A stretch of 64,000 nucleotides of DNA from Rhodobacteraceae bacterium EhC02 (GTDB lineage Bacteria > Pseudomonadota > Alphaproteobacteria > Rhodobacterales > Rhodobacteraceae): assembly GCA_001650895.1 (NCBI GenBank), contig LXYH01000004.1:1-64000 (forward strand), read 5' to 3'. Of the stretch, positions 1-64,000 are shown one piece after another. The first letter of the stretch is position 1. Each line of letters opens with the position of its first letter. The notes under the pieces are model-generated. The model searched no databases. It saw nothing but the letters and a program-made list of their open reading frames with translations, and was not told the DNA's origin. The translations under genes were made by a program, and so were the position numbers.

Positions 1-58
1 TGCCCCGCCCCCGCCCCTGTCCTAGAACGCCTGCACGGCATGACAAAGGACCGCACCG

Positions 59-1570
59 ATGCTTGATCTGACCTATGAGACCCCGAAACCCCGCGTCATT
101 TCCGGCGCGAAGCAGGATTGGGAACTTGTGATCGGGATGGAGGTGCATGCGCAGGTATCCTCGAACGCCAAGCTTTTCTCGGGGGCCTCGACGAAATTCG
201 GCAACGAGCCCAATGCCAACGTGTCCTTCGTGGATGCGGCGATGCCCGGCATGCTGCCTGTCATCAACGAATACTGCGTGGAACAGGCGGTGCGCACCGG
301 GCTGGGCCTGAAGGCGCAGATCAACCTGTGGTCCGCCTTTGACCGCAAGAACTATTTCTATCCCGACCTGCCGCAGGGCTACCAGATCAGCCAGCTTTAC
401 CATCCCATCGTCGGTGAGGGCGAGATTCTGGTCGAGATGGGCCCCGGTGTCGCCCGCCTTGTGCGGGTCGAGCGGATTCACCTTGAGCAGGACGCGGGCA
501 AGTCGATCCATGACATGGATCCCAACATGTCCTTTGTCGATCTGAACCGCACCGGCGTCGCCCTGATGGAGATCGTCAGCCGCCCGGACATTCGCGGCCC
601 CGAGGAGGCTGCGGCCTACGTGACCAAGCTGCGCCAGATCCTGCGCTATCTGGGCACCTGCGACGGCAACATGCAGAACGGCAACCTGCGCGCCGATGTG
701 AACGTGTCGATCTGCGCGCCCGGCCAGTACGAGAAATACCAGGCCACCGGCGATTTCAGCCATCTGGGCACGCGCTGCGAGATCAAGAACATGAACTCGA
801 TGCGCTTCATCCAGATGGCGATCGAGGTCGAGGCGCGGCGCCAGATCGCCATCGTCGAGGCCGGTGGCGAGGTGGTGCAGGAAACCCGTCTTTACGACGT
901 GGACAAGAACGAGACACGCTCGATGCGGTCCAAGGAAGAGGCGCATGACTATCGCTACTTCCCCGACCCCGACCTGCTGCCGCTGGAAATCGAACAGGGC
1001 TGGGTCGATGACATCAAGGCGCGCCTGCCCGAACTGCCCGACGCCAAGAAGGCGCGGTTCATGGGCGATTTCGGCCTGACCGATTATGACGCCAGTGTTC
1101 TGACCGCCGAACTGGACGCGGCCAGCTATTTCGAAGCCGTGGCGCAGGGGCGTGACGGCAAGATGGCCGCGAACTGGGTCATCAACGAACTCTTCGGGCG
1201 TCTGAAGAAGGACAGCCTCGATATCACCGACAGCCCCGTGCCGCCTGCGCAGTTGGGCGGGATCATCGACCTGATCTCGTCTGGCGACATTTCGGGCAAG
1301 ATCGCCAAGGACCTTTTCGAGATCGTCTATACCGAAGGCGGCGATCCCGCGCAGATCGTCGCGGCGCGCGGCATGAAGCAGGTCACCGATACGGGCGCCA
1401 TCGAGGCGGCGGTCGATCAGATCATCGCGGAGAACCCGGCGCAGGTGGAAAAAGCCAAGCAGAACCCGAAACTGGCAGGCTGGTTCGTGGGTCAGGTCAT
1501 GAAGGCCACCGGCGGCAAGGCCAATCCGGCCACCGTCAACCAGTTGGTGATGGAAAAGCTGGGCCTGTGA
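59..1570 (+). CDS. gatB: Asp/Glu-tRNA amidotransferase subunit B
   Basis: GatB of the GatCAB complex, which converts Glu-tRNA(Gln) and Asp-tRNA(Asn) to Gln-tRNA(Gln) and Asn-tRNA(Asn) in the cytoplasm. The 503-aa product has the usual family length. It opens with the catalytic-cradle motif [13 protein letters not shown] (about residues 21-33) and continues with [14 protein letters not shown] and [10 protein letters not shown], both hallmarks of GatB. The C-terminal 150 residues form the YqeY-like helical tRNA-binding tail. The start ATG at 59 follows an AAAGGA Shine-Dalgarno stretch. No gatA or gatC is visible in the window; they would lie elsewhere or upstream. Confidence 0.97.
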
Positions 1571-1607
1571 TGGGGGCCCTGCCCCCTGCCTGCGGAAGGA
1601 GAGACCG

Positions 1608-2087
1608 ATGAGCATTCCCGCGCCGTTCACATCCTCGGTGATGGAGGTCGAGCCGCAGTGGATCGACTTCAACGGCCACATGAACATGGCCTTTTACAAC
1701 GTGCTGTTCGACCGCTGCGCCGACGAGGCCTATAGCCTGATGGGCTTTGGCCCCGATTACATCAAGGCGCGCCAGCACACGACCTTCACGGCCGAGTTCC
1801 ACATCTGCTATGTGCGCGAACTGCATCTGGGCGCGAAGGTGCGCTGCACCTTCCAGCTGATCGCGCATGACGAAAAGCGGTTCCACACATATCAGGAGCT
1901 GTGGCACGAGGATGGCTGGCTGGCCGCCACCGGCGAGGCGCTGGGGCTGCATATCGACATGTCCGGCCCCCGCGTCGCCCCCATGCCCGACGATATCCGC
2001 GCGAAACTGGCGGCGTTGCAGGCCGCGCATGATGTGCTGCCACGACCCGAACGCGTGGGCCGGTCCATCGCGCTCAAGCGTCGCTAG
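1608..2087 (+). CDS. acyl-CoA thioesterase family protein (hotdog fold)
   Basis: A 159-aa 4HBT-like thioesterase. The N-terminal part carries WIDFNGHMNMAFYNVLFD (about residues 18-35), the segment that in this family ends in the catalytic Asp and packs the hotdog helix. Such proteins hydrolyse acyl-CoA or betainyl-CoA thioesters in the cytoplasm. The closest remembered relatives are the small thioesterases linked to carnitine catabolism, but no carnitine gene lies nearby, so the substrate is not assigned. The start is supported by the strong AAGGAGAGA site ending about 4 bases upstream. It follows gatB by 37 bases and may be co-transcribed with it. Confidence 0.8.
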   Translation: MSIPAPFTSSVMEVEPQWIDFNGHMNMAFYNVLFDRCADEAYSLMGFGPDYIKARQHTTFTAEFHICYVRELHLGAKVRCTFQLIAHDEKRFHTYQELWHEDGWLAATGEALGLHIDMSGPRVAPMPDDIRAKLAALQAAHDVLPRPERVGRSIALKRR

Positions 2088-2206
2088 GATGATCTGCGCG
2101 CCCATGCCCGCGATCTGCCGCCGATGATCGGGCCGCCGTCCGGTTTGACTGGAACAGGGGTCGCTGTCCTGCTAGAACCACGCGACCCAGCAAGCAGGAC
2201 AGGTGC

Positions 2207-2632
2207 ATGAGTTACGAATACCGTGTCATTCCCGCGCCCGTGAAGGGCACCAAGGCCAAGGGCGTCAAGACGACCCAGGAACGTTTCGCCCTGTCCTTGC
2301 AGGAAACCATGAACGCCATGGCCGCCGATGGCTGGGAATTCCAGCGCGCCGAAACCCTGCCCTCGGAGGAACGCTCGGGCCTGACCAGCACCAAGACCGT
2401 TTATCACAACGTTCTGGTGTTCCGCCGTGCGCGCGAGGCCGAACTGGCCGCGTTCCGTCCGCGTCTGCTGGAGGCGCCGACTGATGCCGCACCAGAGGCG
2501 GCGCAGGTCTTTCGCCCGGTCCTGAGCGCCCATGCAGCACCCTCGGACAATGCGCCCGCCGTCCCCTCGCCGCGCGCGCTGTCCGGCAGCCTTGCGCGCA
2601 GCGATGACGAGACGCCCGAACCAAAGGCCTGA
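2207..2632 (+). CDS. DUF4177 domain protein
   Basis: A 141-aa protein. Residues 1-75 match the short DUF4177 fold: SYEYRVIP at the start, then a helix with MNAMAADGWEFQRAE, then VYHNVLVFRR. The remaining 65 residues are Ala/Pro/Arg-rich and probably disordered. The function is not known. The ATG at 2207 lies just after AGGACAGGTGC, a usable Shine-Dalgarno site. Its stop codon abuts the stop codon of the convergent bolA gene with no spacer (TGA directly followed by TCA), so the two transcripts must end inside each other's coding sequence or be co-regulated. Confidence 0.75.
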   Translation: MSYEYRVIPAPVKGTKAKGVKTTQERFALSLQETMNAMAADGWEFQRAETLPSEERSGLTSTKTVYHNVLVFRRAREAELAAFRPRLLEAPTDAAPEAAQVFRPVLSAHAAPSDNAPAVPSPRALSGSLARSDDETPEPKA

Positions 2633-2890
2633 TCAGCCCGAAACATCCAGCGCAAGCGCGTGAATCCGGCCGATCAGGGCGGGCCCCAGAGCGGCATGGA
2701 TGGCGCGATGGCGGGCGATCCGGTTCATCGGGGCAAAGGCAGGCGCGCGGATGACGACACGAAAATGGCTCTCGCCGCCTTCGGCATAGCCCGAATGACC
2801 GCGATGCGCCTCGCTTTCGTCAATGACTTCAATATGTTGCGGCGAAAACGCCGCATCCAGTGCTGTTTTGATCTCGTCTGCCCTGTTCAT
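2633..2890 (-). CDS. bolA: BolA family protein
   Basis: An 85-aa BolA-like protein of normal family length. BolA proteins partner with monothiol glutaredoxins and [2Fe-2S] clusters, acting in iron sensing, or act as small stress regulators with a KH-like class II fold. The family core is present: GGESHFRVVIRAPAF followed by RIARHRAIHAALG, including the conserved His and the R-H-R signature before the last helix. It diverges from the J-domain gene across a 76-base gap that must hold both promoters. bolA, a J-domain gene and cobST are recurrent neighbours in alphaproteobacteria. Confidence 0.9.
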   Translation of the reverse strand: MNRADEIKTALDAAFSPQHIEVIDESEAHRGHSGYAEGGESHFRVVIRAPAFAPMNRIARHRAIHAALGPALIGRIHALALDVSG

Positions 2891-2966
2891 AATTTTACCT
2901 GCATGCCCCCTTCAATCCTTGTGCAAACAGTCTAAACTCTGTGCTCCGAGTCGAAAAGGTGAACCT

Positions 2967-3593
2967 ATGACCAAGCCAGATCCCTTCGGGTTCGACATGT
3001 CCGTATCGTCGGCCAAGAAGAAAAATCCACGCGGTCGGCGGGGCATGTCGGGGGCTGTCGAAACCTCGAGCCGGATCTGCGATCACGACGGCTGCCAGGA
3101 GGCGGGCAAGTTCCGCGCGCCCAAGGCGCCGGACGTGCTGGATGACTATCTGTGGTTCTGCAAGGACCATGTGCGCGAATATAACCTCAAGTGGAACTTC
3201 TTCGACGGCACCACCGAGGCCGAGATCAACGCGCAGATGTCCAAGGACAAGGTCTGGGAACGGGCCACGAAACCCATGGGCGATCCCGAGGCCCGCGCCT
3301 GGGCGCGGCTGGGGATCGAGGATCCGCACCAGGTTCTGGGCAGCAATGCCACGCGCAATCCCGGCAAGTCGATCACCGGCGGCACCCGCAAGCTGCCACC
3401 CACGGAACGCCGCGCGATCGAGATCCTCGAGGCCAAGGACCACTGGACCAAGGCCGAGGTGCGCAAGTCCTACAAGGCGCTGATCAAGGTGCTGCACCCT
3501 GACATGAATGGCGGCGACCGCAGCCAGGAAGAACAGCTCCAAGAGGTCGTCTGGGCCTGGGACCAGATCAAGGACAGCCGCAACTTCAAATAG
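2967..3593 (+). CDS. J-domain-containing protein
   Basis: A 208-aa protein with a C-terminal J domain: KSYKALIKVLHPDMNGGD holds the diagnostic HPD tripeptide (about residues 175-177), which activates DnaK ATPase. The N-terminal half is not a DnaJ zinc or Gly/Phe region. It carries a CDHDGCQ...FCKDH Cys/His pattern that may bind zinc. The frame is open 144 bases further upstream, but that part overlaps bolA; the ATG at 2967, after AAAGGTGAACC, gives the length expected for alphaproteobacterial relatives. It is probably a specialised DnaK co-chaperone. Its client is unknown. Confidence 0.88.
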   Translation: MTKPDPFGFDMSVSSAKKKNPRGRRGMSGAVETSSRICDHDGCQEAGKFRAPKAPDVLDDYLWFCKDHVREYNLKWNFFDGTTEAEINAQMSKDKVWERATKPMGDPEARAWARLGIEDPHQVLGSNATRNPGKSITGGTRKLPPTERRAIEILEAKDHWTKAEVRKSYKALIKVLHPDMNGGDRSQEEQLQEVVWAWDQIKDSRNFK

Positions 3594-3613
3594 ACAGGCG
3601 CGCGCGGGCGGGA

Positions 3614-4078
3614 TCAGGCGCGGCTGATGCCGGGGCTCAGGTCGCCATCCTGGTCGGCCAGCCTTGCACGCAGATCGCGCATCATCGCGGCGCCCTGCCG
3701 CACCTCGCCCATGTCCAGCCCCAGTTCGGCGAGGATCAGCGCGGGAATCTCGGCGCAGCGCGCCGCCACATCACGGCCCGCATCGGTCAGGAACAGGTCC
3801 ACCCGGCGTTCATCCGCGGCGCTGCGCGCGCGGCTGACCAGCCCCATCGCCTCGATCCGCTTGAGCAGCGGCGACAGCGTGTTCGTTTCAAGGCAGAGAT
3901 CACGCGCCAGGCTGCCCACATGCTGCCCATCGGCGTCATGCAGGCGCAGCATCACCAGATATTGCGGATAGGTCAGCCCCAAAGGCGTCAGAAGCCGCTT
4001 GTAATAGCGGGTGAAGGCGTGGCTGGCCGCATAGAGATTGAAGCACAGCATCGCATCGGGTTGCGGGCTTTTCGCCAT
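3614..4078 (-). CDS. MarR/OhrR-like transcriptional regulator
   Basis: A 154-aa MarR winged-helix regulator. The LCFNLYAASHAFTRYYK and LGLTYPQYLVML segments are typical of the OhrR subgroup, and Cys12 sits where OhrR has its peroxide-sensing cysteine. The recognition helix region is ETNTLSPLLKRIEAMGLV, and the wing is SAADERRVDLFLT. OhrR represses an organic-hydroperoxide reductase gene until oxidised. No ohr gene lies in this window, so the target is unknown. The frame extends 48 codons upstream, but the ATG at 4078 is the family start. It is convergent with the J-domain gene and divergent from cobS. Confidence 0.85.
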   Translation of the reverse strand: MAKSPQPDAMLCFNLYAASHAFTRYYKRLLTPLGLTYPQYLVMLRLHDADGQHVGSLARDLCLETNTLSPLLKRIEAMGLVSRARSAADERRVDLFLTDAGRDVAARCAEIPALILAELGLDMGEVRQGAAMMRDLRARLADQDGDLSPGISRA

Positions 4079-4145
4079 TGTCGCCGCTCCGGTCTGGCAG
4101 GGCCGAGTTGGGTCTGGGTCATGTCGGTAAGATAACGGTCCGCCG

Positions 4146-4173
4146 ACTATACTGTCAGGGTCTTTTTCCACAA
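4146..4173 (-). promoter_or_regulatory. putative sigma-70 promoter for the MarR gene
   Basis: On the minus strand TTGTGG (4173-4168) and TATAGT (4151-4146) are separated by 16 bases, a good housekeeping promoter match. Initiation near 4138 would give a leader of about 60 bases before the ATG at 4078. No clear OhrR-type palindrome was found over it. Confidence 0.5.
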
Positions 4174-4364
4174 GCCAAAGTCGCGCGGCCCGCAGGTGGT
4201 GAAAATCGCGGCATCGGATCACGATGGCGGTCGGCGCGACGGAAAGCGGCGGAACGGAAAACGGCGGCCCCCCTTGCCCTTGCCCGGATTATGTTGCACC
4301 AAACCTGAAAGCGACACCAAGCGATGCATGCGGGCCAGCAGCCCGTGACGGGAAGGACAGGTCC

Positions 4365-5351
4365 ATGGCCGACGGTATGATCGACATCAATGCAAAACCC
4401 ACTGAAGACATCTCGGTCCGCGAGGTCTTCGGGATCGACACCGATATGGTCGTCAAGGGATTCCCCGAACGGACCTCGCGCGTTCCAGAGGAAGACAGCA
4501 CCTACAAGTTCGACCCGGACACGACGCTGGCGATCCTTGCAGGCTTCAGCCACAACCGCCGCGTGATGATCCAGGGCTATCACGGCACAGGCAAATCCAC
4601 GCATATCGAACAGGTGGCCAGCCGCCTGAACTGGCCCTGCGTGCGCGTCAACCTTGACAGCCACATCAGCCGGATCGACCTGATCGGCAAGGATGCGATC
4701 AAGCTGAAGGACGGCGTGCAGGTCACCGAATTCCAGGAAGGCATCCTGCCCTGGGCGCTGCGCAACCCCACCGCGATCGTGTTCGACGAATATGACGCGG
4801 GCCGCGCCGATGTGATGTTCGTGATCCAGCGCGTGCTGGAAGTGGACGGCAAGCTGACGCTGCTGGACCAGAACGAGGTGATCACCCCGCACAAGTATTT
4901 CCGCCTGTTCGCCACCGCTAACACCGTGGGCCTGGGCGATACCACCGGGCTTTATCACGGCACCCAGCAGATCAACCAGGGCCAGATGGACCGCTGGAGC
5001 CTGGTGGCGACGCTGAACTATCTCAGCATCGAGGCCGAGACGAATATCGTGCTGGCGAAAAACCCGCATTACAACACCGACAAGGGCCGCAAGACCATCA
5101 AGCAGATGGTCACCGTCGCGGACCTGACGCGCACCGCCTTCATGAACGGCGATCTGTCCACCGTCATGAGCCCGCGCACCGTCATCGCATGGGCCCAGAA
5201 CGCCGAGATCTTCCGCAACGTGGGCTATGCCTTCCGGCTGACCTTCCTGAACAAATGCGACGAGCTGGAGCGCCAGACCGTGGCCGAGTTCTACCAGCGC
5301 CTGTTCGACGAGGAATTGCCGGAATCGGCGGCCAGCATGGCGATGAAGTGA
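4365..5351 (+). CDS. cobS: cobaltochelatase subunit CobS
   Basis: A 328-aa AAA+ ATPase subunit of the aerobic (late cobalt insertion) CobNST chelatase, which inserts Co2+ into hydrogenobyrinic acid a,c-diamide. It shows Walker [10 protein letters not shown] (about residues 71-79), Walker [11 protein letters not shown], and the arginine-rich sensor region after MSPRTVIAW. The start ATG at 4365 follows GGAAGGACA; the frame is open further upstream but without the family sequence. cobT lies 78 bases downstream on the same strand. cobN is not in the window. No B12-box riboswitch was recognised in the 285-base leader. Confidence 0.97.
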
Positions 5352-5429
5352 TCGGACGGCGCGCCCGCCCGCCGGGTGGAGGCGCGCCAGTCCAGGCCCA
5401 GGCGGCCGCAGTGCGACCGGAGAGGTGAG

Positions 5430-7304
5430 ATGAGCAAACCGACAGACAACCCCGCCGATCCGTTCAAGAAAGCCCTGGCCGAGGCGACCAAGGTCATGGC
5501 CCATGACCCGGAGCTGACCATCAGCTATTCGGTCGATCCATCGGGCCTGTCGGGCGATGCGATGCGCCTGCCCCAGGTCAGCCGCCGCATGACCCGCGAC
5601 GAGGTGCTGCTGGCGCGCGGCACGGCCGACGCACTGGCGCTGCACCGCCGCTATCACAACGATGCCACCCACGCGCGCTATGCCCCGCCGGGGCAGATGG
5701 CACGCGAGCTTTACGAGGCGATGGAAACCGCCCGCTGCGAGGCGATGGGCGCGCGCGACATGCCCGGCACCGCCGGCAACATCGACGCCAAGATCGCGCA
5801 TGAGGCCACGCGCGCGGGCTATGATCAGATCACGCAGGCCTCGGACGCGCCGCTGGCGACTGCCGCGGGCTACATGATCCGGCATCTGGCCACCGGGCGT
5901 CCCCTGCCCGCAGGTGCGCAGAACGTCATGGAACTGTGGCGCGGCTTCATCGAGGATCAGGCCGGCGGCACGCTGGACGCCTTGCAGGACAAGCTGTCCA
6001 ACCAGGCCGAATTCGCCCGTTTCGCCCGCAAGGTGATCGAGGATCTGGGTTACGGCGATCAGCTGGGCGATGACCCGGACCAGCCCGACGACGATCAGGA
6101 CGATGCCGAGGACAGCGCCGAGCAGCAGGAAGACCCCGACAGCAGCGGTCAGGACGACCAGCAGCAGGAAGAGGCCGAAGCCAGCCCCGAACAGTCCCAG
6201 GACGACAGCCAGGACGCAAGCCAGGCACAGGTCTCGATGGACGAGCTGGCCGATCAGGAAATGGGCGAGGATACGGAACTGCCCGATGGCGAGGCCCCGC
6301 TGGAGCCGCCCGCGCCGCAGCCCATATCCGATGCGGACCCGAACTATGCCGTCTATGCCACGGATTTCGATGAAGAAATCCTTGCCGAAGAGCTGGCCGA
6401 TCCGGTCGAGCTGGAACGCCTGCGCGCCTATCTGGACCAGCAGCTGGACCCTCTCAAGGGGGCCGTGGGCCGTCTGGCCAACAAGCTGCAGCGCCGCCTG
6501 CAGGCACAGCAGAACCGGTCCTGGCTGTTCGACATGGAAGAAGGCATTTTGGATGCGGGCCGCCTGGCGCGGGTTGTCGCCAACCCCACCACGCCCCTGT
6601 CCTTCAAGGTCGAGAAGGACACCGAATTCCGCGATACGGTGGTGACGCTGCTGCTGGACAACTCGGGCTCGATGCGGGGCCGCCCCATCTCGATCGCGGC
6701 GATCTGCGCCGATGTTCTTGCGCGCACGCTGGAACGCTGCTCGGTCAAGGTCGAGATCCTGGGCTTTACCACCCGCGCCTGGAAAGGCGGCCAGAGCCGC
6801 GAGAAATGGCTGGCCGAAGGCCGTCCGCAGCAACCCGGCCGCCTGAACGACCTGCGCCACATCATTTACAAATCCGCCGACGCGCCATGGCGGCGGACCC
6901 GGTCCAACCTGGGCCTGATGATGAAGGAAGGGCTTCTGAAGGAAAACATCGACGGCGAGGCGCTGGAATGGGCGCATCGCCGCATGATCGGCCGCCCCGA
7001 GGCGCGCAAGATCATGATGGTGATCTCGGACGGTGCGCCGGTGGATGATTCCACCCTGTCGGTGAACCCGGCCAATTACCTTGAAAAGCACCTGCGCGAC
7101 GTGATCGCCATGGTCGAAAAGCGCCGCGCCGTGGAACTGATCGCCATCGGCATCGGCCATGACGTGACGCGCTACTACCAGCATGCAGTGACCATCACCG
7201 ATGTGGATCAGCTGGCCGGCGCCATGACCGAACAGCTGGCGGGCCTCTTCGACCGCGACCCGCGCGCCCGCGCCCGGATGCTTGGCATGAAAAGGGCCAT
7301 GTAG
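5430..7304 (+). CDS. cobT: cobaltochelatase subunit CobT
   Basis: A 624-aa partner of CobS. Residues about 1-205 form the N-terminal domain. Residues about 210-300 form a strikingly acidic, Gln/Asp/Glu-rich linker. The C-terminal part is a von Willebrand A domain with the MIDAS motif DNSGSM at about residue 410 and [10 protein letters not shown] further on. In the chelatase, CobT and CobS form a chaperone-like ring that drives CobN. The ATG at 5430 follows AGAGGTGAG; an in-frame upstream ATG at 5376 lacks family similarity. The gene ends one base before pepP starts, so the two are likely co-transcribed. Confidence 0.97.
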
Positions 7305-7305
7305 G

Positions 7306-9108
7306 ATGTTTCAGACGTTCGAGGAAAGCGCCCGCCCCGAGCAGGGCCCACCCCGGCTGGCCGCGCTTCGCGACCATCTTGCACGGGCGGGGCTGACGGG
7401 GTTCCTGGTGCCCCGCGCCGATGCCCATCAGGGCGAATATGTCGCCCCGCATGATGCGCGGCTGGCCTGGCTGAGCGGTTTCACCGGATCGGCGGGCTTT
7501 GCCTGCGTGCTGCCGCATGTGGCGGGCGTCTTCATCGACGGGCGCTATCGCACCCAGGTGAAAGGCCAGGTGGACCTTGCCCATTTCACCCCCGTGCCCT
7601 GGCCCGAGACCGGGCTGGCCGACTGGCTGTGCGCGCAATTGCCCAATGGCGGCGTGATCGGCTTCGATCCCTGGCTGCACACCGCCGAAGAGATCGGCAA
7701 GCTGGAAGAGGCGCTGTCGGCCAGCGCGATCACTCTGAAGCCTGTCGCCAATGCGGTGGACAGTATCTGGCCCGATCAACCCGCGCCGCCGACAGGCCCG
7801 ATCACCCCCTACCCCGAGGATCTGGCCGGCGAGACGAGTGCGTCCAAACGCGCGCGGCTGGCCGAGGTGCTGCGCGCGGCGGGACAAGGCGCGGCGGTGA
7901 TCACGCTGGCCGATTCCCTGGCCTGGCTGCTGAACGTGCGGGGCAGCGATATCCCGCGCAACCCGGTGCCGCATGGCTTTGCCCTGCTGCATGACAACGG
8001 GCACCTGACCCTCTACACCGATCCGGTGAAATGCGACGACGCCTTGCGCGAACATCTGGGGCCGCAAGTGACGCTGCGCCCGGTCACCGCCTTCGGCCCC
8101 GGCCTGCGCAGCCTGTCCGGCCCCGTGCGGGTGGACCGCGCCACGGCGCCGCTTTGGGTCTCGATGGAACTGGCCGAAGCGGGCGTCGCCTGCGCCTGGG
8201 GTCAGGATCCCTGCATCATGCCCAAGGCCACCAAGACCAGCGCCGAAATCGCCGCCACCACCGAGGCGCATCTGCGCGATGCCGCCGCCATGGTGGAATT
8301 CCTGTGCTGGTTCGATGCGCAGGCGCCCGGCAGCCTGACCGAGATCGACGTGGCGACCGCACTTGAAGGCTTCCGCCGGGCCACCAACGCGCTGCGCGAC
8401 ATCAGCTTCGAGACCATCGCGGGCACCGGCCCCAATGGCGCGATCATGCATTACCGCGTCTCTCGCAGCAGCAACGCGCGGCTGGAATCGGGCCATCTGA
8501 TCGTGGTGGACAGCGGCGGGCAATACCTGGACGGCACCACCGACATCACCCGCACCCTGCCTGTCGGTGAGGTTGGCGATCTGGAAAAAGCCTGCTTTAC
8601 CCGCGTGTTGCAGGGCATGATCGGCATTTCGCAGCTGCGCTTTCCCAAGGGGCTGGCCGGGCGCGACATCGACGCCATCGCCCGCGCGCCCCTGTGGGCC
8701 GCGGGGCTGGATTTCAACCATGGCACCGGGCATGGCGTTGGGGTCTATCTGTGCGTGCATGAAGGCCCGCAGCGGATCAGCCGCGTGTCCGAGGTGCCGC
8801 TGCAACCCGGCATGATCCTGTCGAACGAGCCGGGATACTACCGCGAGGGCGCCTTCGGCATCCGTATCGAGAACCTTATCGTGGTGCGCGAGGCCCCTGC
8901 CCTTGCCGGCGCCGATGATCGCGCCATGTTCAGCTTCGACACGCTGACATGGGTGCCGATCGATCGTCGCCTGATCCTGCCCGGCCTCATGACCGCGCAG
9001 GATCGTGCCTGGCTCAACAGCTACCATGCCGCATGTCTCGACAAGATCGGCCCTCGGATTTCGGATGCGGCACGGGTATGGTTGGCACAGGCAACCGCCC
9101 CGCTGTGA
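7306..9108 (+). CDS. pepP: M24 family Xaa-Pro aminopeptidase (aminopeptidase P)
   Basis: A 600-aa member of the large three-domain aminopeptidase P group, which releases an N-terminal residue preceding proline. Two creatinase-like N-terminal domains precede the C-terminal pita-bread catalytic domain. The dinuclear metal ligands are visible: the Asp of VVDSGGQY and of TTDITRT, the His of HGTGHGVG, the Glu of LSNEPGYY and the Glu of GIRIENL. The start ATG overlaps the end of cobT within one base. It has no signal peptide, so it is cytoplasmic. The symbol follows common usage; the natural substrate is not shown. Confidence 0.93.
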   Translation: MFQTFEESARPEQGPPRLAALRDHLARAGLTGFLVPRADAHQGEYVAPHDARLAWLSGFTGSAGFACVLPHVAGVFIDGRYRTQVKGQVDLAHFTPVPWPETGLADWLCAQLPNGGVIGFDPWLHTAEEIGKLEEALSASAITLKPVANAVDSIWPDQPAPPTGPITPYPEDLAGETSASKRARLAEVLRAAGQGAAVITLADSLAWLLNVRGSDIPRNPVPHGFALLHDNGHLTLYTDPVKCDDALREHLGPQVTLRPVTAFGPGLRSLSGPVRVDRATAPLWVSMELAEAGVACAWGQDPCIMPKATKTSAEIAATTEAHLRDAAAMVEFLCWFDAQAPGSLTEIDVATALEGFRRATNALRDISFETIAGTGPNGAIMHYRVSRSSNARLESGHLIVVDSGGQYLDGTTDITRTLPVGEVGDLEKACFTRVLQGMIGISQLRFPKGLAGRDIDAIARAPLWAAGLDFNHGTGHGVGVYLCVHEGPQRISRVSEVPLQPGMILSNEPGYYREGAFGIRIENLIVVREAPALAGADDRAMFSFDTLTWVPIDRRLILPGLMTAQDRAWLNSYHAACLDKIGPRISDAARVWLAQATAPL

Positions 9109-9160
9109 CACGCGCCTGTCATATCCGAAGGGCAAGACATACCGAAACGGGGGGAAAACG

Positions 9161-9505
9161 ATGGCTGACCATATCAAGATAACCAAGGCCGATGGCACAT
9201 GGGTGGTCCGCGCCGGCGGGGCCGTGCTGGGCGAATCGAACGATGCGCTGGAACTGACGGAAGGGGAGATGCCCTTCGTGATCTATTTCCCGCGCAAGGA
9301 TATCGCGATGGCCTTCCTGGACCGGACCGATCACAGCACCCATTGCCCGCACAAGGGCGATGCCAGCTATTTCTCGATCGTGACCAAAAGCACGACGCTG
9401 AAGAATGCCGCCTGGTCCTATGAGGATCCCAAACCGGGGATGGAACGGATCAAGGATCACCTCGCCTTCTACGCCTCGGACAGCGTGGCCGTCGAACAGG
9501 TCTGA
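9161..9505 (+). CDS. DUF427 domain protein
   Basis: A 114-aa protein matching DUF427: WVVRAGGAVLGES, then a strand with PFVIYFPRKDI, then HCPHKGDASYFSI, then AAWSYEDPKPG and a C-terminal FYASDSVAVE. The family has a beta-tent fold of unknown function. The His/Cys-Pro-His-Lys-Gly segment is its most conserved part. The frame is open 156 bases further upstream inside pepP, but GGGGAAAACG directly before the ATG at 9161 supports the short form. It follows pepP by 52 bases and is convergent with the ClC gene. Confidence 0.88.
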   Translation: MADHIKITKADGTWVVRAGGAVLGESNDALELTEGEMPFVIYFPRKDIAMAFLDRTDHSTHCPHKGDASYFSIVTKSTTLKNAAWSYEDPKPGMERIKDHLAFYASDSVAVEQV

Positions 9506-9542
9506 TCCTTTGGCCGCCCGCAAGGCCCCGGCCGTTGCGGAT

Positions 9543-9564
9543 GGATATTTGCAGCAAGAAGAAA
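9543..9564 (-). repeat. 22-bp intergenic repeat, copy A, with terminator-like hairpin
   Basis: Read on the minus strand this is TTTCTTCTTG followed by a variable core and AAATATCC. It directly follows a GC hairpin (arms 9087-independent; arms at 9568-9574 and 9587-9593, GGCGCGT pairing with ACGCGCC), so together they look like a Rho-independent terminator for the ClC gene. Four further copies occur at 12809, 24157, 41971 and 58342. Confidence 0.75.
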
Positions 9565-9592
9565 CAGGGCGCGTCGCAGACAGGCTACGCGC

Positions 9593-11284
9593 CTAGCTGT
9601 GTTCCTCTTCGGCGGTGGCGGCCAGGGCGCTGTTGTAGGTCTTGAGGGCGTCGACATGGAACAGCGCGCCCCAGAGCTGTGGCGCCTCGTCCCCCGTGGC
9701 CGGGGTTATCACCGGCAGGAACGGAACGCCTGCCCGGTCGAAGAGCGGCAAGGCCGCCTCGAGGGTCGCTGTCGCATCGACGAAGATGCCATCCTCGATC
9801 ATCTCGTGGCAAGCGGTCTCATCGGCCATGCCGGGATCGCCCACCTTGCGCATCACGGCGGCAACCCGGAACATCGACAGAAGATAGGCCTGCGGCCCCG
9901 CCGCCAGATGCACGCCGCGCCGTTCCAGTTGCGTCAGAAAGAACGAACGGTCCACCAGCCGCGAGGCCAGCACCGTGGACAGCGAGACAGCTGTCAGGAC
10001 CGCGATCCCGATCTGCCAGTCGCCCGTCATCTCGAACACGATCAGCGTGGTCGAGATCGGCGCGCCCAGAACCGCCGCCGACACCGCCCCCATCCCCACC
10101 AGCGCATAAAGCGTGCTGGCGCCTGAAACCTCGGGGAAGATCGACGTGGCGATCATGCCGAAGGCCAGACCCGTCAGCGCGCCCACCATCAGCGAGGGCG
10201 AGAACACGCCGCCCCCCATGCGCCCCCCCATGGTGATGGCCACCGCCAGCACCTTGAGCGCGCAGAAGACGACCGCCTCATGCAGCAGCAGCTGGCCGGT
10301 CAGCGCGTCCGATGTCGTCTCGTAGCCCACGCCTATGATATGCGGGAACCAGATCGCCAGCCCCCCCAGCATCGCCCCCGCGACCGCCGGGCGCAGCCAG
10401 CGCGGCAGGCCGGTCATCTCCTGGATGCGGTTTCCCACATCCTCGGCCAGGAAGATCGACCGCATCAGCGCCGTCGCCACCAGGCCGCAGACCAGTCCCA
10501 GGATCAGGAAGGCGGGCAATTCGCCGTAGAATTCCAGCGTGCTGAAGCCCGGCAGGCTGAACTCGGTCACGCCGCCGTATTCGATGCGGTTGATCACCGT
10601 GCCTGCGACGGCGGCAATGGCGATGGGCGCGAAGGCATGAACCGCGAAATGCCGCAACACCACCTCGAGCGCGAAAAGCGCGCCCGCGATGGGCGCGTTG
10701 AAACTGGCCGAGACCGCCGCCGCCACCGCGCAGCCCAAGAGGTCGCGCCCGGTGATTCCATCCGCGCGGATGCGTTCGCTGACCCAGCTGGAAATCACCG
10801 CCGCCATATGCACGACCGGGCCTTCGCGCCCGCTTGAGCCGCCCGTCGACAGCGTGATCAGTGACGCCGCCGCCGAGGCGATGCCCGCGCGATGCTCCAC
10901 CCGTCCATTCTGCAGCGCAGCCCCCTCGATCACATCGGCCACGGCGCGCACGCGCCCATCCGGGGTGAAGCGGTGCAGGATCAGCCCCACGACAAGCCCC
11001 CCCGCGATGGGCAGGATCAGGATCCAGTACCAGGGCATGGTTTCGGCGAAGCTGTGCAGCCTGGCCACGTCATCCGTCCCGTAGAGAAGGGCCTGCAGCG
11101 TTTCGATGCCCTTGCGGAACAGCAGGGCCGCGAAACCCGCAGCGATCCCGATGACCAGGGCGATCAGCCAGAACTGGAACTGGCTGGGGCCGCGCTTGCG
11201 CAGAAGGCGCAGGGCTTCGGCCAGCCAGGTCAATGCCCGGCGCGACAGTTGCAACACATGGGCCGCGATGGCCTGACGCATCAC
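9593..11284 (-). CDS. ClC family chloride channel/transporter
   Basis: A 563-aa inner-membrane ClC protein with about ten or more hydrophobic segments. The selectivity-filter motif GREGP is at residues 152-156, with the gating glutamate Glu154, and GVFSP is at 359-363. In FNAPIAGALFALEVV (about 195-209) the residue matching the internal proton glutamate of E. coli ClC-ec1 (Glu203) is Val208, as in channel-type ClCs. The usual GSGIP motif is not recognisable; DGRVRAV stands in that region. The C-terminal 90 residues resemble a degenerate CBS domain. It is divergent from the FAD oxidase gene across about 130 bases. Confidence 0.9.
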   Translation of the reverse strand: MMRQAIAAHVLQLSRRALTWLAEALRLLRKRGPSQFQFWLIALVIGIAAGFAALLFRKGIETLQALLYGTDDVARLHSFAETMPWYWILILPIAGGLVVGLILHRFTPDGRVRAVADVIEGAALQNGRVEHRAGIASAAASLITLSTGGSSGREGPVVHMAAVISSWVSERIRADGITGRDLLGCAVAAAVSASFNAPIAGALFALEVVLRHFAVHAFAPIAIAAVAGTVINRIEYGGVTEFSLPGFSTLEFYGELPAFLILGLVCGLVATALMRSIFLAEDVGNRIQEMTGLPRWLRPAVAGAMLGGLAIWFPHIIGVGYETTSDALTGQLLLHEAVVFCALKVLAVAITMGGRMGGGVFSPSLMVGALTGLAFGMIATSIFPEVSGASTLYALVGMGAVSAAVLGAPISTTLIVFEMTGDWQIGIAVLTAVSLSTVLASRLVDRSFFLTQLERRGVHLAAGPQAYLLSMFRVAAVMRKVGDPGMADETACHEMIEDGIFVDATATLEAALPLFDRAGVPFLPVITPATGDEAPQLWGALFHVDALKTYNSALAATAEEEHS

Positions 11285-11415
11285 GACAGCCCTCCGGTCA
11301 CGAGGCGGCCAGCCCTGCGGGGATGCAGCCGCGCTGCTCGTTCCATGCTCTTGCCCCTTCCCCGTCCTGCCCGCTTGGCCTAGGTTTGGTCAATCCGCAT
11401 TGCTGGGAGAACCGG

Positions 11416-12792
11416 ATGAACCGCCAGACAGTTCTTGACGATCTGACCACCTTGTTAGGACAACGCGCCAGTCGGTCCAAGTCCGAACTCGACCAGCACG
11501 GTCGCTCCGAGACGCATTTCCCGTTGATGCCGCCCGAGATCGTCGTCTACCCCGAATCCACCGCCGAGGTGTCCGCCATCCTGCGCCTTTGCGCGGCGCA
11601 TGGCATTCCCGTGGTGGGCTATGGCGCGGGCACCTCGCTCGAGGGGCAGGCCCAGTCGCCGCATGGCGGTGTCTGCGTGGATTTCCGCCTGATGAACCGG
11701 GTGTTGCAGATCAATGCCGCCGATATGGATGTGGTCGTGCAACCCGGCCTGACCCGCGAGGCGCTGAACGAGGCGCTGCGCGCCACGGGCCTGTTCTTTC
11801 CGGTCGATCCGGGGGCCAATGCCTCGCTGGGCGGCATGGCCTCGACCCGCGCCAGCGGCACCACGGCGGTGCGCTACGGCACCATGCGCGACAATGTGCT
11901 GGGCCTTGAGGTGGTGCTGGCCGATGGCCGCATCATCCGCACGGGCACGCGGGCGCGCAAGACCGCTGCGGGCTATGATCTGACCGGGCTTTTCGTCGGC
12001 GCCGAGGGCACCCTTGGCCTGATCACCGAGATGACCCTGCGCCTGCATGGCCAGCCCGAGGCGACAGCCGCCGCGATCTGCGGCTTTTCCGACATGACCG
12101 ATGCCGTGGCGGCCGTGATCGACACGATCCAGCTGGGCCTGCCGATGGCGCGGATCGAATTCATCGACGAAGCCAGCGTGGCCGCCGTCAATGCCTGGTC
12201 GGGCACCGGGATTCCGTTGCAACCGCATCTGATGGTGGAATTCCACGGCTCGGAGGCGGGCGTGCGCGAACAGGTCGACACCTTCGGCGAGATCGTCGCG
12301 GACCATGGCGGTACCGGCTTCGACTGGGCTACCCAGCCCGAGGATCGCCGCGCGCTCTGGGCCATGCGCCACAACGCCTATTACGCGATCAAGGCCTCGC
12401 GCCCCGGCGCCATGGCCATCGTCACCGATATCTGCGTGCCGATCTCGCGCCTGGCCGAAGCGGTCACGCAGACCCAGGCGGATATCGCGGCCTCGGGGAT
12501 CGCGGGGCCGATCCTGGGCCATGTGGGGGACGGCAATTTTCATGCCATCCTGCTTTATGACGCGGCCGACCCCGCGCAGGAAAGCACCGCCAAGGCGCTG
12601 GCGCATCGCATGGTGACCCGCGCGCTGGACATGGGTGGCACCGCTACCGGCGAACATGGCATCGGGCTGGGCAAGCTGGATTACATGCAGGCCGAACACG
12701 GGCAGGCCTGGGACGTGATGCAGACGCTGAAAATGGCGCTGGACCCGGCCAACATCATGAATCCGGGCAAGATGCTGCGCCAGGATAACTGA
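11416..12792 (+). CDS. FAD-linked oxidase, D-lactate dehydrogenase/glycolate oxidase GlcD type
   Basis: A 458-aa flavoprotein of the VAO/PCMH fold that oxidises a 2-hydroxy acid, most likely D-lactate (cytochrome c type Dld) or glycolate. The FAD_binding_4 domain occupies about residues 40-220, with the pyrophosphate-binding YGAGTSLEG and the GGMASTRASG segment. The cap/C-terminal domain ends with VGDGNFHA and TGEHGIGLGK, where the conserved His residues sit. The ATG at 11416 follows TGGGAGAACC. No glcE or glcF is adjacent, which favours a single-subunit D-lactate dehydrogenase. The substrate is inferred. Confidence 0.88.
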   Translation: MNRQTVLDDLTTLLGQRASRSKSELDQHGRSETHFPLMPPEIVVYPESTAEVSAILRLCAAHGIPVVGYGAGTSLEGQAQSPHGGVCVDFRLMNRVLQINAADMDVVVQPGLTREALNEALRATGLFFPVDPGANASLGGMASTRASGTTAVRYGTMRDNVLGLEVVLADGRIIRTGTRARKTAAGYDLTGLFVGAEGTLGLITEMTLRLHGQPEATAAAICGFSDMTDAVAAVIDTIQLGLPMARIEFIDEASVAAVNAWSGTGIPLQPHLMVEFHGSEAGVREQVDTFGEIVADHGGTGFDWATQPEDRRALWAMRHNAYYAIKASRPGAMAIVTDICVPISRLAEAVTQTQADIAASGIAGPILGHVGDGNFHAILLYDAADPAQESTAKALAHRMVTRALDMGGTATGEHGIGLGKLDYMQAEHGQAWDVMQTLKMALDPANIMNPGKMLRQDN

Positions 12793-12808
12793 GCGCCCCG
12801 CCCCTTCG

Positions 12809-12830
12809 TTTCTTCTTGCTTCAAATATCC
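12809..12830 (+). repeat. 22-bp intergenic repeat, copy B
   Basis: TTTCTTCTTG, then a variable core, then AAATATCC. It lies between the convergent ends of the FAD oxidase gene (stop at 12792) and recN (stop at 12869). No strong hairpin precedes this copy. Confidence 0.75.
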
Positions 12831-12868
12831 AGACGCAACCGATGCGACCGGCGTGACCTGCGACAGGC

Positions 12869-14524
12869 TCAGACCGTCCCGGCCAGCAGCGCCCGCGCGG
12901 CGCCACGGGCCTCGTCGGTGATCGTGTCGCCGGCCACCATCCGGGCGATCTCGTCCACCCGCGCGGCGGCATCTAGCGGCACGACGGTGGTTGTCGTCAT
13001 GTCGGACTGCACGCGTTTCTCCACCCGCCAGTGATGCGCGCCAAGGGCCGCCACCTGGGGCGAATGGGTCACGACCAGAACCTGCCCGCCTGTCGCCAGC
13101 GCCGCCAGCCTGCGCCCGACGGCATCGGCGGTCGCCCCGCCCACGCCGCGGTCGATCTCGTCGAAGATCATGGTGATGCCCGCGTCGCGATCACTCAGGC
13201 AGACCTTGAGCGCCAGCAGGAACCGGCTGAGTTCGCCGCCCGATGCGATCCGGCCCAGGGGTCCCGCCGGCGCGCCGGGGTTGGTCGCCACGCTGAAGGC
13301 CACGCTGTCGCGCCCCTCTGGACCGGGCTCCGATGGCTCGATCACGGTACGAAACACCGCGCGCTCCATCTTCAGCGGCGCCAGTTCCGCGGTGACCGCC
13401 TGATCAAGACGCGACGCGGCCTCGGTCCGCTCGGCCGTCAGTGCCGCCGCCGCCACGTCATAGGCCGCATCCGCGCGGCCCAGTTCCGCCTTGAGCAGCT
13501 TGAGGTCCGCATCACCGCGATCCAGCGCCGCCAGCCTGTCGCGCAGCCCTTCGGCGAAGCTGCCCAGTTCATCGGCCAGCACATCATGCTTGCGCGCCAG
13601 CGCCCGGATCGCGAACAACCGCTCCTCGACCGTCTCCAGCGCGTGGGGATCAAAGCTCAGCACGTCCTGCGCGCTTTCGATCCCCTGCACCGCCTCGGCC
13701 AGATCATTGAGCGCGCGCCCCAGCGCCTCAAGCGGCGCATCCAGCATCCCCTCGGCCCGGTCCGCGATGCCGTCCAGCCAGCGCAGACCATCGCCCATGG
13801 CACCTTCGGCCCCCTGCGGTCCCAGGATTGCATGGGCGCGGGCCATGTCCTCGCGGATCCGCTCGGCCCCCTGCATCATGCGGCGGCGTGTATCAAGTTC
13901 GGCCTCTTCGCCGGGCTGGGGATCCAGCGCATCCAGTTCGGCCACGGCATGACGCAGGAATTCCTCTTCGGCGCGCACGGCGTCCAGCGCCGCCTGAGCC
14001 TCGGCCAGCTGGCGCATCAGGCGGGCGCGGTGCCGCCACGCGGCGCGCACTGTCTCAAGCTGCTCGGCCACCCCCGCGAAAGTATCCAGCAGGGTGCGGT
14101 GGCCCTTGGGGTCCAGCAGGCCACGATCGTCGTGCTGGCCGTGCAATTCGACCAGCGTGTCGGACAGCGCGCGCAGCACCTCGCCGGAACAGCGCCGGTC
14201 GTTGATCCAGGATGTCTTGCGTCCGTCGCGCGTATTGATACGCCGCAGGATCAGCTCGGGTCCTGCAGGCAGCCCGGCCTCTTCCAGCACGGCATGGGCG
14301 GCATGGCCCTTGGGCAGTTCGAACACCGCGACCACCTCGCCCTGATCGGCGCCCTGGCGGACCAGTTCGGCGCGTCCGCGCCAGCCCAGCACAAAGCCAA
14401 GGCTATCCAGCAGGATCGACTTGCCCGCCCCGGTCTCGCCGGTCAGCACGTTCAGTCCCGGCTGGAAGGCAAGATCCAGCCGGTCGATGATCAGCATGTC
14501 GCGAATTTCAAGCGCGCGCAGCAT
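12869..14524 (-). CDS. recN: DNA repair protein RecN
   Basis: A 551-aa SMC-like ATPase acting in double-strand break repair. The Walker A motif TGETGAGKS is at residues 28-36. A long coiled-coil rich in Ala, Glu and Arg fills the middle (about 150-370). The C-terminal ATPase half shows the signature segment RIASGGELSRFLLALK and Walker B TMIFDEIDRGVGG. The length matches the family. It is the last gene of the lpxC-bamD-recN set, 53 bases after bamD. No LexA-type site was recognised upstream. Confidence 0.96.
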   Translation of the reverse strand: MLRALEIRDMLIIDRLDLAFQPGLNVLTGETGAGKSILLDSLGFVLGWRGRAELVRQGADQGEVVAVFELPKGHAAHAVLEEAGLPAGPELILRRINTRDGRKTSWINDRRCSGEVLRALSDTLVELHGQHDDRGLLDPKGHRTLLDTFAGVAEQLETVRAAWRHRARLMRQLAEAQAALDAVRAEEEFLRHAVAELDALDPQPGEEAELDTRRRMMQGAERIREDMARAHAILGPQGAEGAMGDGLRWLDGIADRAEGMLDAPLEALGRALNDLAEAVQGIESAQDVLSFDPHALETVEERLFAIRALARKHDVLADELGSFAEGLRDRLAALDRGDADLKLLKAELGRADAAYDVAAAALTAERTEAASRLDQAVTAELAPLKMERAVFRTVIEPSEPGPEGRDSVAFSVATNPGAPAGPLGRIASGGELSRFLLALKVCLSDRDAGITMIFDEIDRGVGGATADAVGRRLAALATGGQVLVVTHSPQVAALGAHHWRVEKRVQSDMTTTTVVPLDAAARVDEIARMVAGDTITDEARGAARALLAGTV

Positions 14525-14577
14525 TCCCGGCCTGCCCCCGGCTCATGCCTGTCCGCCAGTGGCACAAGGCATGGGCA

Positions 14578-15426
14578 TCACAGCCACTGTCCGCGGATCG
14601 TCTGGCGATAGATCTGCGCAAGCCAGCTGTCGCCCGCGGCTTCCAGTTCCAGGCCGCGGCCGTTCAACAGCTTGAAGCTGTCCTCGTACCAGGTGGTTGA
14701 ACGGAAGTTGTGACCCAGGATCGCACCAGCGGTCTGCGCCTCGTCCGTCAGGCCAAGCGAGAGATAGGCCTCGACCAGACGATGCAGCGCCTCTGCGGTA
14801 TGGCTGGTGGTCTGGAAATCCTGCACCACCACGCGGAAGCGGTTGATCGCGGCGGTATAGTGATTGCCCTTCAGGTAATAGCGCCCGATCTCCATTTCCT
14901 TGCCGGCCAGATGGTCGAAGGCCAGATCGAATTTCAGGATGGCCGAGCTGGCATATTCGCTGTCGGGATAGACCTCGATCACCGTGCGCAGCGCCTGCAG
15001 CGCCTGGAAGGTCAGGCCCTGGTCACGGCCCACGTCGTCGATCTGGTCGTAATAGGACAAGGCCAGCAGGTACTGGGCATAGGCCGCATCCTCGTCAGCC
15101 GGGTAGAAATCGATATAGCGTTGCGCCGCGGCGCGGCTGTTTTCGTAATCGCGGGCCGTGTGATAGGAATAGGCCTGCATGATCAGACCGCGCTTGGACC
15201 ATTCCGAATAGGGATAGAGCCGTTCGATTTCCGAGAAATAGAAGGCCGCGTCCTCGGGCCGGTTACGGTCGATTTCGAACTCGGCGCGTTCGTAGATCTG
15301 TTCGGCCGTGAAGCTGTCGAGGGGAATCGATCCGCGCCCCGCACGTTCCGCCGTACTGTCGCATCCCGCCAGCAGAACAGCCAGTAGAACGCCACCGATC
15401 ACGCTTGTTCGGGACCCGCCTGTCAT
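14578..15426 (-). CDS. bamD: outer membrane assembly factor BamD (lipoprotein)
   Basis: A 282-aa lipoprotein with the signal sequence GGVLLAVLLAGC, whose Cys is the lipidation site. TPR-like helical repeats follow (AEQIYERAEFEIDRN, AAFYFSEIERLYPYS, AQRYIDFYP and similar). BamD joins BamA in inserting beta-barrel proteins at the outer membrane, anchored on its periplasmic face. An in-frame GTG at 15438 would add four residues; the ATG at 15426 fits the signal peptide better. A weak promoter-like pair (TTGCAC and TAGGAC, minus strand, 15511-15485) lies in the 141-base gap after lpxC. Confidence 0.94.
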   Translation of the reverse strand: MTGGSRTSVIGGVLLAVLLAGCDSTAERAGRGSIPLDSFTAEQIYERAEFEIDRNRPEDAAFYFSEIERLYPYSEWSKRGLIMQAYSYHTARDYENSRAAAQRYIDFYPADEDAAYAQYLLALSYYDQIDDVGRDQGLTFQALQALRTVIEVYPDSEYASSAILKFDLAFDHLAGKEMEIGRYYLKGNHYTAAINRFRVVVQDFQTTSHTAEALHRLVEAYLSLGLTDEAQTAGAILGHNFRSTTWYEDSFKLLNGRGLELEAAGDSWLAQIYRQTIRGQWL

Positions 15427-15567
15427 GCTTGCTCTCACCCTTGTCTGGTCTCGTCCGCAGGGATCGACCCTGCCGTTAAGGATGGTCCTAGCACAGAAAA
15501 TTCCGGTGCAAAACGTCTTTGGCGCAAATAGGCCGACAGAGATATGCCACCCCCGCCTGCGCGTGAC

Positions 15568-16488
15568 TTATGCTACCGCCGGAATTTCGTCCATGTGAAC
15601 GCCCACACCCGGAAGCCGAGCGGTCATCGCCGGATCGCAGACCACCATCCGATAGGCCGAAGGACGCGCGAAAAGCGCGCGCAACAGATCGTTGGTCAGG
15701 GCGTGGCCTGCCCGGTGCCCGGTGTAGGCCCCCAACAAGGGCGCCCCCGCCAGCGACAGATCACCCAGCGCATCCAGCATCTTGTGGCGCACGGCCTCGT
15801 CACGGTGGCGCAGGCCACCGGGGCTGAGGACACGATCACCATCGACGACAACCGCATTTTCCAGCGTCCCGCCCAGGGCCAGACCGCAAGCATGCATCGC
15901 CTCGACATCGGATTGCCGGCAGAAGGTGCGGCTGTCGCACAATTCGCGCACGAATGTGCCGTTGGACATCACGAGGCTTTTGGATTGCGCGCCGATGGCC
16001 GCATCCTCGAACTCGATGTGGAAATCGATCACAAGACTGTCAGACGGCGCAAGACGCGCCCAGGCATCCCCGCGCCGCACCTCGACCGTTTCCAGAACCT
16101 GCAGCGCCCGCACCGGGGCGGCCTGCGCCCGCAGGCCACGCTGCATGATGCTGCGCACGAAGGCTGCGGCGCTGCCGTCAAGGATCGGCACTTCGGGACC
16201 GTCAAGTTCGATCAGCGCGTTGTGCACGCCGCAACCAGCCAGCGCGGCCATCACATGCTCGACCGTCGATACGGTCACACCCGCCTGGTTTTCCAGCAGG
16301 GTGCACAGCGGCGACTGGCGCACCGCGTCCCAGCGGGCGGGAATCATCGCGTCGCCGAACAGCACGTCGCTGCGGCGGAACCAGATCCCGTGCTCTGCGG
16401 CTGCGGGGTGGATCACCATGTGGGCGGGCTTGCCCGAATGCAGCCCTACGCCGTCGAAGCGAACCGCCGATTTCAAAGTATGCTGCAC
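15568..16488 (-). CDS. lpxC: UDP-3-O-acyl-N-acetylglucosamine deacetylase LpxC (GTG start)
   Basis: A 306-aa zinc deacetylase catalysing the committed step of lipid A synthesis in the cytoplasm. The zinc and catalytic residues are in place: His78 in STVEHVMAAL, His235 and Asp239 in RHKMLDALGD, and His262 in TGHRAGHAL. The frame is open far upstream, but the family N-terminus, QHTLKSAVRFDGVGLHSG, follows directly on a GTG at 16488 with GAAGG six bases before it; there is no ATG nearby. It lies just downstream of ftsZ, as in related bacteria, but ftsZ has its own terminator and a promoter-like site precedes lpxC. Confidence 0.96.
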   Translation of the reverse strand: MQHTLKSAVRFDGVGLHSGKPAHMVIHPAAAEHGIWFRRSDVLFGDAMIPARWDAVRQSPLCTLLENQAGVTVSTVEHVMAALAGCGVHNALIELDGPEVPILDGSAAAFVRSIMQRGLRAQAAPVRALQVLETVEVRRGDAWARLAPSDSLVIDFHIEFEDAAIGAQSKSLVMSNGTFVRELCDSRTFCRQSDVEAMHACGLALGGTLENAVVVDGDRVLSPGGLRHRDEAVRHKMLDALGDLSLAGAPLLGAYTGHRAGHALTNDLLRALFARPSAYRMVVCDPAMTARLPGVGVHMDEIPAVA

Positions 16489-16533
16489 GTCAAGCCTTCG
16501 GATTGGGAATGGCGGTCTGGCGCCTTGCCGAAA

Positions 16534-16561
16534 AAATAGGGTTGTGACGCTTTGGTAACAA
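16534..16561 (-). promoter_or_regulatory. putative lpxC promoter
   Basis: On the minus strand TTGTTA (16561-16556) and CTATTT (16539-16534) are separated by 16 bases. Initiation near 16527 would give a leader of about 40 bases before the GTG at 16488. It stands downstream of the ftsZ terminator, so lpxC probably has its own transcript. Confidence 0.5.
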
Positions 16562-16650
16562 TTCAATCTTTGTAACCGTTTGAAACATCCCCGAAACCGA
16601 TGGGCGGATATCTGCCATCTTGGCGGATGCGCCGCCTCAATACCTTGATC

Positions 16651-16682
16651 AAAAACGAAAAAGACCGCCCGAAGGCGGTCTG
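16651..16682 (-). terminator. Rho-independent terminator of the dcw operon (after ftsZ)
   Basis: On the minus strand AGACCGCC and GGCGGTCT pair (16681-16674 with 16669-16662) around a TTCG tetraloop, followed by TTTTCGTTTTT. It lies about 36 bases after the ftsZ stop codon. Confidence 0.88.
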
Positions 16683-16717
16683 TTCCAAAGGATATGATCA
16701 GCCGGATACGGCTGGTA

Positions 16718-18388
16718 TCAGTTCGCCTGACGCCGCAGAAAGGCCGGAATTTCGATCCGCTCCTGGTCAGGATCCTGCGCATCGGTCGGCGCGGGCCGAG
16801 CCTGCTGCGCATAGCCTTGCGAGGCCTGCGCGCGCACCGGGGGCTGCTGACGGGCGGGCTGGACCGGGGCGCGTTCCTGCGCCTCGGGTGCATGGCCCGT
16901 CATGCGGTTGATCAGAGAGTTGATGCCGAAGCGCGGGCGCTGCTCGGGCTCCGGCTGCGGCTGGGGCTGCGGACGCTGCACACCGGGTGCCGCCTTGCTG
17001 ACGGCCTGCTGCAGACGCGCCAGCGCCTCGGGTGTGGGTGTGCCGGGCGCAGGGGCGCGCGGTGCCACGAAAGCGGCGGCCTGCTCCTCGTCCTCTTCAT
17101 AGCGGGCCTGCGGCTGCACCTGGCGCGGCTGATAGGCCGGGGGCGGCAGGCTGTCGTCCTGGTCCGCATCCTCCGCGAAGATGTCGTCCATCTGCTCGGA
17201 GGCGGCGGTCCGCTGCACGTCCAGATCCTCGAAGAAGGTCGGCTCGGCCTTGCGCTGCACGGGGGCCACCACTTCCGCGGGTGCCTGCACCGGGGCGGGT
17301 TCCGCCTGCCTTGCGGCAACGGGTGCCGGGGCGGCGGCCGCAATGGCCGTTTCCTGGCTGACCTGCTGGGTCAGGGGCTGCGCCATGCCGCGGCGGGGGC
17401 GCGGGATCTCGGCTGCGGCTTCGACCACGTCGATGCCGGTGGCGACGACGCTGACACGCATCATGCCTTCCATGTCGGTATCGAGGGTCGAGCCCACGAT
17501 GATATTGGCGTCGGCGTCCACTTCCTCGCGGATGCGGTTGGCGGCCTCGTCCAGTTCGAACAGGGTCAGGTCATGTCCGCCGGTGATGTTGATCAGAACG
17601 CCCTTGGCGCCCTTGAGGCTGATTTCGTCCAGCAGCGGGTTGGCGATGGCCTTTTCGGCGGCCTGGATCGCACGATCCTCGCCCGATGCCTCGCCGGTGC
17701 CCATCATCGCCTTGCCCATCTCGTCCATGACGGCGCGCACATCGGCGAAGTCAAGGTTGATCAGGCCGGGGCGCACCATCAGGTCGGTCACACCCTTGAC
17801 GCCCTGATACAGAACATCATCCGCCATCGAGAAGGCTTCGGTGAAGGTGGTCTTTTCATTGGCCAGACGGAACAGGTTCTGGTTGGGGATGATGATCAGC
17901 GTATCGACCATCTTCTGCAGCGCCTCGACGCCTTCCTCGGCCTGACGCATGCGCTTGGCGCCCTCGAACTGGAAGGGCTTGGTCACGACGCCGACGGTCA
18001 GCACCCCCAGTTCGCGCGCGGCTTGCGCGATGATCGGCGCGGCACCCGTCCCGGTACCGCCGCCCATGCCGGCGGTGATGAAGCACATGTGCGCGCCCGC
18101 CAGGTGATCGACGATCTGTTCGATCGATTCCTCTGCGGCGGCGGCCCCCACGGCCGCACGGGCCCCTGCCCCCAGACCTTCGGTAACCTTGACGCCAAGC
18201 TGGATCCGGCTGGGCGCGTTGCTTTGCTGCAGCGCCTGCGCGTCGGTATTCGCCACGACGAATTCGACGCCCGTCAGCTTCTTCTCGATCATGTTGTTGA
18301 CCGCATTGCCGCCCGCACCGCCGACACCGAACACGGTGATACGGGGCTTGAGCTCTTCATGTCCGGGCATCGAAAGGTTCAATGTCAT
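16718..18388 (-). CDS. ftsZ: cell division GTPase FtsZ
   Basis: A 556-aa tubulin-like GTPase that polymerises into the Z ring. [13 protein letters not shown] is at residues 21-33 and the tubulin signature GGGTGTG at 109-115. The globular core ends near residue 320. It is followed by an unusually long Pro/Gln/Ala-rich linker of about 220 residues, then the conserved C-terminal peptide [12 protein letters not shown], which binds FtsA and other partners. Long linkers are common in alphaproteobacteria. The frame continues upstream, but the ATG at 18388 starts the family sequence. It lies 174 bases after ftsA. Confidence 0.98.
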
Positions 18389-18562
18389 GATCTGTCCGCC
18401 TGAGGTTAAAGCCCGCATTTGCGGGCATTTTTCTGCCTGTTCGGTATTATTCTTAACCCGATCCACCGGGATCGTCACCAAAAAAACGCGAATTCACCAC
18501 AAAATATGGCAATCCACCGCGACTCGCACGCGGGATTTCGCCGAACAGGCCATATCTAGCGG

Positions 18563-19897
18563 TTACCAGTTGTCCTTGAACCATTTTACGGCTCTTCTGA
18601 GGGACCGCGCGGGGTAGCGATCCACCGGAATCTCGAAGTCCCACCATTCGTCCTGCGGATGCGCCGCGAAAAGGCACAGGCCCACCGCGCTGGCAAAACC
18701 GGGGCCGGTGGCCGATTGCGGCAAGCCGTGCACCCGCAGCGGGCGTCCAAGACGAACCTGCTGGCCCAGAATGCGGCTGGCCAGACCATCCAGACCGGGG
18801 ATCTGGCTGCCGCCGCCGGTCAGCACGATCTGCTGGCTGGGCAGGTGTTCGAACCCGGCCGCGTCCAGACGCGCGCGCACCTCTTCCAGGATCTCCTCGA
18901 CGCGCGGCCGCATGATCCCGATCAGTTCGGCGCGGCTGACGGTGCGGCGGTCATGTTCCCAGTCGCCAGTGTCGCCGCCGGTCTGGATCATCTCGCGATC
19001 ATCCATGCCCGTGGCCACCACTCCGCCGTAAAAGGTCTTGATCCGCTCGGCCGTGGCCGTCGGCACACCCAGCCCCATCGAGATGTCGCCGGTCACGTGA
19101 TCGCCGCCCATCTTGACGCTGTCGGCATAAATCATGTGCTTTTTCATGAAGATCGAGATGCCGGTCGTGCCGCCGCCCAGATCGATGCAGGCCCCGCCCA
19201 GTTCCTGCTCGTCCTCGACCATGGCCGAGATGCCCGACACATAGGAAGACGAGGCGACACCGGCCAGTTCCAGATCGCAGCGCTTGACGCAATGGGCCAG
19301 GTTCTGGATCGCCGCGGCATCCACCGTCAGCATGTGCATGTCCGTGGCCAGGCGCATCCCCATCTGGCCGCGCGGATCGCTCAGGCCCGAACGGTGATCC
19401 AGCGCGAAATTGACGGGCTGGGCATGCAGCACCTCGCGCCCCTCGCCGTATTCGGGCACGTCGCACGCGCTGAGAACGCGGCTGACATCCTGTTCGGTGA
19501 CGACATGCCCTTCCAGGTCGATCGCACCAGCCAGGCCATAGCTGCGCGGCGCCCCGCCCGAGAAACAGGCGATCACGTGATCGACGCGGATATTGGCCAT
19601 CTTCTGCGCCGCCTGCACCGCGGTGCGGATCGCGCGCTCTGTCTCCTGCATGGCGTGGATCTCGCCGAAGCGGACGCCGCGCGACCGCGTGGTCGCCGCC
19701 CCGATCACCCGGAACCCCGCCTGCCCCGCCATCGGCCCGACGCCTTCGACCTCGATCCCGCGATCGGCCCCGTCAAAGCGCAGAACCAGGCATCCGATCT
19801 TCGAGCTGCCCACGTCAAGAATGGCCACGACGCCGCGCTGCATGGCGGCGCGGCGCATGTTCCGCATGGCGCGCTGGCTTTCATAAAGCTCGATCAT
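18563..19897 (-). CDS. ftsA: cell division protein FtsA
   Basis: A 444-aa actin-like ATPase that tethers FtsZ to the membrane. Phosphate-binding and adenosine segments are visible: AILDVGSSKIGCLV near the N-terminus, ACIDLGGGTTGISIF in the middle and VLTGGGSQIPGL near the end. The C-terminal amphipathic membrane helix is SLRRAVKWFKDNW. The ATG at 19897 overlaps the ftsQ stop codon as ATGA, so the two are translationally coupled; an in-frame ATG further upstream lies within ftsQ. Confidence 0.97.
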   Translation of the reverse strand: MIELYESQRAMRNMRRAAMQRGVVAILDVGSSKIGCLVLRFDGADRGIEVEGVGPMAGQAGFRVIGAATTRSRGVRFGEIHAMQETERAIRTAVQAAQKMANIRVDHVIACFSGGAPRSYGLAGAIDLEGHVVTEQDVSRVLSACDVPEYGEGREVLHAQPVNFALDHRSGLSDPRGQMGMRLATDMHMLTVDAAAIQNLAHCVKRCDLELAGVASSSYVSGISAMVEDEQELGGACIDLGGGTTGISIFMKKHMIYADSVKMGGDHVTGDISMGLGVPTATAERIKTFYGGVVATGMDDREMIQTGGDTGDWEHDRRTVSRAELIGIMRPRVEEILEEVRARLDAAGFEHLPSQQIVLTGGGSQIPGLDGLASRILGQQVRLGRPLRVHGLPQSATGPGFASAVGLCLFAAHPQDEWWDFEIPVDRYPARSLRRAVKWFKDNW

Positions 19898-20769
19898 TGT
19901 CTTGCAATCCCTGCATGAGTTGTCTGCAATTCGCGCCACTGTTCGACAGCGGCAGGGTTCATCCGGATGGTGGGCCGCTGGCTCAGGCGCATGTCCACGA
20001 CGGACAGGTCGCGCTCCAGCATCTCGTGGACCTGCCCCATGGCGATCACGCGCTCCAGCGCCTGCACCGGGCCTTCTTCGGGCAAAAGGATGCGCTGCTC
20101 GCGGTCAAGGACCACATCCCAGCGCCGGTCGCCCACGCGCACAAGGCCGCGCATCCGCGCGCCAAGCGGGCCTGCGGCGCGCACAAGGTCCAGCGCCTCG
20201 GTCACATGGCGATCCGCCCCCTCGCCCGCGATCAGCGGCAAGGCGGCGAACGCCTCGCGCGAGGCGGCGGGCGCGATCACCGCGCCCGTGACATCCAGCA
20301 CCTCAAGGCCCAGCGCAGTGCGCCAGACCACGGCCGGGCTGCGCTCGACCACATCGACCTGCAGGATCCCGCCCGAGCGGACGCGCAGGCTGGCATCCTG
20401 TACCGGCGGCAGGTCGCGGATCTGGGCCAGGATATCTTCCAGCTCCAGATCGAAACTGCTGATCGGGAAATCCAGCTGCAGCACCTCGCGGATATCTTCG
20501 GCCACGCTGCTGGATGCGCCGTCGATCGCCATCAGGTTGACCATGAATTCCGGCCGGGTCTGGAACTGCTCGCGCAGATCGACAAATCCCTGCACGACGG
20601 TCTCGCGGCGCTGATCGTCGGACATGTAAAGCGTGACCGACCCGAAGGCGATCACGAAGGGCACCCCGATCCGCAACAGGTTGCGATAAAGCGGCGTCAG
20701 CATCAGCCGCTGCATCCGGTAGGACCAGCGCGAAGGCGCCGGATCAAGGCGCGGAGTCACCTGTTGCAT
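19894..20769 (-). CDS. ftsQ: cell division protein FtsQ
   Basis: A 291-aa bitopic membrane protein of the divisome. A cytoplasmic N-terminus of about 30 residues is followed by one membrane helix ([16 protein letters not shown], about 34-49). The periplasmic POTRA-like domain runs through [20 protein letters not shown] and [19 protein letters not shown]. FtsQ links early and late divisome proteins (FtsL/FtsB, FtsI, FtsW). Its start overlaps the end of ddl by 13 bases and its stop overlaps ftsA, so the three are co-translated. Confidence 0.95.
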
Positions 20770-21674
20770 GATGCATCCTCCACCATCCAGGCACAGAACT
20801 GCCCGAAGCTCAGGCCGATCAGCCCGGCATGTTCCGGCGACAGCGACGTGGGCGTCATGCCCGGCTGCGTGTTGGTCTCCAGCAGCACCAGCCCCTCCGG
20901 CCCGCGCGCGTCATCCCAGCGGAAATCGGTCCGCGTGACACCCCGGCAGCCCAGGGCATGATGCGCGCGCAACGCGTAATCCATGCAGGCCGCGGTGATG
21001 TCATCGGGCAATTCGGCGGGGCAGACATGGCGCGATCCGCCCGGCTTGTACTTGGCATCGTAATCATACCAGCCATCGGTGATGATCTCGGTCACGCCCA
21101 GGGCACGGTCGCCCATCACGGTCACGGTCAGCTCGCGGCCCGGCGCATAGGCCTCGACCATCAGCACATCGGGCAGCCCGTCGGGCAGGCGGGGGGCGTT
21201 CATGCCCTCGCGCACGATCACGACGCCGACGGATGAGCCTTCGTCGAAGGGTTTCACTACATAGGGCGGCGACATCAGATGCGCGGCCGCGATCTGGTCC
21301 TGCGTGGCCAGCACGCTGGGCACCACGGGCAGACCCTCGGCGCGGTAGATATCCTTGGTGCGCTGCTTGTCCATCGCCAGCGCAGAGGCCAGAACACCCG
21401 AATGGGTATAGGGCAGACGCAGCCATTCCAGCAGGCCCTGAACGCATCCATCCTCACCCCAGCGACCATGCAGCGCGTTGAAGACAACATCGGGCGCGAC
21501 CTCGGCCAGCCGCGCGGGCAGATCGGCGCCCGCATCCAGCGTGACCACCTCATAGCCCTCGGCCTGCAGCGCCGCGGCGCATTCACGTCCCGATGACAAC
21601 GACACCTCGCGCTCGGCCGAGGCGCCGCCCATCAATACTGCAACCTTGGGGGGTGTCCTGCCCGACATACCCAA
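20757..21674 (-). CDS. ddl: D-alanine--D-alanine ligase
   Basis: A 305-aa ATP-grasp enzyme making D-Ala-D-Ala for the peptidoglycan stem peptide. [20 protein letters not shown] at the N-terminus is the family signature. [29 protein letters not shown] and the C-terminal [14 protein letters not shown] (metal and phosphate ligands) follow. The length agrees with DdlB. An in-frame alternative ATG two codons downstream (MSGRTPP) is possible. It lies 75 bases after murB. Confidence 0.97.
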
Positions 21675-21749
21675 TCCGTGCCTCGAATCCCGGGCCTTGA
21701 ATGACCCTTTTGTTCAGGGGTCAGTGACCCTTATGTGTGATAGTGCCTG

Positions 21750-22691
21750 TCAACCGCTCGCAGGGGTCGTTTCGCCGACCCTCATGATTTCCCACTCTAG
21801 CGTGATCCCGGTTGAATCGTAAACCTTTTTTCGCACCAATTCGCCAAGGTTTTCCAGATCGGCGGCACTGGCGCCCCCGGCGTTGATCAGGAAATTGGCG
21901 TGCATCTCGCTCATCTGTGCGCCGCCCAGCCGCGCGCCGCGCAGGCCCGCGTCCTCGATCAGCTTCCAGGCCTTCAGGTCATGCACGTCATCGGCGCGGC
22001 CCGTGCTGGAAAATCCGGCCGGGTTGCGGAAGGTGCTGCCGGCGCTGCGGTCCTTCGTGGGCTGGCTTGCGTCGCGGCGCGCGATCTGGTCGTCCATCCG
22101 CGCGGCCAGGGCGGCGGGATCGCCCGACGGCGCCGCGAATGTGGCACGGGTCAGCACCCAGCCCTCGGGCAGGACGCTTTGCCGGTAGGACAGCTGCAAG
22201 GCCGCGCGGTCCAGCGTGACGATGCGCCCCTCGCGGGTCACCGCCTCGACCCCGACCAGCACATCGGCCACGTAAGCGCCGTAGCAGCCCGCGTTCATCC
22301 GCACCGCACCGCCGATGCTGCCGGGGATGGTGCGCAGAAAGGTCAGGTCAAGCCCGGCCTCGGCCGCACGCCGCGCCACATGGGCATCCAGCGCCGCCGC
22401 CCCCGCGATGACGCGACCCTGCGCGATCTCGATCCCGTTGAAGCCGCGCCCCAGGCGGATCACCACCGCGCGCAGCCCGCCATCGCGCACGATCAGGTTG
22501 CTGCCGACGCCCATGGGAAAGACCGCGACATCGGTATCGAGCTGCGCGAGGAAATGCGCCAGGTCATCGGTGTCGGCTGGCTGGTAGATCCAGTCGGCCG
22601 GACCGCCCACACGCAGCCATGTCAGGTCCGACAGCGGCTTGCCTGCGCTCAGGCTGCCGCGCAGCCCCTCGATCCGGTCGGGTCGGGCCAT
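21750..22691 (-). CDS. murB: UDP-N-acetylenolpyruvoylglucosamine reductase MurB
   Basis: A 313-aa FAD enzyme reducing UDP-GlcNAc-enolpyruvate to UDP-MurNAc. FAD-binding segments are [29 protein letters not shown] and [17 protein letters not shown]. The catalytic Ser/Glu region of the short (type II) MurBs is [19 protein letters not shown] with the terminal ITLEWEI. The ATG at 22691 comes one base after the DUF2484 stop codon. The frame extends 12 codons upstream, but [12 protein letters not shown] is the family start. Confidence 0.96.
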
Positions 22692-22692
22692 C

Positions 22693-22941
22693 TCACTTCT
22701 CCATCCGGCGGCGCATCCAGCGGCCAAGATAGATGACCGGCCAGCGCAGCATGCTCATGCCCGCCATCATGACCAAAAGGCCGATGACAGGCCCGTTCTC
22801 ATAGGTCACATAGCCCAGAAGGGGAATACCCAAGCCGATCAGCACAAAGGCGCGCCGCCAGTGATTGTCGCGCGCGGGGATCATCGCGGCCATGTTGGCC
22901 GCAAGGGCCCAGAGACAGGCAAGAACCAACGACAGGCTCAT
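22693..22941 (-). CDS. DUF2484 family small membrane protein
   Basis: An 82-aa protein with about three hydrophobic segments ([45 protein letters not shown]) and a basic C-terminus. It matches the DUF2484 family, which I know mainly from Rhodobacterales dcw clusters, where it sits beside murB. Its function is unknown; the location suggests an envelope role. The start overlaps the permease stop codon as ATGA, and the stop lies one base before murB. Confidence 0.82.
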
Positions 22942-24128
22942 GGCGCCACCTCCACGAAAGAGGCCATGAGGGTCAGCACGCAGGTCAGAACCCCCAGCAC
23001 CGGCACGGCCATGGGCACCACGAAAGGCCCCTCCGCCACCCGGCGTTTCAACCCGATCAGCGCGGCATTGACGATGGCGAAGACGATCAGCAAGGCCTGG
23101 GTGGTGATCTCGGCCAGCACCGCCACCGGCAGGGTCAGCGCCGAGGCCGTAACCGCCACGCCGATCACGACCGTGCCCAGAACGGGCGTGCCGAAACGCG
23201 GATGCGCCGCGCGAAAGACCGCGAACCCGGGCGAGCGTTTGCCCAGGCCGAACAGCACCCGCGCCGCCATCACGATCTGCGCCAGCACCCCGTTCAGCGC
23301 CGCGGCCACCGCGATGGCCGCAAGGAAGGCCGCCGATGTTCCGGCCCCCGCCTCCCAGACCAGCGCAAGAGGACGTTCCGAGGCGCCCAGCACGTCGCGC
23401 GGCACGGCCCTGACGGCGGCCAGCGAGACCAGCATGTACAAAAGCCCCGTGATCGCCAGCGCCCCCAGGATCGCCCGCGGCATGGTGCGTCCGGGCGCGC
23501 GGGTCTCCTCGGCGATATTGACCATGTCGTCAAAACCGATGAAGGCGAAAAAGGCGAAGATCGTCGCCGCAGCCACGCCCGACCATTCCGGCGCGGGCGG
23601 GGCGGACCATTCCGCGACAGGGGCCGCGGCAAAGCCCGCCCCGATCACCAGCGTGAGGCCGATCACCTCGATCACGGTCATCACGGCGGCAAAGGCCAGG
23701 CTTTCCAGCACCCCCACCAGCGCGATCAGCGTCATCGCCGCCCCCAGCCCGAAGACACCCAGCGCGAAGGGCACATCGACGATCGACGTCAGATAGCCCA
23801 CGCCGCCACGCAAGACCGCCGCCGCCGCCACGACACCCGCGATCACATTGACCGCCCCCACCGCCACGGCCAGCCAGTGCCGGCGCAGCCCCACCTCCAC
23901 ATAGGATGAATCCCCCGCCGCCTCGGGAATGCGCGCCGCCAGTTCGGCAAAGCTCAGCGCGGTCGGCACCGCGACGATGGCCGCCAGCGCGAAGGACAGC
24001 GGCGCCCAGACACCGGCCGCCCCGGCGGCGGCGCCGGTCAGCACATAGATGCCCGCGCCCACCATGATGCCGACGCCATAGGCGGTCAGAAGGCCGGGCC
24101 CGATCCGTCGCTTGAGGGTGTCAGCCAT
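22938..24128 (-). CDS. APC family amino acid permease
   Basis: A 396-aa inner-membrane transporter of the amino acid-polyamine-organocation superfamily. The TM1 substrate-binding bend is visible (LTAYGVGIMVGAGIYVLTG), as are TM6 (IFAFFAFIGFDDMVNIAEE) and several other hydrophobic stretches, about 11-12 in total. The FIGFDDM...EE motif is typical of the APC branch that contains cationic amino acid carriers. The substrate is not assigned. It is inserted between murC and the DUF2484-murB pair, with an ATGA overlap into DUF2484, so it is integrated in the transcription unit. Confidence 0.9.
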   Translation of the reverse strand: MADTLKRRIGPGLLTAYGVGIMVGAGIYVLTGAAAGAAGVWAPLSFALAAIVAVPTALSFAELAARIPEAAGDSSYVEVGLRRHWLAVAVGAVNVIAGVVAAAAVLRGGVGYLTSIVDVPFALGVFGLGAAMTLIALVGVLESLAFAAVMTVIEVIGLTLVIGAGFAAAPVAEWSAPPAPEWSGVAAATIFAFFAFIGFDDMVNIAEETRAPGRTMPRAILGALAITGLLYMLVSLAAVRAVPRDVLGASERPLALVWEAGAGTSAAFLAAIAVAAALNGVLAQIVMAARVLFGLGKRSPGFAVFRAAHPRFGTPVLGTVVIGVAVTASALTLPVAVLAEITTQALLIVFAIVNAALIGLKRRVAEGPFVVPMAVPVLGVLTCVLTLMASFVEVAP

Positions 24129-24156
24129 GGCTTGCCCTCCTGCAGCACGCCCGCTG

Positions 24157-24178
24157 TTTCTTCTTGCTCCAAATATCC
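24157..24178 (+). repeat. 22-bp intergenic repeat, copy C
   Basis: TTTCTTCTTG, a variable core, then AAATATCC. Unlike the other four copies it does not lie between convergent genes: murC ends at 24230 and the permease gene starts at 24128, both on the minus strand. A short CAGC/GCTG stem precedes the T-rich half. Confidence 0.75.
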
Positions 24179-24229
24179 ATCACGCAACCCATCCGCGCGA
24201 ACCAGCCGGCGCGGACCGGGCGCACCCGC

Positions 24230-25627
24230 TCAGCCCTGCAGCCGCGCGGGCAGGTTGTTCGCCCAGGCGCTGATCGTACCCGCGCCCAGGCAGACCACCA
24301 TGTCGCCGGGCCGCGCCTGTTCGCGCACAAGGCGCAGCAGGTCATCCTGATCCGTTACCGCCCGCGCGTGGCGATGCCCGTGCCGGATCAGCCCGGCCAC
24401 CAGGTCATCGCGGCTGGCGCCCGCGATGGGCGCCTCGCCCGCCGCATAGACCTCGGCGATGGCCACGACATCGGCCTCGTTGAAACAGCCGCAGAAATCC
24501 TCGAACAGCGCGGACAGGCGCGTGTAGCGATGCGGCTGATGCACCGCGATCACGCGGCCCTGCGTGGCCTGGCGCGCGGCTTTCAGCACGGCCGCGATCT
24601 CGACCGGGTGGTGGCCGTAATCGTCGATGATGGTCACGCCGCCCACTTCGCCCACCTTGGTGAAGCGCCGGTTGACGCCGCCGAAGGCCGCCAGCGCACC
24701 GCGGATCCCTTCGCCCTTCATGCCAAGGTGCCGCGCCACGGCCACCGCCGCCAAGGCGTTCGACACGTTGTGATCGCCGGGCATCGGCAGGGTGCAGCCC
24801 TCGATCACGATATCCTCGGCCTGCAGGGCGATGTCGAAATGCGCAACCCCCGCCTCGTAGCGCAGGTTCAGCGCGCGCACATCGGCCTGGGCGTTGAAGC
24901 CATAGGTGATCACGCGCCGGTCGGTGATGCGCCCCACAAGGCTGCGCACTTCGGGATGATCGGTGCAGCATACGGCGACGCCGTAGAACGGGATGTTCGA
25001 GACGAAATCAAGGAACCCCTGTTTCAGCCGTTCGAAATCGCCCCAGTGCTCCATGTGTTCAGGGTCGATATTGGTGACGATGGCGATGGTCGCGGGCAGC
25101 CGGTTGAAGGTGCCGTCGCTCTCGTCGGCCTCGACCACCATCCACTCGCCCTGCCCCATCCGCGCATTCGAGCCATAGGCGTGGATGATCCCGCCATTGA
25201 CCACCGTGGGGTCGATGCCGCCGGCAACCAGCACCTCGGCCACCATCGTGGTGGTCGTGGTCTTGCCATGGGTGCCCGCGATGGCAATGTTGGATTTCAG
25301 CCGCATCAGCTCGGCCAGCATTTCGGCCCGCCGCACGACCGGCAGGCCCATGCGGCGCGCCTCATCCAGTTCGGGATTGCCCGGCTTGATCGCGCTCGAG
25401 ATGACGACGACCTGCGCTCCCGCCAGATTTTCCGCCGCCTGCCCCTCGAAGATCGTGGCGCCCAGACCCGCCAGCCGGTCGGTGATCTTGGTGGTCTTCT
25501 GGTCCGAGCCCTGCACCTTATAGCCATGGTTCAGCAGCACCTCGGCGATGCCGGACATGCCGATGCCGCCGATGCCCACGAAATGGATGGGACCTACGTC
25601 GCCGGGAAGTTTGGTTGCCGCGTTCAT
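24230..25627 (-). CDS. murC: UDP-N-acetylmuramate--L-alanine ligase
   Basis: A 465-aa Mur ligase adding L-Ala to UDP-MurNAc. The N-terminal UDP-binding domain begins [18 protein letters not shown]. The ATP P-loop is [17 protein letters not shown], and the central-domain motif is [11 protein letters not shown]. The C-terminal domain contains [10 protein letters not shown] and HQPHRYTRL. The ATG at 25627 overlaps the murG stop codon as ATGA. The reading frame stays open upstream into murG, but without family sequence. Confidence 0.97.
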
Positions 25628-26742
25628 CTTGCGCCTTTCGGGGTCTTGTGGGCCTCGGCCAGCGCCTCGACCATGTCGGCCAGGGTCTGCGCCGCATCGG
25701 GCCGCGCGCAGGACAGCGCCGCGCGGGCCATATCCTCGGCGCCTTGCGGATTGTCCAGCACCAGCATCATCTGTTCGGCCAGAACCTGGGTATCCAGCCG
25801 GCTTTCGGGGATCAGGATCGCGGCACCGGCCGCGACCAGCCCGCGCGCATTGGCGGTCTGGTGATCGGCGGTCGCCGCGGCGAAGGGGATCAGGATCGAG
25901 GGGCGCCCGATCACGCTGAGGTCGGCCACGCTGGATGCACCGGCACGGCTGATCACCAGCTGCGCCTCGCTGATCCGGCGGGGCACGTCCTGGAAGAAGG
26001 GTTTGACCTCGGCACTGATACCGGCCTCGGCATAGGCCTGTTCGACCCGCGCGACATCCTCGGCGCGGGCCTGGTGGCTGACGCGCAGGTTCCGGCGCAC
26101 CGCATCCGGCAGGGCCGCCACCGCCGCGGGCACGACATCCGACAGGATGCGCGCGCCCTGGCTGCCGCCGATCACCAGAAGCGACATGGGATAATCGCCG
26201 GGCGCGATGTAACCGGCCCCGGCCCGTTCCAGCACGGCGGCGCGCACCGGGTTGCCCACGTCCACGCCTTCGACCCCGGCGGGCAGGTCGGTAGGCCATG
26301 TCCCGCAGGCGACCTTGTGGACGCGCGGCGCGAACAGCCGGTTCACCCGGCCCAGCACGCCGTTCTGTTCATGGATCATGCGCGGCAACCGCAGAAGCGT
26401 CGCCGCCGCCACGGCCGGAATCGCAGGGTATCCGCCGAAACCCACCACCGCCGCGGGCCGATCGCCCCGCATCCGCCAGACCGCGCCCAGAACGCCGCCC
26501 AGCACGCGGAAGGGCACCATGGTCTTGGCCAGGATGCCGCCGCGCGCGAAAGTGGCGCTGGCGATCTGTTCGACCTCGACGGAATGGGGAAAGCCGCCCG
26601 TGTAGCGCGCGCCGCGCGCGTCCGTGCTCAGCTTCACGCGCCATCCGCGCCGCAGCATCACCTCGGCCAGGGACTGGGCCGGGAACATGTGCCCGCCGGT
26701 GCCGCCCGCCGCGATGACCAGAAGGGGCGCGTCGCGGTTCAT
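25624..26742 (-). CDS. murG: UDP-GlcNAc--lipid I GlcNAc transferase MurG
   Basis: A 372-aa peripheral membrane GT-B glycosyltransferase that completes lipid II on the cytoplasmic face. The glycine-rich loops are [16 protein letters not shown] (about 11-26), [16 protein letters not shown] and [15 protein letters not shown]. The UDP-GlcNAc site is near [15 protein letters not shown]. The start overlaps the ftsW stop codon and the stop overlaps murC, both as ATGA. Confidence 0.97.
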
Positions 26743-27905
26743 CTGATCCGCCCCCTCAGGATGTCTCCGATCTCGCCCTGCGGACGGGTGCGGGTGAAGG
26801 CCAGCAGCATGCCCACGGCAATACCCCCCGCGATCAGCGAGGATCCGCCATAGCTGACGAAGGGCAGCGTCATGCCCTTGGCCGGCAGCAGCCGCACCGC
26901 CACGCCCATGTTGATCAGCGCCTGCACGCCGAACATGCAGGCAAGGCCGGTGCCTGCCAGGCGGATGAAGGGATCGCGTTCACGCATCAGCCGCAGAAGC
27001 GAGCGCACGACCACGCTGGCGTAAAGCGCGATGATGCACAGCACCAGGATCAGGCCGTATTCCTCGGCCGCGACCGCGATGATGAAATCGGTATGCGCAT
27101 CGGGCAGCGACCATTTCACCTCGCCACCGCCAACGCCGACGCCGAAGAATCCGCCCTCCTGGATCGCGTTCGTGGCATAGCCAAGCTGCGTGCGCGGATC
27201 GACCTCGGGGGTCAGGAACCCGTCGATGCGGCGGGCGAAATGCTCGGAATTCTCATAGGCGAAGGTGCCGCCCAGCACGACAAGCCCGGCAATGGCCACC
27301 AGCAGCACCATCGGCGCGCCGGCCACGAAATACATCACGCCCCAGCCGAACAGGATCAGCGCGGCCTGCCCGAAATCGGGCTGAAACGCCAGAAGCAGCA
27401 CGATGGCCGCGGCCAGCATCAGCGACCACAGCCGCCCCGGAGGGCCGTTGATCTCTTGTCCGGCGGCCAGCATCCACGCGGCGACGACGATGAAACCGGG
27501 CTTGAGGAATTCGGAAGGCTGCACGCTGGCAAAACCCAGCGAATACCACCGCATCGCGCCCTTGCCGAAATCGGTGCCGAAGAAGGGCAACCCGATCAGC
27601 GAGATGAAGGCGACCAGAAAGCCGATGACGGCAAGCCGGCGCACCAGCAGCGGCGACATCATCGAGGTCAGGAACATCGCGGCCAGCGCCAGACCGCCGA
27701 ACATCGCCTGACGTTCGACATAGTGGAAGGGCGCCAGACCGTTCTTCGAGGCCAGCGGCGGCGAAGCGGCAAAACCCAGCAGCAACCCGATCCCGAACAG
27801 CATCAGGATGCAGGACATCGACCAGCGGTCGATGGTGCGCCACCATTTGGGAAGAACAGGCTCCGCGTTCCTGACCGGAACCGAGCCATAGACCATCTCT
27901 GTCAT
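26739..27905 (-). CDS. ftsW: peptidoglycan glycosyltransferase FtsW
   Basis: A 388-aa SEDS-family septal polymerase with about ten membrane helices. Family features include [18 protein letters not shown] with the following [10 protein letters not shown] (the SEDS signature with its conserved Glu and Lys), [17 protein letters not shown], the large loop with [19 protein letters not shown], and the C-terminal [13 protein letters not shown]-type segment ([17 protein letters not shown]). It works with FtsI. The 5' end faces the flavoprotein gene, so a promoter may lie in the 130-base gap. Confidence 0.97.
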
Positions 27906-28035
27906 GGATTACCGCCGTACACTGCCTCGAACATCGCCCCTTTCCGGGGTCTGACGCTGAGTGTAGCGCGAAAATATCCGCAATGAAAGCCTTATCCCCT
28001 TGCCTTGACGGGCAATTCGCGCCACCTGCCCGTCC

Positions 28036-29217
28036 ATGAAGGTTGACACGCTGATCCTTGGTGGCGGGGCCGCGGGGCTGATGGCCGCCGCCCATGCGGG
28101 CGGGCGGGTCCTTGTCGTGGATCACGCCAAGGCACCTGGCGAAAAGATCCGTATTTCGGGCGGGGGGCGATGCAACTTCACCAACATGCACGCAAGCCCC
28201 GCCAATTTCATCAGCCGCAACCCGCATTTCTGCAAATCCGCCCTGAAACGCTATACGCAGTGGGATTTTCTGGACCTGGTGGCGCGCCACGGCATCGCCT
28301 GGCATGAAAAGACGCTGGGGCAGTTGTTCTGCGACCATTCGGCCAAGGATATCGTGGCGATGCTGCTGGCCGAGATGAAGGATGCAGGCGCGGATCTGTG
28401 GCTGTCCACGGCGGTGCTGTCGGTTGCCCGCGATGGCGCGGGCTTCGCCGCGACGCTGGAGCGTGACGGGCGGCAGGTCGTGGTGCAAGCCGCCAACCTG
28501 ATCGTGGCCACGGGCGGCAAGTCGATCCCCAAGATGGGCGCGACGGGCCTGGCCTATGACATCGCGCGCCAGTTCGGCCATGCGGTGACCGACACGCGCC
28601 CCGCCCTTGTGCCGCTGACCTTCCAGCCCGAGCGTTTCGCCCCGCTGGCGGGTGTAGCGACACCCGTGACCGCTGCCTGCGGGCAGACCAGCTTTGCCGA
28701 GGCTATGCTTTTTACCCATCGCGGCCTGTCCGGTCCCGCGATCCTGCAAATCTCAAGCTACTGGGTCGAGGGCGAGAGCGTCACCGTCAACCTGATGCCC
28801 GGCGCCGACCCCTATGAGGCGCTGCGCACCCAGCGGCAGGCCAGAGGCAAACGCCAGATGCAGACCGTGCTGGCACAGATGCTGCCCGCGCGGCTGGCCG
28901 ATCATCTGGCGGCTGAATGGGCGCTGACAGGCAACCTGGCGGATCAGAACGACGCCAAGCTGCGCACACTGGCGGACCGGCTGAGCGGATGGGCGCTGAC
29001 CCCCACCGGATCCGAAGGCTACCGCACCGCCGAAGTCACATTGGGCGGGGTCGATACCGACGGCCTGTCCTCGCAGAGCATGATGTCCAAGACCGTACCG
29101 GGCCTCTATTTCATCGGCGAGGCCGTGGATGTGACAGGCTGGCTGGGCGGCTACAATTTCCAGTGGGCCTGGTCCAGCGCCGTCGCCGCAGGCCGCGATA
29201 TCGCGGCGCGGGGGTAA
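28036..29217 (+). CDS. NAD(P)/FAD-dependent oxidoreductase, HI0933/BaiN-like
   Basis: A 393-aa flavoprotein. The N-terminal Rossmann fold has the dinucleotide motif LILGGGAAGLMAA. ISGGGRCNFTN is the signature of the HI0933-like family, and the C-terminal end is GLYFIGEAVDVTGWLGGYNFQWAWSSA-like (residues about 357-383). The physiological substrate is unknown. It lies on the plus strand inside the otherwise minus-strand dcw cluster, between ftsW and murD, divergent from ftsW and convergent with murD. It has no obvious pathway link to the neighbours. Confidence 0.88.
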   Translation: MKVDTLILGGGAAGLMAAAHAGGRVLVVDHAKAPGEKIRISGGGRCNFTNMHASPANFISRNPHFCKSALKRYTQWDFLDLVARHGIAWHEKTLGQLFCDHSAKDIVAMLLAEMKDAGADLWLSTAVLSVARDGAGFAATLERDGRQVVVQAANLIVATGGKSIPKMGATGLAYDIARQFGHAVTDTRPALVPLTFQPERFAPLAGVATPVTAACGQTSFAEAMLFTHRGLSGPAILQISSYWVEGESVTVNLMPGADPYEALRTQRQARGKRQMQTVLAQMLPARLADHLAAEWALTGNLADQNDAKLRTLADRLSGWALTPTGSEGYRTAEVTLGGVDTDGLSSQSMMSKTVPGLYFIGEAVDVTGWLGGYNFQWAWSSAVAAGRDIAARG

Positions 29218-29395
29218 GCCCGCGCGATCGCCGACACGCGGGGTGGCGATGCGAGGCTTGTTCGGGGCGGTTTATGGTTGCCCTGTCTTCGAACGGCAAT
29301 CCTGCGCAATCTGGCAACCAAATCGCCGCCCCGGGGGGCGGGTCGGCGATCGCGCGGCGGTGCTACGCAGCTTGGCTCCGCGCGGGGGCACGAGC

Positions 29396-30799
29396 TTACC
29401 CCTTCAACGCCGCCTTGACCCGTGCCGCGAAATCCTCGCCGCGTTTCTCGAAGTTGTCGTATTGGTCGAAACTGGCCGCCGCCGGGGCCAGCAGCACCAC
29501 CTCGCCCGGCTCGGCCTCGGCCATGGCGCGGGCGACGGCCGCCTCCATCGTGGTGCAGACTTCCGTCGCGATCTCGGGAAGTTGCAGCGCGAAACCCGCC
29601 GCCTCGCGCCCGATCACATAGGCCTTGACCACGGACCCGAGCGAGGCGCGCAAGCCGTCCAGCCCGCCCTCTTTCTCCAGCCCGCCACAGATCCAGCGCA
29701 CCTTGTCAAAGGCCGCCAGCGCCTTGGCGGCGCTGTCCACATTGGTGGCCTTGCTGTCGTTGACATAACGCACGCCACCCGCCTCGGCGATGGTCTGGCT
29801 GCGATGCGGCAGGCCGGGATAACTGGCCAGCCCCGCCTCGATCACCCGCGGCGCAAGGCCCAGCGTGCGGCAGGCGGCATAGGCCGCGCAGGCGTTCTGG
29901 TGATTATGCGCGCCGGGCAAGCCCTGCATGGGGCGCAGGTCGATGGCCGCCACCTGCTTGCCCTTGCGCCATTCGGCCAGAAACCCCTTGCGCGCAAAGA
30001 CGACCCAGCCCGGCCCCGACAGCTTGCGCGCGGCAGAGACACGGATCACGCGGTCGTCGGCGGGCCCTTCGGACAGCTGATCGGCCAGATAAAGACCTTC
30101 GACCTCATCCACGCCGATCACCGCCCGGTCCGGCCCGCCTTCCGCGAAAAGTCGGCGCTTGGCCGCGAAATAGCCGCCCATCCCGGCATGCCGGTCCAGG
30201 TGATCAGGGCTGAGGTTGGTAAAGACCGCCACATCCGGCGTCAGCGCGCGGGCCAGATCGGTCTGGTAACTGGACAGTTCCAGAACCACCACGCCCCCGT
30301 CACCCGGCGGGTCGATATCCAGCACCCCGCGCCCGATATTGCCCGCAAGTTGCGCCTCGCGGCCCGCCTGTTCCAGAATGTGGTGGATCAGCGCCGAGGT
30401 CGTGGATTTCCCGTTCGACCCGGTGATCGCCACGACACGCGGCGCGGTGTCGAAATCATCCCATTCCGCTACGGCCAGCGAGCGGAAGAAGAGCCCGATA
30501 TCGTTGTCCACCGGCACGCCCGCCTCGTAGGCGGCGCGGATCACCCGGTTGGGTTCGGGATAAAGATGCGGAATGCCGGGGCTGACGATCAGGCTGGCGA
30601 TGTCGTCGAAGGCGCCCGCTCGGGACAGGTCGCGGATCGTGAAACCCTCGGCCTCGGCCTTGTCGCGGGCGCTGGCGTTGTCATCCCAGCAGATCGGTTC
30701 CGCCCCACCCGCCGCAAGGCTGCGCGCCGTGGCCAGCCCCGACCGGCCAAGGCCCAGCACGGCCAGTTTCTGCCCCTCATGTCCGCGCACCGGAATCAT
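29396..30799 (-). CDS. murD: UDP-N-acetylmuramoylalanine--D-glutamate ligase
   Basis: A 467-aa Mur ligase adding D-Glu. The N-terminal domain has [18 protein letters not shown], the P-loop is [25 protein letters not shown]-type sequence appears as [12 protein letters not shown], and [13 protein letters not shown] and YVNDSKATN complete the pattern. The start overlaps the stop codon of a 44-aa ORF (ATGA). It is separated from the rest of the 3' cluster by the flavoprotein gene and a 178-base gap at its end. Confidence 0.96.
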
Positions 30800-30930
30800 G
30801 ACCTGCGTTCCTTCTCTTGCGCCGCAGCGCCCCGTTTTTCCAATGTCGACCGCAGCACTGATACCGTGATCGGTCCGATGCCCACCGCCAAGGCGCCCCC
30901 GTCACCGACAGGGCCACCGGCTGCGCCCAT
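30796..30930 (-). CDS. small hypothetical protein coupled to mraY and murD (44 aa)
   Basis: This open frame fills the whole mraY-murD spacer. Its ATG overlaps the mraY stop codon as TGATG, and its stop codon overlaps the murD start as ATGA, a geometry typical of coupled genes. The product is Gly/Ala-rich at first ([19 protein letters not shown]), has a short hydrophobic stretch, then a charged end ([14 protein letters not shown]). I do not recognise a family. A+T at third codon positions is more frequent than in the neighbours, so it could be a mere coupling leader rather than a functional protein. Confidence 0.45.
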
Positions 30931-32012
30931 CAGCGCACTTTCAGCGTGGCCAGACCGATCATCGCCAGGATCAGCGAGATGATCCAGAAGCGGATCACGA
31001 TGGTCGATTCCGCCCAGCCCTTTTTCTCGTAGTGGTGATGGATCGGGGCCATCAGGAACACGCGCTTGCCGGTGCGCTTGAAGTAGAGCACCTGAATGAT
31101 CACGCTCAAGGCCTCGACCACGAAAAGGCCGCCGACGATGGCCAGCACGATCTCGTGCTTGGTGGATACCGCGATCGCGCCCAGCGCGCCGCCCAGCGCA
31201 AGCGAGCCCGTGTCGCCCATGAACACCGCCGCGGGCGGTGCGTTATACCACAAAAAGCCGAGGCCCCCGCCAATCAGACCGGCCACGAAGACAAGGATTT
31301 CGCCGGTGCCGGGGACATAATGCACATCCAGGTATTCGGTGAAATCGACGCGCCCCACCGCATAGGCAATCACGCCCAGCGTGCCGGATGCGATCATCAC
31401 CGGCATGATGGCAAGCCCGTCCAGACCGTCGGTCAGATTCACCGCATTGGCCGCGCCCACGATCACGATCATCGCGAAAGGCACGAAGAGGAACCCCAGG
31501 TTCAGCAGCGTTTCCTTGAAGACCGGAAAGGCCAGCTTGTTGGTCAGCGCCTCGGGATGGTACTGCGCCGCCCAATATCCCGCGATGGCCGCGACCAGCA
31601 GGCCCAGCGCCATGCGCACCTTGCCCGGCACGCCGCGCGTGTTCTGCTTGGACACCTTGGCGTAATCATCCGCAAAGCCGATGGCGGCAAAGGACATGGT
31701 GACGAAGAGCACGATCCAGACGAACGGGTTGTCCAGCCGCGCCCAGAGAAGTGTCGAGGTCAAGAGCGCGCCCACGATCAGCAAGCCACCCATGGTGGGT
31801 GTACCCGCCTTGACGAAATGACCCTGCGGTCCGTCCTCGCGGATCGGCTGACCCTTGCCCTGCCGGCGCCTGAGCACATTGATCAGCGGCCGCCCGAACA
31901 GGAAGCCGAAGATCAGCGCGGTCATGAAGGCCCCGCCGGCCCGGAAGGTGATATACCGAAAGAGGTTGAAGAAATCCCCCCCGTCCGACAGCGCGGTCAA
32001 CCAATACAACAT
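30930..32012 (-). CDS. mraY: phospho-N-acetylmuramoyl-pentapeptide transferase
   Basis: A 360-aa polytopic enzyme transferring phospho-MurNAc-pentapeptide to undecaprenyl phosphate to make lipid I. The family motifs are all present: [10 protein letters not shown] (catalytic Asp pair), [26 protein letters not shown] and [13 protein letters not shown]. About ten membrane helices are visible. The ATG at 32012 shares one base with the murF stop codon (TAATG). Confidence 0.98.
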
Positions 32013-33457
32013 TACTCTGTCCCCTTGTCTGCTTGCGGCGCGGGATGGCCCAGTTTGCGCAGCGCGTCAACCACCAGGCTGACCTTGCTGCCCTTGGACC
32101 CTTTCACCAGCAGGATATCCCCCGCATCGACCAGACGGTGGGCGCGCGCGGCCAGCGTGTCGGCGGTTTCGGCCCATTCGCCACGCTTGGCCTGCGGCAG
32201 TGCCTCCCACAGGTGGCGCATGCGCGGGCCGACGCAATGGATCAGCGACAGCTTGGCCATGGAGGGCAGATCGGCCAGCCCTTTGTGCATCACGGCCTCG
32301 TCCTCGCCCAGTTCCAGCATGTCGCCCAGCACGGCGATGCGCCGGCCCTGCCGCACACGGCCCAGACCGTCGCGGGGTGCCGCGGCGGCCAGCACCTCGA
32401 GCGAGGCCGCCATCGAGGTGGGATTGGCGTTGAAGGCATCGTCGATCAGGTCGAAGTAAAGATCATCGCTCAGCGGATCCAGCATGTAGCGTTCGCGCGT
32501 GCCGCGCCCTGCGGGCGGCTCCCACTGGCCAAGGTCATTGGCTGCCATCACCGGATCAAGACCCAGCGCATGGGCCACGGCCAGAACGCCCATGCCATTC
32601 ACCGCGAAATGCCGCCCCGGCGCCTGCACCTTGAACAGGACCTGGCGACGCCAGGCGCGGCCATGCACCACGCTGGTCTGGTCGCGCAGCGTGATGTCGG
32701 TCACGCGGTGATGCACGCGCGGCGCCTCGCCAAAGGTGATGGTGCGCGCGGCGTGGCGTCTGGCCCAGTCCAGCAGGATCCCCGAGGTGTCCAGATCCCC
32801 GTTCAGAACCGCGACGCCCCCCGGCTCCAGCCCGGTCAGGATCGAGGCTTTCTCATGGGCGATACCCTCAATATTCTCGAAAGCCTCGAGATGGGCGGCG
32901 GCCACGATGGTCACCATTGCCACATGGGGCCGGGCCATCTGCGCCAGCGGCGCGATCTCGCCGGGATGGTTCATCCCGATCTCGATCACCGCGAATTCGG
33001 TATCGACGGGCATCCGCGCCAGTGTCAGCGGCACACCCCAATGGTTGTTGTAGCTGGCCTCGGCCGCATGGGTGCGCCCCTGCCCTGACAGCACGCAGCG
33101 CAGCATCTCCTTGGTCGAGGTCTTGCCGACCGATCCGGTCACGGCGATCACCCGCGCCCTGGTGCGCGCCCGCGCCGCGCGGCCCAGATCCTCCAGCGCG
33201 CGCAGCACGTCCGGCACGATCAGCAGCGGCGCATCTTCAGCCACATCATCGGGCCGGTGCGTGACCAGTGCCGCCGCTGCCCCCTTGGCTAGCGCCTGCG
33301 CCACGAAATCATGCCCGTCCCGCGCCGCCTTGAGCGCCACGAACAGATCGCCGGGCCGGATCGTGCGCGTGTCGATGGATACGCCACCTGCCTGCCAGTC
33401 GCCCGTGGTCTTGCCACCTGTGGCGGCCACCGCCTCGGCTGCGGTCCACAGGGTCAT
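32012..33457 (-). CDS. murF: UDP-MurNAc-tripeptide--D-alanyl-D-alanine ligase
   Basis: A 481-aa Mur ligase adding D-Ala-D-Ala, the product of Ddl, which lies in the same cluster. The N-terminal domain has [18 protein letters not shown], the P-loop is [14 protein letters not shown], and [15 protein letters not shown] and [10 protein letters not shown] are typical MurF segments. The ATG at 33457 overlaps the murE stop codon as ATGA, and its own TAA overlaps the mraY start. Confidence 0.97.
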
Positions 33458-34950
33458 GCCAGCCTCCCGTCCAGGGCGGCCACCGCCATGCTGGCCTGTT
33501 CCACATCGTCGAAGGGCAGCACCATGTCGCCCACGGTCTGCCCGGTCTCATGCCCCTTGCCCGCGATCAGCAGCGCATCGCCCGGACCAAGGGCCGCGAC
33601 CCCGCGCAGGATCGCCTCGGCCCGGTCGCCGACCTCCTGCACATGGGCGCGCGCATCCTCGGGGATGCCGGACAGAACCGCCGCGCGAATGGCCGCCGGA
33701 TCCTCGGAGCGCGGATTGTCATCGGTCACGATCACCGCATCGGCATGCGCCGCCGCCGCCGCCCCCATCAGGGGCCGCTTGGTGGTGTCGCGATCGCCGC
33801 CCGCGCCGACGATGGCGATCAGCCGGCCCATCACATGCGGGCGCATCGCCCTGAGGGCCGTGGCCACCGCATCTGGCGTATGCGCGTAATCGACAAAGAC
33901 CGCTGCCCCATTGGTGCGCGTGGCCGCAAGCTGCATCCGCCCGCGCACCGTGCCCATATGCGGCAGCGTCTCGAACACCCGGTCGGGATCGGCCCCGCAG
34001 GCGATGACCAGCCCCACCGCGACAAGCACATTCTCGGCCTGAAATCCGCCCAGAAGCGCAAGGTCGGCGCTGTAGGTTTTTCCGCGAAACCGGCACAGGA
34101 TCGTCTGCCCCGTGGCATCGAAGCGTTGCGAGACCAGTTGTAGATCGGCCCCGTCGCGGCGGCCCACGGTGATGACCTCCTGCCCGCGGGTGCGCGCCAC
34201 ATTGGCCATATCCATGCCGCGACTGTCATCGACATTGATCACCGCCGTGCCATCCACCCCGAGGACACGGGCGAAAAGCCCCGCCTTTGCATTGAAATAG
34301 TCTGCAAAATCAGCGTGATAATCCAGATGATCCTGGGTCAGGTTGGTAAAGCCCGCAGCCCGCAGATGCACCCCGTCAAGACGCCGCTGGGCCAGACCAT
34401 GGCTTGAGGCCTCCATCGCCGCATGGGTCACGCCCGCGGCGGCGGCCTGCGCCAGAACGCGGTGCAGGGTGATCGGCTCGGGCGTGGTATGGCGCAGCGG
34501 GGCTTCATACGCGCCCTCGACCCCGGTGGTGCCGAGGTTCACGGCGGCAAGGTCCATCTCCTCCCAGATCTGGCGGGTGAAGGTCGCCACGGATGTCTTG
34601 CCGTTGGTGCCGGTCACGGCCACCATCGTGGCGGGCTGCGCCCCGAACCACAGGGCCGCGGCGCAGGCCAGCGCCTGGCGCGGGTCCTCGACCACGACCA
34701 GCGCCGCATCGGAAGCCGCCAGCTTATCGGCGGCCAGACGCGCGCCTTCCGCATCGGTCAGGATGGCGGTCGCGCCCTGCGCCAGCGCCGTCGGAATGAA
34801 GGACGCGCCATGCACGCGTGTGCCCGGAAGGGCCGCGAAAAGGGTGCCCGCGCGCACCTCGCGGCTATCCACGGCCAGGCCCGTGATCTGCGCATCGCGC
34901 CCGGATTTGGCGGTCAGGCCAAGCTGCGCCAATGATTTTGCCTGCCCCAC
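33454..34950 (-). CDS. murE: UDP-MurNAc-L-Ala-D-Glu--meso-DAP ligase (GTG start)
   Basis: A 498-aa Mur ligase. The P-loop is VTGTNGKTSVATF. The DNPR motif (VTDDNPRSEDP, about residue 410) marks the meso-diaminopimelate-adding type, as expected in a Gram-negative bacterium. The N-terminal AVDSREVRAGTLFAALPG is the substrate-binding segment. The first codon is GTG at 34950; no ATG occurs before the conserved sequence. It follows ftsI by 23 bases and overlaps murF. Confidence 0.96.
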   Translation of the reverse strand: MGQAKSLAQLGLTAKSGRDAQITGLAVDSREVRAGTLFAALPGTRVHGASFIPTALAQGATAILTDAEGARLAADKLAASDAALVVVEDPRQALACAAALWFGAQPATMVAVTGTNGKTSVATFTRQIWEEMDLAAVNLGTTGVEGAYEAPLRHTTPEPITLHRVLAQAAAAGVTHAAMEASSHGLAQRRLDGVHLRAAGFTNLTQDHLDYHADFADYFNAKAGLFARVLGVDGTAVINVDDSRGMDMANVARTRGQEVITVGRRDGADLQLVSQRFDATGQTILCRFRGKTYSADLALLGGFQAENVLVAVGLVIACGADPDRVFETLPHMGTVRGRMQLAATRTNGAAVFVDYAHTPDAVATALRAMRPHVMGRLIAIVGAGGDRDTTKRPLMGAAAAAHADAVIVTDDNPRSEDPAAIRAAVLSGIPEDARAHVQEVGDRAEAILRGVAALGPGDALLIAGKGHETGQTVGDMVLPFDDVEQASMAVAALDGRLA

Positions 34951-34973
34951 CCGATACCCCTGCGCGTCGCGTC

Positions 34974-36758
34974 TCAGTTTGATGTCAGCGTTATACCAGT
35001 CAATTCGGCCGGTTCAATCTCGGGGCGCAGGCCCAGCAAGGGGGCCACGCGGCGGATCACCTCGGCGGCGACGGGCACGGCGGTCCAGCCAGCGGTGCGG
35101 CGCGGCTCGGAGCCCGATGTCTCGACCGCCTCGTCCAGTGTCACGATCAGCACATACTTGGGATCATGCGCGGGAAAGGTCGCGGCAAAGGTCGCCAGAA
35201 CCTTGTCCGTCTCGTAACCGCGCCCGTCGATGCGCGGCTTGTCGGCGCTGCCGGTCTTGCCGCCCACCGCATAGCCCGGCACCTCGCCAAAGCTGGCGGT
35301 GCCCTGGCTGACCGTCAGGCGCAGCATGCGGCGCAGCTGTTCGGATGTCTTTTCCGAGATGACGCGCGCCCCGAATTGCGGCCCGTCCTGTTTAAGCAGC
35401 GTGGGTTCCACCCGAGTGCCGCCATTTACCATCGTGGCATAAGCCGCAGCCAGGTGCAGCGGCGTGGCCGAGATGCCGTGACCGTAGGAAATGGTCATCG
35501 TCGACAGTTCCGACCAGCGCGGCGGCAGCAGCGGACGGCCGCCGCGGGCCTCGACCATCTCGAACTTTGTGGTCTCCAGCAGGCCAAGCTGGCCCAGGAA
35601 ATCGCGCTGACGCTCTGCGCCGATCTCGATCGCGATGCGCGCAGTGCCCACGTTCGAGGATTTCTCGATCACCTTGGACACGGTCAGTTCCGGGCCATAG
35701 TTGCGGAAATCGCTGATCCGGTGGCGGCCCCATGTCATCGGGGACTTGGTGTTGATGATCGTGTCGGGCGTGACCATCCCCAGTTCCAGCGCCTGGGCGA
35801 CGGTGAAGATCTTGAAGGTCGATCCCAGCTCGTAGACCCCCTGCACCACACGGTTGAAGAGCGGGCTGTCATCGGGGCGGCCCTGCGTGGGCGGTGCGGG
35901 GCGGTCGTTGGGGTCGAAATCGGGCAATGAGGCGATCGAGATCACCTCGCCCGTGTGCACATCCATCAGCACGGCGGCCGCACCCTTGGCGTTCAGCAGG
36001 CGCATGCCGCCCAACAGCACCTCTTCGGTGGCCGCCTGGATCGTCAGGTCCAGCGACAATTCCAGCGGCTTGCTGGCCCGCGCGGGATCGCGCAGCTGCT
36101 CGTCGAACTGCCGCTCGACGCCCGCCACGCCGATCACCTCGGCGGCATGCACACCCTCGCGGCCGAAACCGGCCCCGCCCAGCACATGCGCGGCAAGCCG
36201 GCCATTGGGATAAAGCCGCATGTCGCGCGGCCCGAACAAAAGACCCGGATCGCCGATATCATGCACGGCCTGGCGCTGTTCGGGGCTGAGGCGGCGCTTG
36301 ATCCACAGGAACTTGCGCGTGCCGGTGAAATCCTGGATCAGCCTGTCGCGGTCCAGATCGGGGAAGATGCGCGCAAGCTCGGTCGCGGCATGTTCGGGGT
36401 CGATCATCTGCGGCGGCTGGGCATAAAGCGAATAGGTTTCAAGGTTCGTGGCCAGCACCCGGCCCTGCCGGTCGACGATATCGGCGCGCAGCGCCTCGAT
36501 CTCGGCGCCGGCGGCACTGGCGCGCGGCTCTGACGGCTCGGAGGCAGCCAGAAGGCCCATGCGCGCCCCCACCATCGTGAAGGCGCAGACGAACAGCACA
36601 CCCAGCACCAGCAAGCGCCCTTCGGCGCGGCTGCGGGCACGGTCGCGCATTTCCTCGTGGCGCAGGCGCAGGTTCTCGCGCTCGATCGCGTCGGGGTTTT
36701 CCCCCTTGGCGCGGGCTTCAAGAACGCGGGCCAGAGGGCGCAGCGGTGTGCGGATCAT
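34974..36758 (-). CDS. ftsI: septal transpeptidase FtsI (PBP3)
   Basis: A 594-aa class B penicillin-binding protein. A basic cytoplasmic N-terminus, rich in Arg and Glu, precedes one membrane helix (LLVLGVLFVCAFTMVGA, about 50-66). A PBP dimerisation domain follows, then the transpeptidase domain with S-T-F-K at about 309-312, SSN in EKSSNVGTARI, and KTG in GGKTGSADK near 497. It cross-links septal peptidoglycan with FtsW. The start overlaps the ftsL stop codon as ATGA. Confidence 0.97.
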   Translation of the reverse strand: MIRTPLRPLARVLEARAKGENPDAIERENLRLRHEEMRDRARSRAEGRLLVLGVLFVCAFTMVGARMGLLAASEPSEPRASAAGAEIEALRADIVDRQGRVLATNLETYSLYAQPPQMIDPEHAATELARIFPDLDRDRLIQDFTGTRKFLWIKRRLSPEQRQAVHDIGDPGLLFGPRDMRLYPNGRLAAHVLGGAGFGREGVHAAEVIGVAGVERQFDEQLRDPARASKPLELSLDLTIQAATEEVLLGGMRLLNAKGAAAVLMDVHTGEVISIASLPDFDPNDRPAPPTQGRPDDSPLFNRVVQGVYELGSTFKIFTVAQALELGMVTPDTIINTKSPMTWGRHRISDFRNYGPELTVSKVIEKSSNVGTARIAIEIGAERQRDFLGQLGLLETTKFEMVEARGGRPLLPPRWSELSTMTISYGHGISATPLHLAAAYATMVNGGTRVEPTLLKQDGPQFGARVISEKTSEQLRRMLRLTVSQGTASFGEVPGYAVGGKTGSADKPRIDGRGYETDKVLATFAATFPAHDPKYVLIVTLDEAVETSGSEPRRTAGWTAVPVAAEVIRRVAPLLGLRPEIEPAELTGITLTSN

Positions 36759-37105
36759 GGCCGGGCCTCCATGCTGGACACTTCGATCGGATCGGTGATC
36801 GGCAGGAAACCTTCCTCGGCGATGGGAAAGGCCACCTGGTCGATCCGCCCGAACTGTTCGGGGGCCATCGGCATCAGGCCGAGGCTGTCAAAGTTCAGAT
36901 CCGCAAGGTCGCGCAGCCGTTCAGGCCGGTTCAGATAGGCCCATTCGGCGCGCAGCACCGACAGGCGCGCCCGCGAGTCGCGGATTTCGCGCTGCAATTG
37001 TTCGGTCACGTCCAGGGCCTGCTGGGTGCGGTAATTCTCGCGGTAGGCCCAGAAGGCCAACCCGATCACGGCACAGGCCGTCAGCACGAACAGGACGGAA
37101 CGCAT
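36755..37105 (-). CDS. ftsL: cell division protein FtsL
   Basis: A 116-aa bitopic protein. One N-terminal membrane helix (SVLFVLTACAVIGLAFWAY) is followed by a leucine/arginine heptad coiled coil (VTEQLQREIRDSRARLSVLRAEWAYL region) and the family motif RPERLRDLA. FtsL assembles with FtsB and FtsQ and activates FtsWI. It is identified mainly by size, topology and position between rsmH and ftsI. Confidence 0.93.
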   Translation of the reverse strand: MRSVLFVLTACAVIGLAFWAYRENYRTQQALDVTEQLQREIRDSRARLSVLRAEWAYLNRPERLRDLADLNFDSLGLMPMAPEQFGRIDQVAFPIAEEGFLPITDPIEVSSMEARP

Positions 37106-37106
37106 C

Positions 37107-38099
37107 TCAGAACTCTCCCTTGATCATCGGCATGCCCAGCGCGGCGGGGTCGGTGGCCCCTGCGGGGGCATCGGTACGGATCGCCACGCGCAGCTTGGCG
37201 CTGCGCGAACGCGGGTTTTCGGCCAGTTCCTGATCATCGGGGCCGATGGCCTTGCGCGTGGTCTGGGTAAATTGCGCGTCGGTTTCAGCCTCTTGCGGGG
37301 CATAGCGGTTGGCGCGCCCGGCAGTGCCGCTGCGGGCCTGCAAGAAGCGCTTGACCATCCGGTCCTCGATCGAATGAAAGGTCACGACAGCCAGCTTGCC
37401 ACCGGGCTTGAGCGCGCGTTCGGCGGCGGCCAGACCATTCGCCAATTCGCGGTATTCATCGTTCACGGCAATGCGCAGCGCCTGAAAACTGCGGGTCGCG
37501 GGGTGCGATTGCCCCGGCTTGGCGCGCGGCAGGCATTTCTCAATCAGGCCCGCCAGTTGCAGCGTGGTGGTGATCGGTGCCTCGGCCCGCGCCTTGAGGA
37601 TCGCACGCGCGATGCGGCGGCTGGCGCGTTCCTCGCCATAGTGAAACAGGATATCGGCGATCACACCCTCATCGGCGGTATTGACGATATCGGCGGCCGA
37701 GGGGCCGGACTGGCTCATGCGCATGTCCAAGGGGCCGTCCTTCATGAAGGAAAAGCCCCGCTCGGCCATGTCCAGCTGCATCGACGAGACCCCAAGATCC
37801 AGCACCACACCGTCCAGATCCTGCGCATAGTCGTCCATGCGCGAAAACACACCCTCGACCATCTCGATCCGGTCGCCGTAAGCCCCGGCCCAATCGGCGG
37901 CCATCCGGAAGGCCAGCGGATCGCGATCCACCGCGATCACCTTGTCCGCCCCCGCATCAAGCAGGCCGCGCGTATAGCCGCCCGCACCAAAGGTGCCATC
38001 CAGCCAGACCCCCGTGACAGGGGCCACCGCCTTCAGCAGCGGACGCAACAGAACGGGGATATGGGGGGCATCGGACGGGGTTGGCGCGGCAGCGGCCAT
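37107..38099 (-). CDS. rsmH: 16S rRNA m4C1402 methyltransferase RsmH (MraW)
   Basis: A 330-aa SAM-dependent methyltransferase modifying C1402 in the ribosomal P site. [10 protein letters not shown] at the start, then [16 protein letters not shown] (SAM motif I), [21 protein letters not shown]-like sequence (about 102-118), and [15 protein letters not shown] with [13 protein letters not shown] near the end define the family. It lies between mraZ, with a 3-base gap, and ftsL, with a 1-base gap. Confidence 0.98.
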
Positions 38100-38102
38100 G
38101 GC

Positions 38103-38606
38103 TCAATCCCCTTTCGCATTATCCAGATAGATGAGCGGATCGAAATCCTCGGGCAACTCGTCAAGCCAGGCCTCGGCGCGGGCCAGTTCTTCGGTCTCGT
38201 AGGTTTCGGGCTTCCATATCTGGAAAGTATCGCCTGCGGCGATGAAGAACGCCTCGTCCTCGATCCCGATCTTGGCGCGCAGCTTGGCGGGCAGCACGAT
38301 GCGACCGGTCTCGTCGACCGAGGTAGGGTAGGATTGCCCGTGGAACATCCGCTCCAGCATCTTGCGCTGCATGCCGCCACGCGGCAGCGCGGCGATCTTG
38401 GCGTCGACCTCGGCAATCGCCTCCATCGTGTAGCATTCCAGGAACTTGCGGCGGTGATCGCCATAGACGATGACCAACTCGGGGTTCAGCCCTTCGGTCC
38501 AGTTCGGATCGCCAGCCTCCAGCACACGACGAAACAGGGCCGGGATAGACACCCGCCCCTTTCCATCAACCTTGTGCTGGCTCTCGCCTCTGAACCTGCG
38601 AACCAC
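38103..38606 (-). CDS. mraZ: transcriptional regulator MraZ (GTG start)
   Basis: A 167-aa protein with two AbrB-like swapped-hairpin repeats: GESQHKVDGKGRVSIPALFR near the N-terminus and SYPTSVDETGRIVLPAKLR in the second half, each with the D-x-x-G-R motif. MraZ binds repeats upstream of its own gene and modulates the dcw operon. The first codon consistent with the family (VRRFRGE) is a GTG at 38606, with AGAGGG about 12 bases ahead. It is the first gene of the dcw cluster. Confidence 0.95.
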   Translation of the reverse strand: MVRRFRGESQHKVDGKGRVSIPALFRRVLEAGDPNWTEGLNPELVIVYGDHRRKFLECYTMEAIAEVDAKIAALPRGGMQRKMLERMFHGQSYPTSVDETGRIVLPAKLRAKIGIEDEAFFIAAGDTFQIWKPETYETEELARAEAWLDELPEDFDPLIYLDNAKGD

Positions 38607-39485
38607 TGTCCCGTGATCCCTCTGACCTGTCCCCCCGGAAAAAATCTGCCCTTTGAACGGAAAACGGCGGATTGAGCTGCTGCCACTGCCCAATCCGCCG
38701 CCCTCGTCCCGCCTAGCGGGGTGTCCGACTGCGCGCGCCACCTGGGGGGATGTCTGCTCGCTCGCGCGCCGGATCTCTTGGTTCGATGAAAGCGGGGCCT
38801 GTATGAAACCTGACTTGGGATTTGGTTCGGGGTCTTGGGTGCCCCTTATTTATCCCGTCCTCATCGTGTTTCCATGGATAGTATGGGAAATCATGGTACG
38901 CAACTAAAATCTTGCGCCGAAACCCACATGATCTTGTTCTCAAAGCCCTTGAAAAACAACATCTAGCCCAGTTTTGCCGGGCAAGACCACATCAAGTTGC
39001 GACCTTTCGACACCAAGGCACAATATCTAGATGTTCCGGCAATTCCGCACACCAGCCCATGAATTCCCAAAGTTTTCTGGTCCGATCCGCAGAACGGTCA
39101 AAAATCCCGGCCTGCAGGGGCGTTTGCCGGGGCAAGAACACCCGAGAACACGGATGATTCAACGGGAAATCCGTAAATTCCCGATGAAGTGATTCGTTTT
39201 GATGGCGGTGTCACCCCACCCATCGGGCCTTGCGCCGAGATGCCGTCCCATCAATTCCCATGACGCGCCGTACCTCTTTGAGCCGACGGCATGACACAGT
39301 GTCCCGGCGCCGTGGGGGCACAGCGCCCTTTGTCCTGTCGCCCGCGCCACGATTGCGCTATACATTCCTGATCGAAGGCAGTAAGGCCCAGCGCTTGACC
39401 AACCCTTCCCCCACCAATGACACGGGCGCCCCCGGTCGCGGAACCTCCCGTCCCGCTGCCCGCGCCCAATGACCCGAGTGATTGC
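38607..39485. other. long intergenic region between divergent mraZ and the DEAD-box helicase gene
   Basis: This stretch of about 880 bases has no convincing gene. Seen in it: a perfect inverted repeat at 38665-38700; an A+T-richer centre (about 38800-39080) that may carry the mraZ promoter (TTGCGT near 38900 and a TATCC-type -10 on the minus strand); and a small palindrome CGGGAA...TTCCCG at 39163-39183. A 34-codon hydrophobic frame at 38802-38907 (plus) lacks a good ribosome site. RNase P RNA, 6S and tRNA signatures were looked for and not seen. Confidence 0.6.
38665..38700. promoter_or_regulatory. 10-bp perfect inverted repeat upstream of mraZ
   Basis: CGGCGGATTG (38665-38674) and CAATCCGCCG (38691-38700) are exact complements separated by 16 bases, 59-94 bases upstream of the mraZ GTG. 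It could be an operator or an mRNA leader hairpin. It lacks a T-tract, so it is not a typical terminator. Canonical closely spaced TGGG MraZ boxes were not seen. Confidence 0.5.
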
Positions 39486-41936
39486 ATGACCCTGCCCTAC
39501 CCGACCACGAAACCTCTGGCCGACGCGCTGGAGCGGCGCGGCTATGCAGAGCTGACCCCCGTCCAGATCGAAATGATGCGCCCCGACCTGGTCGAGGCCG
39601 ATCTGCTGGTGTCGGCGCAGACCGGATCGGGCAAGACCGTGGGCTTTGGCCTGGCCATCGCACCGACCCTGCTGGGCGAAAGCCATGTCCTGCCCCCCGC
39701 CGCAGCCCCCCTGGCGCTGATCATCGCGCCGACGCGCGAACTGGCATTGCAGGTGAAACGCGAATTCCAGTGGCTCTATCAGGATGCGGGCGTCGTCATG
39801 GCCTCTTGCGTGGGCGGCATGGACATGCGGGACGAGCGTCGCGCGCTGGACCGTGGCGCGCATATCGTGGTGGCGACACCCGGCCGCTTGCGCGACCATA
39901 TCATGCGCGGCTCCATCGACCTTGGCCAGATCCGCGCCGTCGTTCTGGACGAGGCCGACGAGATGCTGGACCTGGGCTTCAAGGACGATCTGGAATTCAT
40001 CCTGTCGGAAGCGCCCGAGACGCGGCGCACGCTGATGTTTTCGGCCACCGTGCCGCGCGGCATCGCGGAACTGTCCAAGACATACCTCAAGGACAATGCC
40101 GTGCGCGTCGCCACCACCACGGGCGCGACACAGCACGCCGATATCGAATACCGCGCGCTGACCGCAGCCTATGACGGCACCGAGGGCGCGATCATCAACC
40201 TGCTGCGCTACTACGAGGCGCAGAATGCGATCGTCTTCTGCAACACCCGCGCCACCGTATCGCGGCTGGTCGCGCGTTTCGCCAATCGCGGCTTTTCGGT
40301 CGTGGCCCTGTCGGGCGAGCTCAGCCAGGCCGAACGCACCCATGCGCTGCAGGCGATGCGCGACGGGCGCGCCCGCGTCTGCGTGGCCACCGACGTGGCG
40401 GCGCGCGGCATCGACCTGCCGAACCTCGAACTGGTGATCCATGCCGACCTGCCCAGCAATTCGGAAACGCTGATGCACCGCTCGGGCCGGACGGGCCGCG
40501 CCGGGCGCAAGGGCGTCTCGGCGCTGGTGGTCACGCCCAAGACCCGCGCCAAGGCGGACCGGCTGCTGAAATTCGCCAAGATCACCGCCGAATGGGCGCT
40601 GCCGCCATCGGCAGACGAGGTGCGCGCCAAGGATGAGGAACGCCTGATCAACGATCCGGTCTGGCTGGAACCGCTGAACGAGGGCGAAGAGGATTTCGTC
40701 GCGCGCATCACGACCACCTATACGCCTGAGCAGATCGCGGGCGCTTACCTGCGCCTCTACTACAGTAAACATTCCGCACCCGAGGAACTGCCGGATCCCG
40801 ATGTCCGCCCGGAACGCAAGCGCGACGCCGCCCCGCGCAAGACGTTCGGGCCGTCGAAATGGCTGCGCCTGTCGGTCGGCGCCAATGAACGCGCCGAGGC
40901 GCGCTGGCTGCTGCCGACGCTCTGCAAGGCGGGCGACATCACCCGCGACGATATCGGCGCGATCCGCGTGCAGGCCGATGAAACCTATGTCGAACTGCTG
41001 GCCGAGGCGCTGCCCGGTTTCCTCAAGGCGCTTGGCCCCGATGCGGCGCTGGATGGCGGCGCAAAGGTCGTGGTGATGGACACCGCCCCTGACCTCGCCT
41101 CGATGCCGCGCGTTGCCCCGCCTCCGCGTGAAGACCGTGGCGAGCGCAAACCCCATCGCGGCGCAGACCGCGCCGAACGTCCCGAGCGTCCCGCGCCCGC
41201 ACGCCGCGCGCCGCCCCCGGCCGAGGCAGCAGCCTGGGCCGATGTGCCGGACCGTCTGCCCCCCGCAGAGGCTGCGCCGAAGTCCGCGGCCGTCAAATCG
41301 CACCAGCCGAAACCCGCCCGCGCGGACGAGGATCGCCCCCGCCCCGCGAAACCCGCCGGCTTCAAGCCCGGCCCCAAGCCGGAAGGCTTCAAGTCGTCCG
41401 GTTTCAAATCCCATGGCGGCGCGCCCCGCGACGGCGCGAAACCCGCCCGTTCGGAAGGCATGAAATCCCACGGGGCGAAACCGCGCAGCGACAAGCCGCG
41501 CGAGATGGACCCCGAGGTGCATCGCGGCTTCGACAGCCCCAAGCCTCGCAGCGACAAACCACGCAGCGACAAGCCCGCAGGCAAGCCCGGCGCAAAGCCC
41601 TATGGCAAACCCTCGGGCAAACCGGGTGACAAGCCCTACGGAAAACCCGCAGGCAAGGCTGGCGACAAGCCCTATGGCAAACCGGGCGGAAAGCCGGGTG
41701 ACAAGCCCTATGGCAAGCCGGGCGCCAAGCCATTCGGCAAGCCCGGCGGCAAGCCCTGGGAAAAATCGGGCGACAAGCCCGCGGGCGACGGCCCGGCCAA
41801 GCCTGCCCGCAACGCCGCGGCCAATACATCGGCGCGCCTGGGACCGGGCGGCAAACCCCTGCCCGCGGGCAAGGGCGGTAAACCCCGCACCGGGGCCGCG
41901 CGCGGCCCCAACGCCGTGCCGCGCCGCAAGCCCTGA
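39486..41936 (+). CDS. DEAD-box RNA helicase with DbpA-like domain and long repeat tail
   Basis: An 816-aa ATP-dependent RNA helicase. Motifs in order: Q motif ELTPVQIEMM, Walker A AQTGSGKT (about 44-51), PTRELALQV, TPGR, DEAD (about 155), SAT and HRSGRTGRAGR. Residues about 455-530 (SKWLRLSVGANERAEARWLL) match the RRM-like DbpA RNA-binding domain, so a role in ribosome assembly is likely. The last 285 residues are low-complexity, rich in Lys, Pro, Gly and Arg, with GKPGDKPYGKP-type repeats. The ATG at 39486 begins the family sequence; an upstream ATG at 39417 adds only Pro-rich residues. Confidence 0.93.
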   Translation: MTLPYPTTKPLADALERRGYAELTPVQIEMMRPDLVEADLLVSAQTGSGKTVGFGLAIAPTLLGESHVLPPAAAPLALIIAPTRELALQVKREFQWLYQDAGVVMASCVGGMDMRDERRALDRGAHIVVATPGRLRDHIMRGSIDLGQIRAVVLDEADEMLDLGFKDDLEFILSEAPETRRTLMFSATVPRGIAELSKTYLKDNAVRVATTTGATQHADIEYRALTAAYDGTEGAIINLLRYYEAQNAIVFCNTRATVSRLVARFANRGFSVVALSGELSQAERTHALQAMRDGRARVCVATDVAARGIDLPNLELVIHADLPSNSETLMHRSGRTGRAGRKGVSALVVTPKTRAKADRLLKFAKITAEWALPPSADEVRAKDEERLINDPVWLEPLNEGEEDFVARITTTYTPEQIAGAYLRLYYSKHSAPEELPDPDVRPERKRDAAPRKTFGPSKWLRLSVGANERAEARWLLPTLCKAGDITRDDIGAIRVQADETYVELLAEALPGFLKALGPDAALDGGAKVVVMDTAPDLASMPRVAPPPREDRGERKPHRGADRAERPERPAPARRAPPPAEAAAWADVPDRLPPAEAAPKSAAVKSHQPKPARADEDRPRPAKPAGFKPGPKPEGFKSSGFKSHGGAPRDGAKPARSEGMKSHGAKPRSDKPREMDPEVHRGFDSPKPRSDKPRSDKPAGKPGAKPYGKPSGKPGDKPYGKPAGKAGDKPYGKPGGKPGDKPYGKPGAKPFGKPGGKPWEKSGDKPAGDGPAKPARNAAANTSARLGPGGKPLPAGKGGKPRTGAARGPNAVPRRKP
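41580..41780 (+). repeat. in-frame tandem repeat coding for GKPGDKPYGKP-like units
   Basis: Imperfect units of about 30 bases encode about six copies of Gly-Lys-Pro-Gly-x-Lys-Pro-Tyr-Gly-Lys-Pro in the helicase tail (from about residue 699). The units keep GGC-AA(A/G)-CC(C/G) codons, so copy number may change by slippage. The positive charge suggests RNA binding. Confidence 0.85.
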
Positions 41937-41946
41937 CCAGTCAAAA

Positions 41947-41979
41947 GGCGCGCGACATCCGCCGCGCGCCTTTCTTCTT
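41947..41979 (+). terminator. Rho-independent terminator after the helicase gene
   Basis: GGCGCGCG (41947-41954) pairs with CGCGCGCC (41963-41970) and is followed by TTTCTTCTT, which is also the first half of repeat copy D. Confidence 0.75.
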
Positions 41980-41992
41980 GCCTCAAATATGT
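41971..41992 (+). repeat. 22-bp intergenic repeat, copy D
   Basis: TTTCTTCTTG, a variable core, then AAATAT followed by GT in place of CC. It lies between the convergent helicase (stop at 41936) and mrp (stop at 42006) genes, and it supplies the T-tract of the helicase terminator. Confidence 0.7.
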
Positions 41993-42005
41993 AGGATCCG
42001 ACGGA

Positions 42006-43076
<1,071 letters not shown>

Positions 43077-43200
43077 GCCATATTCTCCATTTTCACTCCG
43101 CCATAGGTGGCAGCTTTCTCGGTCGAAGCAAGGCCCGCACGAAATTCGCGCATTTCGCAAGCACCTTGCCCAAATAATAGGTCAGTCTTTCATATGCATT

Positions 43201-43239
43201 TGCTGCATGGCAGCATTGCACCAATATCTATTGTGCAAT
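43201..43239. promoter_or_regulatory. two adjacent palindromes upstream of the DUF1127/hairpin locus
   Basis: TGCTGC-ATG-GCAGCA (43201-43215) is directly followed by ATTGCAC (43215-43221) and GTGCAAT (43233-43239) around a centre that is itself complementary (AATA with TATT). They lie 18 bases or more upstream of the -35 of the promoter at 43257 and between divergent mrp and DUF1127. They could be operators for either gene. The regulator is unknown. Confidence 0.5.
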
Positions 43240-43256
43240 CGCAGCATCGACGTATC

Positions 43257-43284
43257 TTGAACTCAACAGAGCGACACATATATC
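43257..43284 (+). promoter_or_regulatory. putative heat-shock (RpoH-type) promoter of the DUF1127/CcsR-like unit
   Basis: CTTGAAC (TTGAAC at 43257-43262) and TATATC (43279-43284) are separated by 16 bases, resembling alphaproteobacterial RpoH promoters. In R. sphaeroides the equivalent locus is transcribed from RpoHI/RpoHII promoters; that this one is too is inference. Confidence 0.55.
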
Positions 43285-43314
43285 GCCTCCGAGCATGAAC
43301 GAAAGTGACCGAAA

Positions 43315-43551
43315 ATGGCTTATACATCGGATCTTCGCCTTGCACAGCCCCGCGCCGCTGAAACCGGGCTGGTTGGCAAACTGCAGGCGATCAAGGCCGA
43401 CCTGTCCCAGCGCTATGCCCGCTACCGGGTGTTCCGCGACACCGTGAATGACCTGGCGATCCTGCCGAACAGCGTGCTGGCCGATATGGGCCTGAACCGT
43501 TCGCAGATCCGTTCGGTCGCCTATGAATATGCCTACGGGACGAAAAAGTAA
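43315..43551 (+). CDS. DUF1127 small protein (CcaF1-like)
   Basis: A 78-aa basic protein. Its second half, RYARYRVFRDTVNDLAIL then SVLADMGLNRSQIRSVAYE, is the DUF1127 pattern of two helices with a D-x-G-L-x-R-S-x-I core. In R. sphaeroides a DUF1127 protein (RSP_6037, CcaF1) sits directly before the CcsR RNAs, is co-transcribed with them and influences their processing. Here the hairpin array begins 10 bases after the stop codon, so the same relation is inferred. The ribosome site is weak. It is preceded by a heat-shock-type promoter and is divergent from mrp. Confidence 0.88.
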   Translation: MAYTSDLRLAQPRAAETGLVGKLQAIKADLSQRYARYRVFRDTVNDLAILPNSVLADMGLNRSQIRSVAYEYAYGTKK

Positions 43552-43560
43552 CATCGGGAT

Positions 43561-43650
43561 CAGATGACCCTCTCCTCCTCCCTGGGTCATCTGTGAACTG
43601 GCGGCGGCATCCTCTCCTCCTCCCTGGATGCCGCCGCGCCCTAAAAGAAT
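43561..43650 (+). ncRNA. CcsR/cuckoo-type sRNA unit 1
   Basis: Two hairpins: CAGATGACCC/GGGTCATCTG (43561-43593) and GCGGCGGCATCC/GGATGCCGCCGC (43601-43637), both perfect, each with a TCTCCTCCTCCCT loop. This is the two-hairpin form of CcsR (cuckoo family) RNAs. It starts 10 bases after the DUF1127 stop codon and is probably cut from that mRNA, as RNase E does in R. sphaeroides. Exact ends are unknown. Confidence 0.8.
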
Positions 43651-43738
43651 ACGAAAGACCTCCTCCTCCTCCCTGAGGTCTTTCGTTACCAAGAGCGGCG
43701 ACACCCTCTCCTCCTCCCTGGGTGTCGCCGCGCCTTGA
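43651..43738 (+). ncRNA. CcsR/cuckoo-type sRNA unit 2
   Basis: Hairpins ACGAAAGACCTC/GAGGTCTTTCGT (43651-43686, 12-base loop) and GCGGCGACACCC/GGGTGTCGCCGC (43695-43731), both perfect. Compared with unit 1, the second stem changes on both arms together, so pairing is conserved although sequence is not. Confidence 0.8.
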
Positions 43739-43745
43739 CAAGATT

Positions 43746-43834
43746 GCGAAGGCCTCTCTCCTCCTCCCTGAGGTCCTTCGTATGCAAGAGCGGCGGTATC
43801 TTCTCCTCCTCCCTGGATACCGCCGCACCTTGCC
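43746..43834 (+). ncRNA. CcsR/cuckoo-type sRNA unit 3
   Basis: First hairpin 43746-43781 (GCGAAGGCCTC with GAGGTCCTTCGT) has one bulged T and one G-T wobble. Second hairpin 43790-43826 (GCGGCGGTATCT with GGATACCGCCGC) closes with one wobble. The loops are identical to those of unit 1. Confidence 0.78.
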
Positions 43835-43838
43835 GAAT

Positions 43839-43926
43839 ACGCTGGCTCTCCTCCTCCTCCCTGAGGGCCACGTTGCAAGAGCGGCGGCACCCCCTCCTCC
43901 TCCCTGGGTGCCGCCGTTTTCCTTTT
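43839..43926 (+). ncRNA. CcsR/cuckoo-type sRNA unit 4
   Basis: First hairpin 43839-43873 (ACGCTGGCTCTC with GAGGGCCACGT) is the weakest, with a bulged C and wobbles. Second hairpin 43881-43916 is perfect, and TTTTCCTTTT follows it, so unit 4 also ends the transcript. Its last loop has C in place of the first T. Confidence 0.78.
43881..43926 (+). terminator. terminator of the DUF1127/hairpin transcript
   Basis: CGGCGGCACCC pairs with GGGTGCCGCCG around the pyrimidine loop and is followed by TTTTCCTTTT (43917-43926). The remaining 110 bases to the uvrD stop codon show nothing recognisable. Confidence 0.8.
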
Positions 43927-44038
43927 CGGGTGGGGGGATTCAGATCAGGACAGAACCGGCGCAAAGCACCGTGACCCCGACGCCTGCCGCGCGGGGTTCA
44001 AACTCGCTGATCCATGAAAAGCCCGGCGGAACGGCCCG

Positions 44039-46408
44039 TCAGAACGGGATGTCATCCGCCGCAGTGACAAAGCGCGCGACCACCTTCTTGGCGCCCGCCT
44101 TTTCGAACTCGATATCCAGCTTGTCGCCTTCGATCGCAGCGATGACGCCATAGCCGAATTTCTGGTGGAACACCCGCTCGCCGACCGCATGGGCGCTGAC
44201 GGCCTGCAGGTCGATCACCGTATCGCGCGACTCGCGCGGCTGGCTGACCGGGCGCTGTGCGCTGCGGCTTTGCAGCCGCTTCCAGCCGGGCGAGTTATAG
44301 ACATTGGCCTCGGCCACCCGCGACTCGATGCCGGATGAGGCCGAACCGCCACCGAAACCACCCATGCCCGCAGCACCAAAACCGCCGCCATAAAGGCCCG
44401 GCGGCGTCAGCACCTCGACATGATCCTCGGGCAATTCGTCGATGAACCGCGAGGGCAGCGCCGATTGCCATTGTCCGAACACCCGCCGGTTGCCGGCGAA
44501 GGAGATCGTGCAGACCTCTTCGGCGCGGGTGATGCCGACGTAAGCCAGCCGACGCTCTTCCTCCAGCCCCTTGGTCCCGCTTTCATCCATCGAGCGTTGG
44601 GACGGGAACAGCCCATCCTCCCAGCCCGGCAGGAAAACGGCCGGAAATTCCAGCCCCTTGGCGGCATGCAGCGTCATGATGCTGACCTTCGCCCCCTCTT
44701 CCGAGGATTCGTTGTCCATGATCAGGCTGACATGTTCCAGAAACCCTTGCAGATTCTCGAACTGCTCCAGCGCCTTGACCAGTTCCTTCAGGTTCTCCAG
44801 CCGCCCCGGCCCCTCGGGCGTCTTGTCGGCCTGCCACATGGCGGTATAGCCGCTTTCGTCCAGGATCATCTCGGCCAGTTCGACATGGCTGATGTCGGGA
44901 TCGCCCGCCATCCGGCCCCAGCGCGCGATATCGCTGACAAGCTGGCCCAGCGCCACGGCGGCCTTGCCGGTGATGGCCTTCTCGCCCACGGCGATCTGCG
45001 CCCCCTGCACCAGCGGCACGCCATTGTCGCGCGCGATGCGCTGGATCGTCTGCTGCGCCTTGTCGCCAAGGCCCCGCTTGGGCGTGTTCACGATCCGCTC
45101 GAAGGCCAGATCGTCGGCAGGGCTGGTCACTACCCGGAAATAGGCCATGGCATCCCGGATCTCGAGCCGTTCATAGAAACGCGGCCCGCCGATCACGCGA
45201 TAGGGCAGACCGATGGTCAGGAACCGGTCCTCGAAGGCACGCATCTGGTGGCTGGCACGCACCAGGATCGCCATCTCGTCCAGCGAGAACTGGCGCATCC
45301 CGCGCGTGCCGCGTTGCAATGCCTCGATCTCCTCGCCGATCCAGCGGGCCTCTTCCTCGCCATCCCAGTGGCCGATCAGGCGCACCTTCTCGCCCTCCTG
45401 CTCTTGCGTCCAGAGCGTCTTGCCCAGCCGCCCCCGGTTGCCCGCGATCACGCCCGAGGCGGCGGCAAGGATATGCGGGGTCGAGCGGTAATTCTGTTCC
45501 AGCCGCACCACTGTGGCACCCGGAAAATCGGTCTCGAACCGCAGGATGTTGCCCACTTCGGCCCCGCGCCAGCCGTAAATTGACTGATCATCGTCACCGA
45601 CACAGCAGATGTTGCGATGCCCCCCCGCCAGCAGCCGCAGCCACAGGTATTGGGCCACGTTCGTATCCTGGTATTCGTCCACCAGGATATAGCGGAACCG
45701 CGTCCGATACTGTTCCAGCACATCGTCATGGGTCTGGAAGATATGGACCATATGCAGCAGCAGATCACCGAAATCGACGGCGTTCAGTTCCCGCAGCCGT
45801 GTCTGGTAGGCGGCATAAAGCTCCATCCCGCGATTGTTGTAGGCCCCGGCATCGGCGGCAGGCACCTTTTCGGGTGTCCAGGCGCGGTTCTTCCAGCCGT
45901 CGATGATCCCGGCCAGCATCCGCGCGGGCCACCGCTTGTCGTCGATCCCCGTCGCCGCGATCAACTGTTTCAGCAGGCGGATCTGGTCATCGGTATCAAG
46001 AATCGTGAAATTCGACTTGAGCCCGACCAGTTCGGCATGGCGGCGCAGCAGCTTGACGCAGACCGAATGGAAAGTGCCCAGCCATGGCATCCCCTCGACC
46101 TGCTGGCCCAGCATGGTGCCCACGCGGTTCTTCATCTCGCGCGCGGCCTTGTTGGTGAAGGTCACAGCAAGGATCTGGTCGGGCCGCGCCTTGCCCATCG
46201 CCATCAGATGCACGATCCGCGCCGTCAGCGCCTTGGTCTTGCCGGTGCCCGCCCCCGCCAGCATCAGAACGGGGCCGTCCAATGCCTCGACCGCGGCGCG
46301 CTGCGCCGGATTCAGCCCCTCGAGGTAGGGGGCAGCGGGCCGGGCAGCCATGGCGCGGGCCGAAAGGGGGACAGCGGGTGTGGCGGGCATGTCGTCGAAA
46401 TGGCTCAT
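44039..46408 (-). CDS. uvrD: DNA helicase II (UvrD/PcrA family)
   Basis: A 789-aa SF1A 3'-5' helicase acting in nucleotide excision and mismatch repair. Motifs: Q motif LNPAQRAAVEA, Walker A AGAGTGKTKA (52-58 core), TFTNKAAREMKNRV, DEYQDTN, GDDDQSIYGWRGA, LEQNYRST, TLHAAKGLEFPAVFLPG and YVGITRAEE. A Gly-rich linker and a Tudor-like C-terminal segment (VFHQKFGYGVIAAIEGDKLDIEF) complete the PcrA-like layout. The ATG at 46408 (MSHFDDMP) is chosen; the frame is open far upstream through the antisense of lldD. Confidence 0.97.
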   Translation of the reverse strand: MSHFDDMPATPAVPLSARAMAARPAAPYLEGLNPAQRAAVEALDGPVLMLAGAGTGKTKALTARIVHLMAMGKARPDQILAVTFTNKAAREMKNRVGTMLGQQVEGMPWLGTFHSVCVKLLRRHAELVGLKSNFTILDTDDQIRLLKQLIAATGIDDKRWPARMLAGIIDGWKNRAWTPEKVPAADAGAYNNRGMELYAAYQTRLRELNAVDFGDLLLHMVHIFQTHDDVLEQYRTRFRYILVDEYQDTNVAQYLWLRLLAGGHRNICCVGDDDQSIYGWRGAEVGNILRFETDFPGATVVRLEQNYRSTPHILAAASGVIAGNRGRLGKTLWTQEQEGEKVRLIGHWDGEEEARWIGEEIEALQRGTRGMRQFSLDEMAILVRASHQMRAFEDRFLTIGLPYRVIGGPRFYERLEIRDAMAYFRVVTSPADDLAFERIVNTPKRGLGDKAQQTIQRIARDNGVPLVQGAQIAVGEKAITGKAAVALGQLVSDIARWGRMAGDPDISHVELAEMILDESGYTAMWQADKTPEGPGRLENLKELVKALEQFENLQGFLEHVSLIMDNESSEEGAKVSIMTLHAAKGLEFPAVFLPGWEDGLFPSQRSMDESGTKGLEEERRLAYVGITRAEEVCTISFAGNRRVFGQWQSALPSRFIDELPEDHVEVLTPPGLYGGGFGAAGMGGFGGGSASSGIESRVAEANVYNSPGWKRLQSRSAQRPVSQPRESRDTVIDLQAVSAHAVGERVFHQKFGYGVIAAIEGDKLDIEFEKAGAKKVVARFVTAADDIPF

Positions 46409-46519
46409 GCGCGCGATCCTAGCGCGCCACAGCGCCAAGGGGAAGTGAAGTTCTTGTTCTGTTCTGCGGATATTTTCCCGACAACCGGGTTTGCGGAAAC
46501 TGGGATATGGACAAATCAC

Positions 46520-47680
46520 ATGACGCCAAGACAAATGCGCGCCATGGATCTGTTTCAACGCTACCCCGCCCTTTCCGACCTCAAGGCACAGGCCCGGCGC
46601 CGCATGCCTTGGTTCGTCTTCGAATATCTCGACAGCGCCACGGGCAGCGAATCCGTGCTGCGCCGCAACCGCGCGGACCTGGACAGCGTCCTGCTGATGC
46701 CCTCGATCCTGCACGGCGAGTTTCAGCCGGACATGTCGGTCACCCTGTTCGGCAAGACCCATGCCCTGCCCTTCGGCGTCAGCCCCGTGGGCATGTCGGG
46801 CCTGTTCTGGCCGGATGCGGAACGGATCCTTGCGCGCAACGCCACCAGGGCGGGCCTGCCCTATGGCCTGTCCACCGTGGCCAGCCGCACCCCCGAAGAG
46901 GTGGGCCCCCATCTGGACGGCAACGGCTGGTTCCAGATCTACCCGCCGCGTGATCCCGACATTCGCGCCGACATGCTGAAACGCGCCCGCGACGCGGGCT
47001 TTTCGGCGCTGGTGCTGACCGTGGATGTGCCCGTGGCCAGCAGGCGCGAACGCCAGACCAGATCCGGCCTGACCTCGCCGCCGCGCCTGACCCCGCGCCT
47101 TCTGACGCAGGTCGCGCGCTGCCCGGCCTGGGCGCTTGGCACGGCGCGGCTGGGGATGCCGCGGATGCGGCTGATCGACGGCTATGCCGGGCAGTTGACG
47201 GGCCTCAGCTCGACCGAACACGCGGGCTACATGCTGCGCACCTCGCCGGACATGGACTATCTCAAGGCGCTGCGCGACGCCTGGGACGGTCCCCTGATCG
47301 TCAAGGGCGTGCTGGATGCGCGCGATGTGCCGATGCTGGAACAGGCGGGCGCGGATGCGATCTGGGTCAGCAACCACGCCGGGCGGCAATTCGACGGCGC
47401 GCCCTCGACCATCTCGATGCTGCCGGGGATCCGGGCCGCGACGAAACTGCCGCTGATCTTCGACAGCGGGATCGAGGGTGGTCTGGATATCCTGCGGGCG
47501 ATCGCCCTTGGCGCCGACTTCGTGATGATGGGCCGCCCCTGGCACTATGCGCTGGGTGCCCTGGGCGAGGCAGGCCCCGCCCATCTGATCGAGATGCTGA
47601 AGAAGGATATCGCGTCCAACATGGGCCAGCTTGGCACCCATACGCTGCGCGACCTGCCGGGGCGGCTGATGCCCGCCTAG
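46520..47680 (+). CDS. lldD: FMN-dependent alpha-hydroxy acid dehydrogenase (L-lactate dehydrogenase type)
   Basis: A 386-aa TIM-barrel flavoprotein that oxidises an L-2-hydroxy acid, probably L-lactate, to the keto acid. The FMN/active-site signature is VSNHAGRQFDGAPS, with catalytic His and Arg. The N-terminal LSDLKAQARRRMPWFVFEYLDSATG and the C-terminal FDSGIEGGLDILRAIALGADFVMMGRP are typical. The ATG at 46520 is used; ATG 46544 (MDLFQRYP) is an alternative. It is divergent from uvrD. With the FAD oxidase at 11416 the window holds candidates for both lactate isomers. The symbol is tentative. Confidence 0.88.
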   Translation: MTPRQMRAMDLFQRYPALSDLKAQARRRMPWFVFEYLDSATGSESVLRRNRADLDSVLLMPSILHGEFQPDMSVTLFGKTHALPFGVSPVGMSGLFWPDAERILARNATRAGLPYGLSTVASRTPEEVGPHLDGNGWFQIYPPRDPDIRADMLKRARDAGFSALVLTVDVPVASRRERQTRSGLTSPPRLTPRLLTQVARCPAWALGTARLGMPRMRLIDGYAGQLTGLSSTEHAGYMLRTSPDMDYLKALRDAWDGPLIVKGVLDARDVPMLEQAGADAIWVSNHAGRQFDGAPSTISMLPGIRAATKLPLIFDSGIEGGLDILRAIALGADFVMMGRPWHYALGALGEAGPAHLIEMLKKDIASNMGQLGTHTLRDLPGRLMPA

Positions 47681-47842
47681 TTTCCGATAGGTCACCTTCG
47701 CGCTGTCACCTGCGGCGGAAATCTTGCAGATTGTTACAATGTCGCCATGCCCGCACTTGCGCTGCAACGCAGCATGCGGCTACGCATATGCGCATTCAAG
47801 GTGACCGGGGTACCGGATCGTCACGTCAGCAAGGAGCAGGCC

Positions 47843-50800
47843 ATGGCCGAGTTCAAGAAAATCCTCATCGCCAACCGGGGTGAAATCGCCATTCGCGTCA
47901 TGCGCGCCGCCAACGAACTGGGCAAACGCACCGTGGCCGTCTTCGCCGAAGAGGACAAACTCAGCCTGCATCGTTTCAAGGCCGACGAGGCCTACCGCAT
48001 CGGCGAGGGCCTTGGCCCGGTTGCCGCCTACCTCAGCATCGACGAGATCATCCGCGTGGCCAAGCAATCGGGCGCGGATGCGATCCATCCCGGCTACGGC
48101 CTGCTGTCGGAAAACCCCGATTTCGTGGATGCCTGCACCGCCAATGGCATCACCTTCATCGGCCCCAAGGCCGAAACCATGCGCGCCCTGGGTGACAAGG
48201 CCAGCGCGCGCAAGGTGGCGATTGCCGCAGGCGTGCCCGTCATCCCCGCCACCGAGGTGCTGGGCAGCGACATGGACAAGATCCGCGCCGAAGCCGCCGG
48301 GATCGGCTATCCGCTGATGCTCAAGGCCAGCTGGGGCGGCGGCGGGCGCGGGATGCGCCCGATCTACGGCGAAAAGGAACTGGCCGAAAAGGTCATGGAG
48401 GGCCGCCGCGAGGCCGAGGCCGCCTTTGGCAATGGCGAAGGCTACCTGGAAAAGATGATCCTCAAGGCGCGCCATGTCGAGGTGCAGATCCTGGGCGACA
48501 GCCACGGGCAGATCTATCACCTGTGGGAACGGGATTGTTCCGTGCAGCGGCGCAACCAGAAGGTCGTGGAACGCGCCCCCGCCCCCTACCTGAACCAGGC
48601 CCAGCGCGACGAGCTGTGCGAACTGGGGCGCCGCATCTGCGCCCATGTGAATTACGAATGCGCCGGCACCGTCGAATTCCTCATGGATATGGACGATGAC
48701 AAGTTCTACTTCATCGAGGTGAACCCCCGCGTGCAGGTCGAACATACCGTGACCGAGGCGGTCACGGGCATCGACATCGTGCAGGCCCAGATCAGGATCG
48801 CCGAAGGCAAGACCCTGGCCGAGGCGACCGGCAAGGCCGCGCAATCGGACATCCACCTGAACGGCCATGCCCTGCAGACCCGGATCACGACCGAGGACCC
48901 GCAGAACAACTTCATCCCCGATTACGGCCGCATCACCGCCTATCGCGGGGCCACGGGCATGGGCATCCGTCTGGATGGCGGCACCGCCTATTCCGGCGCG
49001 GTGATCACGCGCTTTTACGACAGCCTGCTGGAAAAGGTCACCGCCTGGGCGCAGACGCCCGAGGCCGCGATCGCCCGGATGGACCGCGCGCTGCGCGAAT
49101 TCCGCATCCGCGGCGTCAGCACCAACATCGCCTTCGTCGAGAACCTGCTCAAGCACCCGACCTTCCTGAACAACGAATACCACACCAAGTTCATCGACGA
49201 GACACCGGCGCTGTTCCAGTTCCACAAGCGCCGCGACCGGGCCACCAAGATCCTGACCTATATCGCGGATATCACCGTGAACGGGCATCCCGAAACCGCG
49301 GGCCGGCCCAAACCGCCCGCCGAGGCGCGCCAGCCCCGCCCGCCCAGATCCGCCCCCGGCGCGCTGCGCGAGGGCACCAAGACGCTTCTGGAACGCGAAG
49401 GGCCCAAGGCCGTGGCCGACTGGATGCTGGCGCAGCAGCGCCTTTTGCTGACCGACACGACCATGCGCGACGGGCATCAATCCTTGCTGGCCACCCGGAT
49501 GCGGTCCATCGACATGATCCGCGTCGCCCCTGCCTATGCCGCGAACCTGCCCGAGTTGTTCAGCGTCGAATGCTGGGGCGGTGCCACCTTCGACGTGGCC
49601 TACCGCTTCCTGCAGGAATGCCCCTGGCAGCGCCTGCGCGACCTGCGCCGCGCCATGCCGAACCTGCTGACCCAGATGCTGCTGCGCGCCTCGAACGGGG
49701 TGGGATACACGAACTACCCCGACAACGTGGTGCGCGAATTCGTGCGGCAGGCCGCCGAAACCGGCGTCGATGTCTTCCGCGTCTTCGACAGCCTCAACTG
49801 GACCGAGAACATGCGCGTCGCCATGGATGCGGTCCTTGAGAACGAGCGGATCTGCGAGGCCGCGATCTGCTATACCGGCGATATCCTTGACCCGGACCGC
49901 GCCAAGTATGACCTGAAATACTATGTCGCCATGGCCAAGGAACTTGAGGCCGCAGGCGCGCATGTCCTTGGCCTCAAGGATATGGCGGGCCTTCTGAAAC
50001 CCGCCGCCGCGCGCGTGCTGGTCAAGGCGCTCAAGGACGAGTTGACGATCCCGGTGCATTTCCACACCCATGACACCAGCGGCATCGCGGGTGCCTCGAT
50101 CCTGGCGGCCGCCGATGCGGGCGTCGATGCGGTGGATGCGGCGATGGACGCGTTCTCGGGCGGCACATCGCAGGCATGCCTCGGCTCGGTCGTCGAGGGG
50201 CTGCGCCACACCCCGCGCGATACCGGGATCAGCATCGACCGCGTGCGCGAAATCTCGGATTACTGGGAACAGGTGCGCGGCCAGTACGTGGCCTTTGAAT
50301 CGGGGCTTCAGGCCCCCGCCTCCGAGGTCTATCTGCACGAGATGCCAGGCGGACAGTTCACCAACCTCAAGGCGCAGGCCAGATCCCTCGGGCTCGAGGA
50401 AAAATGGCCCGAGGTCGCCCGCACCTATGCCGATGTGAACAAGATGTTCGGCGATATCGTCAAGGTCACACCCTCGTCCAAGGTGGTGGGCGACATGGCG
50501 CTGATGATGGTCAGCCAGGGATTGACCCGCGCGCAGGTCGAAGACCCCGCCACCGATGTGGCCTTCCCGGATTCGGTGATCGACATGCTGCGCGGCAATC
50601 TGGGCCAGCCGCCGGGCGGCTTTCCCGAGGCGCTGGTCGCCAAGGTGCTGAAGGGCGAGGCCCCCAATACCGAACGCCCCGGCAAGCACCTGCCCCCCGT
50701 CGATCTGGAAGCGGCCCGCGCCGATCTGGAAGCGCAGCTTGAGGGCAAGAAGGTCGATGACGAGGATCTGAACGGATACCTGATGTATCCCAAGGTCTTT

Positions 50801-51289
50801 CTGGACTACATGGGCCGCCACCGCATCTATGGCCCCGTGCGCACCCTGCCCACCCGCACCTATCTCTACGGGATGGAGCCGGGCGAGGAGATTACCGCCG
50901 AAATCGACCCGGGAAAGACGCTGGAAATCCGCCTGCAGGCCGTGGGCGAAACCTCGGACGATGGCGAGGTCAAGGTCTTCTTCGAACTGAACGGTCAGCC
51001 CCGTGTGATCCGCGTGCCCAACCGCCTTGTGAAATCGCAGACCGCCGCGCGCCCCAAGGCCGAGACGGGCAATACCGCCCATATCGGCGCGCCGATGCCC
51101 GGTGTCGTGGCCAGCGTCGCGGCCACGCCCGGCGCGAAGGTCAAGGCGGGCGATCTGCTGCTGACCATCGAGGCGATGAAAATGGAAACCGGCATCCATG
51201 CCGACCATGACGCCACGGTCAAGGCGGTGCATGTGACGCCCGGCGCCTCGATCGACGCCAAGGACCTGCTGATCGAGTTCGAAGCATGA
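47843..51289 (+). CDS. pyc: pyruvate carboxylase
   Basis: An 1148-aa single-chain biotin enzyme making oxaloacetate from pyruvate and bicarbonate. Domains in order: biotin carboxylase (about 1-450; ILIANRGEIAIRVMRAANE, GGGGRGMR, EVNPRVQVEHTVTE), carboxyltransferase (about 530-830; TDTTMRDGHQSLLATRMR, LKDMAGLLKPAAA with the carbamylated-Lys site, FHTHDTSG), a conserved C-terminal carboxylase domain, and biotinyl carrier with biotin-Lys1113 in IEAMKMETG. AAGGAG lies 7 bases before the ATG at 47843. The MAPEG gene starts inside its stop codon. Confidence 0.98.
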   Translation: MAEFKKILIANRGEIAIRVMRAANELGKRTVAVFAEEDKLSLHRFKADEAYRIGEGLGPVAAYLSIDEIIRVAKQSGADAIHPGYGLLSENPDFVDACTANGITFIGPKAETMRALGDKASARKVAIAAGVPVIPATEVLGSDMDKIRAEAAGIGYPLMLKASWGGGGRGMRPIYGEKELAEKVMEGRREAEAAFGNGEGYLEKMILKARHVEVQILGDSHGQIYHLWERDCSVQRRNQKVVERAPAPYLNQAQRDELCELGRRICAHVNYECAGTVEFLMDMDDDKFYFIEVNPRVQVEHTVTEAVTGIDIVQAQIRIAEGKTLAEATGKAAQSDIHLNGHALQTRITTEDPQNNFIPDYGRITAYRGATGMGIRLDGGTAYSGAVITRFYDSLLEKVTAWAQTPEAAIARMDRALREFRIRGVSTNIAFVENLLKHPTFLNNEYHTKFIDETPALFQFHKRRDRATKILTYIADITVNGHPETAGRPKPPAEARQPRPPRSAPGALREGTKTLLEREGPKAVADWMLAQQRLLLTDTTMRDGHQSLLATRMRSIDMIRVAPAYAANLPELFSVECWGGATFDVAYRFLQECPWQRLRDLRRAMPNLLTQMLLRASNGVGYTNYPDNVVREFVRQAAETGVDVFRVFDSLNWTENMRVAMDAVLENERICEAAICYTGDILDPDRAKYDLKYYVAMAKELEAAGAHVLGLKDMAGLLKPAAARVLVKALKDELTIPVHFHTHDTSGIAGASILAAADAGVDAVDAAMDAFSGGTSQACLGSVVEGLRHTPRDTGISIDRVREISDYWEQVRGQYVAFESGLQAPASEVYLHEMPGGQFTNLKAQARSLGLEEKWPEVARTYADVNKMFGDIVKVTPSSKVVGDMALMMVSQGLTRAQVEDPATDVAFPDSVIDMLRGNLGQPPGGFPEALVAKVLKGEAPNTERPGKHLPPVDLEAARADLEAQLEGKKVDDEDLNGYLMYPKVFLDYMGRHRIYGPVRTLPTRTYLYGMEPGEEITAEIDPGKTLEIRLQAVGETSDDGEVKVFFELNGQPRVIRVPNRLVKSQTAARPKAETGNTAHIGAPMPGVVASVAATPGAKVKAGDLLLTIEAMKMETGIHADHDATVKAVHVTPGASIDAKDLLIEFEA

Positions 51290-51675
51290 TCCCGCAGGTC
51301 ACGGCGCTTTACGCGGGCCTTCTTGCGCTGGTCTACTTGATCCTCAGCGGCTGGGTGATCCGCGTGCGCATCCGTCAGAAGGTGCATGCCGGCGACAAGG
51401 GCGATCCGGTCATGGCCAATGCGATGCGGGTCCATGCCAATTTCGCGGAATACGTGCCGATGGCGCTGATTCTGCTGTTGCTGGCCGAGATGCAGGGCGC
51501 CCCTGCCCTTGCCCTGCATGTGCTGGGGGCTGTCCTGCTGCTGGCGCGGATCATGCATGCGCTAGGAATGGCGGCGCTGCCGCACAAACCGCCCCTGCGC
51601 GGCGGCGGTGCGGTGCTGACATTCCTGGTCCTGTTCGTGGGCGGCGCGGCCAACATCGCCCACGCCTTGTTCTGA
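51286..51675 (+). CDS. MAPEG family membrane protein
   Basis: A 129-aa integral membrane protein with four hydrophobic segments (ALYAGLLALVYLILSGWVI, YVPMALILLLLAEM, ALHVLGAVLLLARIMHALGM, GGAVLTFLVLFVGGAANI). The motif RVHANFAEYVPMALIL is typical of the MAPEG family of glutathione transferase- and eicosanoid-related proteins. Its substrate is unknown. The ATG overlaps the pyc stop codon as ATGA, so it is translationally coupled to pyruvate carboxylase, although no functional link is obvious. Confidence 0.88.
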   Translation: MIPQVTALYAGLLALVYLILSGWVIRVRIRQKVHAGDKGDPVMANAMRVHANFAEYVPMALILLLLAEMQGAPALALHVLGAVLLLARIMHALGMAALPHKPPLRGGGAVLTFLVLFVGGAANIAHALF

Positions 51676-51741
51676 TTGCCCTTGTTTTACTGGCCTTTCC
51701 AGGCGCAGTGAAAAGTTTTTGCGCAAAGCCGCAATTTTCCT

Positions 51742-51769
51742 CTTGCGGGCGCCGCGCAGAATTTATAGA
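51742..51769 (+). promoter_or_regulatory. putative tRNA-Gly promoter
   Basis: CTTGCG (51742-51747) and TATAGA (51764-51769) are separated by 16 bases, 20 bases upstream of the tRNA-Gly 5' end. Confidence 0.5.
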
Positions 51770-51788
51770 TCACGCCTCACCCAAGGAA

Positions 51789-51863
51789 GCGGGCGTAGCT
51801 CAGGGGTAGAGCATAACCTTGCCAAGGTTAGGGTCGGGCGTTCGAATCGCCTCGCCCGCTCCA
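51789..51863 (+). tRNA. tRNA-Gly (anticodon GCC)
   Basis: The cloverleaf is complete. The acceptor GCGGGCG (51789-51795) pairs with CGCCCGC (51853-51859), discriminator T and encoded CCA (51861-51863). D arm GCTC/GAGC, anticodon stem TAACC/GGTTA with loop TTGCCAA, and T arm GGGCG/CGCCT around TTCGAAT are all visible. It reads GGC and GGT glycine codons. Confidence 0.97.
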
Positions 51864-51870
51864 AAAAACA

Positions 51871-51899
51871 AAAAAGCCGGTCCTCGTGGCCGGCTTTTT
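51871..51899. terminator. bidirectional terminator between tRNA-Gly and the MCP gene
   Basis: AAAAAGCCGG (51871-51880) pairs with CCGGCTTTTT (51890-51899) around a 9-base loop. With A- and T-tracts on both sides it can end the tRNA transcript on the plus strand and the MCP transcript on the minus strand. Confidence 0.88.
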
Positions 51900-51940
51900 T
51901 GTGTTCTGCGGGTTACGGCGCCCAGGCCCATGGTCAACCG

Positions 51941-53290
51941 TCACCCTGCCGCCGATACACCAACGGCCGAGGCAGCCCGGCCACCTGCCGCCACGGCGGC
52001 GCTGACCCTGAAAACAGAAATCTCGGCCGCCAGTTCCGATGTTGCCTGCGACAGGACCTGCGTCTCGCGATTGGTCTGCACCACCATCTCGGCGTTCTGC
52101 CCTGTCACCTGATCCAGTTGCCGCACGGCCTCGGTGATCTGCGACAGCGTCTCGGTCTGGGCCATCATCCCTTGCACCATCGCGCCCACATTGCCGGCCA
52201 GCGACTCGACGCCATCAAAGATCGCGCCAACCTCCCGGCCCACCCGTTCCACCAGTTCCACCCCATCGCCGACATGCCGCCGGGCTTCGGCCATCAAGGC
52301 ACTGATCTCCTGCGACGAGTCGGCGCTGCGCTGTGCCAGTTGGCGCACCTCGGCCGCAACCACGGCAAAGCCGCGCCCCGCAGGACCGGCCCGCGCCGCC
52401 TCGATCGAGGCATTCAGCGCAAGCAAATTGGTTTGCATCGAAATTCCGTCGATCACCGAAAGGAAATGCGCGATCCGTTCGGAAGATGTCTGGATCAGAA
52501 CCATCGCCGCCATCACATTTTCCAGCAGCTTGCCGCTGACCTTGATCATCTCGCCGGTGCGCATGGCCACCGCATCAGTGCTGCGCGCATCCGCCACGGC
52601 CGTGCGCAGCATCGCGCTCATCCCATCCACCGATGTCCCCGTATCCCGCAGGGCTGTCGCCTGGATGACGGTCCGCGCCGATAGATTGTCCGACGCCTTG
52701 CCCAGCCGCGCACTGCTGTCCTGCACATGGCGCGCCACCGCGTCGACACGCCCGACCAACCTGTTCCAGTCCTCCATCGTGCGGTTGAAGACCTCGCCGA
52801 GCATCGCAAGGTCAGGCTGCCGGCTGATGGTGATCCTGTGGGTCAAATCCCCCTCGCTCAGCTTTTCAAGACCACGGGCCAGATCGGCAATCGCATGTCG
52901 GCGTTCGGTAACATCCGTTGCGATCTTGACCACGCGCACCACCTGGCCCTTCGCATCGAAACATGGCCCATAGGTCGCCTGGATCCAGATCATGTTGCCT
53001 TGGCGCGTGATCCGGGGCAATTGGTCGGTAAAGCTTTCGCCCAGAGCCAGCCGTTCCCAGAAGCGCCTATAGTCCGGGCTTCGCCCATAGGTGGGATCAA
53101 CGAAAATCCTGTGATGCTGGCCGATCACATCCGCCTCACTGTAACCCAGCGCGTTCAGGAAATTGGCGTTGGCCTTGAGGATCACCCCCTCAGGCGTGAA
53201 ATGGATCACCGCCTGGGTCCGGTCGATCATGGCCAACAGGACGCCGTCGGCATCGCTTGTCAACTCGGAAGCGGGTTGATGGCGGGTCAA
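51941..53290 (-). CDS. soluble PAS-HAMP methyl-accepting chemotaxis-like protein
   Basis: A 449-aa protein without membrane helices. A PAS domain occupies about residues 20-130 ([24 protein letters not shown] through [15 protein letters not shown]). A HAMP-like segment follows (about 132-190; [17 protein letters not shown]). The C-terminal coiled coil contains the MCP tip that contacts CheA/CheW ([20 protein letters not shown], then [16 protein letters not shown]). The PAS may bind haem, FAD or a small ligand, giving a cytosolic energy or redox sensor. No che genes are in the window. It is a lone gene, convergent with tRNA-Gly. Confidence 0.9.
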
Positions 53291-53426
53291 GGTGACACCT
53301 CGCTGGGTTTTTGCACCCGCAATCAGTCACCACAGGTTCTTAGATTCGGTTAAGATCACCCAAGCCCGGCGAAAAAGGTTTCTGCGCAGGCCGCAAAACC
53401 ACCGGGATCAGGCGGATCACCTGCCC

Positions 53427-53666
53427 TCAGAACGCCTTGAAGGTCAGCGTGGTCAGCGACCGCTCGATCCCCGGAATATCCAGCAGGTGGTCGTTGATGT
53501 ATTTACCCACATCCTGCCCCTCGGGGATGTAAAGCTTCATCAGCAGATCATATTCGCCGCTGGTCGAATGCAGCTCGGAATGAATCTCGCGCAGGGCGAT
53601 GTCCTCGGCGACCTGGTAGGTCTTGCCGGGTTTGCAGCGCAACTGGATGAAGACGCAGGTGCTCAT
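53427..53666 (-). CDS. stand-alone Lrp/AsnC ligand-binding (RAM) domain protein
   Basis: A 79-aa protein consisting only of the alpha-beta RAM domain of Lrp/AsnC regulators: [66 protein letters not shown]. There is no helix-turn-helix. Such stand-alone domains bind amino acids and may modulate full-length Lrp proteins. The frame extends upstream over the divergent hisB region, but MSTCVFIQ is the family start. It is divergent from hisB across 136 bases. Confidence 0.87.
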
Positions 53667-53802
53667 GGGATGCCTCGCTCTGATCGTGTCGCCCGAAGCT
53701 GGCACAGGCGCGCAACAGGGGCAATGGTCATCGTGCCCTCGCCTCTTCCCCCGCGCGCCCCATGCGCCTATAAGCGGCCCGACGACAGCAGGAGCCAGAC
53801 CC

Positions 53803-54390
53803 ATGCGGACCGCCACAATCACGCGCAAGACGGCCGAGACCGACATCACCGTCCAGATCGATCTGGACGGCACCGGACGCTATGACAACCAGACCGGCGT
53901 GGGGTTCTTCGACCACATGCTGGACCAGCTGTCGCGCCACGCGCTGATCGACATGACCATCCGCGCCACGGGCGATCTGCATATCGACGATCACCACACG
54001 GTCGAGGATGTGGGCATCGCCCTGGGCCAGGCCCTGACGCAGGCGCTGGGTGACAAGCGCGGCATCCGCCGCTACGGCAGCTGCCTGCTGCCCATGGATG
54101 ACGCGCAGCTGCGCGCGGCCCTCGATCTGTCGGGGCGGCCTTTTCTTGTCTGGAACGTGGATATGCCCACCGCCAAGATCGGCAGTTTCGACACCGAACT
54201 GGTGCGCGAGTTCTTCCAGGCCTTCGCCACCCATGGCGGCATCACCCTGCATGTGGATCGCCTGCACGGCTTCAACAGCCACCACATCGCCGAGGCGGCG
54301 TTCAAGGCCGTGGCCCGCGCCCTGCGCGAGGCGGTCGAACCTGATCCGCGCCGCGCCGATGCCATCCCCTCGACCAAGGGGACGCTGTAG
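53803..54390 (+). CDS. hisB: imidazoleglycerol-phosphate dehydratase
   Basis: A 195-aa monofunctional HisB, without the phosphatase domain of enteric bacteria. It catalyses the sixth step of histidine synthesis. The Mn-binding motifs are [26 protein letters not shown] and the duplicated [15 protein letters not shown] near the C-terminus. The ATG at 53803 follows GGAGCC. hisH begins 7 bases after the stop codon. Confidence 0.97.
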
Positions 54391-54396
54391 GCCGGC

Positions 54397-55035
54397 ATGA
54401 GCACTGTCATCATCGATTACGAAAGCGGAAACCTGCATTCCGCCGAAAAGGCCTTTCAGCGCATGGCCGATGAGGTGGGCGCGGGCCAGGTCACCGTGAC
54501 CTCGGACCCCGACATCGTGCGCCGCGCCGACCGGATCGTGCTGCCCGGCGACGGGGCCTATCCCGCCTGCCGTCAGGCCCTGTTCGATCATCGCGGCCTG
54601 TTCGAGGCGATGGAAGAGGCCGTGATCACCCAGGCCCGCCCCTTCCTGGGGATCTGCATCGGGATGCAGATGCTGGCGACGCGCGGGCTGGAATACACGC
54701 CCACCCCCGGCTTTGACTGGATACCCGGCCAGGTCGAACGCATCACCCCCGCCGATCCCGCGCTGAAAGTGCCCCATATGGGCTGGAACGATCTGGTGAT
54801 CGACCACCCCCACCCGGTCTTTGACGGGATCAAGACGGGCGATCACGCCTATTTCGTGCACAGCTACCACATGCATGTGGCTAACCCCGCGCATCTGCTG
54901 GCGCATGTGGATTATGCCGGGCCGATCACCGCCATCGTGGGGCGTGACAATATCCTAGGGATGCAGTTCCACCCCGAGAAAAGCCAGCGGGTCGGCCTGC
55001 GGATGATCGGCAATTTCCTGGCATGGCGGCCCTGA
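54397..55035 (+). CDS. hisH: imidazole glycerol phosphate synthase glutaminase subunit HisH
   Basis: A 212-aa class I glutamine amidotransferase. Cys87 in FLGICIGMQM is the nucleophile, and the catalytic His and Glu are in MQFHPEKSQ. PGDGAYPACRQ forms the oxyanion strand. It supplies ammonia to HisF, encoded 2.2 kb downstream. The hisBH and hisAFE parts are separated by two minus-strand DUF2147 genes. Confidence 0.96.
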   Translation: MSTVIIDYESGNLHSAEKAFQRMADEVGAGQVTVTSDPDIVRRADRIVLPGDGAYPACRQALFDHRGLFEAMEEAVITQARPFLGICIGMQMLATRGLEYTPTPGFDWIPGQVERITPADPALKVPHMGWNDLVIDHPHPVFDGIKTGDHAYFVHSYHMHVANPAHLLAHVDYAGPITAIVGRDNILGMQFHPEKSQRVGLRMIGNFLAWRP

Positions 55036-55057
55036 TCCGGGCCGCCATCCGGTCGTC

Positions 55058-55447
55058 CTACTTCACCCGCGACCAGCTGCCGCCATCGCGGCAGATGCCA
55101 AAGACGCAACCGCTGACCTTCAGCGTATCGCCCGACAGTTCCAGCCGCGAGTTGTAGGTCTTGTCGCGGTCCGGCGACCAGACCTTGCCCTTGTAGGACC
55201 CGCCGCCCGCGCTCACCGTCTCGGAAATGATCTGTCGGCCGGTGTTGGGGCTGGCCATCTCCTTGCCGGCGCTGTCGAAGCTTTTCACCAGCGTCCCGCA
55301 GATCTGCTGCCCGCAGGGCGCGACCTCGATCAGGCCGGTATTTCCATTGTCATCGGGCGCCGTGCGCCATGTGCCCAGAAGCGGCTCTGCCAGCGCGCCC
55401 CCTGCCCCAAGAACCAGTGCCGCCGCGAAAAGTGCCGTCTTGCGCAT
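55058..55447 (-). CDS. DUF2147 periplasmic protein (copy 1)
   Basis: A 129-aa protein with an N-terminal signal peptide ([18 protein letters not shown], cleavage after ALA) and a DUF2147 domain: [49 protein letters not shown] and [18 protein letters not shown]. Four conserved cysteines may form disulfides in the periplasm. Function unknown. It lies 89 bases after a close paralogue of equal length. The frame extends 19 codons upstream, but MRKTALF starts the signal peptide. Confidence 0.86.
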
Positions 55448-55535
55448 GCCATCATCCTCCCTGATGCCTGCGCTGATCCTGCCGTGCCGCCCTTTACCGA
55501 TCAAGCCTGACCTTGGATCAGTTGACGCAAAGGGA

Positions 55536-55925
55536 TCATTTCACGCGGGTCCAGCTGCCCCCGTCGCGGCAGATCCCCAGGACGCAGCCGCTGACCTTCA
55601 GGGTGTCTCCGCTCAACTGCAAGCGCGAGTTATAGGTCTGGTCGCGATCGGGTGCATAGATCTTGCCCCGATATTCACCACCACCAAAGGCAACGGTCTC
55701 GGACAGGATCGTCATCCCGTTTTCGGGATTGGGAACCTCCTTGCCCGCCGAATCCAGCGAGGCGATCAACGTCCCGCACAGCGCCACACCACAAGGGGCC
55801 ACCTGAACGACGCCCATCGTGCCGTCATCCTGCGGGGCCGTGCGCCACGCGCCCAGCAAAGGCTCGGCCAGACCAGCCCCCGCTGTCGCCATCAGGATCA
55901 GGGCCGTCATCATCATCCTTGTCAT
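55536..55925 (-). CDS. DUF2147 periplasmic protein (copy 2)
   Basis: A 129-aa paralogue of the next downstream gene, alike through [32 protein letters not shown] and [13 protein letters not shown]; only the signal peptide ([17 protein letters not shown]) is clearly different. It has the strongest ribosome site in the area, AGGAGG about 9 bases before the ATG at 55925. The two genes look like a tandem duplication transcribed against the surrounding his genes. It is divergent from hisA across 159 bases. Confidence 0.86.
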
Positions 55926-56084
55926 CACGCCACCTCCTACCATACCGGCCACGACTGTGACCTGAACCGCCCCACCGATCAAGCGACACTGATCAAGCGA
56001 CACCGTCGCGCGTTGCATTTCCGCGCCGCCCATGGTCAAAGGCCGCCAATCCCGCCCGCGACACATGACAAGACAGGTGCACCC

Positions 56085-56807
56085 ATGATCCTTTATCCCG
56101 CCATCGATCTGAAAGACGGCAAGGCCGTGCGGCTCTACAAGGGCGAGATGGACCAGGCCACGGTCTTCAACGACGATCCGGCCGCACAGGCGATGGAATT
56201 CGTCGATGCGGGCTGCGAATGGCTGCACCTTGTCGACCTGAACGGCGCCTTCGCGGGCGAGCCGGTGAACGCCGCCCCCGTCGAGGCGATCCTGGAACGC
56301 ACGAAGGTGCCCGCGCAACTGGGCGGCGGCATCCGCGACATGGTCACCATCGACCGCTGGCTGTCGAAGGGGCTGGCCCGCGTGATCCTGGGCACCGTGG
56401 CCGTGGAAAACCCCGCCCTCGTGCGCGAGGCCGCCCGCGCCTTTCCCGGTCAGGTCGCCGTGGGCATCGATGCGCGCGACGGGCGCGTGGCCACCAAGGG
56501 CTGGGCGACCGAGACGGATGTGATGGTCACTGACCTCGCCCGCAGCTTTGAAGACGCGGGCGTCGCCGCCATCATCTATACCGACATCAACCGCGACGGC
56601 GCGATGCAGGGCCCCAATATCGACACCACCGCCGCCCTCGCCCGCACGGTCAGCATCCCGGTCATCGCCTCGGGCGGCGTCTCGTCCCTGGCCGACCTCA
56701 TCGCCCTGCGCGATTGCGGTGCGCAGCTGAACGGCGCGATCTCGGGGCGCGCGCTCTATGATGGCGCGCTTGATCTGCGCGCGGCGCTGGCCGCGCTCAA
56801 GGCCTGA
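56085..56807 (+). CDS. hisA: phosphoribosylformimino-AICAR-P isomerase HisA
   Basis: A 240-aa TIM-barrel isomerase. The catalytic Asp8 lies in [19 protein letters not shown] and the second acidic residue in [14 protein letters not shown]. The phosphate-binding loops are LGGGIRDM and [11 protein letters not shown]. The frame is open far upstream, but MILYPAIDL is the family start. The small membrane-protein gene and hisF follow. Confidence 0.97.
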
Positions 56808-56822
56808 CGGACAGGCCCGCGC

Positions 56823-57176
56823 GTGACCATTCTTCTGGTCTTGGTATTCCTCCTGGTTCCCTTTCTGGTCTGGCGCTATTTTCGCGCGCGCCGCATCGCA
56901 TTGACCGTGATCGCCCTGTGGCTTGGCCCGGTGCTGTTCCTCATCGGCTTCGACCTTGCCATGTCGGGTTGCGCGAATGTGCCCTACACATCCGTCGCCG
57001 GATACCTCGACTGCCCCACAAGGGCGCATGAGCTGGCCTATGCGGTCTTCGGCCTGCCCGCGTCGCTGCTGGTGGTGCTTTTGCTCTCGCATGGCCTTGC
57101 AAGCCTCGCCCTCTTCCTCACGCCGTTGATCATCGGCCTCGCGCTGGAACTGATCCTGCGCCGCACCCGGCGATAG
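56823..57176 (+). CDS. hypothetical small membrane protein (GTG start)
   Basis: A 117-aa protein that is mostly hydrophobic, with about four membrane segments ([68 protein letters not shown]). The short loop [16 protein letters not shown] holds two cysteines. I recognise no family. The first codon is GTG at 56823, 15 bases after hisA; no ATG precedes the hydrophobic start. It sits between hisA and hisF on the same strand, so it is probably co-transcribed, without a known role in histidine synthesis. Confidence 0.65.
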
Positions 57177-57244
57177 CCGCGCCGTTGCATCGCCTGCCCG
57201 CGCAGAGTAAACGCAAGGGCGCTTCCGTCGAAAAGGCCCGCCCC

Positions 57245-58009
57245 ATGCTAAAGGTCCGTATCATCCCCTGCCTCGATGTCGCCGATGGCCGCGTGGTCAA
57301 GGGTGTGAACTTCGTCGATCTGCGCGATGCGGGCGATCCCGTGGATGCCGCCCGCGCCTATGACGCGGCCGGCGCGGATGAGTTGTGCTTTCTCGACATC
57401 CACGCCACCCATGAAAATCGCGGCACCATGTTCGACGTGGTCCGCCGCACGGCGGAACAATGCTATATCCCGCTGACCGTGGGCGGCGGCGTGCGCACCC
57501 CCGCCGATGTGCGCGCCCTGCTGCTGGCGGGCGCCGACAAGGTCAGCTTCAACTCGGCCGCCGTCGCCAACCCCGATGTGGTGGCCGAAGCCGCTGACCA
57601 GTTCGGCAGCCAATGCATCGTGGTCGCCATCGATGCCAAGACCGTATCCCCCGGCAAATGGGAGATTTTCACCCATGGGGGCCGCAAGCCTACTGGCATC
57701 GACGCCGTGGAATTTGCCCGTCTCGTTGCGTCCAGGGGCGCGGGCGAGATCCTGCTGACCTCGATGGACCGTGACGGCACGCGCGCCGGCTTCAACCTGC
57801 CCCTGACCCGAGCCATCTCGGATGCGGTCGATATCCCCGTGATCGCCTCGGGCGGCGTGGGCAATCTCGATCACCTTGTCGAGGGCGTCACGCAAGGCGG
57901 CGCCTCGGCCGTGCTGGCCGCCTCGATCTTCCATTTCGGCGATTACACCATCGGCCAGGCCAAGCAGCACATGGCCGCCGCCGGGATCCCCATGCGACTT
58001 GATAGCTGA
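57245..58009 (+). CDS. hisF: imidazole glycerol phosphate synthase cyclase subunit HisF
   Basis: A 254-aa TIM-barrel cyclase. Catalytic Asp11 lies in [15 protein letters not shown] and the second Asp in VVAIDAKTV. The phosphate loops are [11 protein letters not shown] and [11 protein letters not shown]. It uses ammonia from HisH. The frame extends 20 codons upstream, but [11 protein letters not shown] is the family start. hisE follows after 9 bases. Confidence 0.97.
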
Positions 58010-58018
58010 GGCTGAAAC

Positions 58019-58330
58019 ATGACCCTTGATGAGCTCGCCACAATGATCGCCGCCCGCGCGGAGGCAGATCCCGACACCAGCTGGACCGCAAAGCTGCTCT
58101 CCAAAGGCCCCGAGAAATGCGCCGAGAAATTCGGCGAAGAAGCGGTCGAGGCGATCATCGAGGCCGTCAAGGGCAACCGAGCCGCCCTGACGTCCGAGGC
58201 CGCCGATGTCCTGTTTCACCTGCTGGTGATGCTGCAATCGCGCAATGTGGCGCTCTCCGACGTGATGGCCGAACTCGCGCGCCGCCAGGGCACCTCCGGC
58301 CTTGCCGAGAAAGCCGCCCGCAAGGGCTGA
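58019..58330 (+). CDS. hisE: phosphoribosyl-ATP pyrophosphatase HisE
   Basis: A 103-aa all-alpha MazG-fold enzyme, the second step of histidine synthesis. The core [20 protein letters not shown], then [11 protein letters not shown] and [13 protein letters not shown] carries the acidic Mg-binding residues. It is monofunctional; HisI is not in the window. It is the last gene of this his block. Confidence 0.95.
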
Positions 58331-58341
58331 CCCGCCCCCGG

Positions 58342-58363
58342 TTTCTTCTTGCCATAAATATCC
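58342..58363 (+). repeat. 22-bp intergenic repeat, copy E
   Basis: TTTCTTCTTG, a variable core, then AAATATCC. It lies between the convergent hisE (stop at 58330) and CoA-binding protein (stop at 58387) genes. A small GCCC/GGGC stem ends 16 bases before it. Confidence 0.72.
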
Positions 58364-58386
58364 GGAAAGCCACGCAGGCCCCGGGA

Positions 58387-58860
58387 TCACAGCTTCGACG
58401 AGATCACACCCGTCGCAAAGCCGCCCATCCGCAATTCGCCGAACAGGCGCTGGTATTCGATCTTGGGGCAGCGGTTCATCACCACATCGACGCCCCGCGC
58501 CCGCGCCATCTCTGCCGCCTCGACATTCTCGACCCCGATCTGCATCCACACGGTCTGCAGCTTCGGAAACAGCCGCAACGCCTCCTCCACGATGGGGGTC
58601 ACGTGCTCGGACCGGCGGAAGATGTCGATCATGTCGACGCCGCCCGTGATATCCGAAAGATGCCCCATCACGGTCTGGCCGAACAGCCGCTCGCCGGCAT
58701 GGCCGGGATTTACGGGGATCACGGTAAAGCCCTTCAGCGACAGGTAGCGCGCCACGTAATAGCTGGGCCGCACCGGGTTCATCGACACGCCCACCACGGC
58801 CACGCGGCGGGTGCGTTTCAGGACATCCTTCAGAAAGGCATCGGAATAAATCTCGCTCAT
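58387..58860 (-). CDS. CoA-binding domain protein (YccU-like)
   Basis: A 157-aa single-domain Rossmann protein of the CoA_binding family: RVAVVGVSMNPVRPSYYVARY, FTVIPVNPGHAG, DMIDIFRRSEHVTPIVEEAL, VWMQIGVEN and VDVVMNRCPKIEYQRL. The family resembles the N-terminal part of succinyl-CoA synthetase alpha. Its function is unknown. The frame extends 31 codons upstream, but MSEIYSD starts the family sequence. It is convergent with hisE. Confidence 0.86.
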   Translation of the reverse strand: MSEIYSDAFLKDVLKRTRRVAVVGVSMNPVRPSYYVARYLSLKGFTVIPVNPGHAGERLFGQTVMGHLSDITGGVDMIDIFRRSEHVTPIVEEALRLFPKLQTVWMQIGVENVEAAEMARARGVDVVMNRCPKIEYQRLFGELRMGGFATGVISSKL

Positions 58861-58917
58861 CCGGGCAGCATATCCCGACGCCCCTGCCCCGAGAAGGCCC
58901 GCAGCGGCGCTTTGCAG

Positions 58918-58946
58918 AAAAAAGCGCCCAAGGAAACCTTGGGCGC
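58918..58946 (-). terminator. strong Rho-independent terminator (minus strand)
   Basis: On the minus strand GCGCCCAAGG and CCTTGGGCGC (58946-58937 with 58933-58924) pair around TTT and are followed by TTTTTT (58923-58918). It ends 145 bases after the zinc-ribbon gene, leaving room for a long 3' untranslated region or a small RNA. Confidence 0.85.
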
Positions 58947-59090
58947 CAGTCACGGAACGAGGGACAGTGAAGAAAGCGCGTATGTTCCGATAGCGCGCCT
59001 TCCACTATCAGATAGGAAGCATGAACGGATTATGAAGATGCGGTAATATACCTGTGATCCGCGCGCGATCCGCCCGGTGATCATAAGGGA

Positions 59091-59429
59091 TCAGTCGAAC
59101 ACATCCTCGATCAGGTCGAATATCTCGCCCGCCAGCCAGCGCGCAGCGCTTTTGCGCTTCTTCGGCTTTGCCTTGATCTTGCCCTTGCCCTGCGTGGCGC
59201 GGGACCAGTCGATCTGCGGCGTGACCGGCCGGTTGCGCGGCCCGCCCCGTTCGGGCTGCGGGGTGACCACGGGATGGTCCTGCACCGCATCGGCGCGCAG
59301 GGATTTCATGTTGTGCAGCGGCGCCCCGCAGGACGCACAGGACAGCTCGTGCCGCTCCTTGCCACGCAGCACCAGCGCCGCGCGCGTGCCGCAATAGCAG
59401 CAGGTCGCCACTTTCGTCCCATAGGTCAT
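59091..59429 (-). CDS. hypothetical zinc-ribbon protein
   Basis: A 112-aa protein. Two CxxC pairs, Cys10/Cys13 (CCYC) and Cys31/Cys34 (CASC), form a likely zinc ribbon. The middle is Pro/Arg-rich, a Lys-rich run (KGKIKAKPKKRK) follows, and the end is acidic and hydrophobic (GEIFDLIEDVFD). Similar proteins occur in Rhodobacterales; no function is known to me. The basic middle suggests nucleic-acid contact. It follows the RNA methyltransferase gene by 25 bases on the same strand and is probably co-transcribed with it. Confidence 0.72.
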   Translation of the reverse strand: MTYGTKVATCCYCGTRAALVLRGKERHELSCASCGAPLHNMKSLRADAVQDHPVVTPQPERGGPRNRPVTPQIDWSRATQGKGKIKAKPKKRKSAARWLAGEIFDLIEDVFD

Positions 59430-59454
59430 GCGCCCGTCCTTCGATACCGGTTTT

Positions 59455-60234
59455 TCAATGCTCCATGGAAGCATATAGGGCGACCGCCGCCGCATTTGAG
59501 ACGTTGAGCGATCCGAATTCCCCGGCAAACGCAATCTTGACCAGGTGATCACAGGTTTCGCGGGTGCGTTCGCGCAATCCCGGCCCCTCGGCCCCCAGAA
59601 CCAGCGCGACGGGCCGGTCGCGCCGCCCCTCCAGCGCCTGCTCGATGGTCTGCGGGGCCTCACCGTCCAGCCCCAGCAGGATATAGCCCATCGCGCGCAG
59701 CTCCTCCATCGTGTCGGCCAGGTTCTTGACCCGCAGATAGGGTTGCCGCTCCAGCGCGCCGCTGGCTGTCTTGGCCAGTGCGCCGGTTTCGGGCGCGGAA
59801 TGATGCCGCGGCCCGATCACGGCACAGGCGCCGAACACCTCGGCCGAGCGCAGGATCGCGCCCACGTTATGCGGATCGGTCACCCGGTCCAGCAGGATCA
59901 CGCGCGGCACCCGCCCCGGCACACCCGCGCAGATGTCGGCCACACGCCCCCAGTCCAGCGGCCGCACCTCGAGTGCTGCCCCCTGATGTACCGATTGCGG
60001 ATCGATGGGCACCGAGAACTTGCGCGGATCGACCACTTCGGCCTCGATTCCGCTGGCGGCGATCGCCTCGGCCAGCTTGTCGCGCGCGTTCAGCGTGACC
60101 ACCAGCCGCAACTTGGTCCGCGCCGGGTTCATCAGCGCATCGCGCACCGCGTGCAGACCGAAAAGCCAAAGCGTTTCATTCGCATCGGCCTTGCGCGCCT
60201 GTTCCTTTTCAACGACCCACTTGGGTTTTTTCAT
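59455..60234 (-). CDS. rlmB: TrmH-family 23S rRNA (guanosine-2'-O-)-methyltransferase
   Basis: A 259-aa SPOUT methyltransferase. An N-terminal SpoU substrate-binding domain (LFGLHAVRDALMNPARTKLRLVV region) is followed by the knotted SAM domain with VILLDRVTDPHNVGAILRSA, VALVLGAEGPGLRE and the terminal FGSLNVSNAAAVALY. This matches RlmB (G2251 2'-O-methylation) best, but TrmH paralogues are alike. The ATG at 60234 (MKKPKWVVEKEQ) is preferred; ATG codons up to 60306 add 24 basic residues. Confidence 0.9.
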   Translation of the reverse strand: MKKPKWVVEKEQARKADANETLWLFGLHAVRDALMNPARTKLRLVVTLNARDKLAEAIAASGIEAEVVDPRKFSVPIDPQSVHQGAALEVRPLDWGRVADICAGVPGRVPRVILLDRVTDPHNVGAILRSAEVFGACAVIGPRHHSAPETGALAKTASGALERQPYLRVKNLADTMEELRAMGYILLGLDGEAPQTIEQALEGRRDRPVALVLGAEGPGLRERTRETCDHLVKIAFAGEFGSLNVSNAAAVALYASMEH

Positions 60235-60342
60235 CGGCTTCGCCCCCATTCGGTTCGCGTCTGTGACCTTGCGCCCGTTCATGCGCCGCGGGTCGCGCAT
60301 CTGCAAGGTTTTTCACGCCGGTCGACAGGACGGTTTTTCCTG

Positions 60343-60370
60343 TTGACGTCCCCCAAGCGGGGCATTAATC
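60343..60370 (+). promoter_or_regulatory. putative tRNA-Tyr promoter
   Basis: TTGACG (60343-60348) and TTAATC (60365-60370) are separated by 16 bases, about 32 bases upstream of the tRNA. The -35 is near consensus. Confidence 0.5.
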
Positions 60371-60402
60371 AGCCCCTCACGCGACGGGCAACCGGCGCTA
60401 GT

Positions 60403-60486
60403 GGGCGACAGGCCGCAAGGTGTGGCAGGGGACTGTAACTCCCTCGCGGAGACGCACGCCTGGTTCGATTCCAGGGTCGCCCACCA
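60403..60486 (+). tRNA. tRNA-Tyr (anticodon GTA)
   Basis: The acceptor GGGCGAC (60403-60409) pairs with GTCGCCC (60476-60482), discriminator A and encoded CCA (60484-60486). The anticodon loop is CTGTAAC on a GGGGA/TCCCT stem. A long variable arm (GCG-GAGA-CGC) and T arm CCTGG/CCAGG around TTCGATT fit a class II tRNA-Tyr. Position 8 reads A where U is nearly universal. Confidence 0.95.
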
Positions 60487-60569
60487 TTTTTCTCAATCTA
60501 TAAATCGGTATATGCAGGTCGTCAGGCCTACTGGCGTAGCCTTCAGTTTTTGCGTTCAGTCATGCACAA

Positions 60570-60612
60570 GGAAAGGCAGCCAAAGTCAACTTTGCTGCCT
60601 TTCCATTTCAAT
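60570..60612. terminator. terminator between tRNA-Tyr and the convergent glycan gene
   Basis: GGAAAGGCAG (60570-60579) and CTGCCTTTCC (60595-60604) pair, extended inward by CAAAG/CTTTG around a TCAA tetraloop with one bulged C. ATTTCAATCTT follows on the plus strand. Confidence 0.65.
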
Positions 60613-60633
60613 CTTGCGACCTCCTGTAGTTAA

Positions 60634-62883
60634 TCAGGATTCATGGCGTCGCTCCCGACGTCTCCGACGTGCGTTAAGGCGAACACGATTGAGTTCACTC
60701 AATATAATTTGAAATTCACTGCGTCCTTTTGTCTTTTTTGGGTGTTCTTTCGCAGCGCTCTCGCCAGCCGGTACGGTCAAACGACCCGCTCTTGGGGTCG
60801 ACATATGTTGAACCGCTTTGTCAATCGAACAGCCAGACTTCTCGAACACAAATCGCCACTGCAAGATATTGGACTTGATTGGGTTGTCTCTCAGAAGTTC
60901 AACTTTAACAAAAGGAAAACCTCGACCAACCAGATAGTCCCAGTAGGTATGGGTTATGTTAAGGTTACCGTACTCTTCCTGACGAGCTCCGGGAAATAAT
61001 TCTTCCATCGGATACATGATCTTATGGGACAGGCCGAAATCGAAGCGAACCCTCGACAGTAAAGTCAGTTCGAAGGCCTGAATAACCTCTTCCTTGCTAC
61101 TCAGAACCGGAAGGTTGCTCAAATAACTCTGCAGACCAGGCTCGCGCAGAGCGTTCTCCTGAAACATGACGAAATAGCTCTGGGCATGGTGCGCCTGCTG
61201 AAACGACTCAGTTACTCCAACGAAGTCTGCATCTTGGGAGCGCATTTGCTCCAAGAAATCAGGCAGCAAATTTGGCAACAAAAACATACTGTCATTTGCC
61301 AGAAAGACCCGTCGCGCCCCCCAGATCTCTGGAAGCAGTCGAAGCCCCGAACTCCAGGTAGGGAAATCAAATCCACCGTTTTTTCGAATAACAACACCAG
61401 ACGCCGAAGAAAGGTTGCTCAGGTCAAACGGCTTTGTGGGATCGTCAACTGCAATGCTGAGAACAACCTCAACCCCATTGGCTTTCAAATTATCAATGTA
61501 GTCGACAACTGCGCCCGTTAGCCTTAGATGCGATGAATAAGCTGCGAAAACGCAAACATCCTTATTCTTCAAATCATCTGGATGACGCAGAATGAACGCT
61601 TGGTTCGTGTCGGCACCAAGCATGCCCGCCTTCGCGGCTTTATCAGAAATTTCGGCATGGGTCTTGATTGCCATATTGATAAAATACGCGGGCTCACCGG
61701 CAAACTGAGCCGCAAGTTCAATCTCTTTCTGCATCGTTTCAATGGAGGCAGAAATCAATCTCAGTTGTTTATCCAATGAAGAATCGTTCAACCCTTCGAT
61801 CAGCCCGGCGTAAAGCAGCGAGCATCCGATCCAGGAAGGAAAGTTTTCATTGTCCAGGTCTTTACGCGCTCTCAGCCTCGGAAGAGGCTTCTCAACAGCG
61901 TCGAAATCAATGTCAAACTTCTCGCGCACAAGCGGTTTAAATTTCTGATAGAACCCATTCGCCCTTTCAAAATACCCCAGATTGTAACAGTCCTTCATCG
62001 CACGATAAAGGGCGCCGCTGGCAACGTGCTGATCTGCATTCTCGGAAAGCTTTTCGAGGTAATCAAGATAGATCGGCCAGTCGGAGAACCCCTCATTAAT
62101 GGTCGGAAGTTCAACCCGAGAAGCCCAAACAAACAGGCGATGACCAGCGTCATGGACGACGACGTGTTCAAAACCGCAACGCAACAGCAGGTCTCGCATA
62201 GCATCCGCGGATGAAACGAAAAAGTGGAAACCCGGCGAAAGAGTCGCAAGCAGAAGCAGATAATCGCTTGAAGGCAACAGCACCGAAGCACTTGGAGTCG
62301 TCAAAACCAAAATGCCGTCATCGGCAAGAGCCTGCGAGATCTCCTTGATGAAGGCCTCCGGGTTCTCGACATGCTCGATCACTTCGCTGCTGTACACGTA
62401 ATCAAACTTTTTACCGTGCAACTCGGCGGCCTCGGAGTAGTATTTCGGCACAATGTTGACGCCTAGTTTCTCAGCACCAACCCGACCATAGCTGCTCATT
62501 TCAAGACCAACAGCTTCGCCGCCGATCATTTCCTTCCAGAAATGTGGAACAAACCCAAAACCGCAACCAATATCGAGAAGCGAGCCACTTTTCTCTTTCT
62601 CCAATGAAAACAATGGTTCCAGCATTGCGCTTATTCCGGCACCATTCTGAACATAATTAAACCAATAGTTTTGCTCGAAACCTTCATAATTGTAACCAAG
62701 CACAGGTTGCTCGTTTACAAAGTATGCTGTCCCGCATTTACGGCATGAATTCATACACAATTCTTGTGGATCAAAAGAGCTGGCGCCAACTCTCAAAAGT
62801 GGAGAACTCTCGACGGCTCCACACATCGGGCAATGCTTTCGCAAGGCGCTAAAGTTGTGCTCACCGAATTCAATTTTAATCAT
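60634..62883 (-). CDS. zinc-ribbon SAM methyltransferase fused to an RgpF-like domain
   Basis: A 749-aa multidomain protein. Cys18/Cys21 and Cys47/Cys50 form a zinc ribbon. Residues about 95-250 are a class I SAM methyltransferase (LLDIGCGFGF at 102-111; YVYSSEVIEHVENPEAFIKE; ILVLTTPS). A helical linker follows, then from about 435 an RgpF/rhamnan synthesis F domain (VCVFAAYSSHLRLTG, RVFLANDSMFLLPNLL, FVGVTESFQQAHHAQSYFVMF, FPFVKVELLRDNP). The C-terminus is highly basic. RgpF-like domains serve in cell-surface polysaccharide assembly, so glycan synthesis with methylation is inferred. Base composition marks it as foreign. Confidence 0.82.
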   Translation of the reverse strand: MIKIEFGEHNFSALRKHCPMCGAVESSPLLRVGASSFDPQELCMNSCRKCGTAYFVNEQPVLGYNYEGFEQNYWFNYVQNGAGISAMLEPLFSLEKEKSGSLLDIGCGFGFVPHFWKEMIGGEAVGLEMSSYGRVGAEKLGVNIVPKYYSEAAELHGKKFDYVYSSEVIEHVENPEAFIKEISQALADDGILVLTTPSASVLLPSSDYLLLLATLSPGFHFFVSSADAMRDLLLRCGFEHVVVHDAGHRLFVWASRVELPTINEGFSDWPIYLDYLEKLSENADQHVASGALYRAMKDCYNLGYFERANGFYQKFKPLVREKFDIDFDAVEKPLPRLRARKDLDNENFPSWIGCSLLYAGLIEGLNDSSLDKQLRLISASIETMQKEIELAAQFAGEPAYFINMAIKTHAEISDKAAKAGMLGADTNQAFILRHPDDLKNKDVCVFAAYSSHLRLTGAVVDYIDNLKANGVEVVLSIAVDDPTKPFDLSNLSSASGVVIRKNGGFDFPTWSSGLRLLPEIWGARRVFLANDSMFLLPNLLPDFLEQMRSQDADFVGVTESFQQAHHAQSYFVMFQENALREPGLQSYLSNLPVLSSKEEVIQAFELTLLSRVRFDFGLSHKIMYPMEELFPGARQEEYGNLNITHTYWDYLVGRGFPFVKVELLRDNPIKSNILQWRFVFEKSGCSIDKAVQHMSTPRAGRLTVPAGESAAKEHPKKTKGRSEFQIILSELNRVRLNARRRRRERRHES

Positions 62884-63092
62884 TTTAGTAACTCCAACCT
62901 AGAGGTTTGACGCTTAGTAGCAGTCCAGTGTGCTTTTCGTTCACTGTACTGCAAGTCATTTAATCGTTTTAACTGCATCAGAGGTTATAGTCAGTAAATT
63001 AGCGCACCATTACGCCTATTTACGAACCGCATCGATCATAAACTTGATTGACTATAGACCTTTTTCTTTTTCCTCAAATCTGAACAACTCAT

Positions 63093-64000
63093 TCAGCCAT
63101 AGCTCTCTTCCGCGACCGATCGCGCCCCACCGAACTGCACGTCATGCAGCGCCTTGAACTTGCCGTCCTTGGCCAACAGTTCATCGACGGTTCCCTGTTC
63201 CAGGATCTGTCCCGCCTCGACATAGCAGATGCAATCGGCGTTCATCACGGTGGACAGGCGGTGCGCGATCACGATGGTCGTCACCCCTTCGGTGATCCGG
63301 GCCAGCGCATCGCGCACCAGGACCTCGGAATGGCTGTCCAGCGCGCTTGTCGCCTCGTCCAAAAGCAGGATCGGCGCGCGGCGCAACACGGCGCGGGCGA
63401 TCGACAGGCGCTGACGCTGTCCACCCGACAGGAAGGACCCGTTCTCGCCAATCTGGGTCTGATAGCCCTGCGGCAGCTTCTCGATGAACTCATGGGCATG
63501 GGCGATCTTCGCCGCCTCGACAACCTCGTCATCCGAGGCATCGGGCCGCGCCAGCCGCAGGTTGTCCATCACGGTGGCGGAAAACAGGAACGTGTCCTGC
63601 CCCACGAAGGCAATCTTGCTGCGCAATGACATGAACGTCGCCTTGGCGATATCCTGCCCGTCGATCAGCACGCGCCCCGCGACGGGATCGTAAAGCCGCA
63701 GGATCAGGTTCAGCAGCGTAGACTTGCCCCCGCCAGAGGGGCCGACAAGCGCCGTTGTCTTGCCGGCGGCAAAGGCTGTCGACACGCCATTCACCACGGC
63801 GGCCTTTTCATTATAGGCGAAATGCACATCCTCAAGCTGGACAGCGCCGGGCCCATCCTCGAGCGGCACCGCATCGGGATCCTCGGCCATGGTCATCGGC
63901 TGATCCAGCAGGTCATACATCATCTTGATGCCGACCATGCTGCTTTCGATGATCACCCGCATCCGCGACAGCCGCTTGGCGGGTTCATAGGCCATCAGGA
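63093..64000 (-). CDS. ABC exporter, ATP-binding part (5' end beyond the window)
   Basis: The last 302 codons of a fused permease-ATPase of the MsbA/lipid-exporter type; the frame stays open to the window edge, so the membrane domain lies outside. Visible: the end of the transmembrane domain (RLSRMRVIIESSMVGIKMMYDLL), Walker A VGPSGGGKST, Q-loop AFVGQDTFLF, signature LSGGQRQRLS, Walker B ILLLDEATSALD and the H-loop IAHRLSTV. The nearby glycan gene makes export of lipids or glycoconjugates possible, but base composition here is that of the core chromosome. Confidence 0.93.
   Translation of the reverse strand, partial: LMAYEPAKRLSRMRVIIESSMVGIKMMYDLLDQPMTMAEDPDAVPLEDGPGAVQLEDVHFAYNEKAAVVNGVSTAFAAGKTTALVGPSGGGKSTLLNLILRLYDPVAGRVLIDGQDIAKATFMSLRSKIAFVGQDTFLFSATVMDNLRLARPDASDDEVVEAAKIAHAHEFIEKLPQGYQTQIGENGSFLSGGQRQRLSIARAVLRRAPILLLDEATSALDSHSEVLVRDALARITEGVTTIVIAHRLSTVMNADCICYVEAGQILEQGTVDELLAKDGKFKALHDVQFGGARSVAEESYG

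Follow-up and report, generated by a model that had tools for sequence, protein, structure and literature searches.

A lone methyltransferase–RgpF fusion gene inserted beside tRNA-Tyr in Rhodobacteraceae bacterium EhC02, with a probable role in surface polysaccharide synthesis

The RgpF protein of Streptococcus mutans lengthens a rhamnose backbone, and phage adsorption is blocked when rgpF is mutated (PMC12178566), so that phage sensitivity can be affected by a change in a glycan of this kind. The dTDP-sugar methyltransferases TcaB9, KijD1 and MtmC are stand-alone enzymes of antibiotic-sugar pathways, which have a zinc-binding N-terminus and a C-terminal methyltransferase-associated domain. 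Azospirillum brasilense Sp7, whose LPS is reported to contain 2-O-methyl-D-rhamnose (PMC4153317), carries a gene pair made of a methyltransferase gene and an RgpF gene; the match between this pair and the methylated sugar is a correlation, not a proof. Here we describe a gene of Rhodobacteraceae bacterium EhC02 in which a methyltransferase and an RgpF domain are fused, a combination on which a literature search found nothing. The architecture is new as a fusion, whereas the pair of separate genes is already a known kind.

The gene lies in the window, i.e. the whole stretch of 64,000 nucleotides that was analyzed (contig LXYH01000004.1, positions 1–64,000). An A+T-rich segment (60487..63107), delimited by its composition and by comparison with empty sites, is flanked on the left by an intact tRNA-Tyr gene (gta; 60403..60486, + strand), detected by ARAGORN, and on the right by the 3' portion of a gene for an MsbA-like ABC exporter (63093..63998, − strand), recognized from the list of open reading frames, homology and the empty-site comparison. 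The G+C content of positions 60487–63092 is 47% (0.474) versus about 66% in the surroundings, which puts it roughly ten standard deviations off: among the 2606-bp stretches of the window before the segment, the minimum is 0.621 and the standard deviation 0.018. An earlier note on this DNA had described the segment as richer in A+T than both flanks, and its coordinates and list of domains proved correct as well. The only open reading frame of the segment starts with ATG and encodes a protein of 749 residues (60634..62883, − strand; open reading frame list, Pfam and alignment). Just downstream of it, a repeat search revealed an inverted repeat with 14-bp arms that are 93% complementary (60570..60604), possibly a transcription-termination hairpin; a terminator scan did not call it. 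No promoter was recognized for the gene by a consensus promoter scan, no RNA family was found in the segment, plasmids that were searched gave no DNA-level match to it, and the right-hand non-coding flank has no further copy in the rest of the genome. About 8 kb past the end of the window lies another lone A+T-rich gene (G000:C4:72122-73840; L053:8123-9841), with a G+C content of 0.45 in flanks of 0.61–0.71, which encodes a 572-aa AIPR-family protein (PADLOC AbiU, E 2.7e-68) without a match in the six other genomes of the genus.

Comparison with four congeners (G001, G002, G004 and G005) shows that the segment is an insertion between two old genes. In these genomes the same tRNA-Tyr and the same ABC gene are separated by about 70–170 bp without an insert, and the proteins encoded by the neighbouring TrmH and ABC genes are 84–93% identical to those of EhC02. 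Homology to the congeners ends at or near the 3' end of tRNA-Tyr and restarts at about 63108, among the final codons of the ABC gene. The insert thus begins directly at the tRNA 3' end or no more than a few bases from it, the exact breakpoint not being placeable because the native spacer varies between congeners, and ends at about 63105–63108. By hand translation, the ABC protein ends with RSVAEESYG here versus AE in G001, G002 and G004; the terminal ESYG and the stop codon after it come from the insertion, which hence gave the ABC gene a new stop. In a genome of another genus (G011), a gene for a family-10 glycosyltransferase (L060:8406-9485) occupies the slot that directly follows tRNA-Tyr, and the junction varies between genera.

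Relatives of the gene are rare. In a sample of 397 genomes of the family, drawn at about one per genus, matches at E ≤ 1e-20 were present in five, two of them full length (the source genome being included in both counts). Within the genus, a full-length homologue (58% identity) is present in one of the other six genomes, at a different place: it lies on a separate contig, where glycosyltransferase and acyltransferase genes share an A+T-rich region with it. Named genomes gave no relatives when scanned with the 749-aa sequence alone; with a three-sequence alignment as query, four loci with full-length fusions were found, in a Paracoccus haematequi metagenome-assembled genome (MAG), Yoonia vestfoldensis SKA53, the Rhodobacterales MAG LacPavin and the MAG MSM13, the last copy being judged the same as that of congener G004. 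All four have the same domain order, 42–57% identity and a G+C content low for the host, but each sits at a genomic place unlike that of the source; the MSM13 copy further differs in lying in the A+T-rich glycan region and in having no conserved basic tail. The Paracoccus copy (G+C 0.51) stands alone between an amidohydrolase gene and comF, which are direct neighbours in two congeners and in most of the family genomes read, so that the copy interrupts a junction conserved in the family. This junction and that of the source are therefore both shown to be insertions. The junctions of the Yoonia copy (G+C 0.46, between nucleotidyl transferase and lytic transglycosylase genes) and of the Rhodobacterales MAG copy (L092; G+C 0.54, lone, beside an sdhB-like gene) look like insertions too; of 20 relatives read in search of an empty counterpart to the Yoonia site, none has the nucleotidyl transferase gene beside the lytic transglycosylase gene. 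The unusual point is that the same gene is repeatedly a lone insert between unrelated old genes. The non-coding stretch upstream of the Paracoccus copy includes a sequence resembling, by eye, an insertion-sequence end. In Y. vestfoldensis SKA53, an MmeI-type restriction-modification gene (L093:13027-16494) lies about 2.8 kb beyond the fusion copy, possibly in a variable region. Genome G132 carries a gene for a 1077-aa sulfotransferase–GT2–RgpF fusion of low G+C content (0.50), which adjoins a DDE transposase gene (L080:4299-5249 and 5607-8840).

The empty sites in four congeners, the patchy and non-syntenic homologues and the outlying composition strongly support the gain of a single gene by horizontal transfer, as the earlier note had proposed. 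The gene is absent from the junction in close relatives, patchy elsewhere and foreign in composition, and conservation at the same place throughout the family was looked for and not found. We consider it most improbable that the gene is instead an old one of the family, inherited vertically and lost from most lineages: homologues do extend across the Alphaproteobacteria and the fusions do group as one clade in gene trees, but the flanks are closely spaced at the empty sites of the four congeners, no two copies share a location, the G+C content of the copies is low relative to each host, and the congener's copy is only 58% identical although the adjoining ABC protein is 88% identical. The order inside the fusion clade is weakly supported and tree discordance was therefore not used as evidence. 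Residues 1–340 are closest to the Paracoccus copy (69%) and residues 341–700 to the MSM13 copy (55%), a mosaic that hints at recombination between the halves. Gene transfer agents are common in Rhodobacterales and carry DNA pieces of about the size of the insert.

The neighbours of the insert seem to have little to do with it. Its start at the 3' end of tRNA-Tyr had led to the suggestion that this tRNA gene served as an integration site, and one may imagine the remnant of an integrase-borne island that entered there, its integrase and far attachment site having since been lost, the more so as the content downstream of tRNA-Tyr varies between genera of the family. Such an origin is quite unlikely: neither a repeat search nor a pattern search with two mismatches found the tRNA 3' end repeated at the far boundary, the insert carries its one gene and no integrase gene, no integrase was present among ten proteins encoded beside tRNA-Tyr in other genera, and no tRNA gene adjoins the other copies of the fusion gene. 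A role of tRNA-Tyr as integration site is thus not supported, and we regard it as a mere neighbour. The same holds for the ABC exporter gene, to which the fusion gene had also been linked. A partnership in which the fusion protein makes the glycan exported by the neighbouring ABC protein might be read from the adjacency of both genes on the same strand, and in Sinorhizobium fredii NGR234 a gene of the RgpF family adjoins an ABC transporter and rhamnose genes; yet four congeners keep the ABC gene at this place without the insert, and no other copy of the fusion was seen next to an ABC gene, which makes this explanation very unlikely. The ABC exporter gene is long established here, and there is no need to assume that it takes part.

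The 749-aa protein consists of (i) a zinc-ribbon region (residues 16–55; 62719..62838, − strand), in which C18, C21, C47 and C50, the putative zinc site, are invariant across all five homologues; (ii) a SAM-dependent methyltransferase domain (residues ~92–250; 62134..62610, − strand), assigned by PF13489 and by matches to sugar-methyltransferase folds; (iii) a linker predicted to be all-helical (residues ~269–418; 61630..62079, − strand); (iv) an RgpF domain predicted to have a GT-A-like glycosyltransferase fold (residues ~441–700; 60784..61563, − strand), assigned by PF05045, modelling and a fold search; (v) a basic helical tail (residues ~720–749; 60637..60726, − strand), RVRLNARRRRRERR, delineated from the alignment and models and shared by the Paracoccus and Yoonia copies. 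In Pfam, Methyltransf_23 (PF13489) matches residues 92–240 (E 1e-18, 68.1 bits versus a cut-off of 27) and RgpF (PF05045) residues 494–664 (E 1e-8, 34.5 bits versus a cut-off of 25), the latter match being also found in every full-length homologue examined; no zinc-ribbon family was significant, but the ribbon named by the earlier note is backed by its invariant cysteines. A PADLOC match to mad2 reflects the methyltransferase domain only and was set aside. The SAM motif DIGCGFG is conserved among homologues, and the protein has the features of a class I SAM methyltransferase. The five homologues further have in common an invariant H220, which lies in the first half, as well as N502, D506 and the invariant N530-D531-S532 of the RgpF half. 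The structure model of the full-length protein is weak (pLDDT 64); its first 18 PDB matches, all with low TM-scores, are to one kind of sugar methyltransferase, represented by MtmC, TcaB9 and KijD1. Modelled alone, the RgpF part fares better (pLDDT 79, pTM 0.77) and best matches GT-A glycosyltransferases, e.g. B3GNT2 and chondroitin polymerase, with TM-scores of 0.3–0.4 only, so that these matches show the class and not the specificity.

TcaB9, KijD1 and MtmC, which are sugar C-methyltransferases, are thus the best folds for the N-terminal part of the protein, and their zinc-binding N-terminus has a counterpart in its predicted N-terminal four-cysteine site. H225 of TcaB9 aligns with the invariant H220, but the position of TcaB9 E224 is occupied by F or Y in the fusions (F219 here), which consequently lack the active-site Glu-His pair, and Pfam did not find the C-terminal methyltransferase-associated domain of these enzymes, which also differ from the fusion in standing alone. 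With streptococcal RgpF of rhamnose-polysaccharide synthesis, the protein shares a PF05045 match above cut-off, its RgpF half being GT-A-like in fold; the match nevertheless spans only positions 21–197 of the 503-position profile, and the host is Gram-negative.

The closest unfused counterparts are pairs of neighbouring genes. In polysaccharide clusters on Azospirillum plasmids, one gene for each half follows the other: on plasmid p5 of A. brasilense, a methyltransferase (WP_035683271.1) and a rhamnan synthesis F family protein (WP_035683273.1), encoded among glycosyltransferase genes, correspond in their order to the two halves, with about 30% identity over 87% of the query. This pair differs from the present case in consisting of two separate genes of a polysaccharide cluster rather than one lone fused gene, and the p5 methyltransferase has a longer helical C-terminus. 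Of eight other alphaproteobacterial genomes with a relative of the methyltransferase, five have an RgpF gene directly adjoining it, both gene orders and both orientations being represented, and two have one within about 6 kb; none was found in the remaining genome. This recurrent pairing, together with the fusion described here, argues that both enzymes work on one product.

Homology, gene neighbours and predicted fold make it likely that the protein unites two enzymes of surface-polysaccharide synthesis, and we think it probable that the transferred lone gene encodes such a two-enzyme protein acting on the glycan of its host. The Pfam domains, the glycan-cluster neighbours of unfused homologues and the fold are in keeping with the surface-polysaccharide role proposed earlier. 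Methylation of a sugar, be it a nucleotide sugar or a residue of the chain under synthesis, would fall to the N-terminal zinc-ribbon methyltransferase, and the C-terminal GT-A-like RgpF domain would move a sugar, perhaps rhamnose, onto the host glycan, with the helical linker connecting both active sites and the basic tail possibly keeping the protein at the membrane. Most likely, an existing surface polysaccharide receives a methylated sugar in this way. The fusion gene of the source, in contrast to its unfused relatives, lies outside any glycan cluster; the host has other glycan genes, e.g. a region of contig 11 with NeuB-, RgpF- and GT2-family genes, making a substrate in trans plausible. 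The protein would thus work in trans, altering the outer chemistry of the polysaccharide that the host itself makes, tRNA-Tyr and the ABC gene being neighbours only.

What such a change would be good for is more conjectural. The gene could be a stand-alone surface-conversion gene that mainly hides or alters a phage receptor, in line with the recurrence of lone insertions, with the presence 9 kb away of the AbiU-like defence gene, also lone, A+T-rich and absent from congeners, and with the block of phage adsorption by rgpF mutations in S. mutans (PMC12178566). Since phage genomes that were searched contain no homologue, and since the gene could just as well serve adhesion or contact with a eukaryotic host, we regard this explanation as unlikely. 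Equally tentative, and on balance doubtful, is its extension to a mobile family of surface-conversion genes, in which one fused methyltransferase–glycosyltransferase would move singly between Rhodobacterales genera, insert between housekeeping genes although it carries no integrase, and alone rewrite the outer glycan, for instance hiding a phage receptor.

The locus shows the transfer of a single gene cleanly, with the empty sites available for comparison, and the same fused gene has relatives that entered unrelated junctions in other genera. Moreover, the fusion points to a working partnership between the methyltransferase and the RgpF glycosyltransferase where the genes are elsewhere separate neighbours, and this suggests a function, open to testing, for many such pairs that lack an assignment in the glycan clusters of Alphaproteobacteria, including those of Azospirillum.
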